Origin: Phycisphaerales bacterium
Lineage (GTDB): Bacteria; Planctomycetota; Phycisphaerae; Phycisphaerales; UBA1924
Assembly: GCA_020847535.1 (NCBI GenBank)
Contig: JADLBU010000011.1
Span: 1 to 64,000, forward strand
DNA: 64,000 nucleotides
Direction of reading: 5' to 3'
The position numbers were made by a program, and so were the translations under genes. A model generated the notes under the pieces. That model did not search any database, had not been told where the DNA came from, and saw only the letters and a list, made by a program, of their open reading frames with translations. Position 1 is the first letter of the stretch, and every line of letters starts with the position of its first letter. Of this stretch, positions 1-64,000 are shown one piece after another.

Positions 1-77
1 CGAGCGGGCGCACCAGGAGCGGCCGAGCGGGCGCACCAGGAGCGGCCGAGCGGGCGCACCAGGAGCGGCCGAGCGGG
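1..77. repeat. 23-bp tandem repeat, 3.3 copies, cut by window edge
   Basis: Three exact head-to-tail copies of a 23-bp GC-rich unit (it contains GCACCAGGAGCGG) at 1-23, 24-46 and 47-69, plus the first 8 bases of a fourth copy. The array reaches the window edge, so its full length is unknown. It lies downstream of the leftward operon that ends at 123. No spacers are present, so it is not a CRISPR. Confidence 0.9.
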
Positions 78-85
78 GTCTAAAT

Positions 86-115
86 CGCGCCCGCTCTCTT
101 TCGAGAACGGGCGCG
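86..115 (-). terminator. Hairpin at the end of the leftward block
   Basis: Outer arms at 86-93 and 108-115 are fully complementary (CGCGCCCG/CGGGCGCG), and inner arms TCTC/GAGA enclose a TTTC loop, giving a long near-perfect stem. It lies 8 bp past the stop of the last leftward gene (123). On the transcribed strand the downstream bases are only weakly T-rich (ATTTAGA), so efficiency is uncertain. Confidence 0.6.
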
Positions 116-122
116 GAGTGTG

Positions 123-314
123 CTAATTGCGCTTCGCGTCACCCATTCGCAAATACGATTCACGTCCCGCGCGTTCCCATCCCTTGCGGGACTTGGAATA
201 GTAGTATCGATGCTCTCTGTACTCTGCGCGCGAAGCGCTCCGTATCAAGAATCCCTCCGGTAGTTCCGCCGATTCTTTCACGAACTCGGGCGCATTGTTT
301 TCGTTCTCATTCAT
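123..314 (-). CDS. Small charged hypothetical protein
   Basis: 63 aa. The ATG overlaps the stop of the amidotransferase gene by 4 bp, so it is probably translationally coupled to it. The product is rich in Glu, Arg and Tyr, including a Tyr-Tyr-Tyr run near residue 37. It has no membrane segment and no motif I recognise. It is the last gene of the leftward block and is followed by a hairpin. Function unknown. Confidence 0.6.
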   Translation of the reverse strand: MNENENNAPEFVKESAELPEGFLIRSASRAEYREHRYYYSKSRKGWERAGRESYLRMGDAKRN

Positions 315-1177
315 TGTTCATCCCCTTCGGTTATACGCAGAATCGTATCTTCACACATACACTCTGATATATCGCGCCCGTAGGATTCGGCGAGTCCATC
401 GGACAATCCATTCCGATAGGCGCGCCATTGATCCTCCGTCAGTTCATCCGCATCGATTCGGGCGCTAGGGTTTGTTGCAGCGTCGAATCCGATCGCATAC
501 GCTTCGCTCTCCGTCAGTTTACAATCGATCGCACTAGTGTACTCATCTTCCCAATCGTCACGAATATCGCGTCCCGCCCAGTCCCAGAGGGAACGCGAAG
601 GATACTTCAGTAGAGGGAACTTCGGAGCGGGACGGTATGATTGGTTTGAATACCAGTTCGTACCGATCCATTCTCCCTCCGATTCGTTCACGATAGACAG
701 TGTGCCCGAATCGGAGAGGAGCGCGAACTTGTTCCCCTTGCCGATGATGGTAGAGAGGAAAGCGCCGAACTCCTCAGAGAGTAATTGATCGGGGGTTCGG
801 TGCGCGAGAACGGTTCGCGCGAAGTATCGCGTATCGCTCTCTGATTTGTGCGGAGAGTCCGCGTTCGGCAGCATACCGTTATGCGCGAATGCTACTCTAC
901 CGTCAGAGATGATGAACGGGTGTGTATTTGCGGCAGAGACTCCGCCATGCGTAGCGTATCTGAAATGAACAATAAACGGAGAAGACATGCCGAACGCAGC
1001 GTGTGCTTGCGCATACGCTTTACGGAACTTGCGGAGCTTGGCATATCGCTTTACGATCAATTTTCCATTGTCAACATATGCGAACCCCGCTCCGTCAGGG
1101 TTCTCATTCCAAGCGCATTCGATATGCGAATCAGGGATCATCGAAGCGCCGACACATTGAGCGATGAGAAGACACAT
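311..1177 (-). CDS. Class II glutamine amidotransferase-like protein
   Basis: 288 aa. The ATG at 1177 is preferred over one 9 bp upstream because AGGAG lies at the right distance and because it puts Cys at position 2, the N-terminal nucleophile of Ntn-type amidotransferases once Met is removed. Family motifs visible are HFRYATHG (about 71-78), NTHPF (84-88), AHNG (98-101) and a SDTR motif near 114. The family hydrolyses glutamine to release ammonia for a partner synthase. The gene lies 36 bp downstream of the amidoligase gene on the same strand, so ammonia supply to, or reversal of, an amidoligase-type reaction is a reasonable inference. The last 120 residues are not recognised. Confidence 0.85.
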   Translation of the reverse strand: MCLLIAQCVGASMIPDSHIECAWNENPDGAGFAYVDNGKLIVKRYAKLRKFRKAYAQAHAAFGMSSPFIVHFRYATHGGVSAANTHPFIISDGRVAFAHNGMLPNADSPHKSESDTRYFARTVLAHRTPDQLLSEEFGAFLSTIIGKGNKFALLSDSGTLSIVNESEGEWIGTNWYSNQSYRPAPKFPLLKYPSRSLWDWAGRDIRDDWEDEYTSAIDCKLTESEAYAIGFDAATNPSARIDADELTEDQWRAYRNGLSDGLAESYGRDISECMCEDTILRITEGDEQ

Positions 1178-1213
1178 ACGGTACACTCCTGAGAGGATCA
1201 GAGGTTCAGAGGA

Positions 1214-2533
1214 TCATTCGTCAGAGGGAGAGGCAGTATCGGAGGAGGGAAATAGCCAATTACGCAGAGACTGCGCGGCACTCTCCCCGATGAATCGTTC
1301 GGCGGAGAGGATCAGCCATTCACGAAAACCGTTTTCGTTCATATCGCGCATCCCGCGCGTTCGTGCGAACTCGCAAAGCGCGTTCACACATTCGAGATTC
1401 CGCGCGACGGAGTTTGCATCCAACGTACCTTTGAAGATCCGAACTTCTACAGTTCGGTTGTTTTCAAAGTTCAGCGCTTGATACCGATCCCGGTCCCGCG
1501 AACTCGATTTGCGAACTTTCCGCATTAGTGCGGAATCCTTCTCTCCAGTCTTTACCGTAGCATAGCGCGAAGGATCGCGCCGCGCCATTCGACGAATGAG
1601 GGATTCGGAATCCCTGAAGAATCGCGCGAGTTTGAACCAATCGCGCTCCGTCAGAGAATTGCGCGACACATGAATATGGATTCCGCAAGTATTGGTCTTC
1701 CATGAGCGCCAGTTCGCGCGACGGAGGGTATTCGTCCAATCGAATCCCTCTTCTCTCCAGAATGAGAGTGTGCCCGGGTGCGAAACGAACTCGCATCCGT
1801 TGTCCAATGATCCGTCATGCTTTGCATACCAGAGTCTTCCCTCATGCGATTCTACAACGTCACGAATCTCCTCTGTACAATCTTCCCTCGATGTCCCGCG
1901 CGGATACTCGCATTCGAGTTCGATGCCGAAGAATCGATCGGAATCGTCCGTGGATGCGCGATGAAAGATTGCGGAGGGTTTGTAGTTGTAATCATTGACC
2001 AAATCGGAGTCTTCACGTTCTCGGGATCGGTAGCATCCCGCGCAGAGACAGACATCATCGATATAGTTCGCATCATCGCGCGGGATGGTATCTCCGCATT
2101 CATCGCACGACGTATACAGTTCGCAATGGCATTCGTTGCAATAGTGGCTATTTCCTTCTACGATCCCTTCTCCATAGAATCTCTCTTCGCATCGCTCGCA
2201 ACGAAATGAACAATCTTCGCACACAGTGCGCTCCGCACGACCGTCACTATCGCGAGATGCGAAGAACGAATCATCATTGAAAATCTCCGTATCGCAACAT
2301 TCGCACACACACACATTCTCAGAATGGCATTCGGCGCAGTATGTGTCTCCGTCCGGCGCTTCGGCGGAGTCTTCGCGCTCCGTATGTGCGTGGCAACATC
2401 CACACTGTACGGGATCGGAAAACTCTCCCTCTGGCGCAGGGATCGGATCGGATACGATTTGCCCAGTACCATCGGGCGCGAGGATCGCGTTCGGGACTTC
2501 GATACCAGGGAGAGTAAACTGGGGGAATGGCAT
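1214..2533 (-). CDS. Zinc-finger amidoligase (Amidoligase_2-like)
   Basis: 439 aa from the ATG at 2533, which has a GGAG site upstream; an upstream in-frame ATG (2698) adds a low-quality extension. Residues 44-170 hold many CxxC pairs resembling several LIM or zinc-ribbon knuckles. Residues 180-390 match the glutamine-synthetase-like amidoligase fold: FGIELECE near 182, the HDGSL region near 209, CGIHIHVS near 273, and NNRTVEVRIFKGT near 348. Known relatives are ATP-dependent ligases thought to form amide bonds on peptides or small molecules. The neighbouring glutamine amidotransferase suggests a two-enzyme modification module. The substrate is unknown; the zinc knuckles may bind a protein or nucleic-acid target. 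Confidence 0.85.
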   Translation of the reverse strand: MPFPQFTLPGIEVPNAILAPDGTGQIVSDPIPAPEGEFSDPVQCGCCHAHTEREDSAEAPDGDTYCAECHSENVCVCECCDTEIFNDDSFFASRDSDGRAERTVCEDCSFRCERCEERFYGEGIVEGNSHYCNECHCELYTSCDECGDTIPRDDANYIDDVCLCAGCYRSREREDSDLVNDYNYKPSAIFHRASTDDSDRFFGIELECEYPRGTSREDCTEEIRDVVESHEGRLWYAKHDGSLDNGCEFVSHPGTLSFWREEGFDWTNTLRRANWRSWKTNTCGIHIHVSRNSLTERDWFKLARFFRDSESLIRRMARRDPSRYATVKTGEKDSALMRKVRKSSSRDRDRYQALNFENNRTVEVRIFKGTLDANSVARNLECVNALCEFARTRGMRDMNENGFREWLILSAERFIGESAAQSLRNWLFPSSDTASPSDE

Positions 2534-2559
2534 CGTACACACTCCGGAATGGTGGGGGA

Positions 2560-2844
2560 TCAATGAACGCGAGTAAAGCGGGGGTTCGCGGGGGTTCCGA
2601 CATAGACCCGATCGCACCCCAGAGATTTGCCCAGAGGAGAGAGAGTCGGGCACATACTGCGCCGCGCCCAGTTCGTAGCGCCAGACAGTGTTTTCCAAGT
2701 CTTCGGGGTGCGGAACTCACACACTCGATAAAGATCATCGGAGCCCGGGAGAGTGTAGTAGACTCCATGATCCCGCCCAGAGGAGAGGATCGGGCGTTCA
2801 TTGTGAATCGATGCGATGCGTTCGATGATGCTGGGTTCGGACAT
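2560..2844 (-). CDS. Small protein with PGSDDLYR motif
   Basis: 94 aa. The start at 2844 has AGGAG upstream (the ATG 9 bp earlier does not). Residues 30-40 contain LPGSDDLYRV, closely matching IPGSDDLYRI in the leftward gene at 62554..63069 at the other end of the window. Both proteins have a Val-x-x-[I/L]-P-G-S-D-D-L-Y-R core, suggesting a shared small domain. Function unknown. It lies directly upstream of the amidoligase gene and downstream of a clear promoter. Confidence 0.7.
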   Translation of the reverse strand: MSEPSIIERIASIHNERPILSSGRDHGVYYTLPGSDDLYRVCEFRTPKTWKTLSGATNWARRSMCPTLSPLGKSLGCDRVYVGTPANPRFTRVH

Positions 2845-2887
2845 TGCGCACACTCCTTAGAGAGCAGGGAAACGATCCCTGCAAGGT

Positions 2888-2971
2888 TCAACAAAGGACC
2901 GCGAATGCCAGTAGTGAGAGGATCACTAGGCGCTTCGCGTTCGGGGGAAGACTGAAGACCAATCGAAGCAT
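2888..2971 (-). CDS. Possible 27-aa hydrophobic peptide from a leaderless start
   Basis: The ATG at 2971 lies 6 bp after the GATACT -10 box of a promoter (2978..3006), so transcription would begin at about the first base of the ORF. The peptide has a basic, polar start (KR) followed by a run of Leu, Ile, Val, Ala and Phe, compatible with one membrane segment or a short leader peptide. The same promoter-to-ATG geometry precedes two genes at 62499 and 63069. A longer in-frame start (3133) covers the promoter and looks non-coding. Confidence 0.45.
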   Translation of the reverse strand: MLRLVFSLPPNAKRLVILSLLAFAVLC

Positions 2972-2977
2972 ACCCAG

Positions 2978-3006
2978 AGTATCGGATATGTGCGGGACGG
3001 AATCAA
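2978..3006 (-). promoter_or_regulatory. Sigma70-like promoter driving the amidoligase block
   Basis: Leftward TTGATT (3001-3006), 17-bp spacer, GATACT (2978-2983). It belongs to a family of sites with the same -10, also at 62506, 63076 and (rightward) 46532. The spacer ends in TATCC as in the 62506 site. It is well placed to transcribe the genes from 2971 down to 123. Confidence 0.65.
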
Positions 3007-3084
3007 GAAAAACAATAAAGTCCCGCTCCGATAAGCGCGTTCGCAAATCGGAGCGGGACGGAGTGTGCGGGTTCGGAGGTTCGG

Positions 3085-3291
3085 CTATGGGCAGTTCAGG
3101 AGTCCATTCACACTGCGCACGAACTCCGTCCATTCGGATGTCGTCGTTTCCAGCATGATCGCGCGTTCCGGACTGATCCGAACTGCCAGTACCAATTTAC
3201 CGGAACTTGTGCAATGATTGGGGCGGAACTCCGCCGGAACACGATCCGTAATCGGTGTTTGCGTGGCAGGATTCCATTCGTACACTTTCAT
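3085..3291 (-). CDS. Hypothetical 68-aa protein
   Basis: The start at 3291 has an ACGGAGTGTG ribosome site; a longer frame from 3444 has a low-complexity Ser/Arg-rich start and is less likely. The product is soluble, with a C-terminal stretch of mixed beta-like hydrophobics (KLVLAVRI) and a Thr-rich segment. No known domain recognised. It is part of the leftward block but upstream of the 3006 promoter, so it needs another promoter in the 3452-4300 region. Confidence 0.6.
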   Translation of the reverse strand: MKVYEWNPATQTPITDRVPAEFRPNHCTSSGKLVLAVRISPERAIMLETTTSEWTEFVRSVNGLLNCP

Positions 3292-3328
3292 CGGCTCACA
3301 CTCCGTAAATGAGGATCGGGGTTCGTGG

Positions 3329-3451
3329 CTAGTGGGCAAGCGCCGCGGAGATGCTACCCACGAGTTCCGCTCCTCCGCAAGTCCAGAAAACGAACCCCGC
3401 GCCAAGGATGCATCCAGAGAGGAAAGCGATTCGGCGGAGAGCATTACGCAT
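3329..3451 (-). CDS. Small single-span membrane protein
   Basis: 40 aa from the ATG at 3451, with CAGGAG 8 bp upstream; the longer frame from 3586 has no such site. A basic N-terminus (RNALRR) precedes about 25 hydrophobic or small residues, so one membrane span is likely. It is the first gene of the leftward block, next to the repeat-rich non-coding region. Function unknown. Confidence 0.55.
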   Translation of the reverse strand: MRNALRRIAFLSGCILGAGFVFWTCGGAELVGSISAALAH

Positions 3452-3591
3452 GTGCGGGACTCCTGAAGGGTGTACCCAAATCATCGGATGCAAATTGGTG
3501 GGACTCCAGTATTCGGAGAAGAATCTTCGGAGGAGGGTACGGAGTGTGCGGGCGCACCGAATCCCGCTCCGCACCAGGAGCACCATTCATC

Positions 3592-3615
3592 CATTGATCC
3601 GGATGAACGGATGCT
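3592..3615. repeat. Imperfect palindrome centred on TCCGGA
   Basis: The left half ATCCATTGATCC and right half GGATGAACGGAT are reverse complements at most positions, centred between 3600 and 3601. A close relative of the left half plus centre recurs at about 4303-4320. The pair flanks the non-coding region, as expected of operator sites for a dimeric DNA-binding protein. Confidence 0.45.
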
Positions 3616-3729
3616 CCGCTTCGGTTATCGGGCGCTCGCGAGCGCATACTATGGGCAGTACCGTATAGACTCCAGACCACTACCCATAGGCTACCTATTG
3701 TGCTATGGTATCTGTACGGTACAAGGGAA

Positions 3730-3866
3730 CGTCCGATAAGGACAGTTATGTGCGGAGGTTCGGCGGAGAACGTCCGATAACTATGGCCTACCGTCCGATA
3801 ACCTACTGATAACCTAACAGTGACCTAACGGGGGAGGGGGAGGGGAAAAAAAATCGCGTCCGATAA
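3730..3866 (+). repeat. Four direct copies of CGTCCGATAA
   Basis: Exact 10-bp copies at 3730-3739, 3771-3780, 3792-3801 and 3857-3866, all in one orientation, with AACCTAAC-like repeats and a G-rich/A-run stretch between the last two. Direct iterons next to A/T-rich sequence are typical of replication origins or repressor arrays. Confidence 0.65.
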
Positions 3867-3985
3867 CAAGCAACCACCCCTCCACTCCCGCGCCAGCCCT
3901 CGCACACGATCTGGTTCGGGTTTTGTTACCAGTCACCGCCGACGCCACGGCCCTGCCCAGCGGCGGCACCTCCCTAACGCCGAGA

Positions 3986-4274
3986 GTAGAGATCGAGGTA
4001 GAGCAAGGTAGAGCAGGTAAAGCAGATACGGCTTCTGTAAGATACTCTACCTTGCGTTCGGCTTCTGTAGGTAAAGTCCTTCACAGACACCGAAAAAGGG
4101 TCGATAGGACGGTCAGAAGGGGGTGCTACTCTACTCTCTACTTTACTTTACTCTTTTTAGAGAAGCTGGAGAAGTGCAACTGCCCAACCACCCACCCCCT
4201 CTCCCTGGGCAGGAACCCCAGTCACTCGCGCCACCTACTGACTTGGGCGAAAAGAGTAGAGTAGAGTAGAGTAT
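3986..4274. repeat. GTAGAG / CTCTAC direct and inverted repeats
   Basis: GTAGAG occurs at 3986, 3998, 4008, 4256, 4261 and 4266; its complement CTCTAC at 4045, 4129 and 4136. GCAAGGTAGAG (4003-4013) and CTCTACCTTGC (4045-4055) form an exact 11-bp inverted repeat, and CGGCTTCTGTA is directly repeated at 4029 and 4059. Placed just upstream of the small terminase gene, the array is a candidate terminase recognition or replication site. Confidence 0.55.
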
Positions 4275-4302
4275 GCAAACACGCATTGGCCAAATCCCGT
4301 AC

Positions 4303-4322
4303 ATCCATTCATCCGGATGGAT
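4303..4322. repeat. Second TCCGGA-centred palindrome
   Basis: CATCCGGATG at 4310-4319 is a perfect 10-bp palindrome, and the left flank ATCCATTCATCC matches the left half of the site at 3592-3615 at 11 of 12 positions. It lies about 60 bp upstream of the small terminase start. Confidence 0.45.
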
Positions 4323-4382
4323 GCACACACGCTGGTCCGTCAACCCCGGTCCCGGTATCCTTCGGGCGTGGCAAAGAGCAGC

Positions 4383-5003
4383 ATGAACAAGATCGAGGTG
4401 GCCCGGCGCGCCGGGGTCGATCTCACGAAGATCGAGCAGACGGCCCTGCTGCCCGCGAAGGAGGAAGCCGACTCCATCGGCAAGAAGCTCCAGCGCCGCG
4501 CCGGGTACGGCAAGGTGGACGAGCGGTCCCTGGCCACCTACCTCAAAGCCCTCCGCCAGTGCGGGACGTACTGCAAGGCGGCGCTCGCGGCCAACCTCTC
4601 CTACCAGAGCATCCTCAACCACCGGAAGTCCGATCCCGAGTTCGCGGCCCTCGAAACCGAGGCCAAGGAACTCTGGATCGCCGAGACGATCGATGAGCCG
4701 TTCAAGAAGTTCGGGCTCGAAGGCGTCAACCGCATCATCATCGATCGGCTCGGCAACCGGCACGAAGGCGAGAAGGTCATCCAGCCGCAGATCGCGCTCG
4801 CGTTCGCGCGGAAGTTCGATCCCGCGTACCGCGAGAAGCAGGAGTTGGACGTGAACCATCGCGGCGGCGTGGTGGTGGTCACGGCCCCGCTGCTCACCGA
4901 GGCTGACTTGGAGAAGCACGCTCGCAAGCTGGAGGCCGAGAAGCTGGAGATCGTGGCGGATCAGTTGCCCGACGCGCCACCCGCAGGTACGCTACCAGCA
5001 TGA
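4383..5003 (+). CDS. Terminase small subunit (probable)
   Basis: About 206 aa from the ATG at 4383; a GTG at 4368 in the same frame is an alternative. The N-terminal half contains a helix-turn-helix-like segment (KALRQCGTYCKAALAA, then SYQSILNHRKSDPEF), the pattern of phage small terminases that read the packaging site. It is followed by a helical region and an acidic tail. It is the first gene of the morphogenesis operon, and the large terminase follows after seven small genes. The call rests on HTH plus position. The 4-bp overlap with the next gene suggests coupling. Confidence 0.7.
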   Translation: MNKIEVARRAGVDLTKIEQTALLPAKEEADSIGKKLQRRAGYGKVDERSLATYLKALRQCGTYCKAALAANLSYQSILNHRKSDPEFAALETEAKELWIAETIDEPFKKFGLEGVNRIIIDRLGNRHEGEKVIQPQIALAFARKFDPAYREKQELDVNHRGGVVVVTAPLLTEADLEKHARKLEAEKLEIVADQLPDAPPAGTLPA

Positions 5004-5563
5004 CGACGACCGGCTCGGTAGTTCTGCACCTGATGGGGCCGACCTGCGCCGGCAAGTCCACGCTCATCCAGCGTTTGACCCAGATCGCCCCGAAGACGGT
5101 CCACGCCGTCGAAGTCGGCAGGATGCTCCGCGAGAAGTATGGCGAGCCGCACTTCGCGGGGCAGGCCGCGCCGACGCACACCCAGGGTGAGGCGTGGCGG
5201 ATGTACACGGAGGGCACCAAGGAGGGCATCGCCAAGGGACGCCAGATCATCCTGGTGGACGGCCAGCCGCGCGATGCGCAGCAGGCCCGCGACGCGATCG
5301 GTGCCTGGCGGTTCCCGCACCGCAGCGAGTTCCTGCTGATCCACGCGGATCATGACACGCGCGAGTTCCGCGCCCGGAAGGGCCGCAAGGGGGACAGCCT
5401 CGAACTGGCCCTCCAGCGGATGAACAACGACTACCGGAACTGCTACGTCGTGATGACGGAGCTTTGCAAGCAGAGCATCCCGATCCGCGTCTTCGACACG
5501 TCGCTCGAACTCCGCGTGGACGGGCTCGCGGAGCGGATTCTGGCGGAGTACGCACGGGAATGA
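5000..5563 (+). CDS. P-loop nucleotide kinase-like protein
   Basis: 187 aa. A clean Walker A motif, GPTCAGKST, lies at 13-21. A central ILVDGQPR segment resembles the strand and basic residue of adenylate/thymidylate kinase-like enzymes, and there is an Arg-rich lid-like region (FRARKGRKGD) near 120. This fits a phage (deoxy)nucleoside monophosphate kinase; the substrate cannot be deduced. It overlaps its neighbours by 4 bp on both sides. Confidence 0.75.
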   Translation: MTTTGSVVLHLMGPTCAGKSTLIQRLTQIAPKTVHAVEVGRMLREKYGEPHFAGQAAPTHTQGEAWRMYTEGTKEGIAKGRQIILVDGQPRDAQQARDAIGAWRFPHRSEFLLIHADHDTREFRARKGRKGDSLELALQRMNNDYRNCYVVMTELCKQSIPIRVFDTSLELRVDGLAERILAEYARE

Positions 5564-5718
5564 ACGACATCCCAACAACCACGGAGCCCAAGTTCGAGTT
5601 CACCCTGGACGAGCAGGGCATGGTGCTCCGCGTCCACTCCACCCGCATCTCGATCAAGCTCAACGCCGTGGCGATCGTGCTCGGTTTCGTGGTCGGACTC
5701 TTCACCCCCAAGCAGTGA
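5560..5718 (+). CDS. Small single-span membrane protein
   Basis: 52 aa; the ATG overlaps the kinase stop by 4 bp. An acidic N-terminal 35 residues precede one C-terminal hydrophobic segment of about 17 residues (VAIVLGFVVGLF) ending in a short basic tail, so a single membrane anchor with the N-terminus outside the bilayer is likely. Function unknown. Confidence 0.6.
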   Translation: MNDIPTTTEPKFEFTLDEQGMVLRVHSTRISIKLNAVAIVLGFVVGLFTPKQ

Positions 5719-5725
5719 GAACACA

Positions 5726-6169
5726 ATGGGTGCTCAGCAGGAATACGACGGCGAGGACAGCAACGAAGTGGACCTGCAACGGTTCATGGAGAACGCGAAA
5801 GCGATGGCCCGGCTCAACGGGGCCTGTGTGTTCGAGTTCTTCACCTGTCCGAATCCGGAGTGCGGCTTCCAGCAGGCCGCTACGCACCCGTTCCGCGAGG
5901 TGGTGTGTTGCGCGAAGTGCGGCCAGCGGATGGCCAGCCGCGTGCCGCGCATCGAGCTTCCCGGCGAAGTGACGCGGGACCATCTCACCGAGGCGATCCG
6001 CGTGGTGCGGATGTGCAATCCCGAGCCCCCCGGCAGGGTCCAAGAGTACCTGGACGCGCAGGAGCCGCAGATCAAGGCCATCGCCATCGCCTGGGCGAGC
6101 CTGGAAGTCCGTCGCGCCCTGGACAAGGTGCGGGATGTTGCGCGCACGCTGGCGGGGGCTGCCAAATGA
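5726..6169 (+). CDS. Zinc-ribbon hypothetical protein
   Basis: 147 aa. Two cysteine pairs (CPNPEC near 41-46 and CCAKC near 62-66) make a zinc ribbon in the first half; the second half is helical. It sits among small genes between the terminase subunits and is coupled to the acetyltransferase gene by a 4-bp overlap. No specific role can be assigned. Confidence 0.65.
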   Translation: MGAQQEYDGEDSNEVDLQRFMENAKAMARLNGACVFEFFTCPNPECGFQQAATHPFREVVCCAKCGQRMASRVPRIELPGEVTRDHLTEAIRVVRMCNPEPPGRVQEYLDAQEPQIKAIAIAWASLEVRRALDKVRDVARTLAGAAK

Positions 6170-6594
6170 CCACGATCCAGAAGCTGGCTCGCTGGAAGCA
6201 GGCCGATGAGGGCTGGTTCCGCGACCTGGACAACGCCTGCTTCCCCAAGGACTCGTCGTTCCTGAACGATGAGGACTACCGCTGGTGGGTGCTGTACGAA
6301 GGCCGCACCCCGGTCGCCTACGCCGGTCTGAAGGTCGTGGCGTGGAACGGCGATCAGAGCCGCATCAAGCGGGTCAAGTTCACGCGGTGCGGGGTGCTCC
6401 CCGAGCATCGCGGCAAGGGGTATCAGCAGCGACTGATCCGGCGTCGGCTGGCGTGGTGCCGCCGCGCGGGGGTGAGCCGCGTCGAGACGTACACTTCGCT
6501 GGACAACGCGGTGTCCGGCAGCAATCTCCTCCGTGCCGGGTTCACCCGTCGCAAGAAGGGTGACTGGTACACTTACCGATTGGAGCTTCAATGA
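6166..6594 (+). CDS. GNAT-family N-acetyltransferase
   Basis: 142 aa. The fold shows in CGVLPEHRGKGYQQRLIRR near 73-91, the acetyl-CoA pyrophosphate-binding motif (V-x-P-x-x-R-G-x-G), followed by a beta strand (VETYTSLDN) and the typical SxxLLRAGF element near the end. Such enzymes move an acetyl group from acetyl-CoA to an amine on a protein or small molecule. The target is unknown. The gene lies in the terminase region, where phages often carry accessory genes. Confidence 0.85.
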   Translation: MTTIQKLARWKQADEGWFRDLDNACFPKDSSFLNDEDYRWWVLYEGRTPVAYAGLKVVAWNGDQSRIKRVKFTRCGVLPEHRGKGYQQRLIRRRLAWCRRAGVSRVETYTSLDNAVSGSNLLRAGFTRRKKGDWYTYRLELQ

Positions 6595-6857
6595 TTGGTC
6601 CTGCGCTGTCTCTGGCGGTCGCGACCCTCTGCACCACTCGCACCACTTGGCACGACTGCGACTGGAACGTGGTCGAGCGGGAGGGCAAGTTCTACCTGGA
6701 GTGGGCGTTCGGCACCGTCTTCATCGGCGGTGGCACGCTCACCTGGGAACTCGCGGTGGACGCCGCGTGCGAGTTTATGGATCGCTTCGATCGGTCGCAG
6801 CTTCCGCCCGACACGCTCATGGGGGTGTGCGTCCGCAACGCGGTCGAGCAGGAATGA
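6591..6857 (+). CDS. Hypothetical 88-aa protein
   Basis: The ATG overlaps the acetyltransferase stop by 4 bp. The first 15 residues are moderately hydrophobic and could be a weak signal-like segment. The rest is soluble, with a Trp-rich stretch (WHDCDW near 20) and an acidic C-terminus. No recognised domain. Confidence 0.55.
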   Translation: MIGPALSLAVATLCTTRTTWHDCDWNVVEREGKFYLEWAFGTVFIGGGTLTWELAVDAACEFMDRFDRSQLPPDTLMGVCVRNAVEQE

Positions 6858-6994
6858 AGTCTGAAGACACCCATCTCCGCCTCCGCAAGACCTGCCCCAA
6901 GTGCGGTATCTGGCGTCGCCTGTACTGGTGTCTCCGCGCGAAGGCATGGCTCTGTCTGACGATCGGCTGCGGGTACAGCGAGCGAAAGCCGTAA
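6854..6994 (+). CDS. Small zinc-ribbon protein
   Basis: 46 aa, start overlapping the preceding stop by 4 bp. CPKC at 14-17 and a second Cys pair (CL...GC) near 34-39 form a candidate single zinc knuckle. It is very basic and ends next to the large terminase start, with no gap. Function unknown. Confidence 0.5.
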   Translation: MKSEDTHLRLRKTCPKCGIWRRLYWCLRAKAWLCLTIGCGYSERKP

Positions 6995-8557
6995 ATGGCG
7001 ATGATAATCACCCAACCCGGCGTGGCCGAGTGGCGCGAGGTGCCGATCCTCGATCCACAGGGACGTGCCGTGGGCATGGAGTTGAAGCCGTTCTACGACG
7101 GCCAGGAAGCGGACTGGGCCGTGCAACGCGGCAGCCAGGAACTGTTCCTCAACACCCGCACCTACGAAGTCCTCTACACCGGCAACCGAGGCGGCGGCAA
7201 GACGGCGTGCCTGCTCATGTCCTTCGCCCAGTTCTGCGGGCGCGGGTTCGGGTCGGACTGGAAGGGCATCCTCTTCCGCCACACCTACCCCGAGTTGAAG
7301 GACATCGTTGACAAGAGCCGCCAACTCTTCCCGAAGATTTGGCCCGGGGCCAAGTTCAACGAGACGAAGATGACATGGACGTGGCCGGACGGCGAGCAGT
7401 TGCTGTTCCGCCACATGGAGCACGAGAAGGACTACCTGAGCTACCACGGCCATGCCTACCCGTGGATCGGCTGGGAGGAGTTGACGACCTGGGCGGACAG
7501 CGGTTGCTACACCCGCATGATGTCGTGCTGCCGGTCGGCGAACCCGATGGTCCCCCGCATGGTGCGGGCCACTACGAACCCGTATGGCCCCGGCTTCAAC
7601 TGGGTCAAGTCGCGGTTCGAGTTGCCGCTGCCGCCCGGCGTGATCTACGGGCCGCTCATCAGCGACCCGGACATCGGGGATCGGCGGGCGATCAACTCCG
7701 ACCTGCGCGAGAACCAGGTTCTCCTCCGGGCGGACCCGGACTACATCAAGCGCATCCGTGCGTCGGCGCGCAATGAGGCCGAGCTTGCGGCGTGGCTCCA
7801 CGGTTCGTGGGACATCATCTCTGGCGGCATGTTCGATGACATCTGGCTGCGGGTGAAGGACGCGATGTGCGTCCAGCCGTTCCAGGTGCCGCCGTCGTGG
7901 CGCATCGACAAGTCGTTCGACTGGGGCTCTACGAAGCCGTTCTCGGTCGGCTGGTGGGCGGAGAGCGACGGTTCCCCGTACACCCTCCCGGGCGGGAAAC
8001 GTGTGCCCACCGTGAAGGGCGATCTCTTCCGGATCAAGGAGTGGTACGGCTGGGACGGGAAGAACCCGAACAAAGGCATCCGGATGCTGGCGAAGGACAT
8101 CGCCAAGGGGATCGTGGAGCGGGAGCTTCGCTGGGGCATCCATGAGCGGGTCCGGCGCGGCGTGGCGGACGCGGCGATCTTCGATGACACGAACAACAAC
8201 TCCGTGGCCCGGGACATGGAGGAGTCGGTCGTCATCGACGGGGTTCGGTATCGCGGGGTCTACTTCGACCCTGCCGACAAACGCTCCGGAACCCGCAAGC
8301 AGGGGTGGGAGCAGATGCGTAAGATGATGGCGGCGGTTCTGCCCGCCGAGGGGCAGAAGATCCGGGAGGAGCCGGGGCTGTTCGTGACGCGGGAATGCAC
8401 GCAGTTCCTCCGCACGGTTCCGACGATCCCGCGTGACCCGGATGATCTGGACGACGTGGACACGGATGCGGAAGACCATGTGGCTGACGAAGTTCGCTAT
8501 CGCTGCCGTAAGGAGCACCGCACGGTGAAGGGTGGGAAGACGGTCGGACTGGTGTAG
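6995..8557 (+). CDS. terL: Terminase large subunit
   Basis: 520 aa. The ATPase motor shows a Walker A variant GNRGGGKT at 63-70, a Walker B plus catalytic acid in WIGWEEL near 157-163, and a coupling-type motif in RATTNPYGPG near 191-200. The C-terminal nuclease domain has the expected DWG (Asp near 309) and a later DAAIFDD acidic cluster. It packages concatemeric DNA through the portal and cuts it. It directly precedes the portal gene. Confidence 0.92.
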   Translation: MAMIITQPGVAEWREVPILDPQGRAVGMELKPFYDGQEADWAVQRGSQELFLNTRTYEVLYTGNRGGGKTACLLMSFAQFCGRGFGSDWKGILFRHTYPELKDIVDKSRQLFPKIWPGAKFNETKMTWTWPDGEQLLFRHMEHEKDYLSYHGHAYPWIGWEELTTWADSGCYTRMMSCCRSANPMVPRMVRATTNPYGPGFNWVKSRFELPLPPGVIYGPLISDPDIGDRRAINSDLRENQVLLRADPDYIKRIRASARNEAELAAWLHGSWDIISGGMFDDIWLRVKDAMCVQPFQVPPSWRIDKSFDWGSTKPFSVGWWAESDGSPYTLPGGKRVPTVKGDLFRIKEWYGWDGKNPNKGIRMLAKDIAKGIVERELRWGIHERVRRGVADAAIFDDTNNNSVARDMEESVVIDGVRYRGVYFDPADKRSGTRKQGWEQMRKMMAAVLPAEGQKIREEPGLFVTRECTQFLRTVPTIPRDPDDLDDVDTDAEDHVADEVRYRCRKEHRTVKGGKTVGLV

Positions 8558-8567
8558 GAGATCGCCA

Positions 8568-10100
8568 TTGGCCATCGACAACAAGCATCCGGACTTCGTA
8601 GCACGCACGCCCGATTGGGAGCAGTTGTCGCACTCCTACGGGGGCGAACGGATCATCAAGTCGTTCCGCACGAAGTACCTGCCCGCGACGGCGGGCATGT
8701 TGCTCGACGGGATCACCAAGGCGGGACCGGACGGCGGCAAGGACGCCTACGACGCCTACTTGACGCGGGCGGTGTTCCCCGACTACACGAAGCAGGGCGT
8801 GGAGGCGATGATCGGCATCATGCACCGCGAGAAGGCACGCATCGAGGTGCCGGACGCGATGAAGCCGCTCTTGGAGAAGTTCAGCGCCCAGGGCGAAGAC
8901 ATCCACACGTTCCAGCGCCGCATGAACGAGTGGCAGTTGGTCTATGGGCGCGCGGGCATTCTCGTGGATGTTCAGAGCGGTCAGCCGGTGGACAAGGCCC
9001 TGCCGTTCGCGTCGCTGTATGCTGCCCAGCGGATCATCAACTGGGACGACGGCATTCGGGTGCAGGGCATTCAGCGGACCGAGTTTGTTGTCCTGGACGA
9101 ATCGGACAATGAGCGAGTCGTGGGGCTGGAGTGGGAGTTCAAGAACCGCTACCGCATCTGCGAGATGAGTGGCACCACCAGCAGCATCAACGGCAACGGA
9201 AGTCAGGAGGCCCCCACCGCGACTGGGACGTACCAGACGGCCACGGTCGCGCGTGAGGATTCGCTGACCAATGCGGCGTGGGTGAAGCCGTCGATCGGCG
9301 GGAAGACGCTGAACTATGTTCCGTTCGTGTTTGTGAACACGAAGGACTTGGTGTCCACTCCCGACGATCCCCCGCTGCTCGGGCTGACCAACCTCTGCCT
9401 CGCGATCTATCGCGGCGAGGCGGACTTCCGGCAGAACCTGCACATGCAGGGGCAGGACACGTTTGTGATCGTCGGTGCGGACACCGACACGAAGACCCGC
9501 CTGGGCGCGGGGGCTCGTGTCGAGCTTCCCCGCGACGGCGATGCGAAGTTCGTGGGCGTCGGTGCGGACGGCCTCCAGGCCCAGAAGGACGCGATCGACG
9601 CGGACAAGGCTCTGGCGAGCGAGATGACCAGCCGCTTGTTCGACTCGACTGGGACTTCGTACCAGTCCGGCGAGGCTCTGCGCATTCGCGTGTCGGCCAA
9701 GACCGCTACGCTGCGAACGATCGCTCTCACCGGCGCTGCGGCCATCAAGCAGGTGCTGCTCATCATGGCCGACTGGATGGGGCTGTCCGAAGAGGACAAG
9801 GCGAAGATCATCGTTGAGCCGAACACCGACTTCGCCGACACCGCCGCCGCGAGCCGCACGGCTCTGGAGTTGACGCAGGCCAAGCAGATCGGCTACCCGC
9901 TCTCGCGGAAGTCGCTGCACCGACACGCGGTCCAGCAGGGGCTGACGCAGTTGACGTTCGAGCAGGAGGAGCAGGAGATCGAACAGGAAGACCCGATCAT
10001 GCCGCCGCAGGGCGCGGGCGGTATGGCCGGAGGCCAGCTTGGGCGAGCCACCGGAGGGTCGCGAGTGAAGCGTGGCGTCGGAGCGAGCCAGGAGCAGTAG
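8568..10100 (+). CDS. Portal protein, DUF4055-type
   Basis: 510 aa. The TTG at 8568 is chosen because GGAG lies 8 bp upstream and translation then begins at IDNKHPD, the usual family start; an upstream frame start would overlap the terminase gene. The N-terminal pattern (HPDF-x-ARTPDW, then DAYLTRAVFP, then VYGRAGILVDV near 140) is that of DUF4055 phage portals. The C-terminal 30 residues are Gly/Met/Gln-rich. The product forms the ring at the packaging vertex and docks the terminase. Confidence 0.85.
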   Translation: MAIDNKHPDFVARTPDWEQLSHSYGGERIIKSFRTKYLPATAGMLLDGITKAGPDGGKDAYDAYLTRAVFPDYTKQGVEAMIGIMHREKARIEVPDAMKPLLEKFSAQGEDIHTFQRRMNEWQLVYGRAGILVDVQSGQPVDKALPFASLYAAQRIINWDDGIRVQGIQRTEFVVLDESDNERVVGLEWEFKNRYRICEMSGTTSSINGNGSQEAPTATGTYQTATVAREDSLTNAAWVKPSIGGKTLNYVPFVFVNTKDLVSTPDDPPLLGLTNLCLAIYRGEADFRQNLHMQGQDTFVIVGADTDTKTRLGAGARVELPRDGDAKFVGVGADGLQAQKDAIDADKALASEMTSRLFDSTGTSYQSGEALRIRVSAKTATLRTIALTGAAAIKQVLLIMADWMGLSEEDKAKIIVEPNTDFADTAAASRTALELTQAKQIGYPLSRKSLHRHAVQQGLTQLTFEQEEQEIEQEDPIMPPQGAGGMAGGQLGRATGGSRVKRGVGASQEQ

Positions 10101-10931
10101 TTGCCGACACCGTTTGAGCAACTGGTTGCGGCACGCATCGAGGATCAGAAGAGTCGCACCGACGACGTTCTGGCCCTCGCTGCGTTGCTCATTGCTCTCC
10201 TAGATGAGTCCGAACCCGCCGTGCAGGTCATCATCGAGCGGTACTTGACGCTGCTGCTACGCCCCGGGGTTCGCCTCGAATCCCCGTCCGTGCAGACGAT
10301 GCTGGCGAACATGCGATCGGAGATTGAGGCGGCACGCACGGTGTCGTTCCAGCGAGTGCGAACCCGTCTGGAGTTGCGGATCGGCGAGATGGTGGACGCC
10401 GAGTGGGATCGGCTCGTGTCCCTCTACGACAGTTTGCTTGGCCTGGCCCTTCAGCGACCGCTCACCTCGCACGACGTGATCTTCGACACGCCGTTCCTGG
10501 GGCGTGACTTCGAGACATGGTTGACCGATCTACTGGCTTCGGACGTGAACCGCATCTCTGACCAGGTGGTGATCGGGCTCATCCAGCAGCGTTCGCGCAC
10601 GCAGATCCTCCAAGCCACCCTGGGCGAGGAGAACCTGAACGGTGGCAACGGTGCAACCGAGACAACGCGCAGTCAGTTGAAGAACCTGGTGGACACCGGC
10701 GCGTTCGCCGCGATAGGAGTGGCCATCAAGCTGTTCGGCGAATCGAACATCGATCAGATTCCGCGTGACCTGTACATCGCGGTGCTGGATTCGCGAACCA
10801 CTGTGATCTGCCGCTCGAACCACGGCAAGGTTTTCCCTGTCGGGCGCGGTCCGTACCCACCGCTCCACTGGTTCTGTCGCTCTATCCGGGTCGGTCTTCC
10901 GGCTGAGGGAGACTTGCCCGACGTTGCTTGA
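10101..10931 (+). CDS. Minor head protein, Mu gpF/SPP1 gp7-like
   Basis: 276 aa, TTG start immediately after the portal stop. The C-terminus carries the family signature LDSRTTVICRSNHGK, then PPLHWFCRS near 252-262, as in head morphogenesis proteins of the Mu gpF type. The N-terminal 200 residues are mostly helical. It is thought to sit in or near the portal and take part in head assembly or DNA ejection. Confidence 0.85.
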   Translation: MPTPFEQLVAARIEDQKSRTDDVLALAALLIALLDESEPAVQVIIERYLTLLLRPGVRLESPSVQTMLANMRSEIEAARTVSFQRVRTRLELRIGEMVDAEWDRLVSLYDSLLGLALQRPLTSHDVIFDTPFLGRDFETWLTDLLASDVNRISDQVVIGLIQQRSRTQILQATLGEENLNGGNGATETTRSQLKNLVDTGAFAAIGVAIKLFGESNIDQIPRDLYIAVLDSRTTVICRSNHGKVFPVGRGPYPPLHWFCRSIRVGLPAEGDLPDVA

Positions 10932-10978
10932 CCTGTTAGTATTTCATCGAACCCTGCGATCTCAAGGAGCTTTTCCCG

Positions 10979-11980
10979 ATGCCGACCAAGACGAAGGCCG
11001 ATTTCCTCACTGCAATGGGTGGCGCGACCACGGCGGTTGGCAGCACCAAGGCGTTCACCGCCGCTGCTGGCAACCTCATCACCATGTCCAGCCACGGCCT
11101 CGGTGACTACACCGGCCCGGTGCAGTTCGCCCCGCAAGGCGCGGGTGTTCTTCCCGGTGGCCTTTCGGCCAGCACGAACTACTGGCTGCTGGCTTCGACG
11201 GTGAACGCCGTCCAGGTGCTCACTGCGGCAGGTGTGCCGGTCGATCTCACGAGCGTGGGTTCCGGCACGATCGATGTGGACGGCGCGGCCGTCAACGAAG
11301 CCTTCGCTGAGGCTCAGGTGAACATCACCACCAACGCGATCACCATGACCGCGCACGGCGCGGTCACGGGGTATGGTCCGGTTCGTTTCGCCCTGACCGG
11401 CGACGCTTCCGCACTGCCCGCGCCGCTGGCGGTTCTCACCGACTACTGGCTGATCCGCGTGGACGACAACACCGTGAAGGTAGCCACGTCCTTCGCCAAC
11501 GCCATCGCGGGTACGGCCATCGATCTCACCGATGTCGGCACGGACGGCACGGGTGGGTTCACCTGCTCGCGTGCGGCGGTCAACGACGACTTCACGTCCG
11601 GTGACGTGACGATCACGGACGGTCTGCTCACGTCTGCCGATCACGGCAAGGACACGGGGTTCGGCCCGGTTCGCCTGACCAACTCCGGCGGCGCGCTTCC
11701 CGCTGGTCTGGCTGGCAGCACGGACTACTGGATGATCGTCGTGTCGAGCAGCACCTTCCGCCTCGCCACCAGCAAGGCCAACGCCCTCGCTGGTGTGGCG
11801 GTCGAAGTCCAGGACGCGGGCAGCGGAACGCACAGCATGCGCGCCACCATGCAGACGGTGGCGGATCAGATGGAGCAGTGTCTGGATGAGGTGTTGTGCT
11901 TCCCCGGATACAACACCATGCCGAAGGACGTGAACGTGAACAAATTCTGGGTCGAGGGGTGCCAGGGCACCGGCTTCTGA
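10979..11980 (+). CDS. Head-module protein with three internal repeats
   Basis: 333 aa with a good AAGGAG site. Residues about 24-290 are three copies of an ~85-residue beta-rich unit: (A/S)HG...TG.GPV, a short LP.GL, then a (T/N)(D/N)YW core, a T-x-(K/R)-(L/V)-ATS strand and an AG.A.(D/E) end. A fourth copy lies in the protein at 14126..14593. The C-terminal 45 residues differ and hold two Cys. Between the minor head protein and scaffold, and close to the capsid gene, a head decoration or fibre role is likely but unproven. Confidence 0.75.
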   Translation: MPTKTKADFLTAMGGATTAVGSTKAFTAAAGNLITMSSHGLGDYTGPVQFAPQGAGVLPGGLSASTNYWLLASTVNAVQVLTAAGVPVDLTSVGSGTIDVDGAAVNEAFAEAQVNITTNAITMTAHGAVTGYGPVRFALTGDASALPAPLAVLTDYWLIRVDDNTVKVATSFANAIAGTAIDLTDVGTDGTGGFTCSRAAVNDDFTSGDVTITDGLLTSADHGKDTGFGPVRLTNSGGALPAGLAGSTDYWMIVVSSSTFRLATSKANALAGVAVEVQDAGSGTHSMRATMQTVADQMEQCLDEVLCFPGYNTMPKDVNVNKFWVEGCQGTGF

Positions 11981-12026
11981 TCCGGAGTCACAGGTCAAGG
12001 GTTCGTAGCAGAGGAGCATTCGCACG

Positions 12027-12842
12027 ATGGAACTGGAACTGACGTACAACGCCGCGACGGAAATCCCCAAAGGGTTCGAGTCTCTGTACACCGAGCAGGG
12101 CGGCAAGTTCGTCCTCACCGGCGTCAAGGGTCTGGCCGGGCTGCAAGCCGAGCGGACCCGGTTCGAGACTTCGCTGAGCGCGGAGAAGAAGGCTCACGCG
12201 GCTACGAAGGCCGAGCGTGATGCCGCGCAGGGCAAGATCGCTGAGGCGGAGACGGCTCGCGATGAAGCTCTGGCTTCGGCGGAGGCTGCGGGCAAGGGCG
12301 GGAAGATCGATGAGGCCAAGCTGACGGAACTGGCCGACAAGCGCGCCGCGCTGAAGATCGGTCCGCTCCAGAAGCAACTCGACGCGGCCAATGCTGCGAA
12401 GGCGGAGGCCGATAAGGCGCTGGCCGACGCGCTCGGGCGCGAGCGAGCCGCAACCATCCGGACCGAGCTTGGCACGGCTTCCGCGAAGGCGGGCGTGCAT
12501 TCCTCGATGCAGGAGGCGGCGATCCTCATGCTGAGCCCCAACATGGAAGTCGGGGAAGATGGCAAGCCTCGCGTGCGCGAGGGCGCGGCGCTCGGCCTCA
12601 CTCCTGGCCTCGATCCGATCGGCGCTTTCAACGAACTGAAGACGAAGGCCCCCGGCTTCTGGGCGACTTCGGAGGGTGGTGGCTCGAAGGGCGGCGGCAC
12701 CATGCAGAATGGCGAGCCGAACCCCTTTTCCAAGGATCACTGGAACGTCACGAAGCAGATGGCCCTGTCGGACGCCGACGCCCAGCGAATGGCGAAGGCG
12801 GCTGGCGTGGACTTCAAGAACCCGGTCCGACCGACCAAGTGA
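12027..12842 (+). CDS. Capsid scaffold protein
   Basis: 271 aa. After a short globular start, residues 40-150 are an Ala/Glu/Lys-rich coiled coil; a flexible Gly/Ser stretch near 222-230 leads to a basic C-terminus (KNPVRPTK), as scaffold proteins use to bind capsid subunits. It lies just upstream of the major capsid gene. No separate prohead protease gene is recognisable nearby. Confidence 0.8.
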   Translation: MELELTYNAATEIPKGFESLYTEQGGKFVLTGVKGLAGLQAERTRFETSLSAEKKAHAATKAERDAAQGKIAEAETARDEALASAEAAGKGGKIDEAKLTELADKRAALKIGPLQKQLDAANAAKAEADKALADALGRERAATIRTELGTASAKAGVHSSMQEAAILMLSPNMEVGEDGKPRVREGAALGLTPGLDPIGAFNELKTKAPGFWATSEGGGSKGGGTMQNGEPNPFSKDHWNVTKQMALSDADAQRMAKAAGVDFKNPVRPTK

Positions 12843-12934
12843 TCGTCTTCGGCTGGACCGATCCATTGCTTCCGCGTATTGTGTGATTGAACTGTTCCCG
12901 ACGAAACACCTGATCGTTCCAAGGAGTTGAACAC

Positions 12935-14029
12935 ATGGCCGTTGTCCGCGTCTCTGATCTCGTGATTCCCACTCGGTTCGCCTCGTACCTCCAGCAGCGC
13001 ACGGAGGAGAAGTCGAACCTCATCCGGTCGGGCCTCCTGGTTCGCGACCCCTTCCTGGACAACTTCCTGGCCGGTCCGGGCCTCACGATCAACGTGCCGT
13101 CGTTCAAGGACTTGACCGGCAGCCCGCGCGTCAGCGGTGACGACCCCACCGTTCGCATCGCGGAGGATGGCAGTGGTTCGCAGCCCAATGCCCACAAGGG
13201 CATCGGCACCTCGCAGGAGATCGCGGTTCGTCTCAGCCGCAACGACTCGTGGACGGACATGGACCTGGCCGGCGCGCTCGCCGGTGAAGATCCGATGGCT
13301 GCGATCATGGGTCTGACGGCTTCGTACTGGGCTCGTGCTCTCCAGAAGGCGTTCGTGGCCACGGTCCAGGGCGTCTTCAACGACAACGCGGCGGCTCCCA
13401 GCGGCGGCGACACTCACACGCAGAACGATCTCACGGTGGACGTGAGCGGCGGCGGCTACGTCGCGGGTGTCACGGACTTCCAGCTTGAAGCCCTCATCAA
13501 CGCGATTACGACCCTCGGCGACAGCGCCGAAGACATCGTGGCGGTGATGATGCACTCCATCGTCCTCTCCCGCGCCAAGAAGAACAACCTGGTGGACTCG
13601 ATCCCTGATTCGACCAACACGGCGGCTGGCAACATCGATGTGATCGCGGGCAAGTACCGCGTCATCGTGGACGACGGCCTTCCGAACCCGGCTGGCACGG
13701 GTGCGAATCAGACGGCCACGGGCATCTACCACACCTGGTTCCTCGGCACCGGCGCTTTCCGACTCGGCATGGGTAGCCCGAGCAACCCCGTCGAGGTGGA
13801 GCGCAAGCCCGAAGCAGGCAACGGCGGCGGTCAGAGCATCCTCTGGCAGCGCGTCGAGTGGTGTATCCACCCGGTCGGCCATGCCTGGATCGGCACGGCC
13901 CCGGTCGGTGGTCCCGACAACGGCGACGCGAGCACGGCCAACACGCTCGCTCACGCCGACTCCTGGCGGCGTGTCTTCCCCGAGCGGAAGCAGATCAAGC
14001 TGGCCCGCCTCATCACCCGCGAGGCGTAA
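12935..14029 (+). CDS. Major capsid protein
   Basis: 364 aa with a strong AAGGAG site. Position after scaffold and length match a phage coat protein; the sequence has the expected extended N-terminal arm (DLVIPTRFASYLQQRTEEKSN), a mixed alpha/beta core, a helix of the kind seen in HK97-like spines, and SPSNPVEVERKPEAG near the C-terminal third. It forms the icosahedral shell. It is followed by a strong hairpin terminator. Confidence 0.85.
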   Translation: MAVVRVSDLVIPTRFASYLQQRTEEKSNLIRSGLLVRDPFLDNFLAGPGLTINVPSFKDLTGSPRVSGDDPTVRIAEDGSGSQPNAHKGIGTSQEIAVRLSRNDSWTDMDLAGALAGEDPMAAIMGLTASYWARALQKAFVATVQGVFNDNAAAPSGGDTHTQNDLTVDVSGGGYVAGVTDFQLEALINAITTLGDSAEDIVAVMMHSIVLSRAKKNNLVDSIPDSTNTAAGNIDVIAGKYRVIVDDGLPNPAGTGANQTATGIYHTWFLGTGAFRLGMGSPSNPVEVERKPEAGNGGGQSILWQRVEWCIHPVGHAWIGTAPVGGPDNGDASTANTLAHADSWRRVFPERKQIKLARLITREA

Positions 14030-14062
14030 TCCGGCGTCGTCTGGGAACCCCTGAGTTCAGAA

Positions 14063-14093
14063 GGGGGCTGAGGAAACTCGGCCCCCTATCTTT
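14063..14093 (+). terminator. Rho-independent-like terminator after the capsid gene
   Basis: Ten-bp arms (14063-14072 and 14077-14086, with one G-U pair) close a GAAA tetraloop, followed by TATCTTT. It lies 34 bp after the capsid stop and before the next ribosome site, so it probably lowers, without necessarily stopping, transcription of the neck and tail genes. Confidence 0.8.
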
Positions 14094-14125
14094 GACCGGA
14101 AGTCTGATCGATTGGGAGAAACGGC

Positions 14126-14593
14126 ATGTCACAGGCCAGTCGCCCCCGCTACGTTCGTCGTCGCGTCTATGAGCGGCTGCGCCACGCCGGATCGAACCTG
14201 AAGCAGTTCTTGGTCGCGCAGGCAACTCGACTGGCATCCACTCCGGCGTCCAAGACGTTCACGGCGGACAACACGACCAACGTGTTCACGTCATCCAGCC
14301 ACGGTCTTCTGACCGGCAAGGGTCCGGTCGTGGTGTCCAACTCGGGCGGGGCTCTCCCCACCGGGCTCGCGGCGGCGACGTTCTACTGGCCGATCCGTAT
14401 CGATGCGAACACCTTCAAGCTCGCCACGACCCGAGAGAATGCCGCGCGGGGTACGGCGGTGGACATATCGACCAACGGTACGGGCACGAACAGCGTGCTC
14501 TACTCGGCGTCGGCTGCCGCAATGCTTGAACGGCTCCGCCAGGGTGTGGACCCGAACCAGTTGCGGAACGAAGATGACGTGGACGACCTGTAG
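14126..14593 (+). CDS. Small head/neck protein with one copy of the repeat domain
   Basis: 155 aa. A basic N-terminus (RPRYVRRRVYERLR) is followed by one copy of the domain repeated three times in 10979..11980: SSHG...TGKGPV, SGGALPTGLA, FYW, TFKLATTRENA, GTAVD. The C-terminus is acidic (EDDVDDL). The shared domain suggests both proteins bind the same partner, perhaps the capsid lattice. Confidence 0.7.
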   Translation: MSQASRPRYVRRRVYERLRHAGSNLKQFLVAQATRLASTPASKTFTADNTTNVFTSSSHGLLTGKGPVVVSNSGGALPTGLAAATFYWPIRIDANTFKLATTRENAARGTAVDISTNGTGTNSVLYSASAAAMLERLRQGVDPNQLRNEDDVDDL

Positions 14594-14645
14594 TCTGCGT
14601 GTCAGATAAGTGACCACGGATTCCTGACAGAGGAGATTCAACGTG

Positions 14646-15065
14646 ATGGAAGGACTGACGAACCCCGCTGCTGCTGACGAGCCCCAGTCTTCGCAGACCG
14701 ACGCGGCCGGTGCCGGTGCTGTTGAGGAGCCCAACCCCTTCGCGGAGCGGCAGGCTCGCCTGAAAGAGATCGACGGGGAGATCGTTCAGGCCGACAAGGA
14801 GTTGGCGCAGGCCCAGAAGCGGCTTGCCGACCTGCGGCGTGAGCGGGACAAGCTGACTCGGCAGGGCCTCGGCCCCGCTGTCACCGCTGCTGAAGCTGTT
14901 CAGGCGATGGTCCGAAGTGACCAGGAACAGCGCATGCGCCGACATGCTGTGGCCGGTGATCTCGCCGCTGCCCTGGGCGGAAAGTTGCCCACGGTCCGAA
15001 CGCCCGCCGAGATCGCTGCCATGCAGACGAAGCGGAAGGTTGCGCCGCCGAAGCCTTTGAACTGA
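14646..15065 (+). CDS. Coiled-coil structural protein
   Basis: 139 aa from the ATG at 14646; a GTG immediately upstream (14643) is equally well spaced from the AGGAG site. An acidic/Pro-rich N-terminus precedes a helical coiled coil (about 35-80) rich in Glu, Lys, Gln, Arg and Ala, then a basic tail. It overlaps the next gene by 1 bp. Probably a neck or head-associated protein by position; no family recognised. Confidence 0.6.
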   Translation: MEGLTNPAAADEPQSSQTDAAGAGAVEEPNPFAERQARLKEIDGEIVQADKELAQAQKRLADLRRERDKLTRQGLGPAVTAAEAVQAMVRSDQEQRMRRHAVAGDLAAALGGKLPTVRTPAEIAAMQTKRKVAPPKPLN

Positions 15066-15421
15066 TGCCCCCGACCCGAGCCCAGATCGTCGCCACGAAG
15101 CACGCCAACGATCGGCGTCGGACGCCGCGCATCGTCAAGGTTGAGAGCCTGTTCGGTGGAAACCAGGTGCGGGTCACGTTCGATCGGAAGATGGACCCGA
15201 GTAAGACCGAGGCTGTGTTCCGGGTGTTCTTGCCCGGGGACAATCGCGAGTACACGCTGTTCTCTTGGGCCGACGACTACACGATGGAGTCTGTTGATTG
15301 GAGCCAAGTCAACACCGACAGCCTCGGTACTTTCGGCGTTTACATGAGCGGTGACATTCGAGCGGTGGCACGCTTTCCCGTGAACAACGGAGAACGATGC
15401 GATCGAGTGGAGGCCAGCTAA
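15065..15421 (+). CDS. Hypothetical structural protein
   Basis: 118 aa. A basic start (KHANDRRRTPRIVK) is followed by a beta-rich middle that looks like a small Ig-like or beta-sandwich domain (VRVTFDRKMDPSKTEAV, YTLFSWADDY, FGVYMSGD). It overlaps both neighbours by one base. By position it belongs to the head-tail junction set. No firm homology recognised. Confidence 0.6.
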   Translation: MPPTRAQIVATKHANDRRRTPRIVKVESLFGGNQVRVTFDRKMDPSKTEAVFRVFLPGDNREYTLFSWADDYTMESVDWSQVNTDSLGTFGVYMSGDIRAVARFPVNNGERCDRVEAS

Positions 15422-15990
15422 TGGGCTTCGTAGTCGAAGATGGCACCGGCATTGCGAACGCGACTTCGTACATTGGCGTGGCGTTCTTTCGTGGCTACTT
15501 TTCCGATCGTGGCCGCGATGTTCGTGGCTTTACTGACGCGCAGGTGAAGGCATTCTGCATCCGCGCCACGGACTTCATTGAGCAGCAGTTCGGGCAGCAG
15601 TTCAAGGGGACGCGGACCACGTTGACCCAGGCCCTGAGCTTTCCCCGCGAAGATGTGACGGTCGATGGCGTGGACTTGGCCGATGACACGGTGCCGGTCC
15701 TGCTCCAGTACGCGACGGCGGAATACGCCTACCGCGCGAGCAAGTACATGGACCTGTCGCCCGACAGTCCGGTGCCCTTCGACCGCGAGGGTGCGGACGG
15801 GTCAACGATCTCGGGCGGAGGGGCGGTCGTCCACAGCCGTGAGAAGGTTGGACCCATCGAGGAAGAGAAGACGTTCTCCGATCCCACGGCAATCAACAAT
15901 CGATGGGCGATGCCGAAGTATCCTGCGGCGGACTCTCTGATCCAGCCCCTCCTCTCCGGTCCCCGCTCCGGGCGAACCATTCGGGCGTAA
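15421..15990 (+). CDS. Head-tail connector-like protein (DnaT-like family)
   Basis: 189 aa. The N-terminus (VEDGTGIANATSYI, then YFSDRG, then ATDFIEQQFG..FKG) and the TLTQALSFPRED segment followed by VPVLLQYATAEYA fit the family of phage adaptor proteins annotated as putative DnaT-like, which sit under the portal. It ends in an Arg-rich tail. It lies in the usual connector position, before the closure and tail-terminator candidates. Confidence 0.75.
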   Translation: MGFVVEDGTGIANATSYIGVAFFRGYFSDRGRDVRGFTDAQVKAFCIRATDFIEQQFGQQFKGTRTTLTQALSFPREDVTVDGVDLADDTVPVLLQYATAEYAYRASKYMDLSPDSPVPFDREGADGSTISGGGAVVHSREKVGPIEEEKTFSDPTAINNRWAMPKYPAADSLIQPLLSGPRSGRTIRA

Positions 15991-15993
15991 CAC

Positions 15994-16374
15994 ATGGGCA
16001 TCCACGACAAGTTCGCCAACCTCGCGGAACGACTGATCGCAAAGCATGGTCGAGAGATGATCCTGCGGAAGATGAGTCGCGTTCCTGCGGATGCTACGAA
16101 GCCCTGGCGAGGCCCTGCCACCAGTACGGCAACAGGCTATGAGTTCGCGATCGATGTCAAGGCTGTGGTTGTGGAATGGACCGAAGAAGAGTTGGAGCGG
16201 GACCATACCCGAAGTGGATCACAGCGACTGCTGGTGGCTGCGAAGAACGTGACGCAGAATCTGCTGGAGGTGGACAGCCTGCTGGACGAAGGCCGGGTGT
16301 ACAGTCTGTCCAAAGGGAGTCGCCTTCAGCCCGGCACGACCGCGATCTTGTACGATTTCCAGGTGCGACAGTAA
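15994..16374 (+). CDS. Head closure candidate
   Basis: 126 aa. A helical basic N-terminus (LAERLIAKHGREMILRKMSR) is followed by a small beta-barrel-like region (YEFAIDVKAVVVEW, TQNLLEVDSLLDEGRVYSL, AILYDFQVRQ), as in head-tail stopper proteins. Three bases separate it from the connector gene. The role is inferred from size, layout and order. Confidence 0.6.
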   Translation: MGIHDKFANLAERLIAKHGREMILRKMSRVPADATKPWRGPATSTATGYEFAIDVKAVVVEWTEEELERDHTRSGSQRLLVAAKNVTQNLLEVDSLLDEGRVYSLSKGSRLQPGTTAILYDFQVRQ

Positions 16375-16836
16375 ATGCCAGCGCCGAACACTGAAACAGC
16401 CCGCAATGAGATCCTGGACCGTCTGAAGGACGCGCTGGATGTTTCTGCGTTTGCTGGAATCGTGGTTGAGTACGATGACACCAGCGACGATCACCCACAG
16501 GGAGAGCCCACGGTTCCTGTCGTCCCGGCTGGTCAGCCCTGGCTTCGCGCCGGGGTGCGTCATGCTGACGGCGGACGAGCCTCCCTGGGCAGTGTGAACG
16601 GGAAGCGTCGGCAGGAGGCATCCGGCATTGTGTTTGTGCAGGTGTTCACGCCTTCGGGTGATGGCATGAAGATGACTGATGCTCTGGTTGATATCATCCT
16701 GGACGCTTACCGCACTGGCGGGGCCACGGCCAGCGGAGTACAGTTCCGGTCAGCACGCTTTTCTGAGGCAGGCAAGAGCGGTGTGTGGCAGCAGACCAAC
16801 TGCCTTGTGGATTTCCAGTACGACCTGATTCGCTAG
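16375..16836 (+). CDS. Tail terminator candidate
   Basis: 153 aa. The start directly abuts the previous stop. An N-terminal helix (TETARNEILDRLKDAL) followed by alternating strands and a late segment (LVDIILDAYRTG, then FSEAGKSGVWQQTNCLVDFQYD) resembles tail terminator/completion proteins that cap the tail tube. Directly precedes the tail tube gene. Confidence 0.65.
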   Translation: MPAPNTETARNEILDRLKDALDVSAFAGIVVEYDDTSDDHPQGEPTVPVVPAGQPWLRAGVRHADGGRASLGSVNGKRRQEASGIVFVQVFTPSGDGMKMTDALVDIILDAYRTGGATASGVQFRSARFSEAGKSGVWQQTNCLVDFQYDLIR

Positions 16837-16847
16837 GGAGATTGAAC

Positions 16848-18419
16848 ATGGCGGTAGTCGTGAAGGTTGACAGCAACATCACCGGCCTGCGTTACTGCCA
16901 GGAAGTCACGCTCGGTGTTCTTGACGGAACTGCCGCGAATCAGCGGTGGGTGGAGTTGGAACCGAACACCTACTCCGACTTCGGTGGCAACACCACCACG
17001 GTCGCTCGCAATCCGATCAACCCTGGTCGCCAGCGCAAGAAGGGCGTTGTCACGAACGTCGAGGCCAGCGCGGGCTGGGACACGGATCTGACGCAGACGA
17101 ACATGCAGGACATGCTCCAGGGATTCTTCTACGCGGACCTGCGTAAGAAGCAGGAGTTCACCGGCGTCGCGCAGACCGTGGACACGTCTGATGATTCCTA
17201 CGGCGCGTCCGGCATCCATACTGGCTACTTCGCCGGTGATCTCGTCCTGGCCAGTGGTTACACCAACGCCGCGAACAACGGCTTGAAGAACGTCACCGCC
17301 GCGACCGGCAACAAGGTGACGGTCAGCCAGAACCTTGTCAATGAGACTTCACCGACGACGGCCAAGCTCGTCGCGGTCGGCTTCCAGTTCGGCAGCGGAG
17401 AGGTGGAGATCGTCAACAGTGGCAGCGAGTTCCCCTACCTGAACCGCGCCAGCGGATCGAAGGACTTCACGGAGCTTGGTTTCATCCCCGGCGAGTTCGC
17501 ATTCCTCGGAGGTGATGCGGCTGGTGTCAAGTTTGCCACCGCTGCGAACAACGGCTTCGTCCGCATTCGCAGCGTGACGGCGACGCGAATCACCTTCGAC
17601 AAGACTGCCGCCACGATGGTGACGGACACCGGCTCGGGCAAGACGATCCAGATTTTCAAGGCCCGTGTCCTGAAGAACGAAGTCGGCACGCTCATCAAGC
17701 GTCGCTCCTACACCTTGGAGCGGACGCTGGGTTACGCGAACGACACTGACATCACCAAGGAGCAGGCCGAGTATGTTCACGGCGCGGTGCCGAACGAGTT
17801 CACGTTCAACGTGAACGCCGCTGACAAGCTGACGGCGGATCTTGCGTTCATCGGGCTCCGTCCGAGCGCGATTGACGAGAACGTGAGCGGTGCCAACACA
17901 CTGCTCTCGAAGATCAGCGGCGTCGTCCGAGTTCCGGTCGAGGAGGCTGATGCCTTCAACACGTCTTCGGACATCACCCGTGTCCGACTCGCCTCGGTGA
18001 GTTCGACCAACGCCTTTCCGAGCCCACTGTTCACCTACGCCGAAGACCTGACCATCGCCATCAACAACAACAACGGTCCGAACAACGCGGTGGGCGTGCT
18101 CGGTGCGTTCGAGGTGACGGCTGGCACGTTCGAGGTTGGTGGTGAGATCAACGCCTACTTCGGCGACGTGGCCTCTGTGCAGGCCGTGCAGAACAACGCC
18201 GACATCACCCTGGACCTGATCGCGGTGAAGTCGAACACCGGAATCGCCATCGACGTGCCCCTGATCTCCCTGGGCAACGGACGACTGAACGTTGAACAGG
18301 ATCAGCCGGTCAAGATTCCGCTGGAGTCGAACGCGGCGACGGCGGCGAAGATCAGTTCGACCACGAACCACACGCTGTTGATGTGCTTCTTCGACTACCT
18401 GCCGAACGCGGCGGCGTAA
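16848..18419 (+). CDS. Tail tube / major tail protein
   Basis: 523 aa with a GGAG site. The N-terminus (GLRYCQEVTLGVLDGTAANQ, PNTYSDFGGNTTTVARN, VEASAGWDTDLTQTNMQDML) follows the phage tail tube family pattern. The length is greater than a minimal tube protein; the C-terminal half has repeated beta-rich segments. It is followed by a perfect 11-bp hairpin and then the tail chaperone genes, as expected for a tail tube. Confidence 0.85.
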   Translation: MAVVVKVDSNITGLRYCQEVTLGVLDGTAANQRWVELEPNTYSDFGGNTTTVARNPINPGRQRKKGVVTNVEASAGWDTDLTQTNMQDMLQGFFYADLRKKQEFTGVAQTVDTSDDSYGASGIHTGYFAGDLVLASGYTNAANNGLKNVTAATGNKVTVSQNLVNETSPTTAKLVAVGFQFGSGEVEIVNSGSEFPYLNRASGSKDFTELGFIPGEFAFLGGDAAGVKFATAANNGFVRIRSVTATRITFDKTAATMVTDTGSGKTIQIFKARVLKNEVGTLIKRRSYTLERTLGYANDTDITKEQAEYVHGAVPNEFTFNVNAADKLTADLAFIGLRPSAIDENVSGANTLLSKISGVVRVPVEEADAFNTSSDITRVRLASVSSTNAFPSPLFTYAEDLTIAINNNNGPNNAVGVLGAFEVTAGTFEVGGEINAYFGDVASVQAVQNNADITLDLIAVKSNTGIAIDVPLISLGNGRLNVEQDQPVKIPLESNAATAAKISSTTNHTLLMCFFDYLPNAAA

Positions 18420-18440
18420 GACCTGAAACAAGCGTCTGGG

Positions 18441-18469
18441 CACGGGGGAGGTGAGTCGCCTCCCCCGTG
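18441..18469 (+). terminator. Strong hairpin after the tail tube gene
   Basis: Perfect 11-bp arms (CACGGGGGAGG / CCTCCCCCGTG) around a 7-base loop, 21 bp after the tail tube stop. There is no T-run behind it, so it is more likely an attenuator or mRNA-stabilising stem than a complete terminator. Confidence 0.7.
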
Positions 18470-18501
18470 TCCACCGCGACTTCGCAGAGGAGCTTCGAGC
18501 A

Positions 18502-18948
18502 ATGGAGATTGGAAAGACCCGTCTTGACATGGACGCTGTGCGCAATGGCGTCTGGACTGAGTTCGTTCTGCCTGGCGTGGACGGCGAGCCGGTGGAAGTC
18601 AGCTTGCGACTCGCGCTCGCAGACGCGGGCGTGAATACGGCCTACAAGGAGGCGCTGAAGAAGTCCTTGGAGCCGTTCGAGCGGTTGCTGGCCTTGTACA
18701 AGAAGGGCTCGGACATCCCGCCTGCTCTGTCCAAGAAGATCAACGACGTGGGTCGTCAGGTGTTCGTGGAGCAGATCGTCACGGACTGGAAGGGTCCGAT
18801 GAAGGGCGATAAGCCTCAGCCCTACTCGCCGGAAGGCTGCCTCGCGCTGTTCAACGAGTACCCGGAGCTTCTGGCCCAGGCTGAGGGCGAGGCCACGAAG
18901 TTCTCCCGCTACCGCACGGCGATCCTGGAGGAAGCTGCGGGAAACTGA
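18502..18948 (+). CDS. Tail assembly chaperone, short (G-like) form
   Basis: 148 aa from the ATG at 18502 (an upstream in-frame start at 18451 lies within the hairpin). Location between tail tube and tape measure, and a slippery GGGAAAC at its end with a longer alternate frame, fit the lambda G/GT pattern. Residues 60-135 contain an acidic/Lys-rich helical region. Full-length product helps wind the tape measure protein before tube assembly. Confidence 0.8.
   Translation: MEIGKTRLDMDAVRNGVWTEFVLPGVDGEPVEVSLRLALADAGVNTAYKEALKKSLEPFERLLALYKKGSDIPPALSKKINDVGRQVFVEQIVTDWKGPMKGDKPQPYSPEGCLALFNEYPELLAQAEGEATKFSRYRTAILEEAAGN
18939..18945 (+). promoter_or_regulatory. Programmed -1 frameshift site GGGAAAC
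   Basis: The heptamer fits X-XXY-YYZ with zero-frame codons GGA and AAC; the zero-frame stop TGA follows at 18946. The -1 frame stays open for 126 codons to 19322, without needing an internal start. This is a canonical slippery sequence at the expected place in a siphovirus tail operon. Confidence 0.85.
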
Positions 18949-19322
18949 CGGAGTGCCTGATCTACGCGCTCCAGAGGGGCGAGCAGGAGCGGATAGTCGC
19001 AGATCAGTGCTACGCAACCGGACGCCCTTTACCGCAGTGGCTTCAGAACGCTCCGACCCTCTGGCCGGTGCTCATTGGCTTCTACGCTGCGTACTGTGAA
19101 TTGACAACGTGCCGTCCTGGGGGTTGGGGCGCGACCCCGATTCCCTGGACGGCGATCATGGAATGGTGCGATCGGTCGGAGCTTCATGGCCCAGACCGGG
19201 ACGATCTCCTATACTTGATTCGGGCGATGGACCGCGCGTACATGAAGCACGCGGAAGCCCAGGGCAAGAAGAAGGGACCACCGGACAACAAGAAGGGAGG
19301 CCGCAAGATCGGTGCCGCGTGA
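18945..19322 (+). CDS. Tail chaperone -1 frameshift extension (GT-like)
   Basis: Continues the 148-aa chaperone in the -1 frame for 125 residues, giving a predicted 273-aa fusion. The frame reads LTECLIYALQRGEQ right after the slip and continues into the WPVLIGFYAAYCE region. A GTG at 19068 has no ribosome site and is not the start. The end is Lys/Gly-rich. The fusion is expected as a minor product of tail assembly. Confidence 0.8.
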   Translation: MTECLIYALQRGEQERIVADQCYATGRPLPQWLQNAPTLWPVLIGFYAAYCELTTCRPGGWGATPIPWTAIMEWCDRSELHGPDRDDLLYLIRAMDRAYMKHAEAQGKKKGPPDNKKGGRKIGAA

Positions 19323-19767
19323 CTTTGGCCTCCTGAACCTATTCGCCAACCGCACGGCTGATCGGCTGCCTCTCGCGATCAACGTCTTGGTGAAGGGCAT
19401 GGCGCGGGCCATCACGTTCTACCTGATCGATGGGACGCCGGTTGATACTGGCGAGGCTCGCTCCAACTGGCTCATCTCTCTTGGCGTTCCGCTGCGAGGC
19501 ACGATCGCGCCATACACGCCCTATCCGAAGTTCTCGCAGGCCAACGGTCGTGGTCGAAACGAAACGGCCAACGCAAACGCTGCCCGCCAGCGAGCGATGT
19601 CCGCAATCGCTGCCCGCCAGCCCGGGCAGACGCTGTTCATCCAGAACAACGTCGAGTACATCGGTGAGTTGAATCGGGGTACATCGCGTCAGGCTCCGGC
19701 TCTGTTCGTTGAGGCTTCCGTGTTGGTTGGCATCTCGACTCTGAATGGGTTGCCGCTTCGCATCTAA
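19312..19767 (+). CDS. Neck/tail completion protein, HK97 gp10-like
   Basis: 151 aa, GTG start after a GGGAGG site, overlapping the frameshift product by 11 bp. The TPVDTGEARSNWLIS segment near 42-56 followed by a basic stretch and late VEYIGELNRGTSRQAPALFVE is the HK97 gp10-type pattern (VDTGxxRxxW...). Such proteins join or complete the tail. Its position after the chaperones rather than before the tube is slightly unusual. Confidence 0.75.
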   Translation: MPRDFGLLNLFANRTADRLPLAINVLVKGMARAITFYLIDGTPVDTGEARSNWLISLGVPLRGTIAPYTPYPKFSQANGRGRNETANANAARQRAMSAIAARQPGQTLFIQNNVEYIGELNRGTSRQAPALFVEASVLVGISTLNGLPLRI

Positions 19768-22286
19768 TGGCCACGACCCAGACCATCCGCATTGTGATCG
19801 AGGAGCGTGGCAGCAAGCAGGCCGCGCAGAATATCCGTGGCATTGCGTCAGCGGCTACGGCGGGTGACAAGGCCCTCGGTCTGCTGAAGGCGGCGGTCGG
19901 TGCCGTCGTGGGCGGCACGATTATTCGTCAGTACGTCGAGCTTTCCAACACCTACCAGACACTCCAGAACCGAATCCGTCTGGTCACGACTTCTCAGCAG
20001 GAGCAGATCGCTGTCACGCGAGAGCTTCTGGCCGTCTCGAACTCCACCTTCACGTCTCTGAAGGACACGACGGAACTGTATGCTCGACTTGCGTTCAACA
20101 CTCGAAACCTGGGCCTGACGCAGGCCGAAGTGCTCCAGGTTACGAAGACCTTGAATCAGGCCGTGCTGCTTTCTGGTGCGGGTGCTCGTGAGGCCAGCAA
20201 CGCCATTATCCAGTTGAGCCAGGGCTTGGCCTCGGGCACGCTGCGAGGTGACGAGCTTCGTTCGGTGCTGGAGCAGTTGCCGTTCGTGGCCGATGTGATT
20301 GCTCAGTCCCTGGAGGTTGATCGAAGCGCGCTGCGCCGACTCGGTGCTGAGGGCGAGATCACGAGTGAGAAGATCGTCCGTGGCTTGCTGAAGGCCGGTG
20401 AGCAGGTGGACGCGGAAGCGAAGAACCGCATCCCCACCATTGGGCAGGCGTTCACGAACATCGAGAACAACATTCTCGCCGCAGTCGGTGAGTTCAACAA
20501 CGCGACCGGGGCCAGTGAGTCTTTCGCCAAGACTTTGCTCGATGTGGCCGGGGGCATCGAGGATGTGACCGACATCGCTATCGCAGGCTTCCAGGAAATC
20601 GGAGGCTTGCTGGAGGGTGTGGGCTTCATCCTGGATGAGGTGTTCGGACCCAAGGTCAATCAGGGCAAGATCACCTTCCGTGATGTGCTGCGGTTCATCG
20701 CGGCGGCGATCGACGGCATCACCGGCGTCTTCCGTGGAACCGGAGAGGCCATCATTGCCTTCTGGTCCAGTGTCGGCAACAACCTGAAGGTGATCTTCCT
20801 GAAGGCACTGAACGCCATCCTCGCGGGCCTGGAGAAGGTCACGAAGGGCTTCGAGACGGCGATCAACTTCATCATCGATCAGTTGAACGAAGTGGCCACC
20901 ATCTTCGGTGGCGACAAGCTGAAGCGAGTGAGCTTTGAGCAGGTGTTCGGACGATTCGATGAGGGTGAGTTCGTGGAAGTGGGCAAGGAGATCGGGGGAG
21001 CCTTCCTGAAGGGCTTCAACGAGAGTCCGGCCACGGACTTCCTGAACGACGTGCTGGCTCGCGCCGATGCTCGTAAGGCCGCGCGTGCCGCCGAGGGACG
21101 CGACCTGGGCGGTAAGGTCCGCAATCCGCAGGAAGGCCAGGTCGCGAAGACGGCCAATGACCTGCTGATCCTTCAGCTTGCGGAGCAGTTGAAGGCTGAG
21201 GAGAAGTTGCTGTCCGTGCGTAGCACCGGCACGGCCTTGGAGATCGCCCAGGCTCAGGCCCTGAAGAAGTTCAACGAAGACGTGAAGAAGGACAAGATCA
21301 TCCTCAACGACGAGCAGCGCGAAGAACTGGAGTTGATGGTCAAGGCGAACGCGGAACGCAAGGTTCGCAACGATCTCGACAAGCAGTTGTCGCAGTTCAA
21401 CCAGGCTTTGGATGATGAACTCGCTCTGCTGAAGCTCAACTCCCAGGAACGCGAAGTGCAGGCTGATCTGCTCCAGGTCATCAACGCCTCTCGCGAGGCG
21501 GGGATTGCTCTTGACGCTCAGGAGCTTGAATCTCTGCGTCAGAAGCGAATCGCCATTCAGCAACTGGCGACCGAGCAGGAAATCCTGAATCGGGTCTTCG
21601 GAGATCAGGCGAAGCTCCAGGACGAGATCGCGGCCACCCAGCGGCTTCGTGACGCTGAGACTGACCCGAACCGCCGTCGTGGGCTGGAGCGGCTTCAGGC
21701 CGAGCAGCGCCTTGCTAGTCGGCAGGGAGATCCCTCGCTCATCGCAGGATTCGAGAACGGCCTGGACCAGTTGTTCCTGAAGGTCAGCGACGTGGCCGGT
21801 GGCATCGAGCAGGCGATGACGAACGCCTTCTCTGCGGCTGAGGATGCCTTGGTGCAGTTCGTCCAGACCGGCGAGTTCAACTTCTCCGGGTTCGTGGATT
21901 CAATCCTGGCGGACATCACGCGGCTGTTGGCGCGACAGGCGGTCCTGGCCATCTTCAACGCCGCCACGGGCGGAACGTCCGGTGCCTTTGGTGGTGTCAT
22001 CAGCGCCTTGGCCGGAGCACGGGCCGAGGGTGGCCCGGTAACTCGTGGTGAGTCGTTCCTTGTGGGCGAGCGTGGGCCGGAGATTTTCACGCCGAACCAG
22101 AGCGGTACGATTGTCCCGAATAATGCCTTGCCCGCAGCGGCTCCGACGACGAACATCAGTGTGGTGAACGTCGTGGACCCGAACATGGTGTCTGCGGCGC
22201 TGAACGATCCGCAGAACGAGCAGGTCATCGTGAATATCATCGGTAAGCATCGGACCGCTGTGAATCGATCGCTGGGGAACGGATAA
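19767..22286 (+). CDS. Tail tape measure protein
   Basis: 839 aa. The tape-measure core motif appears near 125-175 (SNAIIQLSQGLASGTLRGDELRS split over helices, LPFVADVIAQ), long coiled-coil stretches run at 450-620, hydrophobic helices near 290-380 may enter the host membrane, and the C-terminus has the common EGGPVTRGESFLVGERGPE loop. Length sets tail length. Single-base overlaps with both neighbours. Confidence 0.93.
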   Translation: MATTQTIRIVIEERGSKQAAQNIRGIASAATAGDKALGLLKAAVGAVVGGTIIRQYVELSNTYQTLQNRIRLVTTSQQEQIAVTRELLAVSNSTFTSLKDTTELYARLAFNTRNLGLTQAEVLQVTKTLNQAVLLSGAGAREASNAIIQLSQGLASGTLRGDELRSVLEQLPFVADVIAQSLEVDRSALRRLGAEGEITSEKIVRGLLKAGEQVDAEAKNRIPTIGQAFTNIENNILAAVGEFNNATGASESFAKTLLDVAGGIEDVTDIAIAGFQEIGGLLEGVGFILDEVFGPKVNQGKITFRDVLRFIAAAIDGITGVFRGTGEAIIAFWSSVGNNLKVIFLKALNAILAGLEKVTKGFETAINFIIDQLNEVATIFGGDKLKRVSFEQVFGRFDEGEFVEVGKEIGGAFLKGFNESPATDFLNDVLARADARKAARAAEGRDLGGKVRNPQEGQVAKTANDLLILQLAEQLKAEEKLLSVRSTGTALEIAQAQALKKFNEDVKKDKIILNDEQREELELMVKANAERKVRNDLDKQLSQFNQALDDELALLKLNSQEREVQADLLQVINASREAGIALDAQELESLRQKRIAIQQLATEQEILNRVFGDQAKLQDEIAATQRLRDAETDPNRRRGLERLQAEQRLASRQGDPSLIAGFENGLDQLFLKVSDVAGGIEQAMTNAFSAAEDALVQFVQTGEFNFSGFVDSILADITRLLARQAVLAIFNAATGGTSGAFGGVISALAGARAEGGPVTRGESFLVGERGPEIFTPNQSGTIVPNNALPAAAPTTNISVVNVVDPNMVSAALNDPQNEQVIVNIIGKHRTAVNRSLGNG

Positions 22287-22645
22287 TGGCTGACGAAACT
22301 CCTCCCAATCTCGACATCACGCTGGTTCGTGGCGATACCTGGCAGACGGTGTTCCAGGTCCGCGAGGATGACCAGACCACGGTCATCGATCTCACGGGCT
22401 ACGACGCGAGGATTCAGGTTCGTCGCCTGCCACTCGATCCCGAGTCGGCTGCTCTGGATCTGACCGTTGGCAGTGGCCTGACTATCAACGCCGGGCTGGG
22501 AGAGATCACCGCAGTTGCTCAGACCGCGAGCCTGATCGCTGGTGAGTACGCCTGGGACTTGCAACTCACCGCTCCGGGTGGGTTGATCGAGACGGTCATG
22601 GGCGGGAGGTTCACCCTGGTCCAGGACGTGACGGAACCCGTGTAA
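22286..22645 (+). CDS. Small tail/baseplate protein, Ig-like
   Basis: 119 aa. A beta-rich single domain: LDITLVRGDTWQTVFQVR, then VIDLTGYDARIQVR and AGEYAWDLQLTAPGG. This layout (RGDT.....V followed by DLTG...R.QVR) is shared with the N-terminal domains of phage baseplate or receptor-binding proteins. The tail fibre gene follows 2 bp later, so it may be a chaperone or adaptor for it. Confidence 0.65.
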   Translation: MADETPPNLDITLVRGDTWQTVFQVREDDQTTVIDLTGYDARIQVRRLPLDPESAALDLTVGSGLTINAGLGEITAVAQTASLIAGEYAWDLQLTAPGGLIETVMGGRFTLVQDVTEPV

Positions 22646-22647
22646 CC

Positions 22648-24798
22648 ATGCCGTACATCATCGTCATCCAGAAGGAAACGCAGATCGTCAAGGTGTTCAC
22701 CCGGTTCGCGGTGACTGGCGGTGGCGGCTCCGGACTGCCCAACGGTGGCACCACCGGACAGTATCTCCGCAAGTCGTCGGCCACGAACGGTGATGCTGCC
22801 TGGGCGAACATCGTCGCGTCGGAGGTGACGGACTTCAGCACGGCGGCGGATGCTCGTATTGCGGCTGCGTCGGTTGACGCGCTCGTTGATGTGACGATCA
22901 CGACGCCTGTTGCGAACCAGGTCTTCAAGTGGAACGGTAGTGCCTGGGTCAACGCGAACGTCGCGTACTCCGAACTCACCGGCGTGCCCAGCACGTTCCC
23001 GCCTTCGGCCCATACCCACACGTCTTCGGACATCACCGACTTCGTGTCGGCGGCTGGAGCGGTTGCGACGGCGGTTGTTGCTGCGTCTTCGATCAACGAT
23101 CTCGCGGACGTGACGATCACCAGTCCGGCCACGAACAGCGTGCTGAAGTGGAACGGATCGGCATGGATCGACGGATTCGTGGACTACGGCGAACTCACCG
23201 GAGTTCCGGCGACGTTCCCGCCCAGCAGCCACACCCATGTCGCGGCGGACATCACGGACTTCAATGCGGCGGCGGACTCCCGCATTGCTCTGGCGAACCT
23301 CGCCGACTTGCTCGACGTTTCGTCCGGCGCATCGAACGGCCAGTTCCTCAAGCGGGGCATGTCGTTCTGGGCGGCGCACACGCTTGTTGCGTCGGACATG
23401 TCCGACTTCAACACTGCCGCCGATGCTCGAATCGCGGCTGCGTCGGTGAATGCTTTGGCGGACGTGACGATCACGACGCCTGCCGCGAACCAGGTGCTGA
23501 AGTGGAACGGATCAGCGTGGGTCAACGCAAGTGTTGCGTACTCCGAACTCACCGGGGTGCCCAGTACGTTCGCACCCTCCGCTCATGCGACGAGTCACCA
23601 GCACGGCGGCGCTGACGAAGTGGCTACGGCCACTCCCGGCAACAACGCGATCCCGAAGGCCAATGGCTCGGGCAAGCTGGCGGTTGGATGGATCAGTGGC
23701 GTGCTGGCTCTCGATGATCTCACGGATGTGACGATCGCGACTCCCGCTACGGCTCAGGTGATTCGGTACAACGGCACGTCGTTCGTGAACGCGGCGCTGG
23801 TGGCCAGCGACATCTCCGATGCCACGACGATCGGAAAGCAGGTGCTCACCGGGGCGAACGCTGCCGCCATCCGTGGGACGATTGACGCGGCCCAGACCGT
23901 GCATACGCATGTCCTTGCTGACGTTACGGACTTCCCGAACCAGTCGGGGAACGCCGGGAAGGTGCTGAAGACGAATGGCACCGTGCCGTCCTGGACTTCG
24001 TTGACGGTGCAGACCGACACGTTCACCTCTGGTGGAACGTACACGAAGCCTGCTGGTGCCTTCTGGGTGGAAGCGCACGTCGTCGGCGGTGGAGGCGGCG
24101 GTGGCTCCGGTCGTCGCGGCGCTGCTGGAACGAACCGCAGTAGCGGAGTGGGCGGTGGCGGCGGCGCGAAGACCGTGTGGCGTGGCCCCGCGTCGCTGGT
24201 TGGCGCAACGGAAACTATCACCGTTGGTGCTGCTGGCACGGGCGGTGCTGCGATCACGGCTGACTCCACGAACGGAAACGCAGGTACAAACGGCGGTGAT
24301 TCCAGCTTCGGCTCCCTGGGCATCGCGCGAGGTGGCCTTGGTGGTCCTGGCGGCAGCACAACGAACAACGTGACTGCCCCGGTCGCTGCTCCCGGATCGT
24401 GGCCTGGTGGTGCATCGCAGAACGGCACGAGTGGTTCCGGATCAAATGCGCCTACCGCAGGTGGTGGGGGCGGCGGTGGACCTGGAGGGGGCATCACTTC
24501 GCTCAATGCCCAGGGAGACGCTGGCAACGGCGGCGGTGCGGGTTCGGAGGGCTTGGCAGGAGGTGCCGGGGGTACGACGCTCGGTACTGTGAATGGCAGC
24601 AACGGCTCCACCGCTTCTACCGAAACAGGCGTGGGCTCTGGCGGGGGCGGTGGTGCAGCAACCGCAGGCACGGGAGGCGCGGGCGGCGGTCCTGGTGGTG
24701 GCGGAGGTGGCGGCGGGGCCTCCAGCAATGGCACTAACAGCGGAGCCGGTGGCAATGGTGCGAGCGGTAAGGTCGTCGTCTACACGTTCATTCTCTAA
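22648..24798 (+). CDS. Tail fibre with internal repeats and Gly-rich C-terminus
   Basis: 716 aa. Residues 35-440 contain repeated units of the form DVTITTPxANQVxKWNGSAW, AYSELTGVP and AHTHxxxDITDF, at about 60-residue spacing with shorter variants, typical of phage fibre stalks. From about 480 a segment (FTSGGTYTKPAGAFWVEAHV) leads into a long Gly-rich domain with many GGGG blocks, as in Gly-rich receptor-binding tips. It probably contacts the host. Repeat regions are prone to recombination. Confidence 0.85.
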   Translation: MPYIIVIQKETQIVKVFTRFAVTGGGGSGLPNGGTTGQYLRKSSATNGDAAWANIVASEVTDFSTAADARIAAASVDALVDVTITTPVANQVFKWNGSAWVNANVAYSELTGVPSTFPPSAHTHTSSDITDFVSAAGAVATAVVAASSINDLADVTITSPATNSVLKWNGSAWIDGFVDYGELTGVPATFPPSSHTHVAADITDFNAAADSRIALANLADLLDVSSGASNGQFLKRGMSFWAAHTLVASDMSDFNTAADARIAAASVNALADVTITTPAANQVLKWNGSAWVNASVAYSELTGVPSTFAPSAHATSHQHGGADEVATATPGNNAIPKANGSGKLAVGWISGVLALDDLTDVTIATPATAQVIRYNGTSFVNAALVASDISDATTIGKQVLTGANAAAIRGTIDAAQTVHTHVLADVTDFPNQSGNAGKVLKTNGTVPSWTSLTVQTDTFTSGGTYTKPAGAFWVEAHVVGGGGGGGSGRRGAAGTNRSSGVGGGGGAKTVWRGPASLVGATETITVGAAGTGGAAITADSTNGNAGTNGGDSSFGSLGIARGGLGGPGGSTTNNVTAPVAAPGSWPGGASQNGTSGSGSNAPTAGGGGGGGPGGGITSLNAQGDAGNGGGAGSEGLAGGAGGTTLGTVNGSNGSTASTETGVGSGGGGGAATAGTGGAGGGPGGGGGGGGASSNGTNSGAGGNGASGKVVVYTFIL

Positions 24799-24811
24799 AG
24801 GGAGGGTGCAA

Positions 24812-25156
24812 ATGCAGCTTGATGTTTACAAGGGCGACACCTTCATCTGGATCGAGGAATACCCTCACCAGATTCGCGGAATGGAGCAGCGACACCTGAA
24901 CCCCAAGAAGCTCGGTGAGTGGGAGCCGCACGAACCATCCGAGAAGTACCAGTACCTTTTCCTCCAGGACATCCGTGAGAAGCTGGAGGCGATTGGATTC
25001 GAGATCGTTGAAGGAAGTGGTATGAAGACCGTCACCCTGGAGTGGGGTGTGTTGCACATGGTCCAGATTCGACTCTTTGTCAGTCCTGAAGCCTGTGATG
25101 AGTGGATTCGAGCCGACAACGTGGTTGGGGCGGAGATCGTTCAGATCACGAAGTAG
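24812..25156 (+). CDS. Hypothetical tail-region protein
   Basis: 114 aa with AGGGAGG upstream (the longer frame into the fibre gene is a shadow). Acidic, Trp- and Tyr-rich, with a WGVLHMVQIRLFV stretch. No known domain recognised. By position it may be a small virion component or assembly factor for the tail fibre region. Confidence 0.55.
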   Translation: MQLDVYKGDTFIWIEEYPHQIRGMEQRHLNPKKLGEWEPHEPSEKYQYLFLQDIREKLEAIGFEIVEGSGMKTVTLEWGVLHMVQIRLFVSPEACDEWIRADNVVGAEIVQITK

Positions 25157-25167
25157 GAGCCGCATAC

Positions 25168-26697
25168 ATGGCCTTTGTCTTTGGCACCAGCACGAACTAC
25201 CAGACTTTTGCTGACCTGCTCAGCGATCTGGCTATGGGCACGTCCCTTCAGTCGGTGAGTGCGGTCGCTGGCGGCGGCACGGGCTATACGGTCGGTGACG
25301 TGCTGACAATCAGCGGCGGCACCAGCACTGTTGCTGCGACGCTCGAAGTCCTTACCGCTCCTGCTGGTGTGATCGGCACCGTTCGGGTCCGTAACGCTGG
25401 ACTCTACCAGACCACTCCGGCCAACAATGCCTCGGTCACGGGCGGAACGGGCACGGGTGCGACCTTCACACTCACCTGGGGCACGAACGGTTGGCTCCGG
25501 CGTCGTGCCACGAACGTGACCAGCGCGGCTCAGTCAGCCACGGTTGCCGCAGGCGGCACCGGATACACCGTGGGCGACACCCTGACGGTTTCGGGTGGTA
25601 CGAACACACTGGCGGCTCAATTCAAGGTGGCGACTGCCCCTGGCGGTGTGGTCGGAACTGTGACGTTGTACGAGCCCGGCAACTACACCGCCGCTCCGAG
25701 CAATCCGGCGTCTACCACCGGGGGCACCGGAACCGGCTGCACGTTGAATCTCACGTTCGGCGGCTCAGGCGAGCGAGAAGTGATCCTGGAAGGCAGTGGC
25801 TCCGGCTCTGATGAAATCTACGTCGGCTATCGCACCTTCTTCGATTCCGGGTCGGGTGCTCGCAACATCTGCATGAACGGCTTCACTGGGTTCAACTCGG
25901 CTCTCCTCTACGATAATCAGCCCGGTCGATCTCCCGGGCTTGACACGGCGAGCAGCGGTCCGGACAGCGGTGGAGCGTACATGCTCCTCACCAATTCCAC
26001 GATCACCTGGTGGGTGAGCGTTACTCCTCGCCGGATCATCGCGGTTGCGAAGACCGGAACCTGCTACAGCAGCGGCCACCTCGGGTTCTTGAATCCGTTT
26101 GCAACGTCTGGCGAGTGGCCCTACCCGCTCTATGTGGCTGGAACCACCACGGATCGATTCCGGCTTCCGTCTTCAACGGTCATCTCGTCGTCCGGCATCA
26201 GTGATCCCATCGCTCAGAGTTCGACCCATGCTGGTCCCGGACTGTTGCGTACTGCCGATGGACAGTGGCGATCTGCCGCCAACGGTATCAATCTCTCGCC
26301 TCGCGCCGCCAACACCACCGGAACGGTTGTGTTCCCGACTGGTCAACTCAACGGTGTCGTTCGCTTGAGCGGAGACGACTGGTATACGGCTGCGCCTACC
26401 AATCGGTGGACCGCGTACTGCCCCAACGCCGGTGATCCTGGAACGCAGAACAACCGTCTTCTCCGCACGACGCAGAGCGGCGGTGACTACGTTGTTCGGA
26501 TTCCCTGCACTTTGTCGGGGTCGGACGGAACGGTTCCGGCTAACATCTATGGTCAGATTGACGGGGTGTTCTGGTTCGACGCCGCTGCAACGATCGTGGC
26601 GGAGAATCGCTTCACGGACGGTTCGGATCGCTTTACCGTGTTCCAGGCCGGTGTGCGGTCAGACAACTGGGCACTCTGGGCGTTGAAGGAGTCCTGA
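25168..26697 (+). CDS. Tail protein with GGTGYTVGD repeats
   Basis: 509 aa from the ATG at 25168, with AGGAG upstream. Two copies of a ~75-residue beta module (GGGTGYTVGDxLT.SGGT, GVIGTV or GVVGTV, GGTGTG.TF.LT) lie at about 30-105 and 125-200. A larger beta-rich domain follows. Modules of this type occur in phage tail and particle-surface proteins. It probably forms part of the distal tail. Confidence 0.7.
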   Translation: MAFVFGTSTNYQTFADLLSDLAMGTSLQSVSAVAGGGTGYTVGDVLTISGGTSTVAATLEVLTAPAGVIGTVRVRNAGLYQTTPANNASVTGGTGTGATFTLTWGTNGWLRRRATNVTSAAQSATVAAGGTGYTVGDTLTVSGGTNTLAAQFKVATAPGGVVGTVTLYEPGNYTAAPSNPASTTGGTGTGCTLNLTFGGSGEREVILEGSGSGSDEIYVGYRTFFDSGSGARNICMNGFTGFNSALLYDNQPGRSPGLDTASSGPDSGGAYMLLTNSTITWWVSVTPRRIIAVAKTGTCYSSGHLGFLNPFATSGEWPYPLYVAGTTTDRFRLPSSTVISSSGISDPIAQSSTHAGPGLLRTADGQWRSAANGINLSPRAANTTGTVVFPTGQLNGVVRLSGDDWYTAAPTNRWTAYCPNAGDPGTQNNRLLRTTQSGGDYVVRIPCTLSGSDGTVPANIYGQIDGVFWFDAAATIVAENRFTDGSDRFTVFQAGVRSDNWALWALKES

Positions 26698-26700
26698 TTC

Positions 26701-27702
26701 ATGGCGTACCAGACCGGCACGGCCACCTCGCAAGAAGACTTGATGGGCGCGTTGAATACCTTCGCGGTCGCCCAGGGCTGGACTTCGGACATCTACAGCA
26801 CCACCGATGACTGGCTTGCCCTGAACAACGGCAGTGTGTATGTGCAGTTCCGGTGGGATAACTCCAGCGGCATTGCCATGTTCCACTCGACGGGCTTCAT
26901 CAACACCAGCACGGCACCAGGCAATCACACCAACGACGATGGTTGTGGAACCGTGGACGCGAGCGCGCCCTACAACTCCACCATCTCAACTGGGCGGCGG
27001 ATCACCGTGGGTAACGGTCCGTATACGGCCTACCACTTCTTTACGGACGGCACGACGCAGTACATTCACGTCGCGTTGGAGTACAGTCCCGGGCTCTACC
27101 GCCACTTCTCGTTCGGCACGATCGATAAGATCGGAACGTGGACGGGCGGGCAGTATGCGGTGGCGCATCGATACAACTCTTCGTCTCTCGGCACGGTGAA
27201 CAGCAGCGATCACTCAATCCTGTGGTCTGGCTCGCACGGTGGCAGCACCACGGCTGAGGCGAACGAGTCCGGATCTCTTCGAGTCGAAGGGTTCTCCAAC
27301 CAAACGGGATCGATGCGGTGGCTCCTGTTCACCACCCAGACGGCATCGCTCGGTAACGATCGCGGCAGCAACGCTCGCATCAGTTGTCCGGGCGGGTTCA
27401 TCGACAACAATCCCTGGTTGGCGAACTACGGGTTGTATCGTGCCAATCTCCTGAATGGGTTTCTTCCGCTGATTCCCATTCCGATCTTCTGGCGCGACAC
27501 CACTCCGGCCCCGGATCAGTACATGCTGCTTGGGTTCGCACCTGACGTGTACCACATCCAGATGGCTAATCTGGCTGCGGGCCAGGAGTTCACCATCGGT
27601 GCAGACACGTTCAAGGTCTTTCCGATTGTCCGAAAGCAGAACACCAGTTCCTCTGTGGAAGAGAGCAAGAACGCCGGTGTGGTTTACCGCAAGGTGCCGT
27701 GA
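26701..27702 (+). CDS. Tail structural protein
   Basis: 333 aa, 3 bp after the previous stop. The N-terminus (YQTGTATSQEDLMGALNTFAVAQGW) and the C-terminal segment (FTIGADTFKVFPIVRK) are features I associate with a conserved siphophage tail protein found beside GYTVGD-repeat proteins. Rich in beta and aromatic residues. Specific role unknown. Confidence 0.65.
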   Translation: MAYQTGTATSQEDLMGALNTFAVAQGWTSDIYSTTDDWLALNNGSVYVQFRWDNSSGIAMFHSTGFINTSTAPGNHTNDDGCGTVDASAPYNSTISTGRRITVGNGPYTAYHFFTDGTTQYIHVALEYSPGLYRHFSFGTIDKIGTWTGGQYAVAHRYNSSSLGTVNSSDHSILWSGSHGGSTTAEANESGSLRVEGFSNQTGSMRWLLFTTQTASLGNDRGSNARISCPGGFIDNNPWLANYGLYRANLLNGFLPLIPIPIFWRDTTPAPDQYMLLGFAPDVYHIQMANLAAGQEFTIGADTFKVFPIVRKQNTSSSVEESKNAGVVYRKVP

Positions 27703-27705
27703 TAG

Positions 27706-29430
27706 ATGTCGTCCTTTCCCTCTACTGCTCCTGCTGGTCTGACCCCGTTCCTGACGGATCGCTTTCGCGTGGCGCAATCCGTCAACCTTGACGGACCGTT
27801 GGTGCGGATGGAGGGTGTGGTTCCGACGCAGGAACTGCTCTACCCCGTTCCGCGCACGATGGTTGCGATGGCGTTCACCGCGACTCCCGGCCCTCCGGTG
27901 AGTACGGCCCCGAGCATTCAGCCTGCATCGATCGGTGATCACTGGTTCGAGATCATCCATGTGCTGCCCCGCCGACTCGACTTGGGCAACATCCTCACCA
28001 CGATCACTCGCACCATCGACATCTACAATGCTTCGCTCACGGAACCGCACGATCTCGAACAGTTCATCAACAACGCTGGCGCGGGCACGTCGATCCTGGA
28101 CTTGCCCCCGCTGCCCTACACGATCGCTCCGCAGGAGTCGCTGCTGCTTACGTTGGAGGTGACTTCCGAGGGCGCTCCTACCATCGACACGACGCTAGAC
28201 TTCGATACCGACGAATCATACCTGCTGTCGATTCCGATCACGGGCACCCGCATCGTCATGCTTCCGTTCGAGCCTGAAGCACCGATGGTGGAGCGACTGC
28301 TGTTCCTCACTGATGCTCTCGAAGCCAAGGATGGAACCGAGCAGCGAGTCTCCCTTCGACTCGCGCCCCGTCAGGAGTTTGATCTGACCCTGATGCGCGA
28401 AGACGGGGTGGAGCGTCAGCGAGTTGACTTCCTGATGTTCGACTGGTCGTCGCGTGTCTTTGGTCTTCCGATCTGGATCGAGCCATCGTTCGTCACCGCC
28501 AACATCACCGCTGGGCAGACGAGCGTGAGCGTGGACGACACCACGCTGGCTGATTTCCGAGCGGATGGATTGGCCATCATCTATGAGTCCGAAACCAAGT
28601 TTGATGCCTTGGAGATTGATTCGGTCGGACCAACGACGATCAACTTCAAGACCCCGATCAGCAACAACTATTCGGTCGGTGATGGGATTCGAGTGATGCC
28701 GCTTCGCACGGCCATCATCAGCCAGTCGGTGCGTGAGAAGAAATGGGCGGTCAATCTCGCCCAGTTCACGATGACTATGCGAGTGCTGGACAACGACGTG
28801 GATCTGAGCAGCACGTCCGGCTGGCCGACGTACAATTCCAAGGTGTTGTTGTCCGACGCAAATGCAATCGACACGACCCTGGACGGAGAGATCGAGCGGC
28901 GAGTCGAAGTTTTTGACAGCGGCACCGGCAAGTTCTCGCAGGATTCGACCTGGGATCGGGCTCGGCACGGTTCGGCGAAGACTTTCCTCACGCGGACTCG
29001 TGCGAGTCTCTGGTCGGTCCGTCGCCTGCTGCACGCGCTACGGGGTCAGCAGGTGTCCTTCTACCTGCCGACGTTCACCAAGGATGTGTCTCTGGCGGTG
29101 GTCTATACCTCTGGTGGCGTGTCGATGACCATCTTCAACGTGGGATACACGAAGTACGCCCGTCAGCGGACTCCCAAGGTCGATGTGCGTATCGTGCTGA
29201 AGTCCGGCGTGTCGTACACCCGGACCATCACCGCCTCTGCTGAGGTGGACACCAATACGGAACAGATCACGCTGTCTTCTTCAATCGCCGCGACGTTCAC
29301 TCCGGATCAGGTCGAGCGGATTGAGTTCCTGGAAAAGGTTCGGATCGACGGAGATACCGTGGTGATCGAACACCGCTCCGCGAACGGCGAGGCGAAGATC
29401 GGATTCCCGGTGAAGGGCACCCTCGAATGA
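27706..29430 (+). CDS. Distal tail protein
   Basis: 574 aa. Beta-rich with Pro-rich N-terminus; contains the segment LNSADQL-like loops only weakly, so no confident family. Middle region (GQTSVSVDDTTLADFRADGLAIIYESETKFDALEIDSVG) looks like a repeated phage tail module, and the C-terminus has AKIGFPVKGTLE. It overlaps the BR0599-like gene by 4 bp, so it belongs to the tail tip set. Confidence 0.65.
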   Translation: MSSFPSTAPAGLTPFLTDRFRVAQSVNLDGPLVRMEGVVPTQELLYPVPRTMVAMAFTATPGPPVSTAPSIQPASIGDHWFEIIHVLPRRLDLGNILTTITRTIDIYNASLTEPHDLEQFINNAGAGTSILDLPPLPYTIAPQESLLLTLEVTSEGAPTIDTTLDFDTDESYLLSIPITGTRIVMLPFEPEAPMVERLLFLTDALEAKDGTEQRVSLRLAPRQEFDLTLMREDGVERQRVDFLMFDWSSRVFGLPIWIEPSFVTANITAGQTSVSVDDTTLADFRADGLAIIYESETKFDALEIDSVGPTTINFKTPISNNYSVGDGIRVMPLRTAIISQSVREKKWAVNLAQFTMTMRVLDNDVDLSSTSGWPTYNSKVLLSDANAIDTTLDGEIERRVEVFDSGTGKFSQDSTWDRARHGSAKTFLTRTRASLWSVRRLLHALRGQQVSFYLPTFTKDVSLAVVYTSGGVSMTIFNVGYTKYARQRTPKVDVRIVLKSGVSYTRTITASAEVDTNTEQITLSSSIAATFTPDQVERIEFLEKVRIDGDTVVIEHRSANGEAKIGFPVKGTLE

Positions 29431-30239
29431 GTTTTTCTGCTCAAGAGATTTCAGTCGAAGCCGGTCAGCCGATCGAGCTTTTCGATTTTCGCATTGGCAC
29501 CGACGCCTATCAGTGGACTACGAACCCTGTGGCGGTGACGTATTCGGCCATCACCTACCAGCCGATGGAGATCAAGCGGGAAGCTCTGGCTTTCAGTCCG
29601 GACGAGCGAGCCGAAGCCCTGAAGATCACCGTTCCGGCGAGCGCGCCGCTGGTGCGTCGATTCATCAACAGCGTCCCTGGGCAGCGGACCACTCTCAGCA
29701 TCTTCCGCGTCCACCGGAACGACGGTGCGAATGAAGTCATCCAGGTGTTCAAGGGCGTCGCCCAGACGGTGGCGTTCACCTTGAACGGTCTGACGGCTGA
29801 GATCGCGACGGTGCCGATCACCGCTGAGCTTGCGAACTCAATCCCTCGATTCGCCTTTAGCAGCGTGTGCAATCACGTCCTGTACGATCAGGCATGTACG
29901 GTTGCGCAGTCGCTCTTTCGTCACAACGACGACGTGACCAGCGTGAGCGGAGACAACATCTCGGTCCAGGGCCTTTCCGCGAAGGGCGATGGCTGGGCTA
30001 CTGGGGGATACATCGCTTTGGCGAGCGGTGAGTTCCGCCAGATCCTGGCGCATACAGGGAACACTGTTCGTGTTCTTCTGCCTTTCCCTTCCAGCCCGCT
30101 CGGTCAGACGGTGGAGGTGTTCGCAGGTTGCGATCACTCCAAGACGACGTGCGACACCAAGTTTTCCAACGGCATCAACTTCGGTGGGTTCATTTACGTT
30201 CCGCTCCGCAATCCCTTTGAGGGACTGGACAACGCATGA
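29427..30239 (+). CDS. Tail tip protein, DUF2163/BR0599-like
   Basis: 270 aa. N-terminal half: QPIELFDFRIGTDAYQWT then VTYSAITYQPMEI, as in hub proteins. The C-terminal half has Cys residues and the family ending CDHSKTTCDTKFSN followed by FGGF(I)YVP. The architecture is shared with gene-transfer-agent-like tail hubs. It overlaps both neighbours by 4 bp. A NlpC/P60 peptidase gene, often found next, is absent. Confidence 0.85.
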   Translation: MSFSAQEISVEAGQPIELFDFRIGTDAYQWTTNPVAVTYSAITYQPMEIKREALAFSPDERAEALKITVPASAPLVRRFINSVPGQRTTLSIFRVHRNDGANEVIQVFKGVAQTVAFTLNGLTAEIATVPITAELANSIPRFAFSSVCNHVLYDQACTVAQSLFRHNDDVTSVSGDNISVQGLSAKGDGWATGGYIALASGEFRQILAHTGNTVRVLLPFPSSPLGQTVEVFAGCDHSKTTCDTKFSNGINFGGFIYVPLRNPFEGLDNA

Positions 30240-33205
30240 AGATGAATCGACTCATCGCCCTTCTCCTGCTGGTGGCAGTGGTGGTTCTCCCGCCGCTGCT
30301 CATGTCGTTTCCGCAGCCGGAAACGATTGTGGTGCAGCCGGTTCGGGCCGAGTTCATCACCATGCTCGTGCTGTTCGTGGTGGCGCTGATCCTGTCTCAA
30401 CTTCTGAAGCCGAAGCCCAGGATCGAAAACGCCCGGCCCGCTGGCCTAGGCGACTTCAAGTTCCCGACCGCGACCGAGGGTCGCCCGGTCCCGCTGATCT
30501 GGGGTACGGTCAAGCAGTCCGGGCCGAACGTCGTCTGGTACGGCGACCTTCGCCAGGATGCAATCACCGAGAAGGTGAAGACTGGGCTTTTCAGCAGCAA
30601 GACCTTCACCAAGGGATTCCGCTACTACATCGGTGTCCAGATGGCCCTCTGTCGGGGCGGCACGACCCCGGTGGGCAATCTCTTGCGCATCTGGGTTGGA
30701 GACAGGGTGCTCTGGTCCGGTGACGTGAACACGGACGGCGGCTCCATCGACATCAATCAGCCGGACTTCCTTGGTGGGGACGATCTCGGGCAGGGCGGTA
30801 TCGTCGGCACGTTGCGATTCCACAGCGGCAGCACGAGCCAGGCCGTCAACTCCTACCTCTCGACGCGACAGACCGTGGGCGGCTCAACCCCGGCCTATCG
30901 TGGAACGTGCTACGTCGTGTGGGAGGGAGGCACGCTCGGAACGAGCACGAACATCAAGCCGTGGGCGTTCGAGTTGCGGCGCATCCCGAATGGGCTGGCT
31001 CTTGCCACGCCGAGCGTGAATGGTGGCAATGATGCGAACCCCATGAACGTGATCTACGAGATTCTGACTAACACTGAGTGGGGTCTTGGCCAGCCTACGA
31101 CTGACGTGGACGTGACCGACTTCACGGCGGCGGCGGATACACTCCGCACCGAAGGCAATGGCTTTTCCATGTTGCTCGACTCGAAGATCGAGGCCCAGGA
31201 GCTTCTTCGCCAGATCGAGCAGCAGATCGATGGCGTCGTGTACATGGATCGCACCACCGGCAAGTGGCGATGCAATCTCGCACGCGGCGGCTACACCCTG
31301 TCCGCGAAGCGGGCACTGAACGCCTCGAACGTCATTGAGGTGCGGAACTTCAGCCGTGGTGCGTGGACCGATACGACCAACAACGTGCTCATCAAGTTCG
31401 ACAGCCGCTCGCTGGAGTACAAGGAAACCTACGCGGGTGCCCAGGACATGGCCAACGTCAAGGCCCAGGGCAATCGAATCGTCAGCATCGAGGCGTACTA
31501 CCCCGGCGTCAAAGACAGCACGCTGGCGAATGTGATTGCGTGGCGGTATCTTCGTACCGTCTCGTACCCGATAGCCCGCGCCGAGCTTGTGACGAACCGC
31601 GTTCTGTGGGATCACAACCCCGGCGATGTGATCCGCTGGACTGACCCGGACCTGGGCTTCACCGACCTGCCCATGCGGATCACCAAGATCGACTTGGGTA
31701 AGTTGGACGACGGCAAGATCACGGTCACGCTCGTTCAGGACATCTTCGTGTTCGATGTCGGCGTGTTCACTGCTCCCGGCACGACGCAGTGGGTTCCGCC
31801 GCCCCAGTCGGTCGTCGCGATTCCGACTGCTGACTCCGTGGTGTTCGAGGCACCCAAGGCGTTCGTGGACCGTGACCCCATCCTCACCGGCCAGCCCGAT
31901 CGCGTCTGGGCGGGAGCACGGTTCCAGAACGATGCGGCGGTGCGCATCGACATCGCCACTCGCCCTGGCTCGGGCAGCTATACCGACGCGGGCGACGTGT
32001 ACGGATTCCTGGTGGCCGGTGAACTGGCCTCCTCGCTCACGGCAGCGGGCACGCAGGGCAGCATCGCCTTCAACGTGGACGCGGACTTGGACTCTTTGAC
32101 ACTGCTTGCGGCGGCGATGCAAGCTGCGGCCACGACCGAAGACTGCGGCATGAATCTGGTCAATCTCGTGTTGATCGGAAACGAGTTTTTCGTCTTCAAG
32201 ACCGTCGCCACGGGCGGCGGTCAGTTGCAACTCTCGAACGGCTATCGCGGTGTGCTGGATTCTGCTCCGGCCGCGCACGCCGCGAACGATCGCGTGTGGA
32301 TTCTCCTGGGCAACATGACCGACCGCTCGTTCACTCCGGGCGGAACGGTCAACGTGAAGCTCTTGCCCCGCAGTCCGACGCAGGGGCTGGCGGAGGGTAG
32401 CGCGACCGCTATCAACCTGACGATGGACAACCGCGTGCGTCGTCCCTACCCGCCCGTGGTCCTGAAGTTCAACACCGTGCTCTACCCCACTGGCAACGTG
32501 GATCTGGATTCGTCCGGCTCGGGCGGACCTGGCAGTGGCCTGGATGACCGGGGCGTGGCCGTGAACTTTGTCCGTCGCGACTTCCGTACCGGCAACGAAG
32601 CGGCTGCCGTGGTGGACGAAACCACCTTGGCTTCGGACTTCCCGACCGCGAACACGACGGAGTACGCGGTTGAGGTGCGAAACGACCCGAGCGGAGCGAA
32701 CACGCTCTTGTTCACGACGCCCTGGAATAGCGGCATCTCTACGATCGAGATCAGCCGTACTCGCATCCTGCGGTTCACGGCGGGTGCCGTCCCGAGCCGT
32801 CTCCGCATGAAGGTCAAGACGCGGCACACGTTTGATGGCGTCGTGTACGAAGCCACCCAGACCACGGACTGGGACTTCAACACCGTCAGCGCCCTCCTGA
32901 GCGGCGACTTCAACCTGGGCGTACTCGCCCAGAACGCGGACTCGGCGGACTTCACCGCGCCGAGCACGGCGACGTACACGGTCAACATTGGAACGGCCCT
33001 GGCCAGCGGCGCGGTGGAGTACCGGCTGAATGGCGGGTCGTGGCTGAGTGTGGTTTCCACCGGCAACACCACCGGCACCTTCGGTGCCACCTCCGGCGAC
33101 ACGATTGAGCTTCGGCATACTCAGGCGGGCTCGACCGACTCCCAGACGTTCGTGGAGATCGTCGTCGGTGGATCGAGTGTTGCGTATGGCGTGTTCACGT
33201 TCTGA
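30236..33205 (+). CDS. Tail tip attachment / central hub protein (J/GTA gp15-like)
   Basis: 989 aa. Two hydrophobic N-terminal segments (residues 3-24 and 40-58) match the membrane-like start of many J-type proteins. Then a conserved GDFKFPTATEGRPVPLIWGT region near 72-91, a hub region with AYYPGVKDSTLANVIAWRYLRT near 420, and WDHNPGDVIRWTDPDLGF. The C-terminal 300 residues are fibronectin-like beta domains likely facing the host. It forms the tail tip with the BR0599-like protein. Confidence 0.88.
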   Translation: MKMNRLIALLLLVAVVVLPPLLMSFPQPETIVVQPVRAEFITMLVLFVVALILSQLLKPKPRIENARPAGLGDFKFPTATEGRPVPLIWGTVKQSGPNVVWYGDLRQDAITEKVKTGLFSSKTFTKGFRYYIGVQMALCRGGTTPVGNLLRIWVGDRVLWSGDVNTDGGSIDINQPDFLGGDDLGQGGIVGTLRFHSGSTSQAVNSYLSTRQTVGGSTPAYRGTCYVVWEGGTLGTSTNIKPWAFELRRIPNGLALATPSVNGGNDANPMNVIYEILTNTEWGLGQPTTDVDVTDFTAAADTLRTEGNGFSMLLDSKIEAQELLRQIEQQIDGVVYMDRTTGKWRCNLARGGYTLSAKRALNASNVIEVRNFSRGAWTDTTNNVLIKFDSRSLEYKETYAGAQDMANVKAQGNRIVSIEAYYPGVKDSTLANVIAWRYLRTVSYPIARAELVTNRVLWDHNPGDVIRWTDPDLGFTDLPMRITKIDLGKLDDGKITVTLVQDIFVFDVGVFTAPGTTQWVPPPQSVVAIPTADSVVFEAPKAFVDRDPILTGQPDRVWAGARFQNDAAVRIDIATRPGSGSYTDAGDVYGFLVAGELASSLTAAGTQGSIAFNVDADLDSLTLLAAAMQAAATTEDCGMNLVNLVLIGNEFFVFKTVATGGGQLQLSNGYRGVLDSAPAAHAANDRVWILLGNMTDRSFTPGGTVNVKLLPRSPTQGLAEGSATAINLTMDNRVRRPYPPVVLKFNTVLYPTGNVDLDSSGSGGPGSGLDDRGVAVNFVRRDFRTGNEAAAVVDETTLASDFPTANTTEYAVEVRNDPSGANTLLFTTPWNSGISTIEISRTRILRFTAGAVPSRLRMKVKTRHTFDGVVYEATQTTDWDFNTVSALLSGDFNLGVLAQNADSADFTAPSTATYTVNIGTALASGAVEYRLNGGSWLSVVSTGNTTGTFGATSGDTIELRHTQAGSTDSQTFVEIVVGGSSVAYGVFTF

Positions 33206-33220
33206 TGAGTAACATACCGC

Positions 33221-33547
33221 ATGGAATCTGCCCAGCTTGTTGATCTGGTGAAGTCTGGAGGCTCGGTCCTGATCGCTCTGACCGTGCTCTGTGCCCTGAT
33301 TTACCTGGGGCATCGATTCATCTGGCTGCCTAGCCAGAAGCAGACGCGAGCGATCGCGGAGGCGAATCGCGACGCGGCCCGCGAGCACGCCCGCGCCGCG
33401 GAAGCTCACACTGCCGCTGCGATCGCCAACAAGAACGCCTCCCAGTTCAACGCCGCGACGAGCGAGGCCAACGCCCGTACCGCCGCTCACCTGGAGCGAC
33501 TGACCGAGATGGTTCTGTCCACGGCGGCTGGCCGCAAGTCGGTCTGA
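33221..33547 (+). CDS. Single-span membrane protein with coiled coil
   Basis: 108 aa. An N-terminal short soluble part, one membrane span at about 15-33 (GSVLIALTVLCALIYLG), then an Ala/Glu/Arg-rich helix of 70 residues. Type II membrane topology fits an i-spanin or a Mu-type holin/accessory protein, but the sequence does not decide. It directly follows the tail tip gene. Confidence 0.6.
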   Translation: MESAQLVDLVKSGGSVLIALTVLCALIYLGHRFIWLPSQKQTRAIAEANRDAAREHARAAEAHTAAAIANKNASQFNAATSEANARTAAHLERLTEMVLSTAAGRKSV

Positions 33548-33586
33548 TCCCACTCCCAAATCACGTCCGCGAGGAGCCCCATCGCT

Positions 33587-34963
33587 ATGCCCACGCCTTC
33601 ACTTTCCGCCGCGAAGATCACTGCCGTCCTGGACGCGAAGTCGCGCGGGCTGACGAATGAACAAATCGCCAAAGAGTGCAAGGTGGCGACGGGCACTGTG
33701 AGCAATATCCTGACGAAGTACGGCAAGAACCGCGACTCCAATCTCCCCGGAGGCGTGGACATGCCGGTGGATGGTCGCGGCGACATGGATGGGGACACGG
33801 TGATCGTCACTACGAAGCCCCTCTCCGAAGCGGAGATGGTGAATCTGTTCAAGATTGACACGAAGAAGTGGGTCTGCACGAACTTCAAGACGAACATCTG
33901 GCAGGGCTTCTACAAGGCCAGCAAGATCACGAACCGCACGAAGGATGGCACGAATACCCAGGCCGCTCACGAGAAGGTCGCCCTCTTCCAGACGACGTGC
34001 TCGTGGAAGCGCGTGATGACCGAGACGATGGAACTGGCCCTGCTGGACTTCCTCCGTGAGGAGGTGCGTCCGCTGCCGAAGCCCCGACTCCCTGCCATGA
34101 AGAAGGGCGACAAGGTTGGCACCGGCGCGATGGCGGTGTGGGGCCTCTGGGACGCTCACCTGGGCATGTACGCATGGCACGCCGAAGTCGGCGAGTCGAT
34201 GGACCTGACCAAGGCCGTGTCGCGAGTCACAAACAATCTGGACGACATGGCCGCGAAGCTCCTGACGTGGCCGGACCGCATCGAGAAGATCGTCATGCCC
34301 GTGGGCAACGACTTCATGCACTACGACAACGCTCGCCAGCGCACGACCTACGGCGAGCACCACCTGGACGCGGACGGTCGCTATGGTAAGGTGTTCCAGG
34401 CCGGGCTCCGCTGCCTGATCTACTCAATCGAGCGTGCCCTGGACGTGTGCGACGACATCGAGGTGGTTTTCGTACCCGGCAACCACGACATGCACTCGGG
34501 CTACGCCCTGACCGTGGCCCTCTCGCAGCGGTTCTTCAACGACCCCCGCGTGAAGTTCAACCTGTCCCCGAACCCGCGCAAGCGGTTCGTGTACGGCGAG
34601 ACTCTGATTGTCTTCGACCACGGCCAGAAGGCCACGCCGGTTCAGCTTGCCCGCATCATCAGCGAGGAGAACCGCGACGTGTGGGGCCAATGCCGGTTCC
34701 GCGAGATTCACGTCGGACACATCCATCAGGCCCGCGTCCGTGAGTACGAGAGCGTGACGCCGACGAACGGCGTGAAGGTCTGCGTGAACCCCGCCCTGTG
34801 CAACATCGATATGTACCACCACGAGTCCGGGCTGATCGGCGAGCCGGTCAAGTCCGTCGAGGCGCGGCTGTACAGCATGACGGGTCCGAGCGGCACGCTC
34901 GTGGCCTGGGCACGCGACGATCACTCTGAGGCCCTGGGCAAGACGCTCATCAAGAAGGAGTGA
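33587..34963 (+). CDS. HTH-metallophosphoesterase
   Basis: 458 aa. Residues 8-45 form a helix-turn-helix (LTNEQIAKECKVATGTVSNIL). From 185 on there is a calcineurin-type metallophosphoesterase: D189-x-H191, GND at 240-242, GNHD at 298-301, a His in FDHGQK and GHIH near 371. This places it among DNA-acting phosphoesterases related to Mre11/SbcD, but phosphoprotein or nucleotide substrates are possible. It begins the replication block, so DNA end processing is a fair guess. Confidence 0.8.
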   Translation: MPTPSLSAAKITAVLDAKSRGLTNEQIAKECKVATGTVSNILTKYGKNRDSNLPGGVDMPVDGRGDMDGDTVIVTTKPLSEAEMVNLFKIDTKKWVCTNFKTNIWQGFYKASKITNRTKDGTNTQAAHEKVALFQTTCSWKRVMTETMELALLDFLREEVRPLPKPRLPAMKKGDKVGTGAMAVWGLWDAHLGMYAWHAEVGESMDLTKAVSRVTNNLDDMAAKLLTWPDRIEKIVMPVGNDFMHYDNARQRTTYGEHHLDADGRYGKVFQAGLRCLIYSIERALDVCDDIEVVFVPGNHDMHSGYALTVALSQRFFNDPRVKFNLSPNPRKRFVYGETLIVFDHGQKATPVQLARIISEENRDVWGQCRFREIHVGHIHQARVREYESVTPTNGVKVCVNPALCNIDMYHHESGLIGEPVKSVEARLYSMTGPSGTLVAWARDDHSEALGKTLIKKE

Positions 34964-34965
34964 CG

Positions 34966-35190
34966 ATGCTCGCGCCCAAGGATTTCCCGCCGCCCGACAG
35001 CGAGGACGGGAAGGGTAGCTTCAAGTGGCGGACTGACGCGGGCCGGATCATCCGGCTTCGCACCCCCGGCCCGCCGCCCCACGAAGGCACGATCGAGGTG
35101 TTCGAGCCGGGGCCGAAGTCAGTGTGCCGGGTTGACAGTGATCTGCGTGTGCTGGCGTTCTTGGTGACAGGCTGGCTGGGAGGGAACTGA
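34966..35190 (+). CDS. Hypothetical 74-aa protein
   Basis: The ATG at 34966 has AAGGAG upstream; a GTG 6 bp earlier overlaps the previous stop. Pro-rich first half, then an acidic-basic mix and a hydrophobic end (RVLAFLVTGWLG). A single-base overlap couples it to the helicase gene. Function unknown. Confidence 0.6.
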   Translation: MLAPKDFPPPDSEDGKGSFKWRTDAGRIIRLRTPGPPPHEGTIEVFEPGPKSVCRVDSDLRVLAFLVTGWLGGN

Positions 35191-36710
35191 TGCCTGTCAT
35201 CGATACCTGCCCCATCGTCAAAGACCCCTTCCCGCACCAGCTTGAACGCTGGCGGCGATACCGCGACGTGCCTGCATGGGGGCACCTCTGGGAGCAGGGG
35301 ACCGGCAAGAGCGCCGAGATCATCATGCAGGCGATCTGGCTGTTCATGCACGGCGAGATCGACGGCATCCTGCTGCTTGCCCCCAACGGCGTGCATCGGA
35401 ACTTCGTGACCGACCAGATGCCGGAGCACTGGCCGAAGGAACTGGGCTCGCCGACCGTGTGCTGGTATCGCTCGAAGTCCGCCGAGTCCAAGTGGCACCA
35501 GTCGGAGATTGAGGCGTGCATCCAGGCCAAGGGCTTCGCGGTCCTGGCCATGTCCTACGATGCCCTCTGCACCGACGCGGGCAAGGCATGGGCGAAGAAG
35601 TTCCTCCAAGGCCGCAAGATAATGATCGTGGCCGACGAGTCGAGCCGCATCAAGACGCCCACGGCTATCCGAACCCGGCTTGCGTTCAAGGCGGCGGAGT
35701 TCGCCAAGTACCGCCGCATCCTCAACGGCACTCCGGTCCCGAACGGCCCCTTCGACATCTACGCACAGATCAAGTTCCTCGATCCGCAGTTCTGGGTGCG
35801 GCACGGCATCAACTCGTTCACCGGCTTCAAGGCCCAGTTCGGCGAGTGGGGCAAGGGCTTCTGCTACGGACCGAACGGAACGAAGCGCGAGTACCCGGAG
35901 CTTCTGTGCTACCGCAACCTGGACCTGCTGAACAAGATGCTCGCGGAGATCACGGACCGCGTGCTGAAGGAAGACGTTCTGCCGGACCTGCCGCCGAAGC
36001 TCTACAAGACGCTCCGCTACGACCTGACCGCCGCTCAGCGCCGGGTGTACGACTCCCTCAAGGACGAGTCGCTGGCGTTCCTGGACTCCGGCGAGGTGGT
36101 CACGACCCCGATCGTGCTGACGAAGCTCCTGCGGCTCCAGCAGGTTTGCTGCGGCTACGTCGCCATCGATGACCCCCTGGGCGAGCCGATCGTATCGATC
36201 GGGGCCGACAACCCCCGCCTAGACATCCTCATGGAGGTATGCGAAGACCTGGGGCACAAGGCGATCATCTGGACGCGGTTCCGCCGCGACGTGGACCTGA
36301 TCCTGGAGCGGATGAAGAAGGCCGACCTGAAGGCTGTCCGTTACGATGGCGCGGTGGACGACGACGATCGCAAAGTTGCGGTTGAGAGCTTCCAGCGGGG
36401 CGACATCCAGTTCTTCGTGTCCAACCCCGCCGCTGGCGGCGAGGGGCTGACGCTCCTGGGCGATCAGCGCGAGGGTATGGCCGAAGCCCTGGCCTGCAAG
36501 ACCTGCATCTACTACTCCAACTCCTTCAACCTTCAGCACCGGCTTCAGAGCGAGGATCGCGCCCACCGAATCGGCCAGCGGTGGCCGGTCCAGTACATCG
36601 ACATCGTAGCCTCCGGAACGATGGACGAACAGGTGTCCAATAACCTGCGGGACAAGTTCGATGTTGCCCAGCAGGTCACGGGGGACCGTTTGCGTGCGTG
36701 GCTGAGTTGA
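35190..36710 (+). CDS. SNF2-like DNA-dependent ATPase/helicase
   Basis: 506 aa. Walker A is GTGKS at 37-41 (EQGTGKSAEI), motif Ia APNGVHRNF near 64, Walker B-like DESS (149-152; SNF2 proteins usually have DEAH or DESH), motif III LNGTPVPN near 178, and a C-terminal RecA domain with AAGGEGL and QSEDRAHRIGQ. Phage SNF2-like proteins remodel protein-DNA complexes or assist replication and recombination. Neighbours are replication genes. Confidence 0.88.
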   Translation: MPVIDTCPIVKDPFPHQLERWRRYRDVPAWGHLWEQGTGKSAEIIMQAIWLFMHGEIDGILLLAPNGVHRNFVTDQMPEHWPKELGSPTVCWYRSKSAESKWHQSEIEACIQAKGFAVLAMSYDALCTDAGKAWAKKFLQGRKIMIVADESSRIKTPTAIRTRLAFKAAEFAKYRRILNGTPVPNGPFDIYAQIKFLDPQFWVRHGINSFTGFKAQFGEWGKGFCYGPNGTKREYPELLCYRNLDLLNKMLAEITDRVLKEDVLPDLPPKLYKTLRYDLTAAQRRVYDSLKDESLAFLDSGEVVTTPIVLTKLLRLQQVCCGYVAIDDPLGEPIVSIGADNPRLDILMEVCEDLGHKAIIWTRFRRDVDLILERMKKADLKAVRYDGAVDDDDRKVAVESFQRGDIQFFVSNPAAGGEGLTLLGDQREGMAEALACKTCIYYSNSFNLQHRLQSEDRAHRIGQRWPVQYIDIVASGTMDEQVSNNLRDKFDVAQQVTGDRLRAWLS

Positions 36711-36735
36711 CCGCCTCCGGGCGGGAGGGTATGGT
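36707..36735 (+). promoter_or_regulatory. Possible promoter with very short leader
   Basis: TTGACC (36707-36712), 17-bp spacer, TATGGT (36730-36735), then 5 bp to the ATG at 36741, so a leaderless or near-leaderless transcript is predicted. The same geometry is seen at 2971, 62499 and 63069. The spacer contains a GC-rich inverted repeat. Weaker than the other members of the group. Confidence 0.4.
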
Positions 36736-36740
36736 GCTGC

Positions 36741-37319
36741 ATGAGCAATGAACAGAGCTTGGACGACTACGGCGAGTACGCACAAAAGCAGGTGACGCCG
36801 CTGAAAGAGGCGATGATCGGCCTGAACGCACTCGTGACCGAGGCCCAGGGTTACGAACGCGAGATCGCCGAAGCGGAAGAGAAGGCGAAGGCGGCGAAGG
36901 ACAAGCTCCGCGCCGTCGTCATGGACGCCCTTCCCAAGGCGATGAAGGCGGCGGGGCTGACCGAGTTCACGACCGAGCAAGGGCTGGTCGTCCGTCACCG
37001 CGACAAGATCGAGAACTCCATCCCGGCCAACCGTCGCAACGACGCCTGGGACTGGCTGGAGAAGAACGGTCACGCGGACATCGTGAAGCGCGAGGTGACG
37101 ATCGCGTTCGGCGTCAAGGAGGCCAAGGCCGCTCAGGAATGTGCGGAGGCTCTGGCCAAGGCCCACATGCGAAGCGTGGCCTGCGAGCGGTGGGCCGAGC
37201 CCGCGACCGTGAAGGCCCTGCTCACCCGACTGATCGAGGAGCGGAAGTCGGTGCCCCGCGACATCTTCGGCGTGCGGGAGTTCGCCATCGCGGAGTTCAA
37301 GGAAGCCAAGAAGAAGTGA
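36741..37319 (+). CDS. Replication-associated coiled-coil protein
   Basis: 192 aa. An N-terminal 100 residues of Glu/Lys/Ala-rich helix lead to a compact C-terminal domain (SIPANRRNDAWDWLEKNGHADIVKREVTIAFG, ATVKALLTRLIEERKSVPRDIFGV) found next to phage ssDNA-binding proteins. It lies 66 bp upstream of the SSB-like gene, and may be its partner. Molecular function is not known to me. Confidence 0.65.
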   Translation: MSNEQSLDDYGEYAQKQVTPLKEAMIGLNALVTEAQGYEREIAEAEEKAKAAKDKLRAVVMDALPKAMKAAGLTEFTTEQGLVVRHRDKIENSIPANRRNDAWDWLEKNGHADIVKREVTIAFGVKEAKAAQECAEALAKAHMRSVACERWAEPATVKALLTRLIEERKSVPRDIFGVREFAIAEFKEAKKK

Positions 37320-37384
37320 CCCGTGCTCACGGTGAGCCGGTGTGATCTTGAAGTGCGACTTGTGGATTGAAGGAGCATGTGAAC

Positions 37385-38224
37385 ATGAGCGAGAACAGCA
37401 CGACGGCGATCGAACTGAGGAACAAAGCGGGCGAGATGGAGGTGTTCGACTACGGCGAGTACGCGGGCCAGGGCACGTCTCTGGCGGGCCAGGGCAATCG
37501 CGTTCCGTACCTGTCGGTGCTCCAGCCGCTGAGCAAGGCTTGCACCGAGGGCGACGAGAAGTACGTTGCCGGCGCGCGGCCCGGCATGTTCCTGCTGGGC
37601 GACGTGCTTTTCGACGGCAAGAAGGGCGTCTTCTTCATTGGCATCGAAGAGAGCCACAAGCTGGTCGAGAAGACTTCGCTCGACGGCAAGGGCGAGACGA
37701 TCGGCGAGCACGATCCCAACGGGCCGGTGGCCAAGCTCGCCCGGAGCAAGTTCGGCACCAACAAGTCGAAGTGGCGCAGCGAGAAGGGCCACTTCCTGGT
37801 CGAGCGGTTCGACATGTACGGCGTCGTCTTCCAGAGCCCGGAAGACATCGCCGCCATGAAGGGCCTGCCCGCGATCTGCGGCTTCGAGCGCACCAAGCTC
37901 TCCGCCCGCGAGCACATCATGTCCCCGTTCAACAAGCTGCCCGCCAACAAGCGGCCCCCGCTGTTCGCGGCGAAAATCCACTTGTCCACGGCCTTCGAGA
38001 AGGGCAAGAAGGGCGACTTCCAGAAGCTCATCGCCAAGTTCGCCGTGAACGACGACTTCATGTCGTCGCTCATCCGCACCAGCGATCCCATGTGGGAGAA
38101 GTGGGCTCCGCAGGCGATGGAAGTCGCCAAGGGCGTCCGCGCCGGTGTCATCAAGGCCGATGCTGGCAAGGACGCCGACGACGCTGGCGAGGCGGCTGGC
38201 GAGGTCGGCGACATCCCGTTCTGA
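37385..38224 (+). CDS. Probable single-stranded DNA-binding protein
   Basis: 279 aa, AAGGAG site before the ATG at 37385. It ends in an acidic tail closing with GDIPF, the short acidic-Pro-Phe tail by which SSB proteins recruit partners. The core has an OB-like beta-rich mixture and a repeated Lys/Arg-rich segment. It is surrounded by helicases and a polymerase. Homology to a named SSB family is inferred, not shown. Confidence 0.6.
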   Translation: MSENSTTAIELRNKAGEMEVFDYGEYAGQGTSLAGQGNRVPYLSVLQPLSKACTEGDEKYVAGARPGMFLLGDVLFDGKKGVFFIGIEESHKLVEKTSLDGKGETIGEHDPNGPVAKLARSKFGTNKSKWRSEKGHFLVERFDMYGVVFQSPEDIAAMKGLPAICGFERTKLSAREHIMSPFNKLPANKRPPLFAAKIHLSTAFEKGKKGDFQKLIAKFAVNDDFMSSLIRTSDPMWEKWAPQAMEVAKGVRAGVIKADAGKDADDAGEAAGEVGDIPF

Positions 38225-38301
38225 GTCGATCCCCTTCCGCATCGTTTCCCGGCGTGCGGCTTAGCATGGGCATGTTGGATGAAGTCGGGGGCATCTGCTG
38301 A

Positions 38302-38352
38302 CGGCCCATGAGGGCCGGTGGCATACAACGCCCTGGGCGACGGCCCAGGGCG
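38302..38352 (+). promoter_or_regulatory. Two adjacent hairpins in the leader of the helicase gene
   Basis: Hairpin one: CGGCCC (38302-38307) with GGGCCG (38312-38317), loop ATGA. Hairpin two: perfect 10-bp arms 38329-38338 and 38343-38352 (CGCCCTGGGC/GCCCAGGGCG), loop GACG. There is no T-run behind either. They sit within the 148-bp gap before the TTG of the helicase, and may act as a terminator-like attenuator or a protein-binding site. Confidence 0.6.
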
Positions 38353-38372
38353 GATGTTTAGAGGAGAATCGA

Positions 38373-39629
38373 TTGCACTGGTCGCCTGAACAAGTCAAGG
38401 CGCTCGACGCCGTAGGTCGCTGGCTGAAGACCGGCTCGGACGGACCCCAGGTCTTCCGACTCTTCGGCTACGCGGGCACGGGTAAGACGACGCTCGCCAT
38501 GCACCTTGCGGCGGGCGCAGGCACCACGCTGTTCGCGGCGTTCACCGGCAAGGCGGCTCATGTTCTGAAGACCAAGGGCTGTCCAGGGGCGAGCACGATC
38601 CACTCGCTCATCTACAAGCCTCGCGAGCGAGGGACGTTCCGGCTCAACGATCTGGAGAAGCAGCTTGCGGCCCTGATCGAGCAGCTTCACGCGGAGAAGC
38701 CGGACATCCCGGAAGACAAGATCGAGGCGTGGCTGAGCACCAACGAGAATGTACGAAACCTCCGATCCGAGATCGCGGCGGAGAAGAAGGCGGGCCGCAA
38801 GCCACTGTTCGAGTTGAAGGCCGAGACTTCGCCGCTCCGCGAGGCGGACCTGCTCATCATTGACGAATGCTCGATGGTCGGGGATCGCATGGCCCACGAC
38901 ATGCTGAGCTTCGGCAAGAAGATTCTCGTGCTGGGCGATCCGGCCCAGTTGCCGCCCGTCAGCGGCTCGGGGTACTTCACCGAGGCTCAGCCGGACATTC
39001 TGCTCACCGAGATTCATAGGCAGGCTCGCGACAACCCGATCATCGATCTGGCGACCCGCATTCGCAACGGCGAGGAGGTTGAGATCGGCGACTACGGCGA
39101 GTCCCGGGTGATCGATCTCACCGACGCGGACAAGTCGCTGTACACTGGCCACGACCAGATGCTGGTCGGCACGAACAAGATGCGCAGGGGCTGCAACCAG
39201 GAGTTCCGCCGCCTGCTTGGTCGGAACACCGCACCCACCCCAGTCGCGGGCGATCGGCTCGTGTGCCTTCGCAACAACCACGATCTGGGCCTGCTGAACG
39301 GCTCGCTCTGGACGGTGAAGAAGGCGACGCCCGCCCATGCGTGCCGCGTCGGGCTCGACATCGAACCAGCCGACGGCGCGGGCCTGCCCATGTCGGTGAT
39401 CGCCCACGAGCAACCGTTCCTGGGCGGCGAGGTGCCGTTCTTCGAGATCAAGGAGGCCGAGTCGTTCGACTATGGGTATGCTCTGACGGTGCATAAGGCA
39501 CAGGGCAGTCAGTACGGTTCCGTGCTCATCCTGGACGAGAGCAACAAGTTCAGGGAGCACGCTTCGCGGTGGATGTATACCGCAATCACACGGGCCTCGG
39601 ATCGAGTGACCGTGGTGAGGATGCGGTAA
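38373..39629 (+). CDS. SF1 helicase, Dda/RecD-like
   Basis: 418 aa from a TTG with AGAGGAG upstream. Walker A GYAGTGKTT is at 32-40, Walker B IIDECSM near 162-168, GDPAQLPPV near 190-198, HRQARD near 217, VHKAQGSQY near 382 and the TAITRASDR motif near 403, the full set of SF1B helicases. It likely unwinds forks during phage replication or recombination. Confidence 0.92.
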   Translation: MHWSPEQVKALDAVGRWLKTGSDGPQVFRLFGYAGTGKTTLAMHLAAGAGTTLFAAFTGKAAHVLKTKGCPGASTIHSLIYKPRERGTFRLNDLEKQLAALIEQLHAEKPDIPEDKIEAWLSTNENVRNLRSEIAAEKKAGRKPLFELKAETSPLREADLLIIDECSMVGDRMAHDMLSFGKKILVLGDPAQLPPVSGSGYFTEAQPDILLTEIHRQARDNPIIDLATRIRNGEEVEIGDYGESRVIDLTDADKSLYTGHDQMLVGTNKMRRGCNQEFRRLLGRNTAPTPVAGDRLVCLRNNHDLGLLNGSLWTVKKATPAHACRVGLDIEPADGAGLPMSVIAHEQPFLGGEVPFFEIKEAESFDYGYALTVHKAQGSQYGSVLILDESNKFREHASRWMYTAITRASDRVTVVRMR

Positions 39630-39653
39630 GTCACTTTTCTGGAGGTTTCGCAC

Positions 39654-39887
39654 ATGAGGGTTCGCGTCAAGATCGTCAATCCCGCCGTCCGCACCCAGGA
39701 ACTCAGCCGGGTTGTCCGGCACTTCGGCTTCGACACCCATCAGGCCAGCATCGTGCGGCTCGCCATGACGCCGGACCCGCTGCACTTCCTGCCGGACCAC
39801 TCGGCGCGTGGTCGCAAGTCCCTGGGCCGCATCCAGCAGCTTCGCAACCGTGCCCGGTTCGACCGTCGCGCCCGCGTGAGCCGCTGA
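39654..39887 (+). CDS. Small basic protein
   Basis: 77 aa with an excellent GGAGG site. Highly basic, especially the last 30 residues (SARGRKSLGRIQQLRNRARFDRR), suggesting nucleic-acid binding. Not otherwise recognised. It is positioned 24 bp after the helicase. Confidence 0.6.
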   Translation: MRVRVKIVNPAVRTQELSRVVRHFGFDTHQASIVRLAMTPDPLHFLPDHSARGRKSLGRIQQLRNRARFDRRARVSR

Positions 39888-39889
39888 CC

Positions 39890-40765
39890 ATGCTGATCGA
39901 CAACTGCTCATCCATGCCGTTCCTGCTCGCACAGCACCTGCTGAAGGTGGGTCGCAAGCAGGACGGGGCTCTCTACGCCGACACGCCGACCAAGGTGTGC
40001 ATCGAGCGGCCCTTGGAGCGGCAGCCATGCTCCTCCATCCGATCGGACCCGTTCCTGGAGTTCCTTCGCGCCGTCCGCGTTGTAACGGTCGGCAACCCGC
40101 CGCTGGACGGGATCGAGCCGGACGTGCATGTTCGGTTGTCGGACCTGTTCATGGCGGCGGACCATGTGTCAGAGATCACACCACAAGGGGTAGTGGTGAT
40201 CGGCCAACGGGCACCCCAGTGCTCGTTGGTGCTGGATCGGAACCGGACCCTGAGCATGACCGTAACGTGGTGGGGCTTGTCTCAGCTTTGCCAGGACACG
40301 CGGCCCGACTTCCTGTTCTTCTCCGTGGTCTTGGAAGCCGCCGCCCGCCTCGTGCGGCTCCCTGTGGGCCGTCTCACGCTCTCTTGGGCAGGACTCTGTG
40401 AGCGACAGGAGACGGTGGAGGTGATCGCCGGGATACCGCCCGAAGTCTGGGGCGACTGTTACACTGCCCAGGTGCCGTTTGAGCCGGGTCAGGTCGTGGG
40501 TGATTCTGTTCACGGCTGGCTGAATGAGGTAGACCTGCTCCGCACCGGCAAGGTGATGGGGCTGAAGGATGACGTGTGCCGCAAGGTTCACGCCCCCATC
40601 ATTCACGCTCACCACATCTTCACCGATGAGGAACGGGGCTGGAAGCGGTACGACGAAGCCCAGCGAGCGATCCAGGCGTGCGAGGCGATGGACTGGCGCG
40701 CGGCGTGCTGGGAGTGGATCGAGCAGATGAAGCAGAACGAGAGGGCGGCGAAGCGGTGGCGGTAG
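39890..40765 (+). CDS. Divergent ThyA-like protein (tentative)
   Basis: 291 aa, starting 2 bp after the previous stop. Residues 108-155 line up with the dUMP-binding core of thymidylate synthase-type enzymes: APQC (Cys111, in place of APCH), a strand LSMTVTWW, then RPDFLFFSVVLEAAARLVRLPVG in place of PFNIASYALL. Asp140 replaces the Asn that sets dUMP preference, as in dCMP hydroxymethylases, while the conserved RS-x-D Arg is not seen. A role in nucleotide modification is possible but weakly supported. Confidence 0.4.
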   Translation: MLIDNCSSMPFLLAQHLLKVGRKQDGALYADTPTKVCIERPLERQPCSSIRSDPFLEFLRAVRVVTVGNPPLDGIEPDVHVRLSDLFMAADHVSEITPQGVVVIGQRAPQCSLVLDRNRTLSMTVTWWGLSQLCQDTRPDFLFFSVVLEAAARLVRLPVGRLTLSWAGLCERQETVEVIAGIPPEVWGDCYTAQVPFEPGQVVGDSVHGWLNEVDLLRTGKVMGLKDDVCRKVHAPIIHAHHIFTDEERGWKRYDEAQRAIQACEAMDWRAACWEWIEQMKQNERAAKRWR

Positions 40766-42723
40766 GCAGCAAGGCCAAGACCGGCAAGAACGAAATCCAG
40801 GTTCCGCTCTGGCACTCGCTGGAGCCGGACTGGAAGCCGCCCGCTGTGTCCGAACTTCCTACGTGGCCAGTGAACGGTCGCGTGGCGATCGACATCGAGA
40901 CTCGCGACGACCAATTGAAGACGCTCGGCCCCGGCGTCCGTCGCGGCGCGTACATCGTCGGCTACTCCTTTGCCATCGAAGGCGGACCTTCGCACTACGT
41001 TCCTCTCCGACACGCCAGCGGCGACAACGTGAAGAATCCTGAAGCCGCGATGGAATACCTCCGCGATCAGGCGGACGCCTTCCGTGGTGATCTTGTCGGC
41101 GCGAACATGCAGTACGACCTGGACTTCCTGCTGGAAGCCGGGGTGAACTTCCAGCCGAAGTGGTTCCGCGACGTGCAGGTGGCGGACCCCTTGATCTGGG
41201 AACTGCACGACTCGTACTCGCTCGATTCCATCGCCAAGCGGCGTGGGCTCAGCGGCAAGAATCAGGACACACTCGAACGTGCCGCCAAGGACTGGGGCCT
41301 CGATCCGAAGACCGAGATGTGGAAGCTCCCTGGGCGACACGTCTCCGCCTACGCAATCGGTGATGTGGAACTGCCGCTGCAAATCCTACGGATGCAGGAA
41401 GCCGACATCGCCAAGGAGGAGCTTCAGCAAATCTTCGACCTGGAGTCGCGGCTTCTGCCCGTGCTGCTGAAGATGCGGCGTCGCGGCGTGCTGATCGACC
41501 AGCCGCACCTTCAGCGGGTCGAAGACTTCGCGATCCTGGAGTGCGGCAAGTCGCTCGCCGAAGTGAAGGCCCATTGCGGGCGGCAACTCACAATGGACCA
41601 GGTGATGAAGCCCGCCGCCGTCGCGCCGGTGCTGGAGTCCATCGGCGTGCGGCTCGACGTGACTTCCCTGGGCAAGCCCTCGATCGATAAGGAACTGCTG
41701 GAAAAGCTCGATCACCCGGTGGCGAAGGCCCTGGCCCGCGCTCGCCGCCTGTACAAGCTCCGCAATACCTTCGTGGCCTCCATCCGCGAGCACATGGTGA
41801 ATGGCCGCGTTCACTGCACCTTCAACCAGCTTCGCGGCTCGTCCGCCCAGGACGAAGACGTGATGAGCGCGGAAGACCAGAAGGGTGCGAAGTACGGGCG
41901 GCTCTCGTCGTGCGACCCGAACCTCCAGCAGCAGCCCGCCCGCGATCCCGAGTTCGCCAAGATGTGGCGGTCGATCTATCTCCCCGAGCCGGGGATGCTG
42001 TGGGCGTCGTGCGACTACTCCAAGCAGGAGCCCCGCGTTCTCACGCACTACGCGGAGTTGACGAAGTGCCGCGGCGCTCGCGACTTCGCCGACGAGCTTC
42101 GCCGCAACCTGAACGCCTGTCCCTACAAGAACCTGTCCAAGGTTACGAAGACCGGCTATAAAGAGACAAAGATCATCTACCTGGGGCTCTCGTATTCGAT
42201 GGGTGGGGCCAAACTCTGTCGCTCGCTGAAGCTGCCCACGGTGTGGAAGCCGGGGCGCGACGGCAAGCTCCGCGAGATGGCCGGACCCGAGGGCGAGGCC
42301 CTATTCAAGGCGTTCCACAACGGTGCCCCGTTCATCCGCGACCTGAACTACAAGATTCAGGACGCGATCCAGGAGCGAGGGTACATACGAACCCTCATGG
42401 GCCGCAAGGTTCACTTCCCCGAGAAGTCGGTGCCGACGCAGAACCCAGTGACCGGAAAGACCGAGCGGTACGACTGGGCTCACAAGGGCCTGAACCGTTT
42501 GATCCAGGGCAGCAGTGCCGATCAGACGAAGAAGGCGGTCGTGGACCTGGACGACGCGAACCACTACCTCCAGCTTCAGGTTCACGACGAGACGGACGGC
42601 AGTGTGCCGACGCCGGAGGCGGGCGAGGCAATGGGCGAGGTGATGCGCAATGCGGTCAAGTTGACGGTTCCGATGCGAGTGGACGTGGAAATCGGACCGT
42701 CGTGGGGCGGGAGCATGGGATGA
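40756..42723 (+). CDS. polA: DNA polymerase family A with 3'-5' exonuclease
   Basis: 655 aa from the GTG at 40756, which overlaps the previous gene by 10 bp. The exonuclease domain has DIE at 45-47, ANMQYDLDFLL near 115, and an AIGDVELP motif. The polymerase domain has ASCDYSKQEPRVL (motif A), KTGYKETKIIYLGLSYSMG split over motif B, and QVHDETDGSV (motif C, His-Asp). There is no 5'-3' exonuclease domain, as usual for phage replicative enzymes. Confidence 0.93.
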   Translation: MAVGSKAKTGKNEIQVPLWHSLEPDWKPPAVSELPTWPVNGRVAIDIETRDDQLKTLGPGVRRGAYIVGYSFAIEGGPSHYVPLRHASGDNVKNPEAAMEYLRDQADAFRGDLVGANMQYDLDFLLEAGVNFQPKWFRDVQVADPLIWELHDSYSLDSIAKRRGLSGKNQDTLERAAKDWGLDPKTEMWKLPGRHVSAYAIGDVELPLQILRMQEADIAKEELQQIFDLESRLLPVLLKMRRRGVLIDQPHLQRVEDFAILECGKSLAEVKAHCGRQLTMDQVMKPAAVAPVLESIGVRLDVTSLGKPSIDKELLEKLDHPVAKALARARRLYKLRNTFVASIREHMVNGRVHCTFNQLRGSSAQDEDVMSAEDQKGAKYGRLSSCDPNLQQQPARDPEFAKMWRSIYLPEPGMLWASCDYSKQEPRVLTHYAELTKCRGARDFADELRRNLNACPYKNLSKVTKTGYKETKIIYLGLSYSMGGAKLCRSLKLPTVWKPGRDGKLREMAGPEGEALFKAFHNGAPFIRDLNYKIQDAIQERGYIRTLMGRKVHFPEKSVPTQNPVTGKTERYDWAHKGLNRLIQGSSADQTKKAVVDLDDANHYLQLQVHDETDGSVPTPEAGEAMGEVMRNAVKLTVPMRVDVEIGPSWGGSMG

Positions 42724-43256
42724 AATGGAAAATCGCCGAGTTGGTCGTAGGCATCGTTGTGTGTACCATCGTATGGACCGGAGTTTTCCTGGATCGACCG
42801 AGGAGTACGCAGAGGATGCAACGATTCTATCTGTCCGGCCCGATGCGCGGATATCCCAAGTTCAACTTCCCCGCGTTCGATGCGGCGGCGATGGCGGGAC
42901 GTGCGAAGGGCTACAAGGTCATGTCGCCTGCCGACATGGACCGCGAACTCGGCCACACCGAGAACGACACGCTTGAAGAGATCAACACTCCGGCCAATCA
43001 GCGGCGGTTCGCCGGGCGCGACTGCGCCGCTCTGCTGGCCCTCGAAGCCGAGAAGGGCGACGGCATCGCTCTCCTGCCGGGGTGGGAGCGATCCACCGGC
43101 GCGGTGGCGGAGCTTGCCTTGGCCCGGTGGCTCGGGCTGCGCGTGCTCGATGCGACGACCTGGGAGCCGTTCACTGATGAGGCGTTGGACCGGATTGATC
43201 GCGAGATCATCGGCATCCGCCTCGGCAACTACATCGATCCTGACTTCCACAAATGA
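42720..43256 (+). CDS. DUF4406-like protein, maybe with a membrane anchor
   Basis: 178 aa if the ATG at 42720 (4-bp overlap) is used; an ATG at 42816 with GGAG 10 bp upstream gives a 146-aa form that starts at FYLSGPMRGYPK, the usual DUF4406 start. The domain resembles nucleoside 2-deoxyribosyltransferase-like folds: SGPMRG near 40, PANQRRF, DGIALLPGWERSTGA near 115. The longer form adds one membrane span. Likely acts on nucleotides or nucleosides. Confidence 0.7.
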   Translation: MKWKIAELVVGIVVCTIVWTGVFLDRPRSTQRMQRFYLSGPMRGYPKFNFPAFDAAAMAGRAKGYKVMSPADMDRELGHTENDTLEEINTPANQRRFAGRDCAALLALEAEKGDGIALLPGWERSTGAVAELALARWLGLRVLDATTWEPFTDEALDRIDREIIGIRLGNYIDPDFHK

Positions 43257-43681
43257 ACGAAGCCGCGTTCTGGAAGACGGTCCGCCCGCTGCTCGCGGGC
43301 CTCGATCCCATGCGGGTCGAGAATCCCGTGCTCCCCGGCACGCCGGATGTCAACTGCACGCTCGGATGGATCGAACTGAAGTACGTCGGTGTGGAGCAGA
43401 TTCCGAAACGCCCGGAGACGCCGTTTCGGATTGACCACTTCACAGCACAGCAGCGGGTCTGGCTCTACAAGCGGGCCAAGGCCCAAGGCGCGTGCTGGCT
43501 GCTCCTCCGCCTGGGCGATGAGCGGATGCTGTTCGAGGGCGATATCGCAGCGGAACACCTGGGCAAGGAGACACTGGAGACGACGCGACGATTCGCCTAT
43601 GGACGCTGGGAATCGTGTCCCACCAAGTTTGAGTTTCAGGACATCATCCGCCGATCGAAGCTGATGCGAGGGTGGCATTGA
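43253..43681 (+). CDS. PD-(D/E)XK-like nuclease (VRR-NUC type candidate)
   Basis: 142 aa. E24-N-P-V-L-P-G-T-P31-D32 followed by E41-L-K43 gives the PD-(8)-ExK catalytic pattern, with a helix carrying Gln (TAQQRVWL) about 20 residues later. That arrangement fits small phage VRR-NUC or Holliday-junction nucleases. It sits between the polymerase and the primase-helicase, so branched-DNA or end processing is likely. Confidence 0.75.
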   Translation: MNEAAFWKTVRPLLAGLDPMRVENPVLPGTPDVNCTLGWIELKYVGVEQIPKRPETPFRIDHFTAQQRVWLYKRAKAQGACWLLLRLGDERMLFEGDIAAEHLGKETLETTRRFAYGRWESCPTKFEFQDIIRRSKLMRGWH

Positions 43682-46098
43682 GTGAACCTGTTCCCAACTA
43701 CGAAGCCTCCTGGGACTTCCTTCAGCGGTTCCACCCCGGACGACTGATCGTCGTGACCGGCGTGAGCATCGACAAGAAGTCGATCCCCACGGAGACATTC
43801 GGCCCCGATGATAAGGCCAAGTTCCTGAAGTGGGTCGCGGCGTGCGCGGCCATGCCCGCGAACTGCTACTTTTCCGTGGGCGAGCCGATGGCGTCCGCGA
43901 CGAAGAAGCTGGAGAGGACGGACATCAAGGCCGTCCACTGGCTCCACGTCGATGTGGACCCGAAGACGGGTGAGGACATCGCCCAGGAGCAGGCGCGAAT
44001 CCTGGCCCTGCTGCGCAACCTGCCGGGCGGACTGCCCCCGGCCACGGCGATCGTGTACTCGGGAGGCGGCTATCAAGCCTACTGGCGGCTGGCCGAGCCC
44101 GTGCCGGTCAACGGCGACCTATCCGTGGCCGAAGACCTGAAACTCTACAACCTCCAGATCGAGCGGCTTCTGGGTGCGGACAACTGCCACGACGTGTCAC
44201 GAATCATGCGCGTCCCCGGCACGATCAACGTGCCGGACGCGAAAAAGGCCAAGAAGGGCCGCGTGCCGTCGCTCGCGGAGGTGATCGAGTTCCACGACGA
44301 TCGCTCGTACCCGATCAGCCAATTCGTCAAGGCCCAGGAGGTGCAGGGCGTCGGCAAGGGGATCACCTCCGGCGCAGGCATCGGTGCCGCACCGAAGCTA
44401 AAGGCCCCGGCCAACATCAAGCGGCTCGCCCACGTCGATGAACTCGGCGACAAGGTGTCCAACAGCGTCAAGGTCTACATCGTCCAGGGCTGCAACCCGG
44501 ACGACCCGGATCACTTCCCCAGCCGCAGCGAGATGCTGTTCTGGGTGACGTGCGAGCTTGTCCGCGCCGGGATCGATGAGGACACGATCTACTCCGTGCT
44601 CACGGACCCGGACTTCCGCATCAGCGAGTCCGTCCGCGAGAAGGGTGGCGGCATGGAGCGGTACGCGCTCCGGCAGATCGAGCGGGCCAAGGAAGACGCC
44701 GTTGATCCGACGCTCCGCGAACTGAACGACAAGCACGCCGTCATCGAGAACTTCGGCGGCAAGTGCATGGTGGTCGAGGAGCTTTTCGATGAAATGCTCA
44801 ATCGATCGCGGCTCACGAAGCAGACCTTCGACAACTTCCGCAACCGCTACATGAATATCACCGTGGTGGTTGGTACGAAGACCGACAAGAAGGGCAACAG
44901 CATCAACCAGGAGATGCCCGCAGGCGAGTGGTGGCTTCGGCACCCGCAGCGCCGCCAGTACAGCAAGGTCGTCTTCGCCCCTGGGCGGGACGTGCCCGGC
45001 GCGTACAACCTCTGGCGCGGATTCGGCTGCGAGGCTCGCCCAGGGGATTGCTCGCTGCTCCTGAACCATATCCGCGACATCGCTTGCGGCGGCAATGAGG
45101 AATACTTCCGCTACTTCATGCTCTGGATGGCCAACTGCGTGCAGAACCCCGGCGAGCCGGGCCACTCGGCGATTGTCATGCGCGGCAAGCAGGGTTGCGG
45201 CAAGTCCATGATCCCGTCGCTGTTCGGACAGGTGTTCGGACGTCACTACATCATGGTCAACAACAGCAAGCACCTGGTGGGCCAGTTCAACGCCCACCTC
45301 CGCGACTGCGTGCTGCTGTTCGCCGACGAAGCGTTCTTCGCGGGGGATAAGGCCAACGAGTCCGTGCTGAAGACGATCGTGACCGAGCGCACGATCCAGG
45401 TCGAACTGAAGGGCGTGGACGCGGAGGCGTCGGCCAACTGTGTCCACCTGATGATGGCCTCGAACGAGAAGTGGGTCGTCCCTGCCGGATACGATGATCG
45501 CCGGTACTTCGTACTCGATTGCCTGCCTGATCGCGTCGGCGACCGGGCCTACTTCGACGCGATCTACCGGCAGATGGAGAACCAGGGCGGGCGCGAGGCT
45601 CTGCTGCACCATCTGCTGACCTACGACATCAAGGGAAGCGGCATCAATGTCCGCGACGTTCCGAAAACCGAAGCTCTCCGACAGCAGAAGGCCCTGTCGA
45701 TGGATGTGGACGCGGAGTGGTGGCTGAACGTGCTGCGTCGCGGCACGCTGCTCCTGGAGCATGACGAGTGGGCCGCGTGCGTAGCGGTCGATCTCCTGCT
45801 CTTGGAGTATCTGAACTATACGCGGGGCTTCAACATGTCCCGGCGCGGGAACGCGACTCGCATGGGCATGGCCCTGAATGAGTTCGTACCCGGCCTGAAG
45901 CGTCAGCAGCGTAGCTGCCCGACCGAGATTCCGATGGCGGACGGCACAAAGAAGATCGTGGGACGCCCCTACTTCTACGTCATCCCATCACTGGAGGAGT
46001 GCCGCAAGCACTTCGACGCGAACTTCGGCGGTCCGTACCAGTGGGACGGCGACCTGCCCCCGGAAGAGATTGACGATTATTCGGAGGTGCTGAGTTGA
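43678..46098 (+). CDS. Primase-helicase (PrimPol-like plus SF3-like ATPase)
   Basis: 806 aa from the TTG at 43678, overlapping the previous stop (a GTG at 43672 is also possible). HVDVDPK near 90-96 gives the DxD pair, followed by YSGGGYQAYW and RVPGTINVPD, the three-part archaeo-eukaryotic primase core. The C-terminal part has a Walker A, GKQGCGKS, at 503-510, Walker B LLFADEAFF near 547-555, and arginine-finger region DDRRYFVLD. It would prime and unwind for the family A polymerase. Confidence 0.9.
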   Translation: MSEPVPNYEASWDFLQRFHPGRLIVVTGVSIDKKSIPTETFGPDDKAKFLKWVAACAAMPANCYFSVGEPMASATKKLERTDIKAVHWLHVDVDPKTGEDIAQEQARILALLRNLPGGLPPATAIVYSGGGYQAYWRLAEPVPVNGDLSVAEDLKLYNLQIERLLGADNCHDVSRIMRVPGTINVPDAKKAKKGRVPSLAEVIEFHDDRSYPISQFVKAQEVQGVGKGITSGAGIGAAPKLKAPANIKRLAHVDELGDKVSNSVKVYIVQGCNPDDPDHFPSRSEMLFWVTCELVRAGIDEDTIYSVLTDPDFRISESVREKGGGMERYALRQIERAKEDAVDPTLRELNDKHAVIENFGGKCMVVEELFDEMLNRSRLTKQTFDNFRNRYMNITVVVGTKTDKKGNSINQEMPAGEWWLRHPQRRQYSKVVFAPGRDVPGAYNLWRGFGCEARPGDCSLLLNHIRDIACGGNEEYFRYFMLWMANCVQNPGEPGHSAIVMRGKQGCGKSMIPSLFGQVFGRHYIMVNNSKHLVGQFNAHLRDCVLLFADEAFFAGDKANESVLKTIVTERTIQVELKGVDAEASANCVHLMMASNEKWVVPAGYDDRRYFVLDCLPDRVGDRAYFDAIYRQMENQGGREALLHHLLTYDIKGSGINVRDVPKTEALRQQKALSMDVDAEWWLNVLRRGTLLLEHDEWAACVAVDLLLLEYLNYTRGFNMSRRGNATRMGMALNEFVPGLKRQQRSCPTEIPMADGTKKIVGRPYFYVIPSLEECRKHFDANFGGPYQWDGDLPPEEIDDYSEVLS

Positions 46099-46502
46099 AG
46101 ACGCCTTGGAAACACAACGCCGCGCACAACAACGAGTTCGGTGACGGGACTGGAACATGCTGTCCGCCGTGTTGGGCCACCGACAGGATTCACGGTTGTT
46201 CCGGCACATGCAGTAAGCCTGACTTCCCTGGCCGTCTCCCGAAGGTCGGCGACATCGCTCTCTGTGGCGTGGGTTATCCCGGTGTCATCCTGGCGGACGA
46301 CCGAGTGGAAGTTACTTACCCTGATGGCAAACGTGCGAAAGCCTGGATTGGAGTTCACATCCTCCCACGGCTGTCAGGACGTGCATGGAGTAGTCGGAAT
46401 CCGTGCGTGATTGGACGGGTGGGTGATCTGCTTCCGGGTGAAACGATCGTGGATTTCGTGCGGCGGATGTGTCCGGAGGGCTGGCAGTACGAATCTTTTT
46501 AG
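46095..46502 (+). CDS. Cys-rich hypothetical protein
   Basis: 135 aa, TTG start overlapping the primase-helicase stop by 4 bp. The first 45 residues hold six Cys (CCPPC, HGCSGTC) and His, compatible with zinc or disulfide binding; the rest looks like a small beta-barrel (GDIALCGVGYPGVILADDRVEVTYPDGKR). No family recognised. Followed by a strong promoter. Confidence 0.6.
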   Translation: MKTPWKHNAAHNNEFGDGTGTCCPPCWATDRIHGCSGTCSKPDFPGRLPKVGDIALCGVGYPGVILADDRVEVTYPDGKRAKAWIGVHILPRLSGRAWSSRNPCVIGRVGDLLPGETIVDFVRRMCPEGWQYESF

Positions 46503-46508
46503 ATTCCC

Positions 46509-46537
46509 TTGACACTCCCGGGTTCGTATGGGATACT
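46509..46537 (+). promoter_or_regulatory. Strong sigma70-like promoter before the DUF932 gene
   Basis: TTGACA (46509-46514), 17-bp spacer, GATACT (46532-46537). The spacer contains CCCGGGTTCGTAT, shared with the promoter at 62506 and nearly with that at 63076. About 30 bp later a CAGGAG site precedes the gene, so this one is not leaderless. Confidence 0.8.
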
Positions 46538-46572
46538 ATGATCGTTCCCTTCAACCTTTTCAGGAGTATGTC

Positions 46573-47550
46573 ATGGCTCACGAGATCACCAGCACCGATA
46601 AGTTTGGTCACGTTGGCGAGAAGGCGTGGCACGGCCTGGGCGTCAAGCTCGCGGACGGCCTGACCCCCACCGAGGCGTTCGACGTTCTCGGCCTGGGCTG
46701 GGAAACCGGCCTGTACGAAGTGCCGCCGCTCGTGCTCCCGGACGGGCGCAAGGTCGTCGCTGCCGATAACCGGATGCACGTCCGCATGGACACGGCGACG
46801 TGCCTGGGCATGGTCGGCAAGGACTACCGCCCGATCTCCAACCAGGAGATGGCCAAGTTCGCGGACATCCTCGCGGGCGAGGACAAGGCCGTGCGCGTCG
46901 AGACGGGCGGCTCACTCCGTGGTGGCAAGCGCACCTTCGTGCTCATCAAGCTGCCCAAGGACACGGAGGTGCTGGACGGCGACATGCTGAAGAACTACGT
47001 CTGCATCTCAAACGGTCACGACGGCATCAACGGCTTCCGCGTGTTCTTCACCTCGGTCCGTGTCGTCTGTGCGAACACCCTGGCGATGGCCGAGGGTACG
47101 ACGACCGGCGCTCGGTTCGCCCACGACGGCGACGTGACCCGCAAAATCGAGCTTGCCCGTGCGTCGCTGGGCATCATCGTCAAGCGGAGCGAGGCGTTCG
47201 CGGAGCAGGCTCGCGGCCTGGCCGCTATCAAGCTGAAGAAGGAGGGCATCGCCGACTACTTCGACCGCGTGTACGCCCGCACCTACGGCGAAGACATGAG
47301 CGAGAAGCACACCGATGAGGTGCTGGGCCTCTGGAACGGCAACCTCTCTGAGGCTCGCAACACGGTCCGCTCGACCGAAGGCACCGCGTGGCACGCCTTC
47401 AACGCGGTGAGCTACTACCACGACCACCAGCGGGGCCGCTTCAAGGACGTGGCGGAGTCCGAAGGCCGCGTCCACAGCAATCTGTTCGGCGCGTCCAGCT
47501 TCGCCAAGCAGATCGCCTTCAATGAGGCGCTGGCCCTGGCGACGGAGTGA
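46573..47550 (+). CDS. DUF932 (phage/plasmid-like TIGR03299) protein
   Basis: 325 aa, ATG with CAGGAG upstream. The N-terminus (AWHGLG near 18-23, then TPTEAFDVLGLGWE), the KDYRPISNQEMA segment near 85 and the central R-V-V-C-A-N-T-L near 158 are typical of DUF932. The family is common on phages and plasmids and its molecular role is unknown to me. It has its own promoter and a terminator hairpin, so it appears to be an independent transcription unit. Confidence 0.85.
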   Translation: MAHEITSTDKFGHVGEKAWHGLGVKLADGLTPTEAFDVLGLGWETGLYEVPPLVLPDGRKVVAADNRMHVRMDTATCLGMVGKDYRPISNQEMAKFADILAGEDKAVRVETGGSLRGGKRTFVLIKLPKDTEVLDGDMLKNYVCISNGHDGINGFRVFFTSVRVVCANTLAMAEGTTTGARFAHDGDVTRKIELARASLGIIVKRSEAFAEQARGLAAIKLKKEGIADYFDRVYARTYGEDMSEKHTDEVLGLWNGNLSEARNTVRSTEGTAWHAFNAVSYYHDHQRGRFKDVAESEGRVHSNLFGASSFAKQIAFNEALALATE

Positions 47551-47572
47551 TTGATCTGATGGGTTGACACTG

Positions 47573-47602
47573 GCCGGGGCGTAAATGCCCCGGCTGGTGT
47601 TT
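47573..47602 (+). terminator. Hairpin terminator after DUF932 gene
   Basis: Perfect 8-bp arms 73-80/87-94 (GCCGGGGC/GCCCCGGC) around GTAAAT, followed by TGGTGTTTATG, 22 bp after the stop. A TTGACA lies directly before it, but a good -10 box is not visible at the right distance. Confidence 0.7.
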
Positions 47603-48001
47603 ATGAATGAGGAACTGAAATGCTCAGGCGATTCTTCCGTGCCCTCTGGGGAGAAGTCCAGTGTGCCTTCGGACGCCACGACTGGTACGGAGGCTGCACC
47701 CCCAACGAGCACGGAGAACAGCCCTGGTGGTGCCGACGCTGCGGAATCGATCACCCCTGACTCCATCCTCGCCCCCAAGCCCAAGCTGCGATTCACCAGC
47801 AAGATCAGGCGCGGCCTCGCACTCGTCCGCATGATCGACATGGCCGCGCAGCGGGAGGACATGGCCCCTGTGCCCGCACTCCTGGCGAGGTGGCCGAAGC
47901 GGGCCGTGGACGAGTACAACGCGGCCCTGGCGTGGATCGAGCAGGAGGAAGACTGGGAAGCGGTGGAGAAGGTCTGGTCGCTCATGGGCGGGGACCGATA
48001 G
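47603..48001 (+). CDS. Hypothetical protein, uncertain start
   Basis: 133 aa if the ATG at 47603 is used (the frame opens at 47585). The first 55 residues are Ser/Pro/Thr/Gly-rich, low complexity, and overlap a more gene-like small ORF (47620..47760) in another frame. The C-terminal 80 residues (ALVRMIDMAAQREDMAPVPALL, then DEYNAALAWIEQEEDWEAVE) are clearly protein-like. The true start may therefore be internal. Function unknown. Confidence 0.5.
   Translation: MNEELKCSGDSSVPSGEKSSVPSDATTGTEAAPPTSTENSPGGADAAESITPDSILAPKPKLRFTSKIRRGLALVRMIDMAAQREDMAPVPALLARWPKRAVDEYNAALAWIEQEEDWEAVEKVWSLMGGDR
47620..47760 (+). CDS. Small Cys/Trp zinc-knuckle protein in an overlapping frame
   Basis: 46 aa, ATG 7 bp after a GAGGAA-type site. 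It has C-x-F-G-R-H near 15-20, then CTPN and W-W-C-x-x-C near 42-46, so up to four Cys plus His could bind a metal. High Trp and a natural-looking composition suggest it is real although it overlaps the frame of 47603..48001. Confidence 0.5.
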   Translation: MLRRFFRALWGEVQCAFGRHDWYGGCTPNEHGEQPWWCRRCGIDHP

Positions 48002-48079
48002 CCTGAAAATCCGCGTGGCTTCGGTTGCCCAGTGGCGTCGCAGTGTCTACCTTCCCGAAGACAGTTGAGGGAGAGTTCA

Positions 48080-48316
48080 ATGAATCTCGATGCGATCAGT
48101 GTTGACAAGAAGTCCCCGCACTACAGCCCTTGCGCTCACGGTGACATCGAAGTGATCTTCGACGGGGTGCGAAGGAACGACGTGGTGACGGCTCACGCCA
48201 AGGAAGGTTGGATCGAGGTTTTCCGCCGCGATCTCAACAACAAGATCATCGACGGTCCGACCGGACCGCTGGTCGATCGCATCCACGGCAAGGTCGAACT
48301 GCGGGGTGCGGCGTGA
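48080..48316 (+). CDS. Hypothetical 78-aa protein
   Basis: ATG at 48080 with GAGGGAG upstream. Acidic/basic soluble protein with a beta-rich centre (DIEVIFDGVRRNDVVTAHAK, WIEVFRRDLN). A 4-bp overlap joins it to the next gene. Not recognised. Confidence 0.6.
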   Translation: MNLDAISVDKKSPHYSPCAHGDIEVIFDGVRRNDVVTAHAKEGWIEVFRRDLNNKIIDGPTGPLVDRIHGKVELRGAA

Positions 48317-48555
48317 GCAACTGGCGCATCGCGTGGTACATGTTCCGCGACCTGCTCGGAACTGCCCTCGCGGTCATAGTCCTTCGTTACTTCGGCGTGG
48401 ACTGGGTGAAGGGCCTGCTTCTGATGGTGGTTGTGGAACTCGCGTTTTACACCGCCATCCTGTGTGAGTTGGGCCGGGTGATAAAGGCCGGAACCCAGGA
48501 CATGAAGAACGATCTTCGTGCGATGCGTCGTGCGGTTCAACGACTTCGGCCATGA
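48313..48555 (+). CDS. Small two-span membrane protein
   Basis: 80 aa, GTG overlapping the previous stop by 4 bp. Two hydrophobic helices at about 14-27 and 36-55 flank a DWVK turn; the C-terminus is charged and helical. Small membrane proteins with this layout include holins, but nothing specific supports that here. Confidence 0.6.
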   Translation: MSNWRIAWYMFRDLLGTALAVIVLRYFGVDWVKGLLLMVVVELAFYTAILCELGRVIKAGTQDMKNDLRAMRRAVQRLRP

Positions 48556-48701
48556 TTCCGGAAAAGATCAGTCGAAGGGAACGCATCGCTGTGTATCGTC
48601 GCTGGTTGAAACGTCAGATGCATAAGCTGACGCGCCGTCTCTCCAGGAAAGACCCCGAGTCCGCTCCTACGAAGGAACGCTATCGCGGGTGGAGCCTATG
48701 A
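48552..48701 (+). CDS. Small basic protein
   Basis: 49 aa, starting in a 4-bp overlap and ending in a 4-bp overlap with the GHKL gene. Very rich in Arg and Lys (SRRERIAVYRRWLKRQ, KLTRRLSRK), so nucleic-acid or membrane binding is possible. Found here by translation of the gap between its neighbours. Confidence 0.55.
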   Translation: MIPEKISRRERIAVYRRWLKRQMHKLTRRLSRKDPESAPTKERYRGWSL

Positions 48702-49741
48702 AACCATTCACCCTCGCCATCTCACCAAACTACGTTCAGCACTGGGGCCTCTGGGAAGCTGTGCGCGAGGTGTACCAGAACGCGCTGGACGAAGGCGAAG
48801 CCGGGGCCAGCACCTCGATCCGTCACGCCAAGGGCGTTCTCTCCGTCTCAACGAACCGTGGACGCCTGACGCCACAGACCCTGCTCCTGGGCCAGACTAC
48901 GAAGACCGGCACATCCGCCCGTGGTCAGTTCGGCGAAGGCTACAAGCTCGCTCTCCTGGTGCTCACGCGGCTCGGCCATCCCGTCACCATCTACAACGGT
49001 GACGTGGCCTGGGAGCCGAAGATCGAACGAGACGACCACTTCGGGTGCGAGGTTCTACGAATCTACGTTCGCCCGCTAGCGATCAGTGAGGGCGACGGAG
49101 TGACGTTCCGCATCGGCGGCGTCAGTGATGAGCAGTGGTCGGACATCGACGCCAACATCCATCCCATCACAGATCGTGACGCGATCCTTGAGGGCGAGTC
49201 TCAGCGGGGCCGCATCTATGTCGGTGGCCTGTTCGTTCGCCGCATGGAGAAGTTCCGCTACGGCTACGCCCTGGCTGCGAAGACCCTCCGGCTCGACCGC
49301 GATCGCGGGATGGTCCATGACTTCGACCTGTCGTTGGTCACGTCCCGTCTCTGGACCGATCGGCAAGACAGTCCCGAAGCCTATGCCCTTCTGAAAGAGG
49401 GGGCACCGGACGTTCAGTATCTGACTTCACACGTCACCAAGCAATCTGCGGTCGTGGCAACGGTCGCCCAGCAGTTTGATCGGGAGCACGGTGCGAACAC
49501 CGTTCCGGTGTCCACTCAGGCCGAAGTCGAACGGGCCACCGCGTCCGGTCGCCCCTGGGCACTCGTTCCCGAGACACTGAAGAACGTCGTCGCGCAGAGT
49601 CGTGACATCTACATCCCGATGAAGGGGATGACCGCCCTCGAACGACTCCGTAAGTTCAACGAGTCGTACAGGTGGCGATTCACTGACGAGATGCGCCGTG
49701 ACATGGAAGACATACTCACCCAAATGGAGGGAACCGCATGA
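48698..49741 (+). CDS. GHKL-type ATPase-domain protein
   Basis: 347 aa. The N-terminal 200 residues show the Bergerat fold signs: an N-box helix EVYQNALDEG (Glu24, Asn28), a degenerate DxGxG site (TNRGRL near 52-57), and the GQFGEGYKLALL lid near 76-87. Glu24/Asn28 are the catalytic and Mg-binding residues in this class. Related proteins are gyrase B, Top6B, Hsp90, MutL and MORC. The C-terminal part (about 200-347) is not recognised as a transducer. Could partner the Top6A-like protein at 55098, but is on the opposite strand. Confidence 0.7.
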   Translation: MKPFTLAISPNYVQHWGLWEAVREVYQNALDEGEAGASTSIRHAKGVLSVSTNRGRLTPQTLLLGQTTKTGTSARGQFGEGYKLALLVLTRLGHPVTIYNGDVAWEPKIERDDHFGCEVLRIYVRPLAISEGDGVTFRIGGVSDEQWSDIDANIHPITDRDAILEGESQRGRIYVGGLFVRRMEKFRYGYALAAKTLRLDRDRGMVHDFDLSLVTSRLWTDRQDSPEAYALLKEGAPDVQYLTSHVTKQSAVVATVAQQFDREHGANTVPVSTQAEVERATASGRPWALVPETLKNVVAQSRDIYIPMKGMTALERLRKFNESYRWRFTDEMRRDMEDILTQMEGTA

Positions 49742-50475
49742 TTGGCTCGATCGCTCTCGCTGCTGCCGCTCTCTGCATCTTCATACCGTTGATGAGGCTG
49801 CACAGGAACGTGCTCGTCTGGATCACCCTCGCCTGGGCCGCTGCCTGGGCGGTCGTCGCTCAGGTCGCTCCGGCTCTCTGGCCGGTGGCTCTGCTGGGCT
49901 TCATCCAGAACGTGGCCTTCACGTTCGTCAGCCGTGGCCGCAATTCGGGCTCGCTCGGTTATCACCTTGTGGCCTCGATCTTCTCGAACGGCATCTACGC
50001 GGCGCTGCTGTTCATCTCCATCGACCAGGTTTCGCAGGCCAAGTCGATGCCGGTGCCGTTCCTGATCGTCTACACCTTGGCCACCATGAGCGGATCGATC
50101 TTCGCTCACTGGATGGCGCTGCGGCTGGAGCGCGGCAAGGCCAGGAGTGTCCAGGAGAACTCGCTGGACAAGTTGCGTCTGCGCCTCTCGACGGTCGAAG
50201 CCCGCACCCAGAAGCAGCCCGTCGCGGAAACACTGTTCGAGTCGCGGCTGAAGGACGGTCGCAACGTGCGAATCTGGGCGGACAACAGCGTGGTCTTCGG
50301 ACCGGCTGGCAACTTCGATACCTGCCTCCAAATGGCCTTCCTGAAGGCTGACCAGGACTGGATCAACTACCCCTCCGCCGATCTCGCTCGCCTGCTCTGC
50401 GAAAGCCTTGAAGCGAACTCCGTCTCTGTCGGCCTGGGCGATCGCTCGGCGGTCTATCACCGCGAATGGCCGTGA
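49738..50475 (+). CDS. Membrane protein with cytoplasmic C-terminal domain
   Basis: 245 aa. Four to five hydrophobic helices fill residues 1-125, then a charged linker (RLERGKARSVQENSLDKLRLRLS) and a ~100-residue soluble domain (VRIWADNSVVFGPAGN). Overlap of 4 bp with the GHKL gene suggests coexpression. Not recognised. Confidence 0.6.
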   Translation: MIGSIALAAAALCIFIPLMRLHRNVLVWITLAWAAAWAVVAQVAPALWPVALLGFIQNVAFTFVSRGRNSGSLGYHLVASIFSNGIYAALLFISIDQVSQAKSMPVPFLIVYTLATMSGSIFAHWMALRLERGKARSVQENSLDKLRLRLSTVEARTQKQPVAETLFESRLKDGRNVRIWADNSVVFGPAGNFDTCLQMAFLKADQDWINYPSADLARLLCESLEANSVSVGLGDRSAVYHREWP

Positions 50476-50493
50476 TCTGACACCTCTCTTCAC

Positions 50494-50527
50494 GGGGCTG
50501 CCGTCTAACGGCGGTGGCCCTTGTTTT
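50494..50527 (+). terminator. Candidate terminator before the methyltransferase gene
   Basis: GCCGT-CTA-ACGGC core stem extended by imperfect GGGG/GGCCC arms, followed by TTGTTTT immediately before the ATG at 50528. Leaves very little space for a ribosome site, so it may be a leader element regulating the methyltransferase. Confidence 0.5.
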
Positions 50528-51433
50528 ATGACAACCCAAGACTGGTCCTGCAAACTGATCGCGCACGACTACCTGTCTGGCGTCGTGCCTGTCCACGTCC
50601 GACTGGACAAGCCCGCCGATCTAATCTTCGCCGACCCGCCGTACAACCTGGGCATCGAGTACGCCGACGACAACACCCGGGACCGCCTCGGTCCGAAGGA
50701 GTACCGGCGTCTCACCGAGGCGTCGATCATCGAACTCGTCAACTGCGCTCGCCCAGGGGCGACGTTCTGGTGGATGACGACCGAGGAGCACGCCGATTGG
50801 ACCGGCGAACTCCTGAGCCGCGTCGTCGGCCCGCGCCTCTACCGGATCGTCTGGCATGAGGCGTTCGCCCAGTACCAGGGCGATCGTTCGCTGACGCGCG
50901 ACTATCGGTTCATCTTCTGCCACCGCGTGGGTGATGGCCCCGTGACGTGGAACCCCAACGCCATCCGCGTCCCATCGGCGCGGCAGGCGATCTACAAGGA
51001 CAAGCGGGCCAACAGCAAGGGCCGCGTGCCAGGGACGACGTGGGACTTCGCGCCGGACCTGAACATCGACCAGGTGGCGAAAGAGGTGGTGGACCTGATC
51101 CGCTGCCGACCACCGAGTGATGGCGATGTCGCCCTGGTCAAACATGCGTGCCTGCACGCCGCGCTCCGGACGCCGTTTACGCCCGGTGACGTGTGGAAGT
51201 TCCGCCGCCTCCAAGGAACATCCGTCGATCACGTCGATTGGCACCCGTGCCAGTTGCCTCCCGAGTTGCTTCAGCGTATCGTCAAGGGTTGGAGCAACCC
51301 TGGCGACACCGTGCTGGACGGCTTCGCTGGCAGCGGCTCCCTGGCGAAGGTGTGCAAGGCCCTCGGTCGTGCGTTCGTAGGAGTGGATCGTTCCCCAACG
51401 TACCTTTCGCTGATCGCGAAGGAGCTTGCGTGA
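50528..51433 (+). CDS. DNA adenine/cytosine N-methyltransferase
   Basis: 301 aa from the ATG at 50528 (a longer in-frame start at 50408 lies within the previous gene). DPPY at 36-39 is the catalytic motif IV, followed by a long target-recognition region and a C-terminal FAGSGS motif near 270-275 that binds S-adenosylmethionine, then VGVDRS. This order marks class beta N6-adenine/N4-cytosine enzymes. May protect the phage from restriction or regulate packaging or replication. Confidence 0.88.
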   Translation: MTTQDWSCKLIAHDYLSGVVPVHVRLDKPADLIFADPPYNLGIEYADDNTRDRLGPKEYRRLTEASIIELVNCARPGATFWWMTTEEHADWTGELLSRVVGPRLYRIVWHEAFAQYQGDRSLTRDYRFIFCHRVGDGPVTWNPNAIRVPSARQAIYKDKRANSKGRVPGTTWDFAPDLNIDQVAKEVVDLIRCRPPSDGDVALVKHACLHAALRTPFTPGDVWKFRRLQGTSVDHVDWHPCQLPPELLQRIVKGWSNPGDTVLDGFAGSGSLAKVCKALGRAFVGVDRSPTYLSLIAKELA

Positions 51434-51488
51434 AAGAGGACGAGAGAAGAAAGCTGGCTGCGCTCTGGAATACGTCGTGGAGAAGAAT

Positions 51489-51692
51489 GTGACGGCGGCT
51501 CAACGGGAAAGCTGGGAACTTCTGCTCCGGCTCGATAGCGAGGGGCAGGGGCTCACCCAGGAGGAGATTGCATTCGTGGCCGGGCTGATCGACAACGACC
51601 GCGAAGGCAGGCTGCACGTCTCTGAGATGAACCGGATCTCCGCCCTCTTCAAACTCCGAGTCGAGGATTGTGAAGAGGAGGAGATAGATTGA
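51489..51692 (+). CDS. Small hypothetical protein, EF-hand-like end
   Basis: 67 aa from the GTG at 51489 with GGAGAAG upstream; an upstream TTG (51426) in frame would lengthen it. Residues around LIDNDREGRLHVSEMN resemble a single calcium-binding loop (D-x-D-x-E-G). The C-terminus is acidic (EDCEEEEID). Just upstream of the dockerin-like protein, so a calcium theme is shared. Speculative. Confidence 0.5.
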   Translation: MTAAQRESWELLLRLDSEGQGLTQEEIAFVAGLIDNDREGRLHVSEMNRISALFKLRVEDCEEEEID

Positions 51693-52198
51693 TGCTTGAC
51701 TGCTTTACCGGGTTTTCGTACTACCCGACCGTGGCTGGCCTGGTCATCATCACCAACATCAACCTGGAAAATATGGTCGGCCCCATCTACGATCCCATCG
51801 ATCCACCGACGATCGGCACGACCATCAGGCGCGAAATAGACAACCCACCGACGTATCCGGCTGAGCAACGGTTCTTCTACTACGACGACGAACTGTTCTA
51901 TAAATACTACATCGGCCCGGTCACTGAGTTCGCGACTACGGTTCAGGGACAGTACAACGAACAGACAAGGCTGTTCGTCGCGGAATGGACATCCTACGGC
52001 GGCTTCGGGAAGACGCATGTTGAATGGGCCGGTCCCGCCGACGCCGACATGAACGGCTTCATCAACGGAAACGATCTCGACATCTACCTGCGACTGTTCG
52101 AGAACGGCTGCCAGTGCGCTGACCTGGACGGCAACGGATTCATCACCGGCGACGACTTCGATGACTTTATGACGCTGTTTGAGGAAGGTGGGGGATGA
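51692..52198 (+). CDS. Protein with a C-terminal dockerin-like calcium-binding domain
   Basis: 168 aa, AGGAGGAG upstream. The first ~110 residues are Tyr/Pro-rich with a hydrophobic start (TVAGLVIITN). At 117-130 D-x-D-x-N-x-F-I-N-x-x-D and at 144-155 D-x-D-x-N-x-F-I-T-x-x-D form two EF-hand-type loops with hydrophobic helices after each, the pattern of dockerin-like domains abundant in Planctomycetota. In a phage it could attach to a host surface or mimic a host tail. No clear signal peptide or sorting motif. Confidence 0.75.
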   Translation: MLDCFTGFSYYPTVAGLVIITNINLENMVGPIYDPIDPPTIGTTIRREIDNPPTYPAEQRFFYYDDELFYKYYIGPVTEFATTVQGQYNEQTRLFVAEWTSYGGFGKTHVEWAGPADADMNGFINGNDLDIYLRLFENGCQCADLDGNGFITGDDFDDFMTLFEEGGG

Positions 52199-52392
52199 GC
52201 GGCGACAGTGATGTTCAACACGCGCCGGTGGTCGGCGATGTGTACGAAGAACTGAAGACCAAGAGTCACTACGTCATCTACGACATGGACACCCTGTTCG
52301 TCTACCTTCGACGCACCGAGGGCGCACACCCGCCGCGTGTTGTGAAACGGTACAGGTTCGTAAACAGTCGGTGGACAAGGAAGCTCGCATGA
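52195..52392 (+). CDS. Hypothetical 65-aa protein
   Basis: ATG overlaps the dockerin-like gene stop by 4 bp; it ends with a 4-bp overlap to the next gene. A small beta-rich soluble protein (GDVYEELKTKSHYVIYDMDTLFVYLRR) with a basic C-terminus. Not recognised. Confidence 0.55.
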   Translation: MSGDSDVQHAPVVGDVYEELKTKSHYVIYDMDTLFVYLRRTEGAHPPRVVKRYRFVNSRWTRKLA

Positions 52393-52607
52393 TCGGCTGG
52401 ATTGCCACTATCGCAACCTTCCTGGGAGTCTACCTCACTGGCAGTAATACCCTCTGGTGCTGGCCTGTCTACCTGCTCTCGAACGTGCTCTGGATCGTGT
52501 ACGGACTGACTGAACAACAGATGCCGCTGATCGCCATGCACTCTATGTTGATGGTGCTGAACATCGCGGCCTGGAACAAATGGAGGAACTGCCGTGATCG
52601 AGACTGA
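52389..52607 (+). CDS. Small three-span membrane protein (SWEET/PnuC-like size and pattern)
   Basis: 72 aa. Hydrophobic segments at about 3-17, 24-40 and 48-62, with a W-P-V-Y-L-L-S-N-V-L-W motif in the middle one. Phages often encode such half-transporter-like membrane proteins. No transport function can be claimed. Confidence 0.6.
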   Translation: MIGWIATIATFLGVYLTGSNTLWCWPVYLLSNVLWIVYGLTEQQMPLIAMHSMLMVLNIAAWNKWRNCRDRD

Positions 52608-53334
52608 ATGTCCCCGCAAGACCGGCCTGAAGAACGGGCTCCGCCAACTGACGACGGCGCAGCTTCACCGCGTGCTCTCCTGGCCGCACCCGATGGTCAC
52701 GGACACCTACAACTACGACAACGGCTGCTACTGCCCGCTTGCCATCGGCGCTGAAATTGACAAGCGGGCAAACTTGCGGACAGCAACACACGATGTTGTA
52801 TTCTGCGAACTCCAGGCGATGGGCTTCAAGGTCAACAACACTCGTGGCATCAAGGGCGACTTCTACACGACCGAACGAGAGCGTGACTTGAAGATCGCCC
52901 TTCAGGAAGTCATCCTCGAACGCGGCGTGCGTCAGTTGATTCCCATTGTCGCGGCCACATTCGCCGGGCGTCTCCTGATGCTCCAGCGCCGCTGCGACAG
53001 CAAGTACCCGAACGCATGGTGTGTGCCGGGCGGCAAGATCGAAGAAGGCGAGTCCGTGGTCCAGTGCGCCAAGCGGGAGTTCTGCGAGGAGACTGGCATC
53101 ACCGCGACGATCGAGCCGCTGGATGAGATCGACCTGGGCGACACGTTCCGTTTCGCCATCTATCAGGCTCAGTTCATGGGGGAATTTCCGCCCAGTGTTC
53201 GCATCGAGCAGGACAAGTTCCAGGGCTTCGGATGGTTCACCACCGAGGAACTGATTACCATCGCACCCATGCAACCAGCCGTGTTCATCATGGAGCGGCT
53301 GGGCTACGGCCCGCCAATCGCTGAGGAGAAATAG
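52594..53334 (+). CDS. Nudix hydrolase with N-terminal extension
   Basis: 246 aa, GTG with GGAGG upstream. The Nudix box near 146-168 is complete: G-x5-E-x7-REFCEETGI. The ~110-residue N-terminal region (NGLRQLTTAQLHRVLSWPHP, YNYDNGCYCPLAIG) is not recognised. Such enzymes cleave nucleoside diphosphates linked to another group. It forms a pair with the next Nudix gene. Confidence 0.88.
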   Translation: MIETECPRKTGLKNGLRQLTTAQLHRVLSWPHPMVTDTYNYDNGCYCPLAIGAEIDKRANLRTATHDVVFCELQAMGFKVNNTRGIKGDFYTTERERDLKIALQEVILERGVRQLIPIVAATFAGRLLMLQRRCDSKYPNAWCVPGGKIEEGESVVQCAKREFCEETGITATIEPLDEIDLGDTFRFAIYQAQFMGEFPPSVRIEQDKFQGFGWFTTEELITIAPMQPAVFIMERLGYGPPIAEEK

Positions 53335-53336
53335 GA

Positions 53337-53915
53337 ATGACCGCTTACCATCCAACTCGACATCTCGGCGTGGACGCTTGCATTTGCAGCAAGTGCTCCA
53401 ACCTGATGTCGATACACGGACCGGGCTGGAAATGCCCTCAGTGTGGAAGCAGCGTAGGGCTGCCCAAAGAGGCTCCACCGCCCCGCCTCCAGATGGTCGT
53501 GGGCCTCGCGTTCAACGAGCGGAAGACGCTCGTGGCAATGGTCCACAAGCAGAAGGGTCCGCCCTGCGTCATCGGCAACTGGAACGGTGTCGGCGGGAAG
53601 ATCGAAAAGCACGAGATGGCTGTGGCTGCCATGACTCGCGAGTTCCACGAAGAGACGGGTGTGCTCATTCCTACACACCACTGGCACAACTTCGCCAAGC
53701 TCGTCGCGCCCACCTACGACTTGTTCTTCTTCTCCGTCTTCACGGACGAAGTGATGGGTGTTCGCACTCCTGTCGGCGGCGAACCGATCAGGCTCTGGGA
53801 CACCGGAGCGATCGTCCGCGAGCGGCACCTGATGGACAACATCCGCTGGATGATCCCCTTCTTGCTCGACGCCGATCTCGTCCACGACCTGGGAACACTC
53901 TACCTCCGTCGATAG
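53337..53915 (+). CDS. Nudix hydrolase with N-terminal zinc ribbon
   Basis: 192 aa, starting 2 bp after the previous gene. CSKC near 17-20 and CPQC near 33-36 form a zinc ribbon, and the Nudix box GGKIEKHEMAVAAMTREFHEETGV lies near 86-109 (split here by its catalytic Glu pattern). A zinc ribbon plus Nudix is the arrangement of NADH pyrophosphatase-type enzymes, but this protein is shorter. Substrate unknown. Confidence 0.85.
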   Translation: MTAYHPTRHLGVDACICSKCSNLMSIHGPGWKCPQCGSSVGLPKEAPPPRLQMVVGLAFNERKTLVAMVHKQKGPPCVIGNWNGVGGKIEKHEMAVAAMTREFHEETGVLIPTHHWHNFAKLVAPTYDLFFFSVFTDEVMGVRTPVGGEPIRLWDTGAIVRERHLMDNIRWMIPFLLDADLVHDLGTLYLRR

Positions 53916-53917
53916 CC

Positions 53918-53933
53918 CTCGCCCCTGGGCGAG
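53918..53933 (+). terminator. Short hairpin after the Nudix pair
   Basis: CTCGCCC (53918-53924) pairs with GGGCGAG (53927-53933); in practice the inner pair opens to give a 4-base loop. No T-run. Between the Nudix pair and the lipoprotein gene. Confidence 0.4.
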
Positions 53934-53959
53934 CGTATGATCGATCGAGGAGTTGCCCC

Positions 53960-54205
53960 ATGCGCGTCGCTCGAATCGTTCTTCCGCTGGCCGTGTCCCT
54001 GCTCCTGGGCGGTTGCATCATGCCCGTCAAGCCCGCACGGACCGAGGTGAAGCCCGGCGAGTCGGAGATCAAGTCCGAGCGCGAGGAGCGGCGTCCGTCC
54101 GAATCCACCATGAAGATCAAGGCGACGACTCCCGCGCCGCATCAGTGCGATCGGCCTGAGCCGTCGCCCACGGTCATCCGGGTCATCGTGACCCCGCCCA
54201 AGTAG
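53960..54205 (+). CDS. Small lipoprotein (o-spanin candidate)
   Basis: 81 aa, GAGGAG before the ATG. A basic start (RVAR) and hydrophobic core (IVLPLAVSLLLGGC) end in a lipobox with Cys at about residue 19, so secretion and lipidation are predicted. The mature part is Pro/Glu/Lys-rich and extended, as in outer-membrane spanin subunits. Whether a matching inner subunit exists (for example 33221..33547) is uncertain. Confidence 0.7.
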   Translation: MRVARIVLPLAVSLLLGGCIMPVKPARTEVKPGESEIKSEREERRPSESTMKIKATTPAPHQCDRPEPSPTVIRVIVTPPK

Positions 54206-54230
54206 TTTCCGAACACAGAGGAGTCCGTAC

Positions 54231-55031
54231 ATGAACCAGACAGTTCTGGGGGTGCTCGGCACCCTGGCCACCCTTGGCACCATCGGGGCGCTCGCTCCTG
54301 ACCGCCAGCCTGCCGCTGCGCCACCCCAGGCCGCTGCCCCTGTCCTGACCCCTCAGCAGCAGGAAGCCCTCCGGCAGGCGTTCAACGCTCCGCCCGGGAG
54401 CACGGTCGAGGTGGAGATCAGCAACAAGGACGGCGGCACCGTCAAGACTCGCAACGAAGGGCGCGGCGTCGGCGCTGGAGCCGTGGCCGAAGGCGACAAG
54501 CTGGACCAGAAGTTCGACGGCTCCCCGCCCAGGGTCGGGCTCGGCGCTGACGGCTCGCAGACGGCGGAGGGCGGCGGCTCGGACTCCGAACAGAAGGCGT
54601 CGGCCCTGAAGATCCCGCCGCTCCCCTGGCAGAATCCGATGTTCTGGCTGGGGCTCGTTTGCCTTGGCGGGTCGGCGTTCTGCTTCTACCGGCTCCTGCG
54701 ACGCCCTGCCGTGATCCTCGCGGCCTCGGGCGTCGGTCTGCTGGCCGCTGCCTTCTATCCGGTCATCCTGCTGTACACCGCTGCGGCTGTGCTGCTGATG
54801 ATCGTCGGCCCGTACATCTGGGCCGAGTTCCAGAAGAAGAAGCACGAAGGCGAATCGAACTCGAAGCGGGAAGCCCTCCGCGCCGTCGTCGCTGGTGTCG
54901 AGCACCGCGACGTGCCGCCCGAGATGCAGCGGGTGGTCAAGGCCGCGATCGCCAAGGAAGCGGACGGCAGCGACAAGGCCGTGATCGATGAAGTGAAGCG
55001 GGACGACAAGGTGGGCAAGTACGCGGATTGA
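54231..55031 (+). CDS. Membrane protein with long extracytoplasmic region
   Basis: 266 aa. A weak signal-like start (TVLGVLGTLATLGTIGALA) is followed by a ~100-residue Pro/Gly/Ala-rich region, then three hydrophobic helices at about 135-195 and a Lys/Glu-rich C-terminus. It is the last gene of the rightward block, right before a bidirectional-looking terminator. Possible lysis or superinfection role; not recognised. Confidence 0.55.
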   Translation: MNQTVLGVLGTLATLGTIGALAPDRQPAAAPPQAAAPVLTPQQQEALRQAFNAPPGSTVEVEISNKDGGTVKTRNEGRGVGAGAVAEGDKLDQKFDGSPPRVGLGADGSQTAEGGGSDSEQKASALKIPPLPWQNPMFWLGLVCLGGSAFCFYRLLRRPAVILAASGVGLLAAAFYPVILLYTAAAVLLMIVGPYIWAEFQKKKHEGESNSKREALRAVVAGVEHRDVPPEMQRVVKAAIAKEADGSDKAVIDEVKRDDKVGKYAD

Positions 55032-55060
55032 CGGAGGGGTGAGCGATCGCCTCCTCTGCG

Positions 55061-55096
55061 GCGGGCCGTGCCTCTCGGGGTGCGGCCTGCTGTGTT
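55061..55096. terminator. Bidirectional terminator between convergent genes
   Basis: A GC-rich imperfect stem (GCGGGCCG with GCGGCCTGC, loop TCTC) closes the 66-bp gap between the rightward gene ending at 55031 and the leftward gene ending at 55098. T-rich bases (TTTCT) follow on the + side. Confidence 0.6.
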
Positions 55097-55097
55097 T

Positions 55098-56165
55098 CTA
55101 CTCCTCTTCCTTCAGGAGCCGCTGCGCGAGGTTGAGCCGTCCCTGGGCCTCAGCGTAGGCCGATGAGTTCGGCTTCGCACGCTTCATGTCGGCCTTCGCT
55201 TCCTTGACCTGGGCGGTCAGGATGTCCTTGATCGGCTTGCGGTCAAGCTGGTGCGAAGCGGCGATCACGCGGGTGCGGTTCGCCTCCTGCTGCTCCACCG
55301 CCGCGTCCCACCGCTCCTGATCCTTGCACGAATCGATCTCCGCCTGGATCAGGGCGATCAGCGTGCGCGGCTCCAGGGCGTCAAGCTCCCACGACTCGTC
55401 ACCATGCTCGGCGACGTACCCCTGGGCGCGAGCGTCGGTCATCTTGGCCGGGTTCGGCGGAGGATTGTACTCGCGGACCTGATCCATCGTCAGCGCGATA
55501 CGACGCACCTCAATGTCCTTGGGCTCCCAGTCCGGATCGAACGCGGGCTCGTCCTTGAAGCGGATGTTGCTGAACCCGTTCAGCCGGTCACGGATGTCGC
55601 GGCTCATGTCCACGCCGGACGGGTCGTGGTCGCCCAGGTGGATCACCACGGCCTGCCGGTCGCCCCGGCGCGCGGCGCGGTTGAGGCGGATCGCGGCGGA
55701 CCACATCTCGCTCTGGCTGGTGTAGCCACGGCACGAGAAGTAGGGCACGTCGTTGCGGGGGCACACGGCCTGGAGCACGCCCACGAGCGCGTCCTTCTCG
55801 ATCCACACCTCAACATAGTGGTCCTGGTCGGACCACAGGTCTTCGGCGTACCAGTGCGCCGTGTCGCGGAGGAAGTTCGCCGGGTCCGCCCAGTGGCTGC
55901 GGCCACGCAGGTTGCGGGTGCGATCCTCAATCGCCTCCCAACTGATCTCGCCCGCCATGCGAGCATCGTTGAGGATCGACCCGAGACGCTTGTACTCGGT
56001 CTGGTTGTTGGGAATCCAGCCCTTGGATACGAAGACGTAGTAGACCTGACGCAGCGTCAGGTCCAGGCCCTGCTGCTGGTAGTCCCTGATGATCTCGTTG
56101 GCTCGGCGGATGATCTCCTTGCTCGACGCCGAGAACTTACGGGGCTGATAGCAGATGAGCGTCAT
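55098..56165 (-). CDS. Topoisomerase VI A / Spo11-like protein
   Basis: 355 aa with AGGGACGG upstream. The N-terminal winged-helix shows T37-L-R39-Q-V-Y42-Y43, matching the T-x-R-x-x-Y-Y catalytic tyrosine motif. The TOPRIM half follows: Glu123 in VEVWIEKDAL, SCRGYTSQSEMW near 144-155, and DHDPSGVD (D179, D181) near 179-186. These are the key residues of Top6A and Spo11. The last ~100 residues form a Lys/Glu-rich helical tail. Top6A needs a GHKL B subunit; the phage GHKL ATPase at 48698 is a candidate partner. A stand-alone 'mini-A' type is the alternative. Confidence 0.82.
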   Translation of the reverse strand: MTLICYQPRKFSASSKEIIRRANEIIRDYQQQGLDLTLRQVYYVFVSKGWIPNNQTEYKRLGSILNDARMAGEISWEAIEDRTRNLRGRSHWADPANFLRDTAHWYAEDLWSDQDHYVEVWIEKDALVGVLQAVCPRNDVPYFSCRGYTSQSEMWSAAIRLNRAARRGDRQAVVIHLGDHDPSGVDMSRDIRDRLNGFSNIRFKDEPAFDPDWEPKDIEVRRIALTMDQVREYNPPPNPAKMTDARAQGYVAEHGDESWELDALEPRTLIALIQAEIDSCKDQERWDAAVEQQEANRTRVIAASHQLDRKPIKDILTAQVKEAKADMKRAKPNSSAYAEAQGRLNLAQRLLKEEE

Positions 56166-56859
56166 TGTTCACCGTCCCTGGGAAAACCATCCACGCACGA
56201 GAGTGGCCCTTGGCTCGGCAGTCCGCTGCCCATGCCTTGGGATCATCGAGCGTGTTGAGGTTGCGAATGCGTTCCGGGAGTCCGAAGAGGCGATCAGGCA
56301 CGAGACTAAGGTCTTGGACCTTGTAGTATTCCTCGGTGATGATCGTCGGGAACTTCTGCCAGTGGCGGAACCCGCGATGCCACCACGCTTCGGTGTATAC
56401 GTGAGGGTGGATGGACTCCACCACGTCCACGACCGGGTGGGGATCGCAGACCGCGAGGGCATCGAAGCCGATCGAACAGCCCTCGAATGGCGACATCACG
56501 TCCCGCAGCAACTGCCAGGAGAGCTTGCAGCCGGGCGACAGGAAGTGCGGCGCACGAACGTAGACGATGGGCTCGACACCCCGGGCCAGCATGTCATCAA
56601 CCATCTTGCGCCAGCCGAGCAGGTCGATGCCGATCGACGCGCCGTCGAAGTACAGGTGCGAACCCGGCATCCGGAAGATGAAGAACTTCGCCCCGGCGTC
56701 GATCGCCTTGGAGGTGTACCGGCGATGGAACTCCTCCCACCCCTGCGTGTCGATGAACTCCTGCTGGGCGGGGTTCGAGTCGCCCAGGAGGATCATCTGG
56801 CCGTCGCGGGACGGTATGTGGCTGGGAGTGGCGACGCGGACGGAGGGGTTGGTTTTCAT
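56137..56859 (-). CDS. Putative TIM-barrel (glycoside-hydrolase-like) protein
   Basis: 240 aa; start coupled to the preceding gene by a 4-bp overlap, end overlapping the Top6A-like gene by 29 bp. The sequence alternates strands and helices (AKFFIFRMPG, GIDLLGWRKMVDDMLARGVEPIVYV, IGFDALAVCDPHP, then TIITEEYY) as in TIM-barrel glycosidases, with Glu and Asp at strand ends that could be catalytic. No firm family. A candidate for host-cell-wall or polysaccharide action. Confidence 0.45.
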   Translation of the reverse strand: MKTNPSVRVATPSHIPSRDGQMILLGDSNPAQQEFIDTQGWEEFHRRYTSKAIDAGAKFFIFRMPGSHLYFDGASIGIDLLGWRKMVDDMLARGVEPIVYVRAPHFLSPGCKLSWQLLRDVMSPFEGCSIGFDALAVCDPHPVVDVVESIHPHVYTEAWWHRGFRHWQKFPTIITEEYYKVQDLSLVPDRLFGLPERIRNLNTLDDPKAWAADCRAKGHSRAWMVFPGTVNNDAHLLSAP

Positions 56860-57068
56860 CGACCGAAGTGCTTTCGACAGAAGGCTTTCGTAGACTTGCT
56901 GGCGAAGAAGTACCTCGCGGTGAACCGCTTAGCCAGACGCTTGCGTTCGCGGCCTCGCATCATCTTGCTCAGCCCCTGAAGCCAGTCAGCGATGTCCTTC
57001 GCGACCTTGGGAGACAACTCCGCGCCGCCGTGTATCACGAGCCGGGCAATCAGACGGTCGTTACTCAT
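56856..57068 (-). CDS. Small basic protein
   Basis: 70 aa with AGGAG upstream and a 4-bp overlap at its end. Strongly basic from residue 36 on (MMRGRERKRLAKRF, KSTKAFCRKHFGR). Helical N-terminal half. Could bind nucleic acid. Not recognised. Confidence 0.6.
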   Translation of the reverse strand: MSNDRLIARLVIHGGAELSPKVAKDIADWLQGLSKMMRGRERKRLAKRFTARYFFASKSTKAFCRKHFGR

Positions 57069-57079
57069 CGTTCGTGCTC

Positions 57080-57580
57080 CTAGTAGTCCGAACCCGGCGA
57101 GATGTCCGGAGGATCGCCGTTGCCGCCGCCCATCGGCACGTCGCTCTCGCCCCGATCCTCGCCGTCTTCGTCGGGGTTGAGCAGGGGATCGACGCGGGTG
57201 AGGAAGTCTTCGGCCAGGGCGCGACCGACGATCAGGCCGATCTTGTTGACCACGATCGCCTCGGTTTCGCCCTCCACCTCATCGCCCACCTCGGCCAGAG
57301 CCGCGTCGATCACGCCCTTGACCCGTTGCTCGGCAGCCAGGGCCAACGGTTCCCGCTTCTCAGGCTCCGTGGGATGGCCGTTCAGTTCGGCCTCGATCCC
57401 GAAGTGCAGGCCCCCGAAGACGTTGCCCAGGTGGGAGATGACCAGACTGGCCTTCTGCGCTGCGGTGTCACTCGCCATCGCTTCGGGCAACTGGCCGGGA
57501 AGCGAAGCGTCGAGAGTGACGGGCTTGCCCTCAACCTCGGTGAGCTTCAGGATGTTGGGTTGGTCATTCGGGCTGTTCAT
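57080..57580 (-). CDS. Acidic hypothetical protein
   Basis: 166 aa from the ATG at 57580 with GGAGGGAAG upstream (a longer upstream frame overlaps the next gene). Acidic Glu/Asp-rich, helical, ending in an acidic Gly/Pro-rich tail (PDEDGEDRGESD, GGGNGDPPD). Such tails suggest a protein- or SSB-like interaction. Not recognised. Confidence 0.6.
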   Translation of the reverse strand: MNSPNDQPNILKLTEVEGKPVTLDASLPGQLPEAMASDTAAQKASLVISHLGNVFGGLHFGIEAELNGHPTEPEKREPLALAAEQRVKGVIDAALAEVGDEVEGETEAIVVNKIGLIVGRALAEDFLTRVDPLLNPDEDGEDRGESDVPMGGGNGDPPDISPGSDY

Positions 57581-58739
57581 CTTCCCTCCACTTCGTTCCA
57601 TCAAACACGCAGCGAACCGGGCCACGGATGAAGCGGTCGTTGGGGATCGCAGGGAAGTTGCCGAACAACTCCTCATTGCGGAACGTCAAGGCGTTGCACT
57701 TCGACTTCAGTTCGTCCAGCCGCTCCTTGTCCATGATTTCAGGGAAGCCGCCGAAGTTCGGCAACTTGGGACGGGGGTTGCTCACCGTGAACGTGACCGT
57801 GTGCCGCATGGTCCCTGATCCTGCCTCGGTTTCGATCTCGTGGTGGAAGTCCTGGACGTTGGGGCCACACATCAATTCCGCCGTCTTCTCCCGCACGTCA
57901 CGGATGCCTTGGGCGGCGAGCTTCGCAAAGCCGGGGTAGGTGTCCCTGAACCCGTCCATGATCTTGCGCATCGCCTCAGTCTTGCCGAAGACGCGGCCCC
58001 CGGTGTTCACTGAGAACCTGGGAGCGTTGGCGATGACCTTGCGGACCGACAGCCGGACCAGGGCTCGGCAGATGATGTCCGTCCAGGTCTTCAGAGACGG
58101 ATTGCATGAGTGAATCTCGACCGCGATCTTCTTGGCCTCTTCCCTCAGTGCCGCTTCCTCGAACCCGTGGCGCGAGACGATGCGAACGCTGGAGGGCTTG
58201 CCCTGCTCCTCCACGTTCACCCGCTCGTAGCCCCGGTTCAAGCAGTCCCGGATTTGGAGCCCGTTCATGCCCTGCTTCTGCATCAACTGCACGTCTTCCA
58301 CCTGCGAAGCCGTCAGGCCGGTAAGGGTGGTTGTGCCGCTGGAGTCCTTGATCTCCAAGGTGTAGGTCTGAGTGTGGTCGCACTTGGCCGCTGCCCCGGA
58401 GCCGATGTGCTTGAGGCAGTACAGGGGGTTGATGTCCGTGGCAACACCGAGACAGCCAAGAACTTGACACGTTCCCGCCTTCTTACCATCGGAAGTACGA
58501 ACCATCGCACGCACTGAAGCCCTGCCCTGGCTCAAGCTGCCGCCACCGCCGCCAAGCACGGGCATCTCCGGCGTGCCCTTGAAGTGATAGGGCTGCTCAC
58601 CGGCCAACGGCGTGCGCCACAGGGCGGCAGCCTCGCTCATCGTGGGCTGGAGGTTAGTACCGCGACAGGCGCACGGCTTGCTGCTCGTCAGCAGGTGGAT
58701 GACGCCGGTATCCTTGCAGTCGTGGCACTTGAAAGTCAT
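57564..58739 (-). CDS. Zinc-binding hypothetical protein
   Basis: 391 aa with GGAG upstream. Residues 5-28 carry CHDCKDTG and CAC (a DnaJ-like zinc-knuckle pattern); a second Cys/His set (C-x4-CLG, CLKH) lies near 90-110. A basic middle and a helical C-terminal half (IMDGFRDTYPGFAKLAAQGIRDV, LMCGPNVQ). I do not recognise the family. Overlaps the next gene by 17 bp. Confidence 0.6.
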   Translation of the reverse strand: MTFKCHDCKDTGVIHLLTSSKPCACRGTNLQPTMSEAAALWRTPLAGEQPYHFKGTPEMPVLGGGGGSLSQGRASVRAMVRTSDGKKAGTCQVLGCLGVATDINPLYCLKHIGSGAAAKCDHTQTYTLEIKDSSGTTTLTGLTASQVEDVQLMQKQGMNGLQIRDCLNRGYERVNVEEQGKPSSVRIVSRHGFEEAALREEAKKIAVEIHSCNPSLKTWTDIICRALVRLSVRKVIANAPRFSVNTGGRVFGKTEAMRKIMDGFRDTYPGFAKLAAQGIRDVREKTAELMCGPNVQDFHHEIETEAGSGTMRHTVTFTVSNPRPKLPNFGGFPEIMDKERLDELKSKCNALTFRNEELFGNFPAIPNDRFIRGPVRCVFDGTKWREDEQPE

Positions 58740-58825
58740 CGATCGTACTCCGGTGAAAAGAAGCGGGGCTGTTACTGCGACGCCGGTGGGTTGTAAGGTC
58801 CACTCAGCCGCTGGCCACGCCAGCC

Positions 58826-59023
58826 CTACCTCAGATTCGCGATCCAGACCTTCGTCAGATCGATCGCTTCATGAGCGCTGAAGCCCGCGTTGCGAAGACC
58901 TTGGTGGAACTCACGAGCCGCCTTGGGCAGGTGCTTCGCCATGTACATCAGGCTTTCCACATGCCGAACCAGGTTGGATTCGCGCTCGGCAGCTTGCTTG
59001 GCGATGTGTTCCTGCTCGGTCAT
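58826..59023 (-). CDS. Small helical protein
   Basis: 65 aa with AGGAG upstream. Fully helical, with HVESLMYMAKHLPKAAREFHQGLRNAG; resembles small DNA-metabolism or toxin-regulator helices only in composition. Gap 58740-58825 contains no gene I can see. Confidence 0.6.
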   Translation of the reverse strand: MTEQEHIAKQAAERESNLVRHVESLMYMAKHLPKAAREFHQGLRNAGFSAHEAIDLTKVWIANLR

Positions 59024-59032
59024 CCAGGGCTC

Positions 59033-59380
59033 CTACTTCTTGACCTTGCCGTGCTTGAGCCGGAACCGCCGCTGGGCAACAGCCCAGTACCCCCGCTTCA
59101 GCCGCTTCGCGGCGTCGCGGAAGGGAAGCTCCAGCACGATCTTGTCGTCGTTCTCCGTCCAGGGACGGCCCGAGCGATCGGCGTGGCGCTTGGCGTCCCG
59201 CTGGGCGTCCGCCCTCACCGCGTTGATCTGCTTGCGGCGACCCGGCGTGTGCTTGCAGTCCTTGCAGTGGCAGTAAAGCCCGTCCGGACGACTGGCGTCG
59301 GCATCGAACCGGCTGACCGCGCGGCGGGTGTGACACTTGGTGCAGACCTTGAACTGACGACGTTGCTTGGTGGTGCTCAT
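59033..59380 (-). CDS. Zinc-finger plus Myb-like DNA-binding protein
   Basis: 115 aa. CTKC near 13-16 and CHCKDC near 37-42 make a treble-clef/HNH-like knuckle, followed by a basic linker and a Myb/SANT-like helix pair (RPWTENDDKIVLEL, RDAAKRLKRGYWAVAQRR). Such phage proteins bind DNA and sometimes belong to HNH nucleases; the His-Asn-His set is not visible. The ribosome site is weak. Confidence 0.65.
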   Translation of the reverse strand: MSTTKQRRQFKVCTKCHTRRAVSRFDADASRPDGLYCHCKDCKHTPGRRKQINAVRADAQRDAKRHADRSGRPWTENDDKIVLELPFRDAAKRLKRGYWAVAQRRFRLKHGKVKK

Positions 59381-59392
59381 GGTACGAAGACT

Positions 59393-60136
59393 CTACCATT
59401 CGAGCCAGAGCTTTTCCAGTGCTTCGGCCTGTATTTGTCGGGTACGTTCCTTGCCCACCCCGATAACTTTACCCACGTCTTCCAGGATCATCGTGTCCGG
59501 CTTCAGGAAGCGAAGCTCGATCACTGTCCGCTCAATGTCGGTGAGCCCCGCGCCGTGCATGACTTCTCGCAGGTCCACCATGTCGCCCAGGGCGAGCATG
59601 GGATCGGGCGCGGTGGACTCGAACGCGAGATTCATGGCCCTCCGCTCGCTCTGCTGAAGGCAGCGGATGACCTGGTTGATGATCCCCCGGCAGGCGTAGG
59701 TGGAGAACTTGTATCCCCGGTCCACCTCGAACCGCTCGACGGCACGGACGAGCCGCATGTTGCCTTCGCACACCAGGTCATCGAACTCGGGATGGTTCTT
59801 GCCGACGAAGCGAACGACCATCGCCAGGACCAGGGCGAGGTTGTATTCGACCAGCATCCGCTTGCGTTCATTGGCGACACGCAACCACCTCGATGCCTCG
59901 GCGTCGCTCGACGCGACCACGACATACATCCAGCGTGCGTAGTTGTACTGGAGGAACAGGGTTCGCTCCTGGTCCGCCGTCAACAGATGCGAACGCCTGG
60001 GCTTGCGAACCTCGGACGCGAAGTACCACGAGATGTCCGGCTGAGGGATCGCGGGAGGATCGGAGAAGATGCGCCGCTCGGCGTCAGGGCGGTGGAACTC
60101 GGGGGAGTCGATGAACTCCTGACTTATTGTCGGCAT
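59393..60136 (-). CDS. RNA polymerase sigma factor (phage-encoded)
   Basis: 247 aa from the ATG at 60136 with GAGGG upstream; a TTG at 60217 would extend it. Region 2 at about 88-162 has the -10-recognition pattern (EYNLALVLAMVVRF, FDDLVCEGNMRLVRAVERFE, YKFSTYACRGIINQ), and region 4 at about 196-247 has the -35 helix-turn-helix (DIERTVIELRF, VGVGKERTRQIQAEALEKL). It should redirect host polymerase to phage promoters. The N-terminal 87 residues are unfamiliar. Confidence 0.88.
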   Translation of the reverse strand: MPTISQEFIDSPEFHRPDAERRIFSDPPAIPQPDISWYFASEVRKPRRSHLLTADQERTLFLQYNYARWMYVVVASSDAEASRWLRVANERKRMLVEYNLALVLAMVVRFVGKNHPEFDDLVCEGNMRLVRAVERFEVDRGYKFSTYACRGIINQVIRCLQQSERRAMNLAFESTAPDPMLALGDMVDLREVMHGAGLTDIERTVIELRFLKPDTMILEDVGKVIGVGKERTRQIQAEALEKLWLEW

Positions 60137-60419
60137 GGCGTCCCTCGGTGCGGCGGTCAGGTGCGGATGTAGAAGAACACGGGGTGAGGGAATCCCCGCG
60201 TCTGCTTTCGAGTTCAAGCAACGCCTTGATGTAGGCTAAGCAGGCCCGCTTCTCTTCAGTGGAACAGAGGGCGATCCCGCAGTGTGGGTCAGGTATCCCC
60301 ATGCCCCACTCCTGCATCAGCAGGTTGATGCCGATGTGGTAAGCGTTCGCACCACTCGTCTTCACGAAGACGTTGTAGTGCTCGTCGCGGTAGAGATATT
60401 GGCCGGGGCGGAAGGTCAA
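60084..60419 (-). CDS. Hypothetical protein upstream of sigma, overlapping it
   Basis: 111 aa from a TTG that overlaps the preceding stop (GGAG site upstream). The first 65 residues are natural-looking (YRDEHYNVFVKTSGANAYHIGINLL, GIPDPHCGIALCSTEEKRACL); the last 40 are Ser/Arg-rich and overlap the sigma start by 53 bp, so the true end may be shorter or frameshifted. Function unknown. Confidence 0.5.
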   Translation of the reverse strand: MTFRPGQYLYRDEHYNVFVKTSGANAYHIGINLLMQEWGMGIPDPHCGIALCSTEEKRACLAYIKALLELESRRGDSLTPCSSTSAPDRRTEGRHADNKSGVHRLPRVPPP

Positions 60420-60868
60420 CTTGGACTCCAGTTCTGGTGCTTGGCGATCACGCGGATCGACATCACCACCATGTTGTCGGGAAGTCCGAACGCGCCGCCC
60501 TCGGTGATGTACGTCGGCACGGCGAAGATGGTTCGCCCGCTGTAGACCTTGCCGCCGTTGTTCCATTCGCGGAGGATCAGCAGGTCTTCGAGCGTGAACC
60601 CACCTGGGCGGTCGTTCTTCCGCACTTCGTGGGTCTTCCTGCCCTCCCACATGGCCTGGAAGGGAAGGCTCAACGTCTTCAGTTCATGGGTCGGGCCGTC
60701 GCGTTGGGGCATGACTATCTCCGCTGAACCGATCCACACATGCGCCTCTTCCCACCGCTCCACGTTCCACAGGCCGGAAGCGTCGCTGAAGACGACGTAT
60801 GGTCCGTTGAACGTGTTGGCGTTCGCACGGGCCTGACGCATTGCGGCGGCGTAGGTAAGAACCCTCAC
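60416..60868 (-). CDS. ASCH/DUF3850-like protein
   Basis: 150 aa from a GTG that overlaps the preceding stop by 4 bp. The middle (HELKTLSLPFQAMWEGRKTHEVRKNDRP, then FTLEDLLILREWN and YSGRTIFAVPTYI) matches the DUF3850 branch of the ASCH/PUA-like RNA-binding fold (beta barrel with conserved Lys/Arg and Asp). These are found in phages and may bind RNA or modified nucleotides. Its N-terminal 45 residues are unfamiliar. Confidence 0.8.
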   Translation of the reverse strand: MRVLTYAAAMRQARANANTFNGPYVVFSDASGLWNVERWEEAHVWIGSAEIVMPQRDGPTHELKTLSLPFQAMWEGRKTHEVRKNDRPGGFTLEDLLILREWNNGGKVYSGRTIFAVPTYITEGGAFGLPDNMVVMSIRVIAKHQNWSPS

Positions 60869-61203
60869 TTCGCACCTGCCTTCACCAGATCGAAGCACTG
60901 ATCCACCACCGACTGGGGCACGTCGCTCCAGTTGAGGTACTTCAGATGCTCGCGCCGCTTCTTCTCTGCGCGACTCTTCAGCACCTCAACGATCTTCGCG
61001 TCGTGTTCAGGGAGGTGCGGAGTACAGCAACTGGTGCAATATTCCCCCGATCCCCACGGACTCCCGCGAGTATTCCACCGCCCGCCGCTGTCGTCGGTGA
61101 TGCTCGTCTTCGTAACCCGGGCAACGGTGCGCACACCGACAGGCTCGTAGTTGTTGAAGATGGTGATACGGTCGCCGGGTTGAAGTTCGGAGATTCGTTT
61201 CAT
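60865..61203 (-). CDS. Hypothetical 112-aa protein with Cys pair
   Basis: ATG at 61203 is coupled to the previous stop by 4 bp. The first 45 residues resemble a KOW/SH3-like beta element (GDRITIFNNYEPVGVRTVARV), followed by YCTSCC and a Lys/Arg-rich helical end. Function unknown. Confidence 0.6.
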   Translation of the reverse strand: MKRISELQPGDRITIFNNYEPVGVRTVARVTKTSITDDSGGRWNTRGSPWGSGEYCTSCCTPHLPEHDAKIVEVLKSRAEKKRREHLKYLNWSDVPQSVVDQCFDLVKAGAK

Positions 61204-61436
61204 TGCTTGCCCTCCCATTCCGCCACCAGCGTGTTCAGCTTCTCCTTGCCATCCACCTCGACACCGATCGCGGCCAGCCCGTCTACGAACGCTTTCAGTT
61301 GTCGGCCCTTCTCCAGCCGCTTCTTCTTGCCGTCCCAGTGAAGTGCGCTATGACCGAGCAGCAGACCATCCGCCGTGAAGATTCCGATAGTGCTTACAAA
61401 GCCCTCCGTGATGCCGATGGCGATGGAGATTTTCAT
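61200..61436 (-). CDS. Hypothetical 78-aa protein
   Basis: Coupled to the recombinase stop by 4 bp. First 40 residues are hydrophobic and alternate (ISIAIGITEGFVSTIGIF), more beta-like than membrane-spanning; the second half is a charged helix (KKKRLEKGRQLKAFVDGLA). Not recognised. Confidence 0.55.
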   Translation of the reverse strand: MKISIAIGITEGFVSTIGIFTADGLLLGHSALHWDGKKKRLEKGRQLKAFVDGLAAIGVEVDGKEKLNTLVAEWEGKQ

Positions 61437-62242
61437 TCCGATGTCCGCTCCCTCGGGTGGTACTTCTCGATCGTAGCCCGCATCGCCCGCGTATCAAGTT
61501 TCGTGTAGCCCTGGGTGGTGACGACACTGGCGTGGCCCATCATCTCCTGGATGGCGCGGATGTCCGCCCCACCCGTGAGCATGTGGGTGGCGAAGCTATG
61601 CCGAAGCTGGTGGGGGTGGGCATCGATGCCGGCGCGCTCGGCGGCAGCGTCCACGATCCGGTAGACCTGGAAGCGGGAGAGGTTGAGTTGCCACACGCCG
61701 ACCACCGGACCGAGGATGTCCGCTACCCACTTCGAGCACGGCACGATCCGGGCGTTGCCGCCCTTGCCGAGCACGCGAATCATGCCGTCGCCCAGAGGCT
61801 TGACGGACGCGATCTCACTGGCGCGCAGGCCGGAGCCGTAGAGCAGTTCGAGCACGAGCCGGTGGAGCGTGTTCGTGGTGCCCTCAATCATCCGCTGGAT
61901 GTCCGCCTGGGCGATCGGCTTGGGCAGGGACTGAGGGATCTTCGGCCCCTCGACGTTCCCCGTCTCGGGGAAGCCGTGGAACGCCAGGTAGCGGCGAACG
62001 GTTGCGAGCCGCCGCTTGATCGTCGTCGGTGCCGCGTCCAGCCACGACTGGGCGCGGATGAAGCTCCTGATGTCCGCCTGGGTGAGCATGTGCGGGATGT
62101 CCGCCTTGTTGCCCAGGACGGTGCGGAGCACGTCCAGGTCGGCACGATAGGCCGAGAGCGTGTTCTTGGACAGCCCGCACTCGACGCGGCAGTGCGTGAG
62201 GAAGGAATCGACGGGGGAGGTTGTGAGGGTGGCGGTGGTCAC
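61433..62242 (-). CDS. Tyrosine recombinase (XerC/D-like integrase)
   Basis: 269 aa, GTG with GGAGGG upstream. The N-terminal SAM-like core-binding domain precedes the catalytic domain: Arg140 (GLRASEI), Lys160 (LGKGG), HQLRHSF (His211, Arg214), GH near 236-237 and Tyr246 (TQGYT). Short, like XerC/D and some phage integrases. Whether it inserts the phage, resolves dimers or is used in another way is not shown: no att site or excisionase is identified. Confidence 0.9.
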   Translation of the reverse strand: MTTATLTTSPVDSFLTHCRVECGLSKNTLSAYRADLDVLRTVLGNKADIPHMLTQADIRSFIRAQSWLDAAPTTIKRRLATVRRYLAFHGFPETGNVEGPKIPQSLPKPIAQADIQRMIEGTTNTLHRLVLELLYGSGLRASEIASVKPLGDGMIRVLGKGGNARIVPCSKWVADILGPVVGVWQLNLSRFQVYRIVDAAAERAGIDAHPHQLRHSFATHMLTGGADIRAIQEMMGHASVVTTQGYTKLDTRAMRATIEKYHPRERTSE

Positions 62243-62499
62243 TTACCGGCCCTCCTCGCCTCTTCTCGGATCAGGTCCGAGATCGGCATGTGAGTGTGCC
62301 GCTTGTTCAGTTCGCGGATCGCGCCGCGAAGCGTGAAGTCGCCAACTCCGTCCTGATAGGAAGCGAACGTGGCGGAGTCAAGCTGGCACGGGTCAAGCTG
62401 AGCGTCCAGGAAGACCTGATGGCCCTCCTGATGCTCCATGAGAGCATCCAGCACTTCATTCACCAGGACAGCCGTACTGACGTTTGATAGGTTGAGCAT
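62239..62499 (-). CDS. Hypothetical protein, leaderless start
   Basis: 86 aa, ending in a 4-bp overlap with the recombinase. The ATG at 62499 lies 6 bp after the GATACT -10 box, so no ribosome site is available and translation should be leaderless. Leu/Asp-rich; weak helical. It heads the leftward operon that runs to at least 61200. Confidence 0.65.
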   Translation of the reverse strand: MLNLSNVSTAVLVNEVLDALMEHQEGHQVFLDAQLDPCQLDSATFASYQDGVGDFTLRGAIRELNKRHTHMPISDLIREEARRAGK

Positions 62500-62505
62500 G
62501 AGTGA

Positions 62506-62534
62506 AGTATCGGATACGAACCCGGGCGAGTCAA
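62506..62534 (-). promoter_or_regulatory. Promoter for the recombinase operon (leaderless)
   Basis: Leftward TTGACT (62529-62534), 17-bp spacer CGCCCGGGTTCGTATCC, GATACT (62506-62511). Six bases later the ATG of 62239..62499 begins. Its spacer shares GGGTTCGTA with 46509 and 63076. Confidence 0.85.
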
Positions 62535-62553
62535 GGATATGTGCGAAGAAACT

Positions 62554-63069
62554 TCACGTCCCCATAACGCGGGCGAGGAATCGCTTGATCGCGGCCTCAT
62601 CGACGCGCCGCTGCTGAAGATCAAGCCGGTCCCTCTCGTAGCTGTCAAAGGTGATCTTGTTCACTCGGGCGAGCTTTTCCAGGTTCCAGGCAAGCCGAGC
62701 CAGCACCTCCTCCAAAGGATCGTCGTCGGTCCGTACGATGGTCTGGAATCCCGCGTTGCCGCCGCCGGGCATCGTGGTCAGCACGCCACGGATGCAATCG
62801 AGGTGCTGGCGTGAGTAGGGATTCAAGTCGCTGACCCGCAAGCCATCCCTGTTGGGCCTGCTCATCAGAATCAGTTGGGATGTGTCGCAGAGTCCGGTGC
62901 CGACGCCGCTCACTACTTTGGCGGCACCGTTCATCTTCGCCGTGCGATCGTCCAGGAATCCCACGATCCGGTAAAGATCATCACTGCCCGGGATTCGCAC
63001 GATGTCGGCTTCCTGGAAGCCGCGCCGGGGCATGGGGTCGAAGTCACGATTGGATGGTGATTTGTTCAT
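62554..63069 (-). CDS. PGSDDLYR-motif protein, leaderless start
   Basis: 171 aa; ATG 6 bp after a GATACT -10 box. Residues 26-40 contain IVRIPGSDDLYRIVG, matching the 94-aa protein at 2560..2844 across the window. The rest is Arg/Asp-rich with a MPGGGNAGFQ loop and a C-terminal helix. Function unknown; the gene ends 55 bp upstream of the next start. Confidence 0.65.
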   Translation of the reverse strand: MNKSPSNRDFDPMPRRGFQEADIVRIPGSDDLYRIVGFLDDRTAKMNGAAKVVSGVGTGLCDTSQLILMSRPNRDGLRVSDLNPYSRQHLDCIRGVLTTMPGGGNAGFQTIVRTDDDPLEEVLARLAWNLEKLARVNKITFDSYERDRLDLQQRRVDEAAIKRFLARVMGT

Positions 63070-63075
63070 GGGTGA

Positions 63076-63104
63076 AGTATCGGTTACGAACCCAAGCGAG
63101 TCAA
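63076..63104 (-). promoter_or_regulatory. Promoter for the 62554 gene (leaderless)
   Basis: Leftward TTGACT (63099-63104), 17-bp spacer CGCTTGGGTTCGTAACC, GATACT (63076-63081), six bases to the ATG. Nearly identical to the promoter at 62506, including the GGGTTCGTA spacer core. Confidence 0.85.
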
Positions 63105-63105
63105 C

Positions 63106-63360
63106 TCATTCCTTCGACTTCAGCTTCGCGCGGAGGCGGAACACCTCCTGACACATGCGACCGGCCTTGCGATGCCAGTTCTCGGCTGTCCGCTTGGCCT
63201 CATCCCGCTCGCGGCGCGTGCAGTCGAGATCGAACGCCATGTACTTGACCACGACCCGCAGGGATTCGAGTTCGTCCTGCAAGCACTGGATCGCGGCCAC
63301 GATCCTCTCGTTCTGGGACGGAGGGGGTGGGGTTGAGGGGGTGGGGTTTTCCTGGGCCAT
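63106..63360 (-). CDS. Small coiled-coil protein
   Basis: 84 aa with AGGAGAG upstream. A Pro/Ser/Thr-rich N-terminus (about 1-16) precedes a basic helical coiled coil with two Cys. Its stop is 2 bp from the promoter at 63104. Not recognised. Confidence 0.6.
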   Translation of the reverse strand: MAQENPTPSTPPPPSQNERIVAAIQCLQDELESLRVVVKYMAFDLDCTRRERDEAKRTAENWHRKAGRMCQEVFRLRAKLKSKE

Positions 63361-63369
63361 GGGGCTCTC

Positions 63370-63672
63370 CTAGCTGCGTGCGGGTGTGCTGTCTATGCGA
63401 CGCATGACGGCGACGGTATCGCGGTGGATGGGGATGTTCAACCTCATGTGAGTGCCCAGGGCGATGATCCTTGCCGTGCCGAGCATCGCCGACACCGCGT
63501 CATCGAGCGCCGGGTGATTGTGCAGATCAGTGACCGCTCGCCCGCGTTCGAGGGACTGGGCGAGGGCCAGGGCCAGCCGATCGGCCCCGTACTTGGTCAT
63601 CAACTGAGTGAGCTTAATGTCGTCGGACGAATCGGGAAGCTCGAAGCCGGTGAACTGGGGGAACTGTGTCAC
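63370..63672 (-). CDS. Hypothetical protein near the repeat arrays
   Basis: 100 aa from the GTG at 63672 with AGGAG upstream; the ATG at 63777 lies in the TGTCCGCTT repeats and gives a repetitive, unlikely N-terminus. Residues 20-50 are acidic/Leu-rich (LTQLMTKYGADRLALALAQSLERG). Function unknown. Confidence 0.55.
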   Translation of the reverse strand: MTQFPQFTGFELPDSSDDIKLTQLMTKYGADRLALALAQSLERGRAVTDLHNHPALDDAVSAMLGTARIIALGTHMRLNIPIHRDTVAVMRRIDSTPARS

Positions 63673-63693
63673 GGCGATGCTCCTGATGGTTGA

Positions 63694-63831
63694 CTGTCCG
63701 CTTGAATGTACGATGACCGATGTCCGCTTGCCAATGAAATCGTCGGATGTCCGCTTGATGTCCGCTTGCTCGCGCATGTCCGCTTGGTTCTATGTCCGCT
63801 TGGATGTCCGCTTCGGTGTGATGTCCGCTTG
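63694..63831 (+). repeat. Array of 11-bp repeat ATGTCCGCTTG
   Basis: Eight copies in 138 bp (starts at 63694, 63720, 63747, 63758, 63776, 63792, 63804 and 63821; the first begins CTG, the seventh ends in C). Copies at 63747 and 63758 are adjacent; the others are 16-26 bp apart, all in one orientation. Iteron-like, sitting upstream of leftward genes. Confidence 0.85.
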
Positions 63832-63873
63832 GGGTTATACGAACCCCTGGTCGTTATAACCGTCACAGGTTAT

Positions 63874-63994
63874 ACAGACGGAATAAACCCTACAGATGTT
63901 ATAAACCGCACAGACCATACAGACGTTACAGACGGAATAAGCTCTACAGACGGAATAAACCTTACAGATCCTACAGACGTTACAGACGGAATAA
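63874..63994 (+). repeat. ACAGACGGAATAA repeats continuing off the window
   Basis: Exact 13-bp copies at 63874, 63928, 63946 and 63982, with interspersed TACAGACGTTACAG units and GTTATAA/GGTTATA palindromes at 63853-63874 and 63897-63905. AT-rich, direct orientation. It reaches the window edge. A candidate origin or operator region; no gene in 63673-64000. Confidence 0.75.
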
Positions 63995-64000
63995 ACTCTA

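Follow-up and report, generated by a model that had tools for sequence, protein, structure and literature searches.

Type IIB topoisomerases use a GHKL ATPase subunit. In Top6A, the cleaving subunit of Topo VI, each tyrosine acts together with the metal site in the TOPRIM domain of the other subunit; a structure with bound, uncleaved DNA still shows the two about 10 Å apart (PMC13040014). The M. mazei protein carries R102, Y106, E202, D254/D256 and a fourth acid, E342, and R102 and E342 together form a clasp (PMC13040014). Spo11, which is eukaryotic, works with Rec102/Rec104. Topo VIII is, according to reviews, a type IIB enzyme found on mobile elements, and it has a GHKL B part that is usually in the same polypeptide. 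Mini-A proteins are truncated Top6A homologues of archaeoviruses and bacteriophages (PMC7614492), a definition that we take from reviews; for these proteins, PMC7614492 and PMC8185306 cite Takahashi et al. 2020. A protein of Pseudomonas phage NP1 serves as the review's illustration of Mini-A (PMC7614492). Mini-A function is described as unknown in a review (PMC8084294), and no Mini-A biochemistry or partner was reported in the literature searched.

Here we analyse a 64,000-nucleotide window, positions 1 to 64,000 of contig JADLBU010000011.1, which contains a gene that almost certainly encodes a Mini-A, a relative of the Topo VI cleaving subunit and of Spo11. The best overall explanation, to which we assign a probability of roughly 0.6, is that its product would be a stand-alone Spo11-like tyrosine cleaver serving phage replication or recombination.

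A well-preserved member of the Mini-A family

The gene is the following:

55098 to 56165, minus strand: Mini-A (Top6A/Spo11-like) gene, 355 aa, identified by phrog_6247, conservation and an AlphaFold model

The ORF runs uninterrupted from ATG to stop over 355 codons, and a codon-usage gene caller scored it as coding and placed it with the better-scoring genes around it. An earlier note on this DNA had called the product Spo11/Top6A-like, of the mini-A kind, and had read in it a T-x-R-x-x-YY motif (37-43), a TOPRIM E123 and DHDP (179-182). All of these are where they were placed: T37-L-R39-Q-V-Y42-Y43, E123 and D179-H-D181-P182. In an alignment of 60 relatives, T37, R39, Y43, E123, D179, D181 and E260 were invariant (60/60); position 42 is Tyr in 55 and Phe in 5. 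This confirms 55098-56165 as a real gene with these motifs.

The protein matched phrog_6247 (DNA topoisomerase) with E 1e-106 in PHROGs, and gp49 of Pseudomonas phage NP1 belongs to the same family (E 1.2e-137). A direct tblastn to NP1 gave E 8e-72 at 43.5% identity. Of the phage records, 76 encode relatives, Haloarcula virus HCIV-1 among them; relatives also lie in 237 viral-contig stretches and, across many phyla, on 41 prokaryote contigs. Given the phrog_6247 match, the 76 phage records with relatives and the 60/60 conservation, the catalytic motifs are not due to chance. With these counts and a published family, the earlier statement that such proteins are rare in phages fails in absolute terms, and the gene is a well-preserved new member of an already described family. 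The mini-A assignment itself was borne out by the fold (see below), the catalytic residues and the PHROG shared with the NP1 protein.

Residue by residue, R39 is the clasp-like Arg, and E123, D179 and D181 are the TOPRIM acids. Y43 is the likelier nucleophile, because Y42 is replaced by Phe in 5 of 60 relatives. E260 is likely the fourth acid, equated with M. mazei E342 from its spacing and invariance. NP1 gp49 has the same residues, a similar core length and is likewise phage-encoded, whereas the product studied here differs from NP1 and the rest of the Mini-A set in its length and its tail. Members of the aligned set, 290-355 aa long, are shorter than Top6A; at 355 aa, this protein is longer than most (median near 301-303), and the tail past residue about 330 is almost unique to it. 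In a short tree search with poorly supported inner nodes, it had no close relative, the best identity being 57%.

The predicted fold matches Top6A and Spo11 over both domains

An AlphaFold2 model built on the alignment of relatives had a pLDDT of 88.9 and a pTM of 0.77. It consists of a winged helix and a TOPRIM domain followed by a C-terminal helical tail. The earlier note had proposed comparing a predicted structure with Top6A and Spo11, and in our VIA structure comparison Top6A chains took ranks 1-6. The match to 1d3y (Top6A) covered model 11-280, with Z 11.2 and rmsd 4.1 over 213 residues. For the Spo11 core complex 8urq, Z was 8.7 over 202 residues, within a Spo11 range of Z 8.2-8.7. Both sets of matches span the winged-helix and TOPRIM domains alike. 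With Top6A (1d3y/2zbk/2q2e), the protein thus shares a winged helix bearing R-x-x-x-Y, a TOPRIM domain bearing E/D-x-D, a likely fourth acid and the fold over model 11-280. It differs in having no segment N-terminal to the winged helix, whose start near residue 11 corresponds to about residue 71 of 1d3y, no linked Top6B and no significant sequence match in the PDB. With Spo11 (8urq/8uru core complex), it shares the two-domain fold and the catalytic residues, although at Z scores below those of Top6A.

The relation to Top6A is remote, since neither Foldseek nor sequence profiles gave a significant PDB match: Foldseek with the model returned no PDB match below E 0.001, Top6A surfacing only in the VIA comparison, and PDB searches with the protein sequence and then with its profile found no relevant match. 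The product had no Pfam match at all, and so none at cut-off to PF04406/PF21180, and a viral structure library gave nothing informative. Two independent signs nevertheless agree with the Top6A relation. In the 60 members, the Pfam family most often matched below threshold was TP6A_N (9 of 60, best E 0.014). In addition, an hhalign comparison with the Top6A of the host clade, itself weak (P 0.055, probability 1%), placed R39/Y43, E123 and D179/D181 on R111/Y115, E215 and D267/D269 of that protein.

The comparison also bears on whether the gene encodes an inert or host-directed TOPRIM protein, which would bind DNA, attack host DNA or act in JetD/Gabija-related counter-defence. JetD and MksG do match the TOPRIM part of the model (Z about 9), and some relatives are annotated merely as DNA-binding proteins. 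However, the matches to JetD, MksG and other TOPRIM proteins are limited to about 107-279 of the model, PADLOC (including its JetD profile) had no match for the product, and the Tyr, the Arg and every acid are invariant. We consider such a protein improbable. The narrower identification as a Wadjet/Gabija nuclease was rejected on the PADLOC result and the TOPRIM-limited match; what the protein has in common with the JetD/MksG/Gabija nucleases is the TOPRIM domain. One measure that the earlier note had named as counting against its assignment, a Tyr42/43 lying far from its own TOPRIM, was badly posed, because the Top6A tyrosine acts with the partner's TOPRIM.

Local gene context and the phage element

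Two features flank the gene:

55057 to 55094, plus strand: terminator-like stem of 17 pairs from a consensus scan, between convergent genes
56137 to 56859, minus strand: upstream gene of 240 aa without a family match

A rightward gene ends at 55031, convergent with the Mini-A gene, and the stem lies between them, in agreement with the convergent terminator described before. Terminator-like sites numbered 4, against 2.4 ± 1.6 expected, so that the terminator reading rests on this single long stem. The upstream gene overlaps the start of the Mini-A gene by 29 bp. It had been labelled a sugar hydrolase, for which Pfam, PHROGs, PADLOC and NCBIfam gave no support.

The contig is that of a phage, with genes for terminase, portal, major head and tape-measure proteins, and for a DNA polymerase A, a primase and helicases on its plus strand. 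The Mini-A gene lies outside the replication module (about 33-51 kb of the window, on the opposite strand), in a leftward arm that also holds a sigma factor, a DUF3850 protein and a tyrosine recombinase. The sigma factor (59393-60217, minus strand) is a phage-encoded sigma-70 family protein with regions 2 and 4, and the recombinase (61433-62242, minus strand) resembles XerC/XerD and phage integrases below NCBIfam cut-offs. Elsewhere in the window, a class II glutamine amidotransferase-like protein stands beside an amidoligase (PF12224; 311-1186 and 1214-2698, minus strand), and two Nudix-domain genes adjoin each other (52594-53334 and 53337-53915, plus strand). The product of 51689-52198 (plus strand) ends in two dockerin-like D-x-N/D-x-N-G-F repeats, identified by eye; Planctomycetota proteins often carry such repeats. 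The contig, 64,182 bp in all, begins and ends (window 1-77 and the contig end) in copies of one 23-bp tandem repeat, CGAGCGGGCGCACCAGGAGCGGC. This suggests that the genome was broken at the repeat during assembly; the repeat ends are not proof of completeness.

The phage contig was binned with a 4.9-Mb bacterial genome that has complete Topo VI A and B genes on other contigs. The Top6A family is near-universal among the host and its relatives of the same order (54/61 genomes), and Mini-A was absent from the other 60, leaving 1 of 61 genomes with it. Derivation of Mini-A from the host's own Top6A was rejected on this distribution and on a profile similarity that is far too weak.

A phage GHKL ATPase, an unlikely dedicated B subunit

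Topo VIII carries its GHKL B part; the Mini-A ORF has none. The window does contain a separate ATPase:

48689 to 49741, plus strand: stand-alone GHKL ATPase (phrog_6077), a candidate trans B-type partner unsupported by co-occurrence

Its product has the motifs R-E-x-x-Q-N-x-x-D and G-Q-F-G-E-G-Y-K; in the alignment, the N-box and lid are conserved and a DxGxG motif is not evident. Its annotations elsewhere are "hypothetical", "histidine kinase-like ATPase" and "RIIA lysis inhibitor". The model was confident (pLDDT 92.4), and its top Foldseek match was Top6B (1mx0, E 9e-6). One could propose a split topoisomerase in which Mini-A is the A part, the phage GHKL protein or the host Top6B is the trans ATPase, and strand passage is ATP-driven. 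The Top6B match and the Topo VI genes of the bin and its relatives speak for this. Against it, the GHKL model is about equally like Hsp90, GyrB and phage T6 topo II (VIA Z about 10-11), and co-occurrence is minimal: of 49 Mini-A records, one has a member of the GHKL family, by a weak match, and of 50 records with that family, one has Mini-A, many of the viral contigs being fragments. Moreover, Pseudomonas and Salmonella are among the hosts of Mini-A phages, a search of bacterial control genomes, E. coli and B. subtilis among them, recovered no Top6B, and Mini-A occurs in 0 of 60 host relatives. We regard a split enzyme as very unlikely, and a hybrid phage-host type IIB topoisomerase in which either protein drives Mini-A in trans would be a longer shot still. 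Despite the true GHKL motifs and model of 48689-49741, the two co-occurrence counts argue against it as a dedicated B subunit.

The Pfam HATPase_c model had no match in any of the 49 Mini-A records, NP1 included, but it also misses the phage's own GHKL protein, such that divergent GHKL partners elsewhere could escape it. When genes within 10 kb were clustered, using a crude gene caller, no gene recurred in more than 10 of about 80 Mini-A loci. The simplest reading is that Mini-A would act without a dedicated B subunit.

Proposed activity and role

What the analysis shows is a gene, its family, a Top6A-like predicted fold, conserved residues and no HATPase_c match in 49 Mini-A records; a dimer, a cleavage reaction and a biological role are our inferences. 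Mini-A would represent the winged-helix and TOPRIM half of a type IIB enzyme, lacking the N-terminal extension seen in Top6A and carrying an additional C-terminal helical tail. In a putative homodimer, Y43 would attack the DNA backbone at the Mg2+ site of the partner (E123/D179/D181), leaving a covalent 5'-tyrosyl break, and R39 and E260 may be the counterpart of the Arg-Glu clasp by which Top6A holds its tyrosine back. Tyrosine cleavage is probably intact.

In annotated relatives, Mini-A lies mostly near replication or recombination genes. Its neighbours in NP1 are ThyX, an ATP-dependent ligase and Sak4; those in other relatives are ThyX and RNR, RNR and a photolyase, Cas4 and a DNA polymerase, an excisionase-like gene and a DNA polymerase, MazG, HNH, or a DNA polymerase. 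Because of these neighbours, phage DNA replication or recombination is the best guess for its role, in which Mini-A might be a Spo11-like breaker or an ATP-independent topoisomerase with no dedicated GHKL subunit. The position of the present gene outside the replication module of its own phage speaks against this reading. That it has such a role without a B subunit is tentative, at a little under even odds. Any of the roles suggested in the earlier note, namely in replication topology, packaging or recombination, may apply.

Spo11-like breaking and ATP-independent relaxation are inseparable by sequence. Under the latter, Mini-A would relax phage DNA as it replicates, acting as a topoisomerase or nickase, and would make no programmed breaks. 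The replication genes near it in annotated relatives are in keeping with this, and there is a precedent in Topo VIII, one of which relaxes DNA without ATP while another only cleaves (PMC7614492). In Top6A, however, strand passage is coupled to the B subunit (PMC13040014), and we find relaxation rather doubtful. A stand-alone Spo11-like cleaver remains our preferred reading.

Significance

The interest of this gene rests on the biochemistry of the Mini-A family and is moderate. With no recurrent neighbour in about 80 loci and no HATPase_c in 49 records, the family makes it a testable question whether a lone Top6A/Spo11 core cuts DNA, a question that bears on the origin of Spo11. The present member, whose phage shares a bin with a bacterium possessing a full Topo VI, provides a useful pairing for hybrid complexes.
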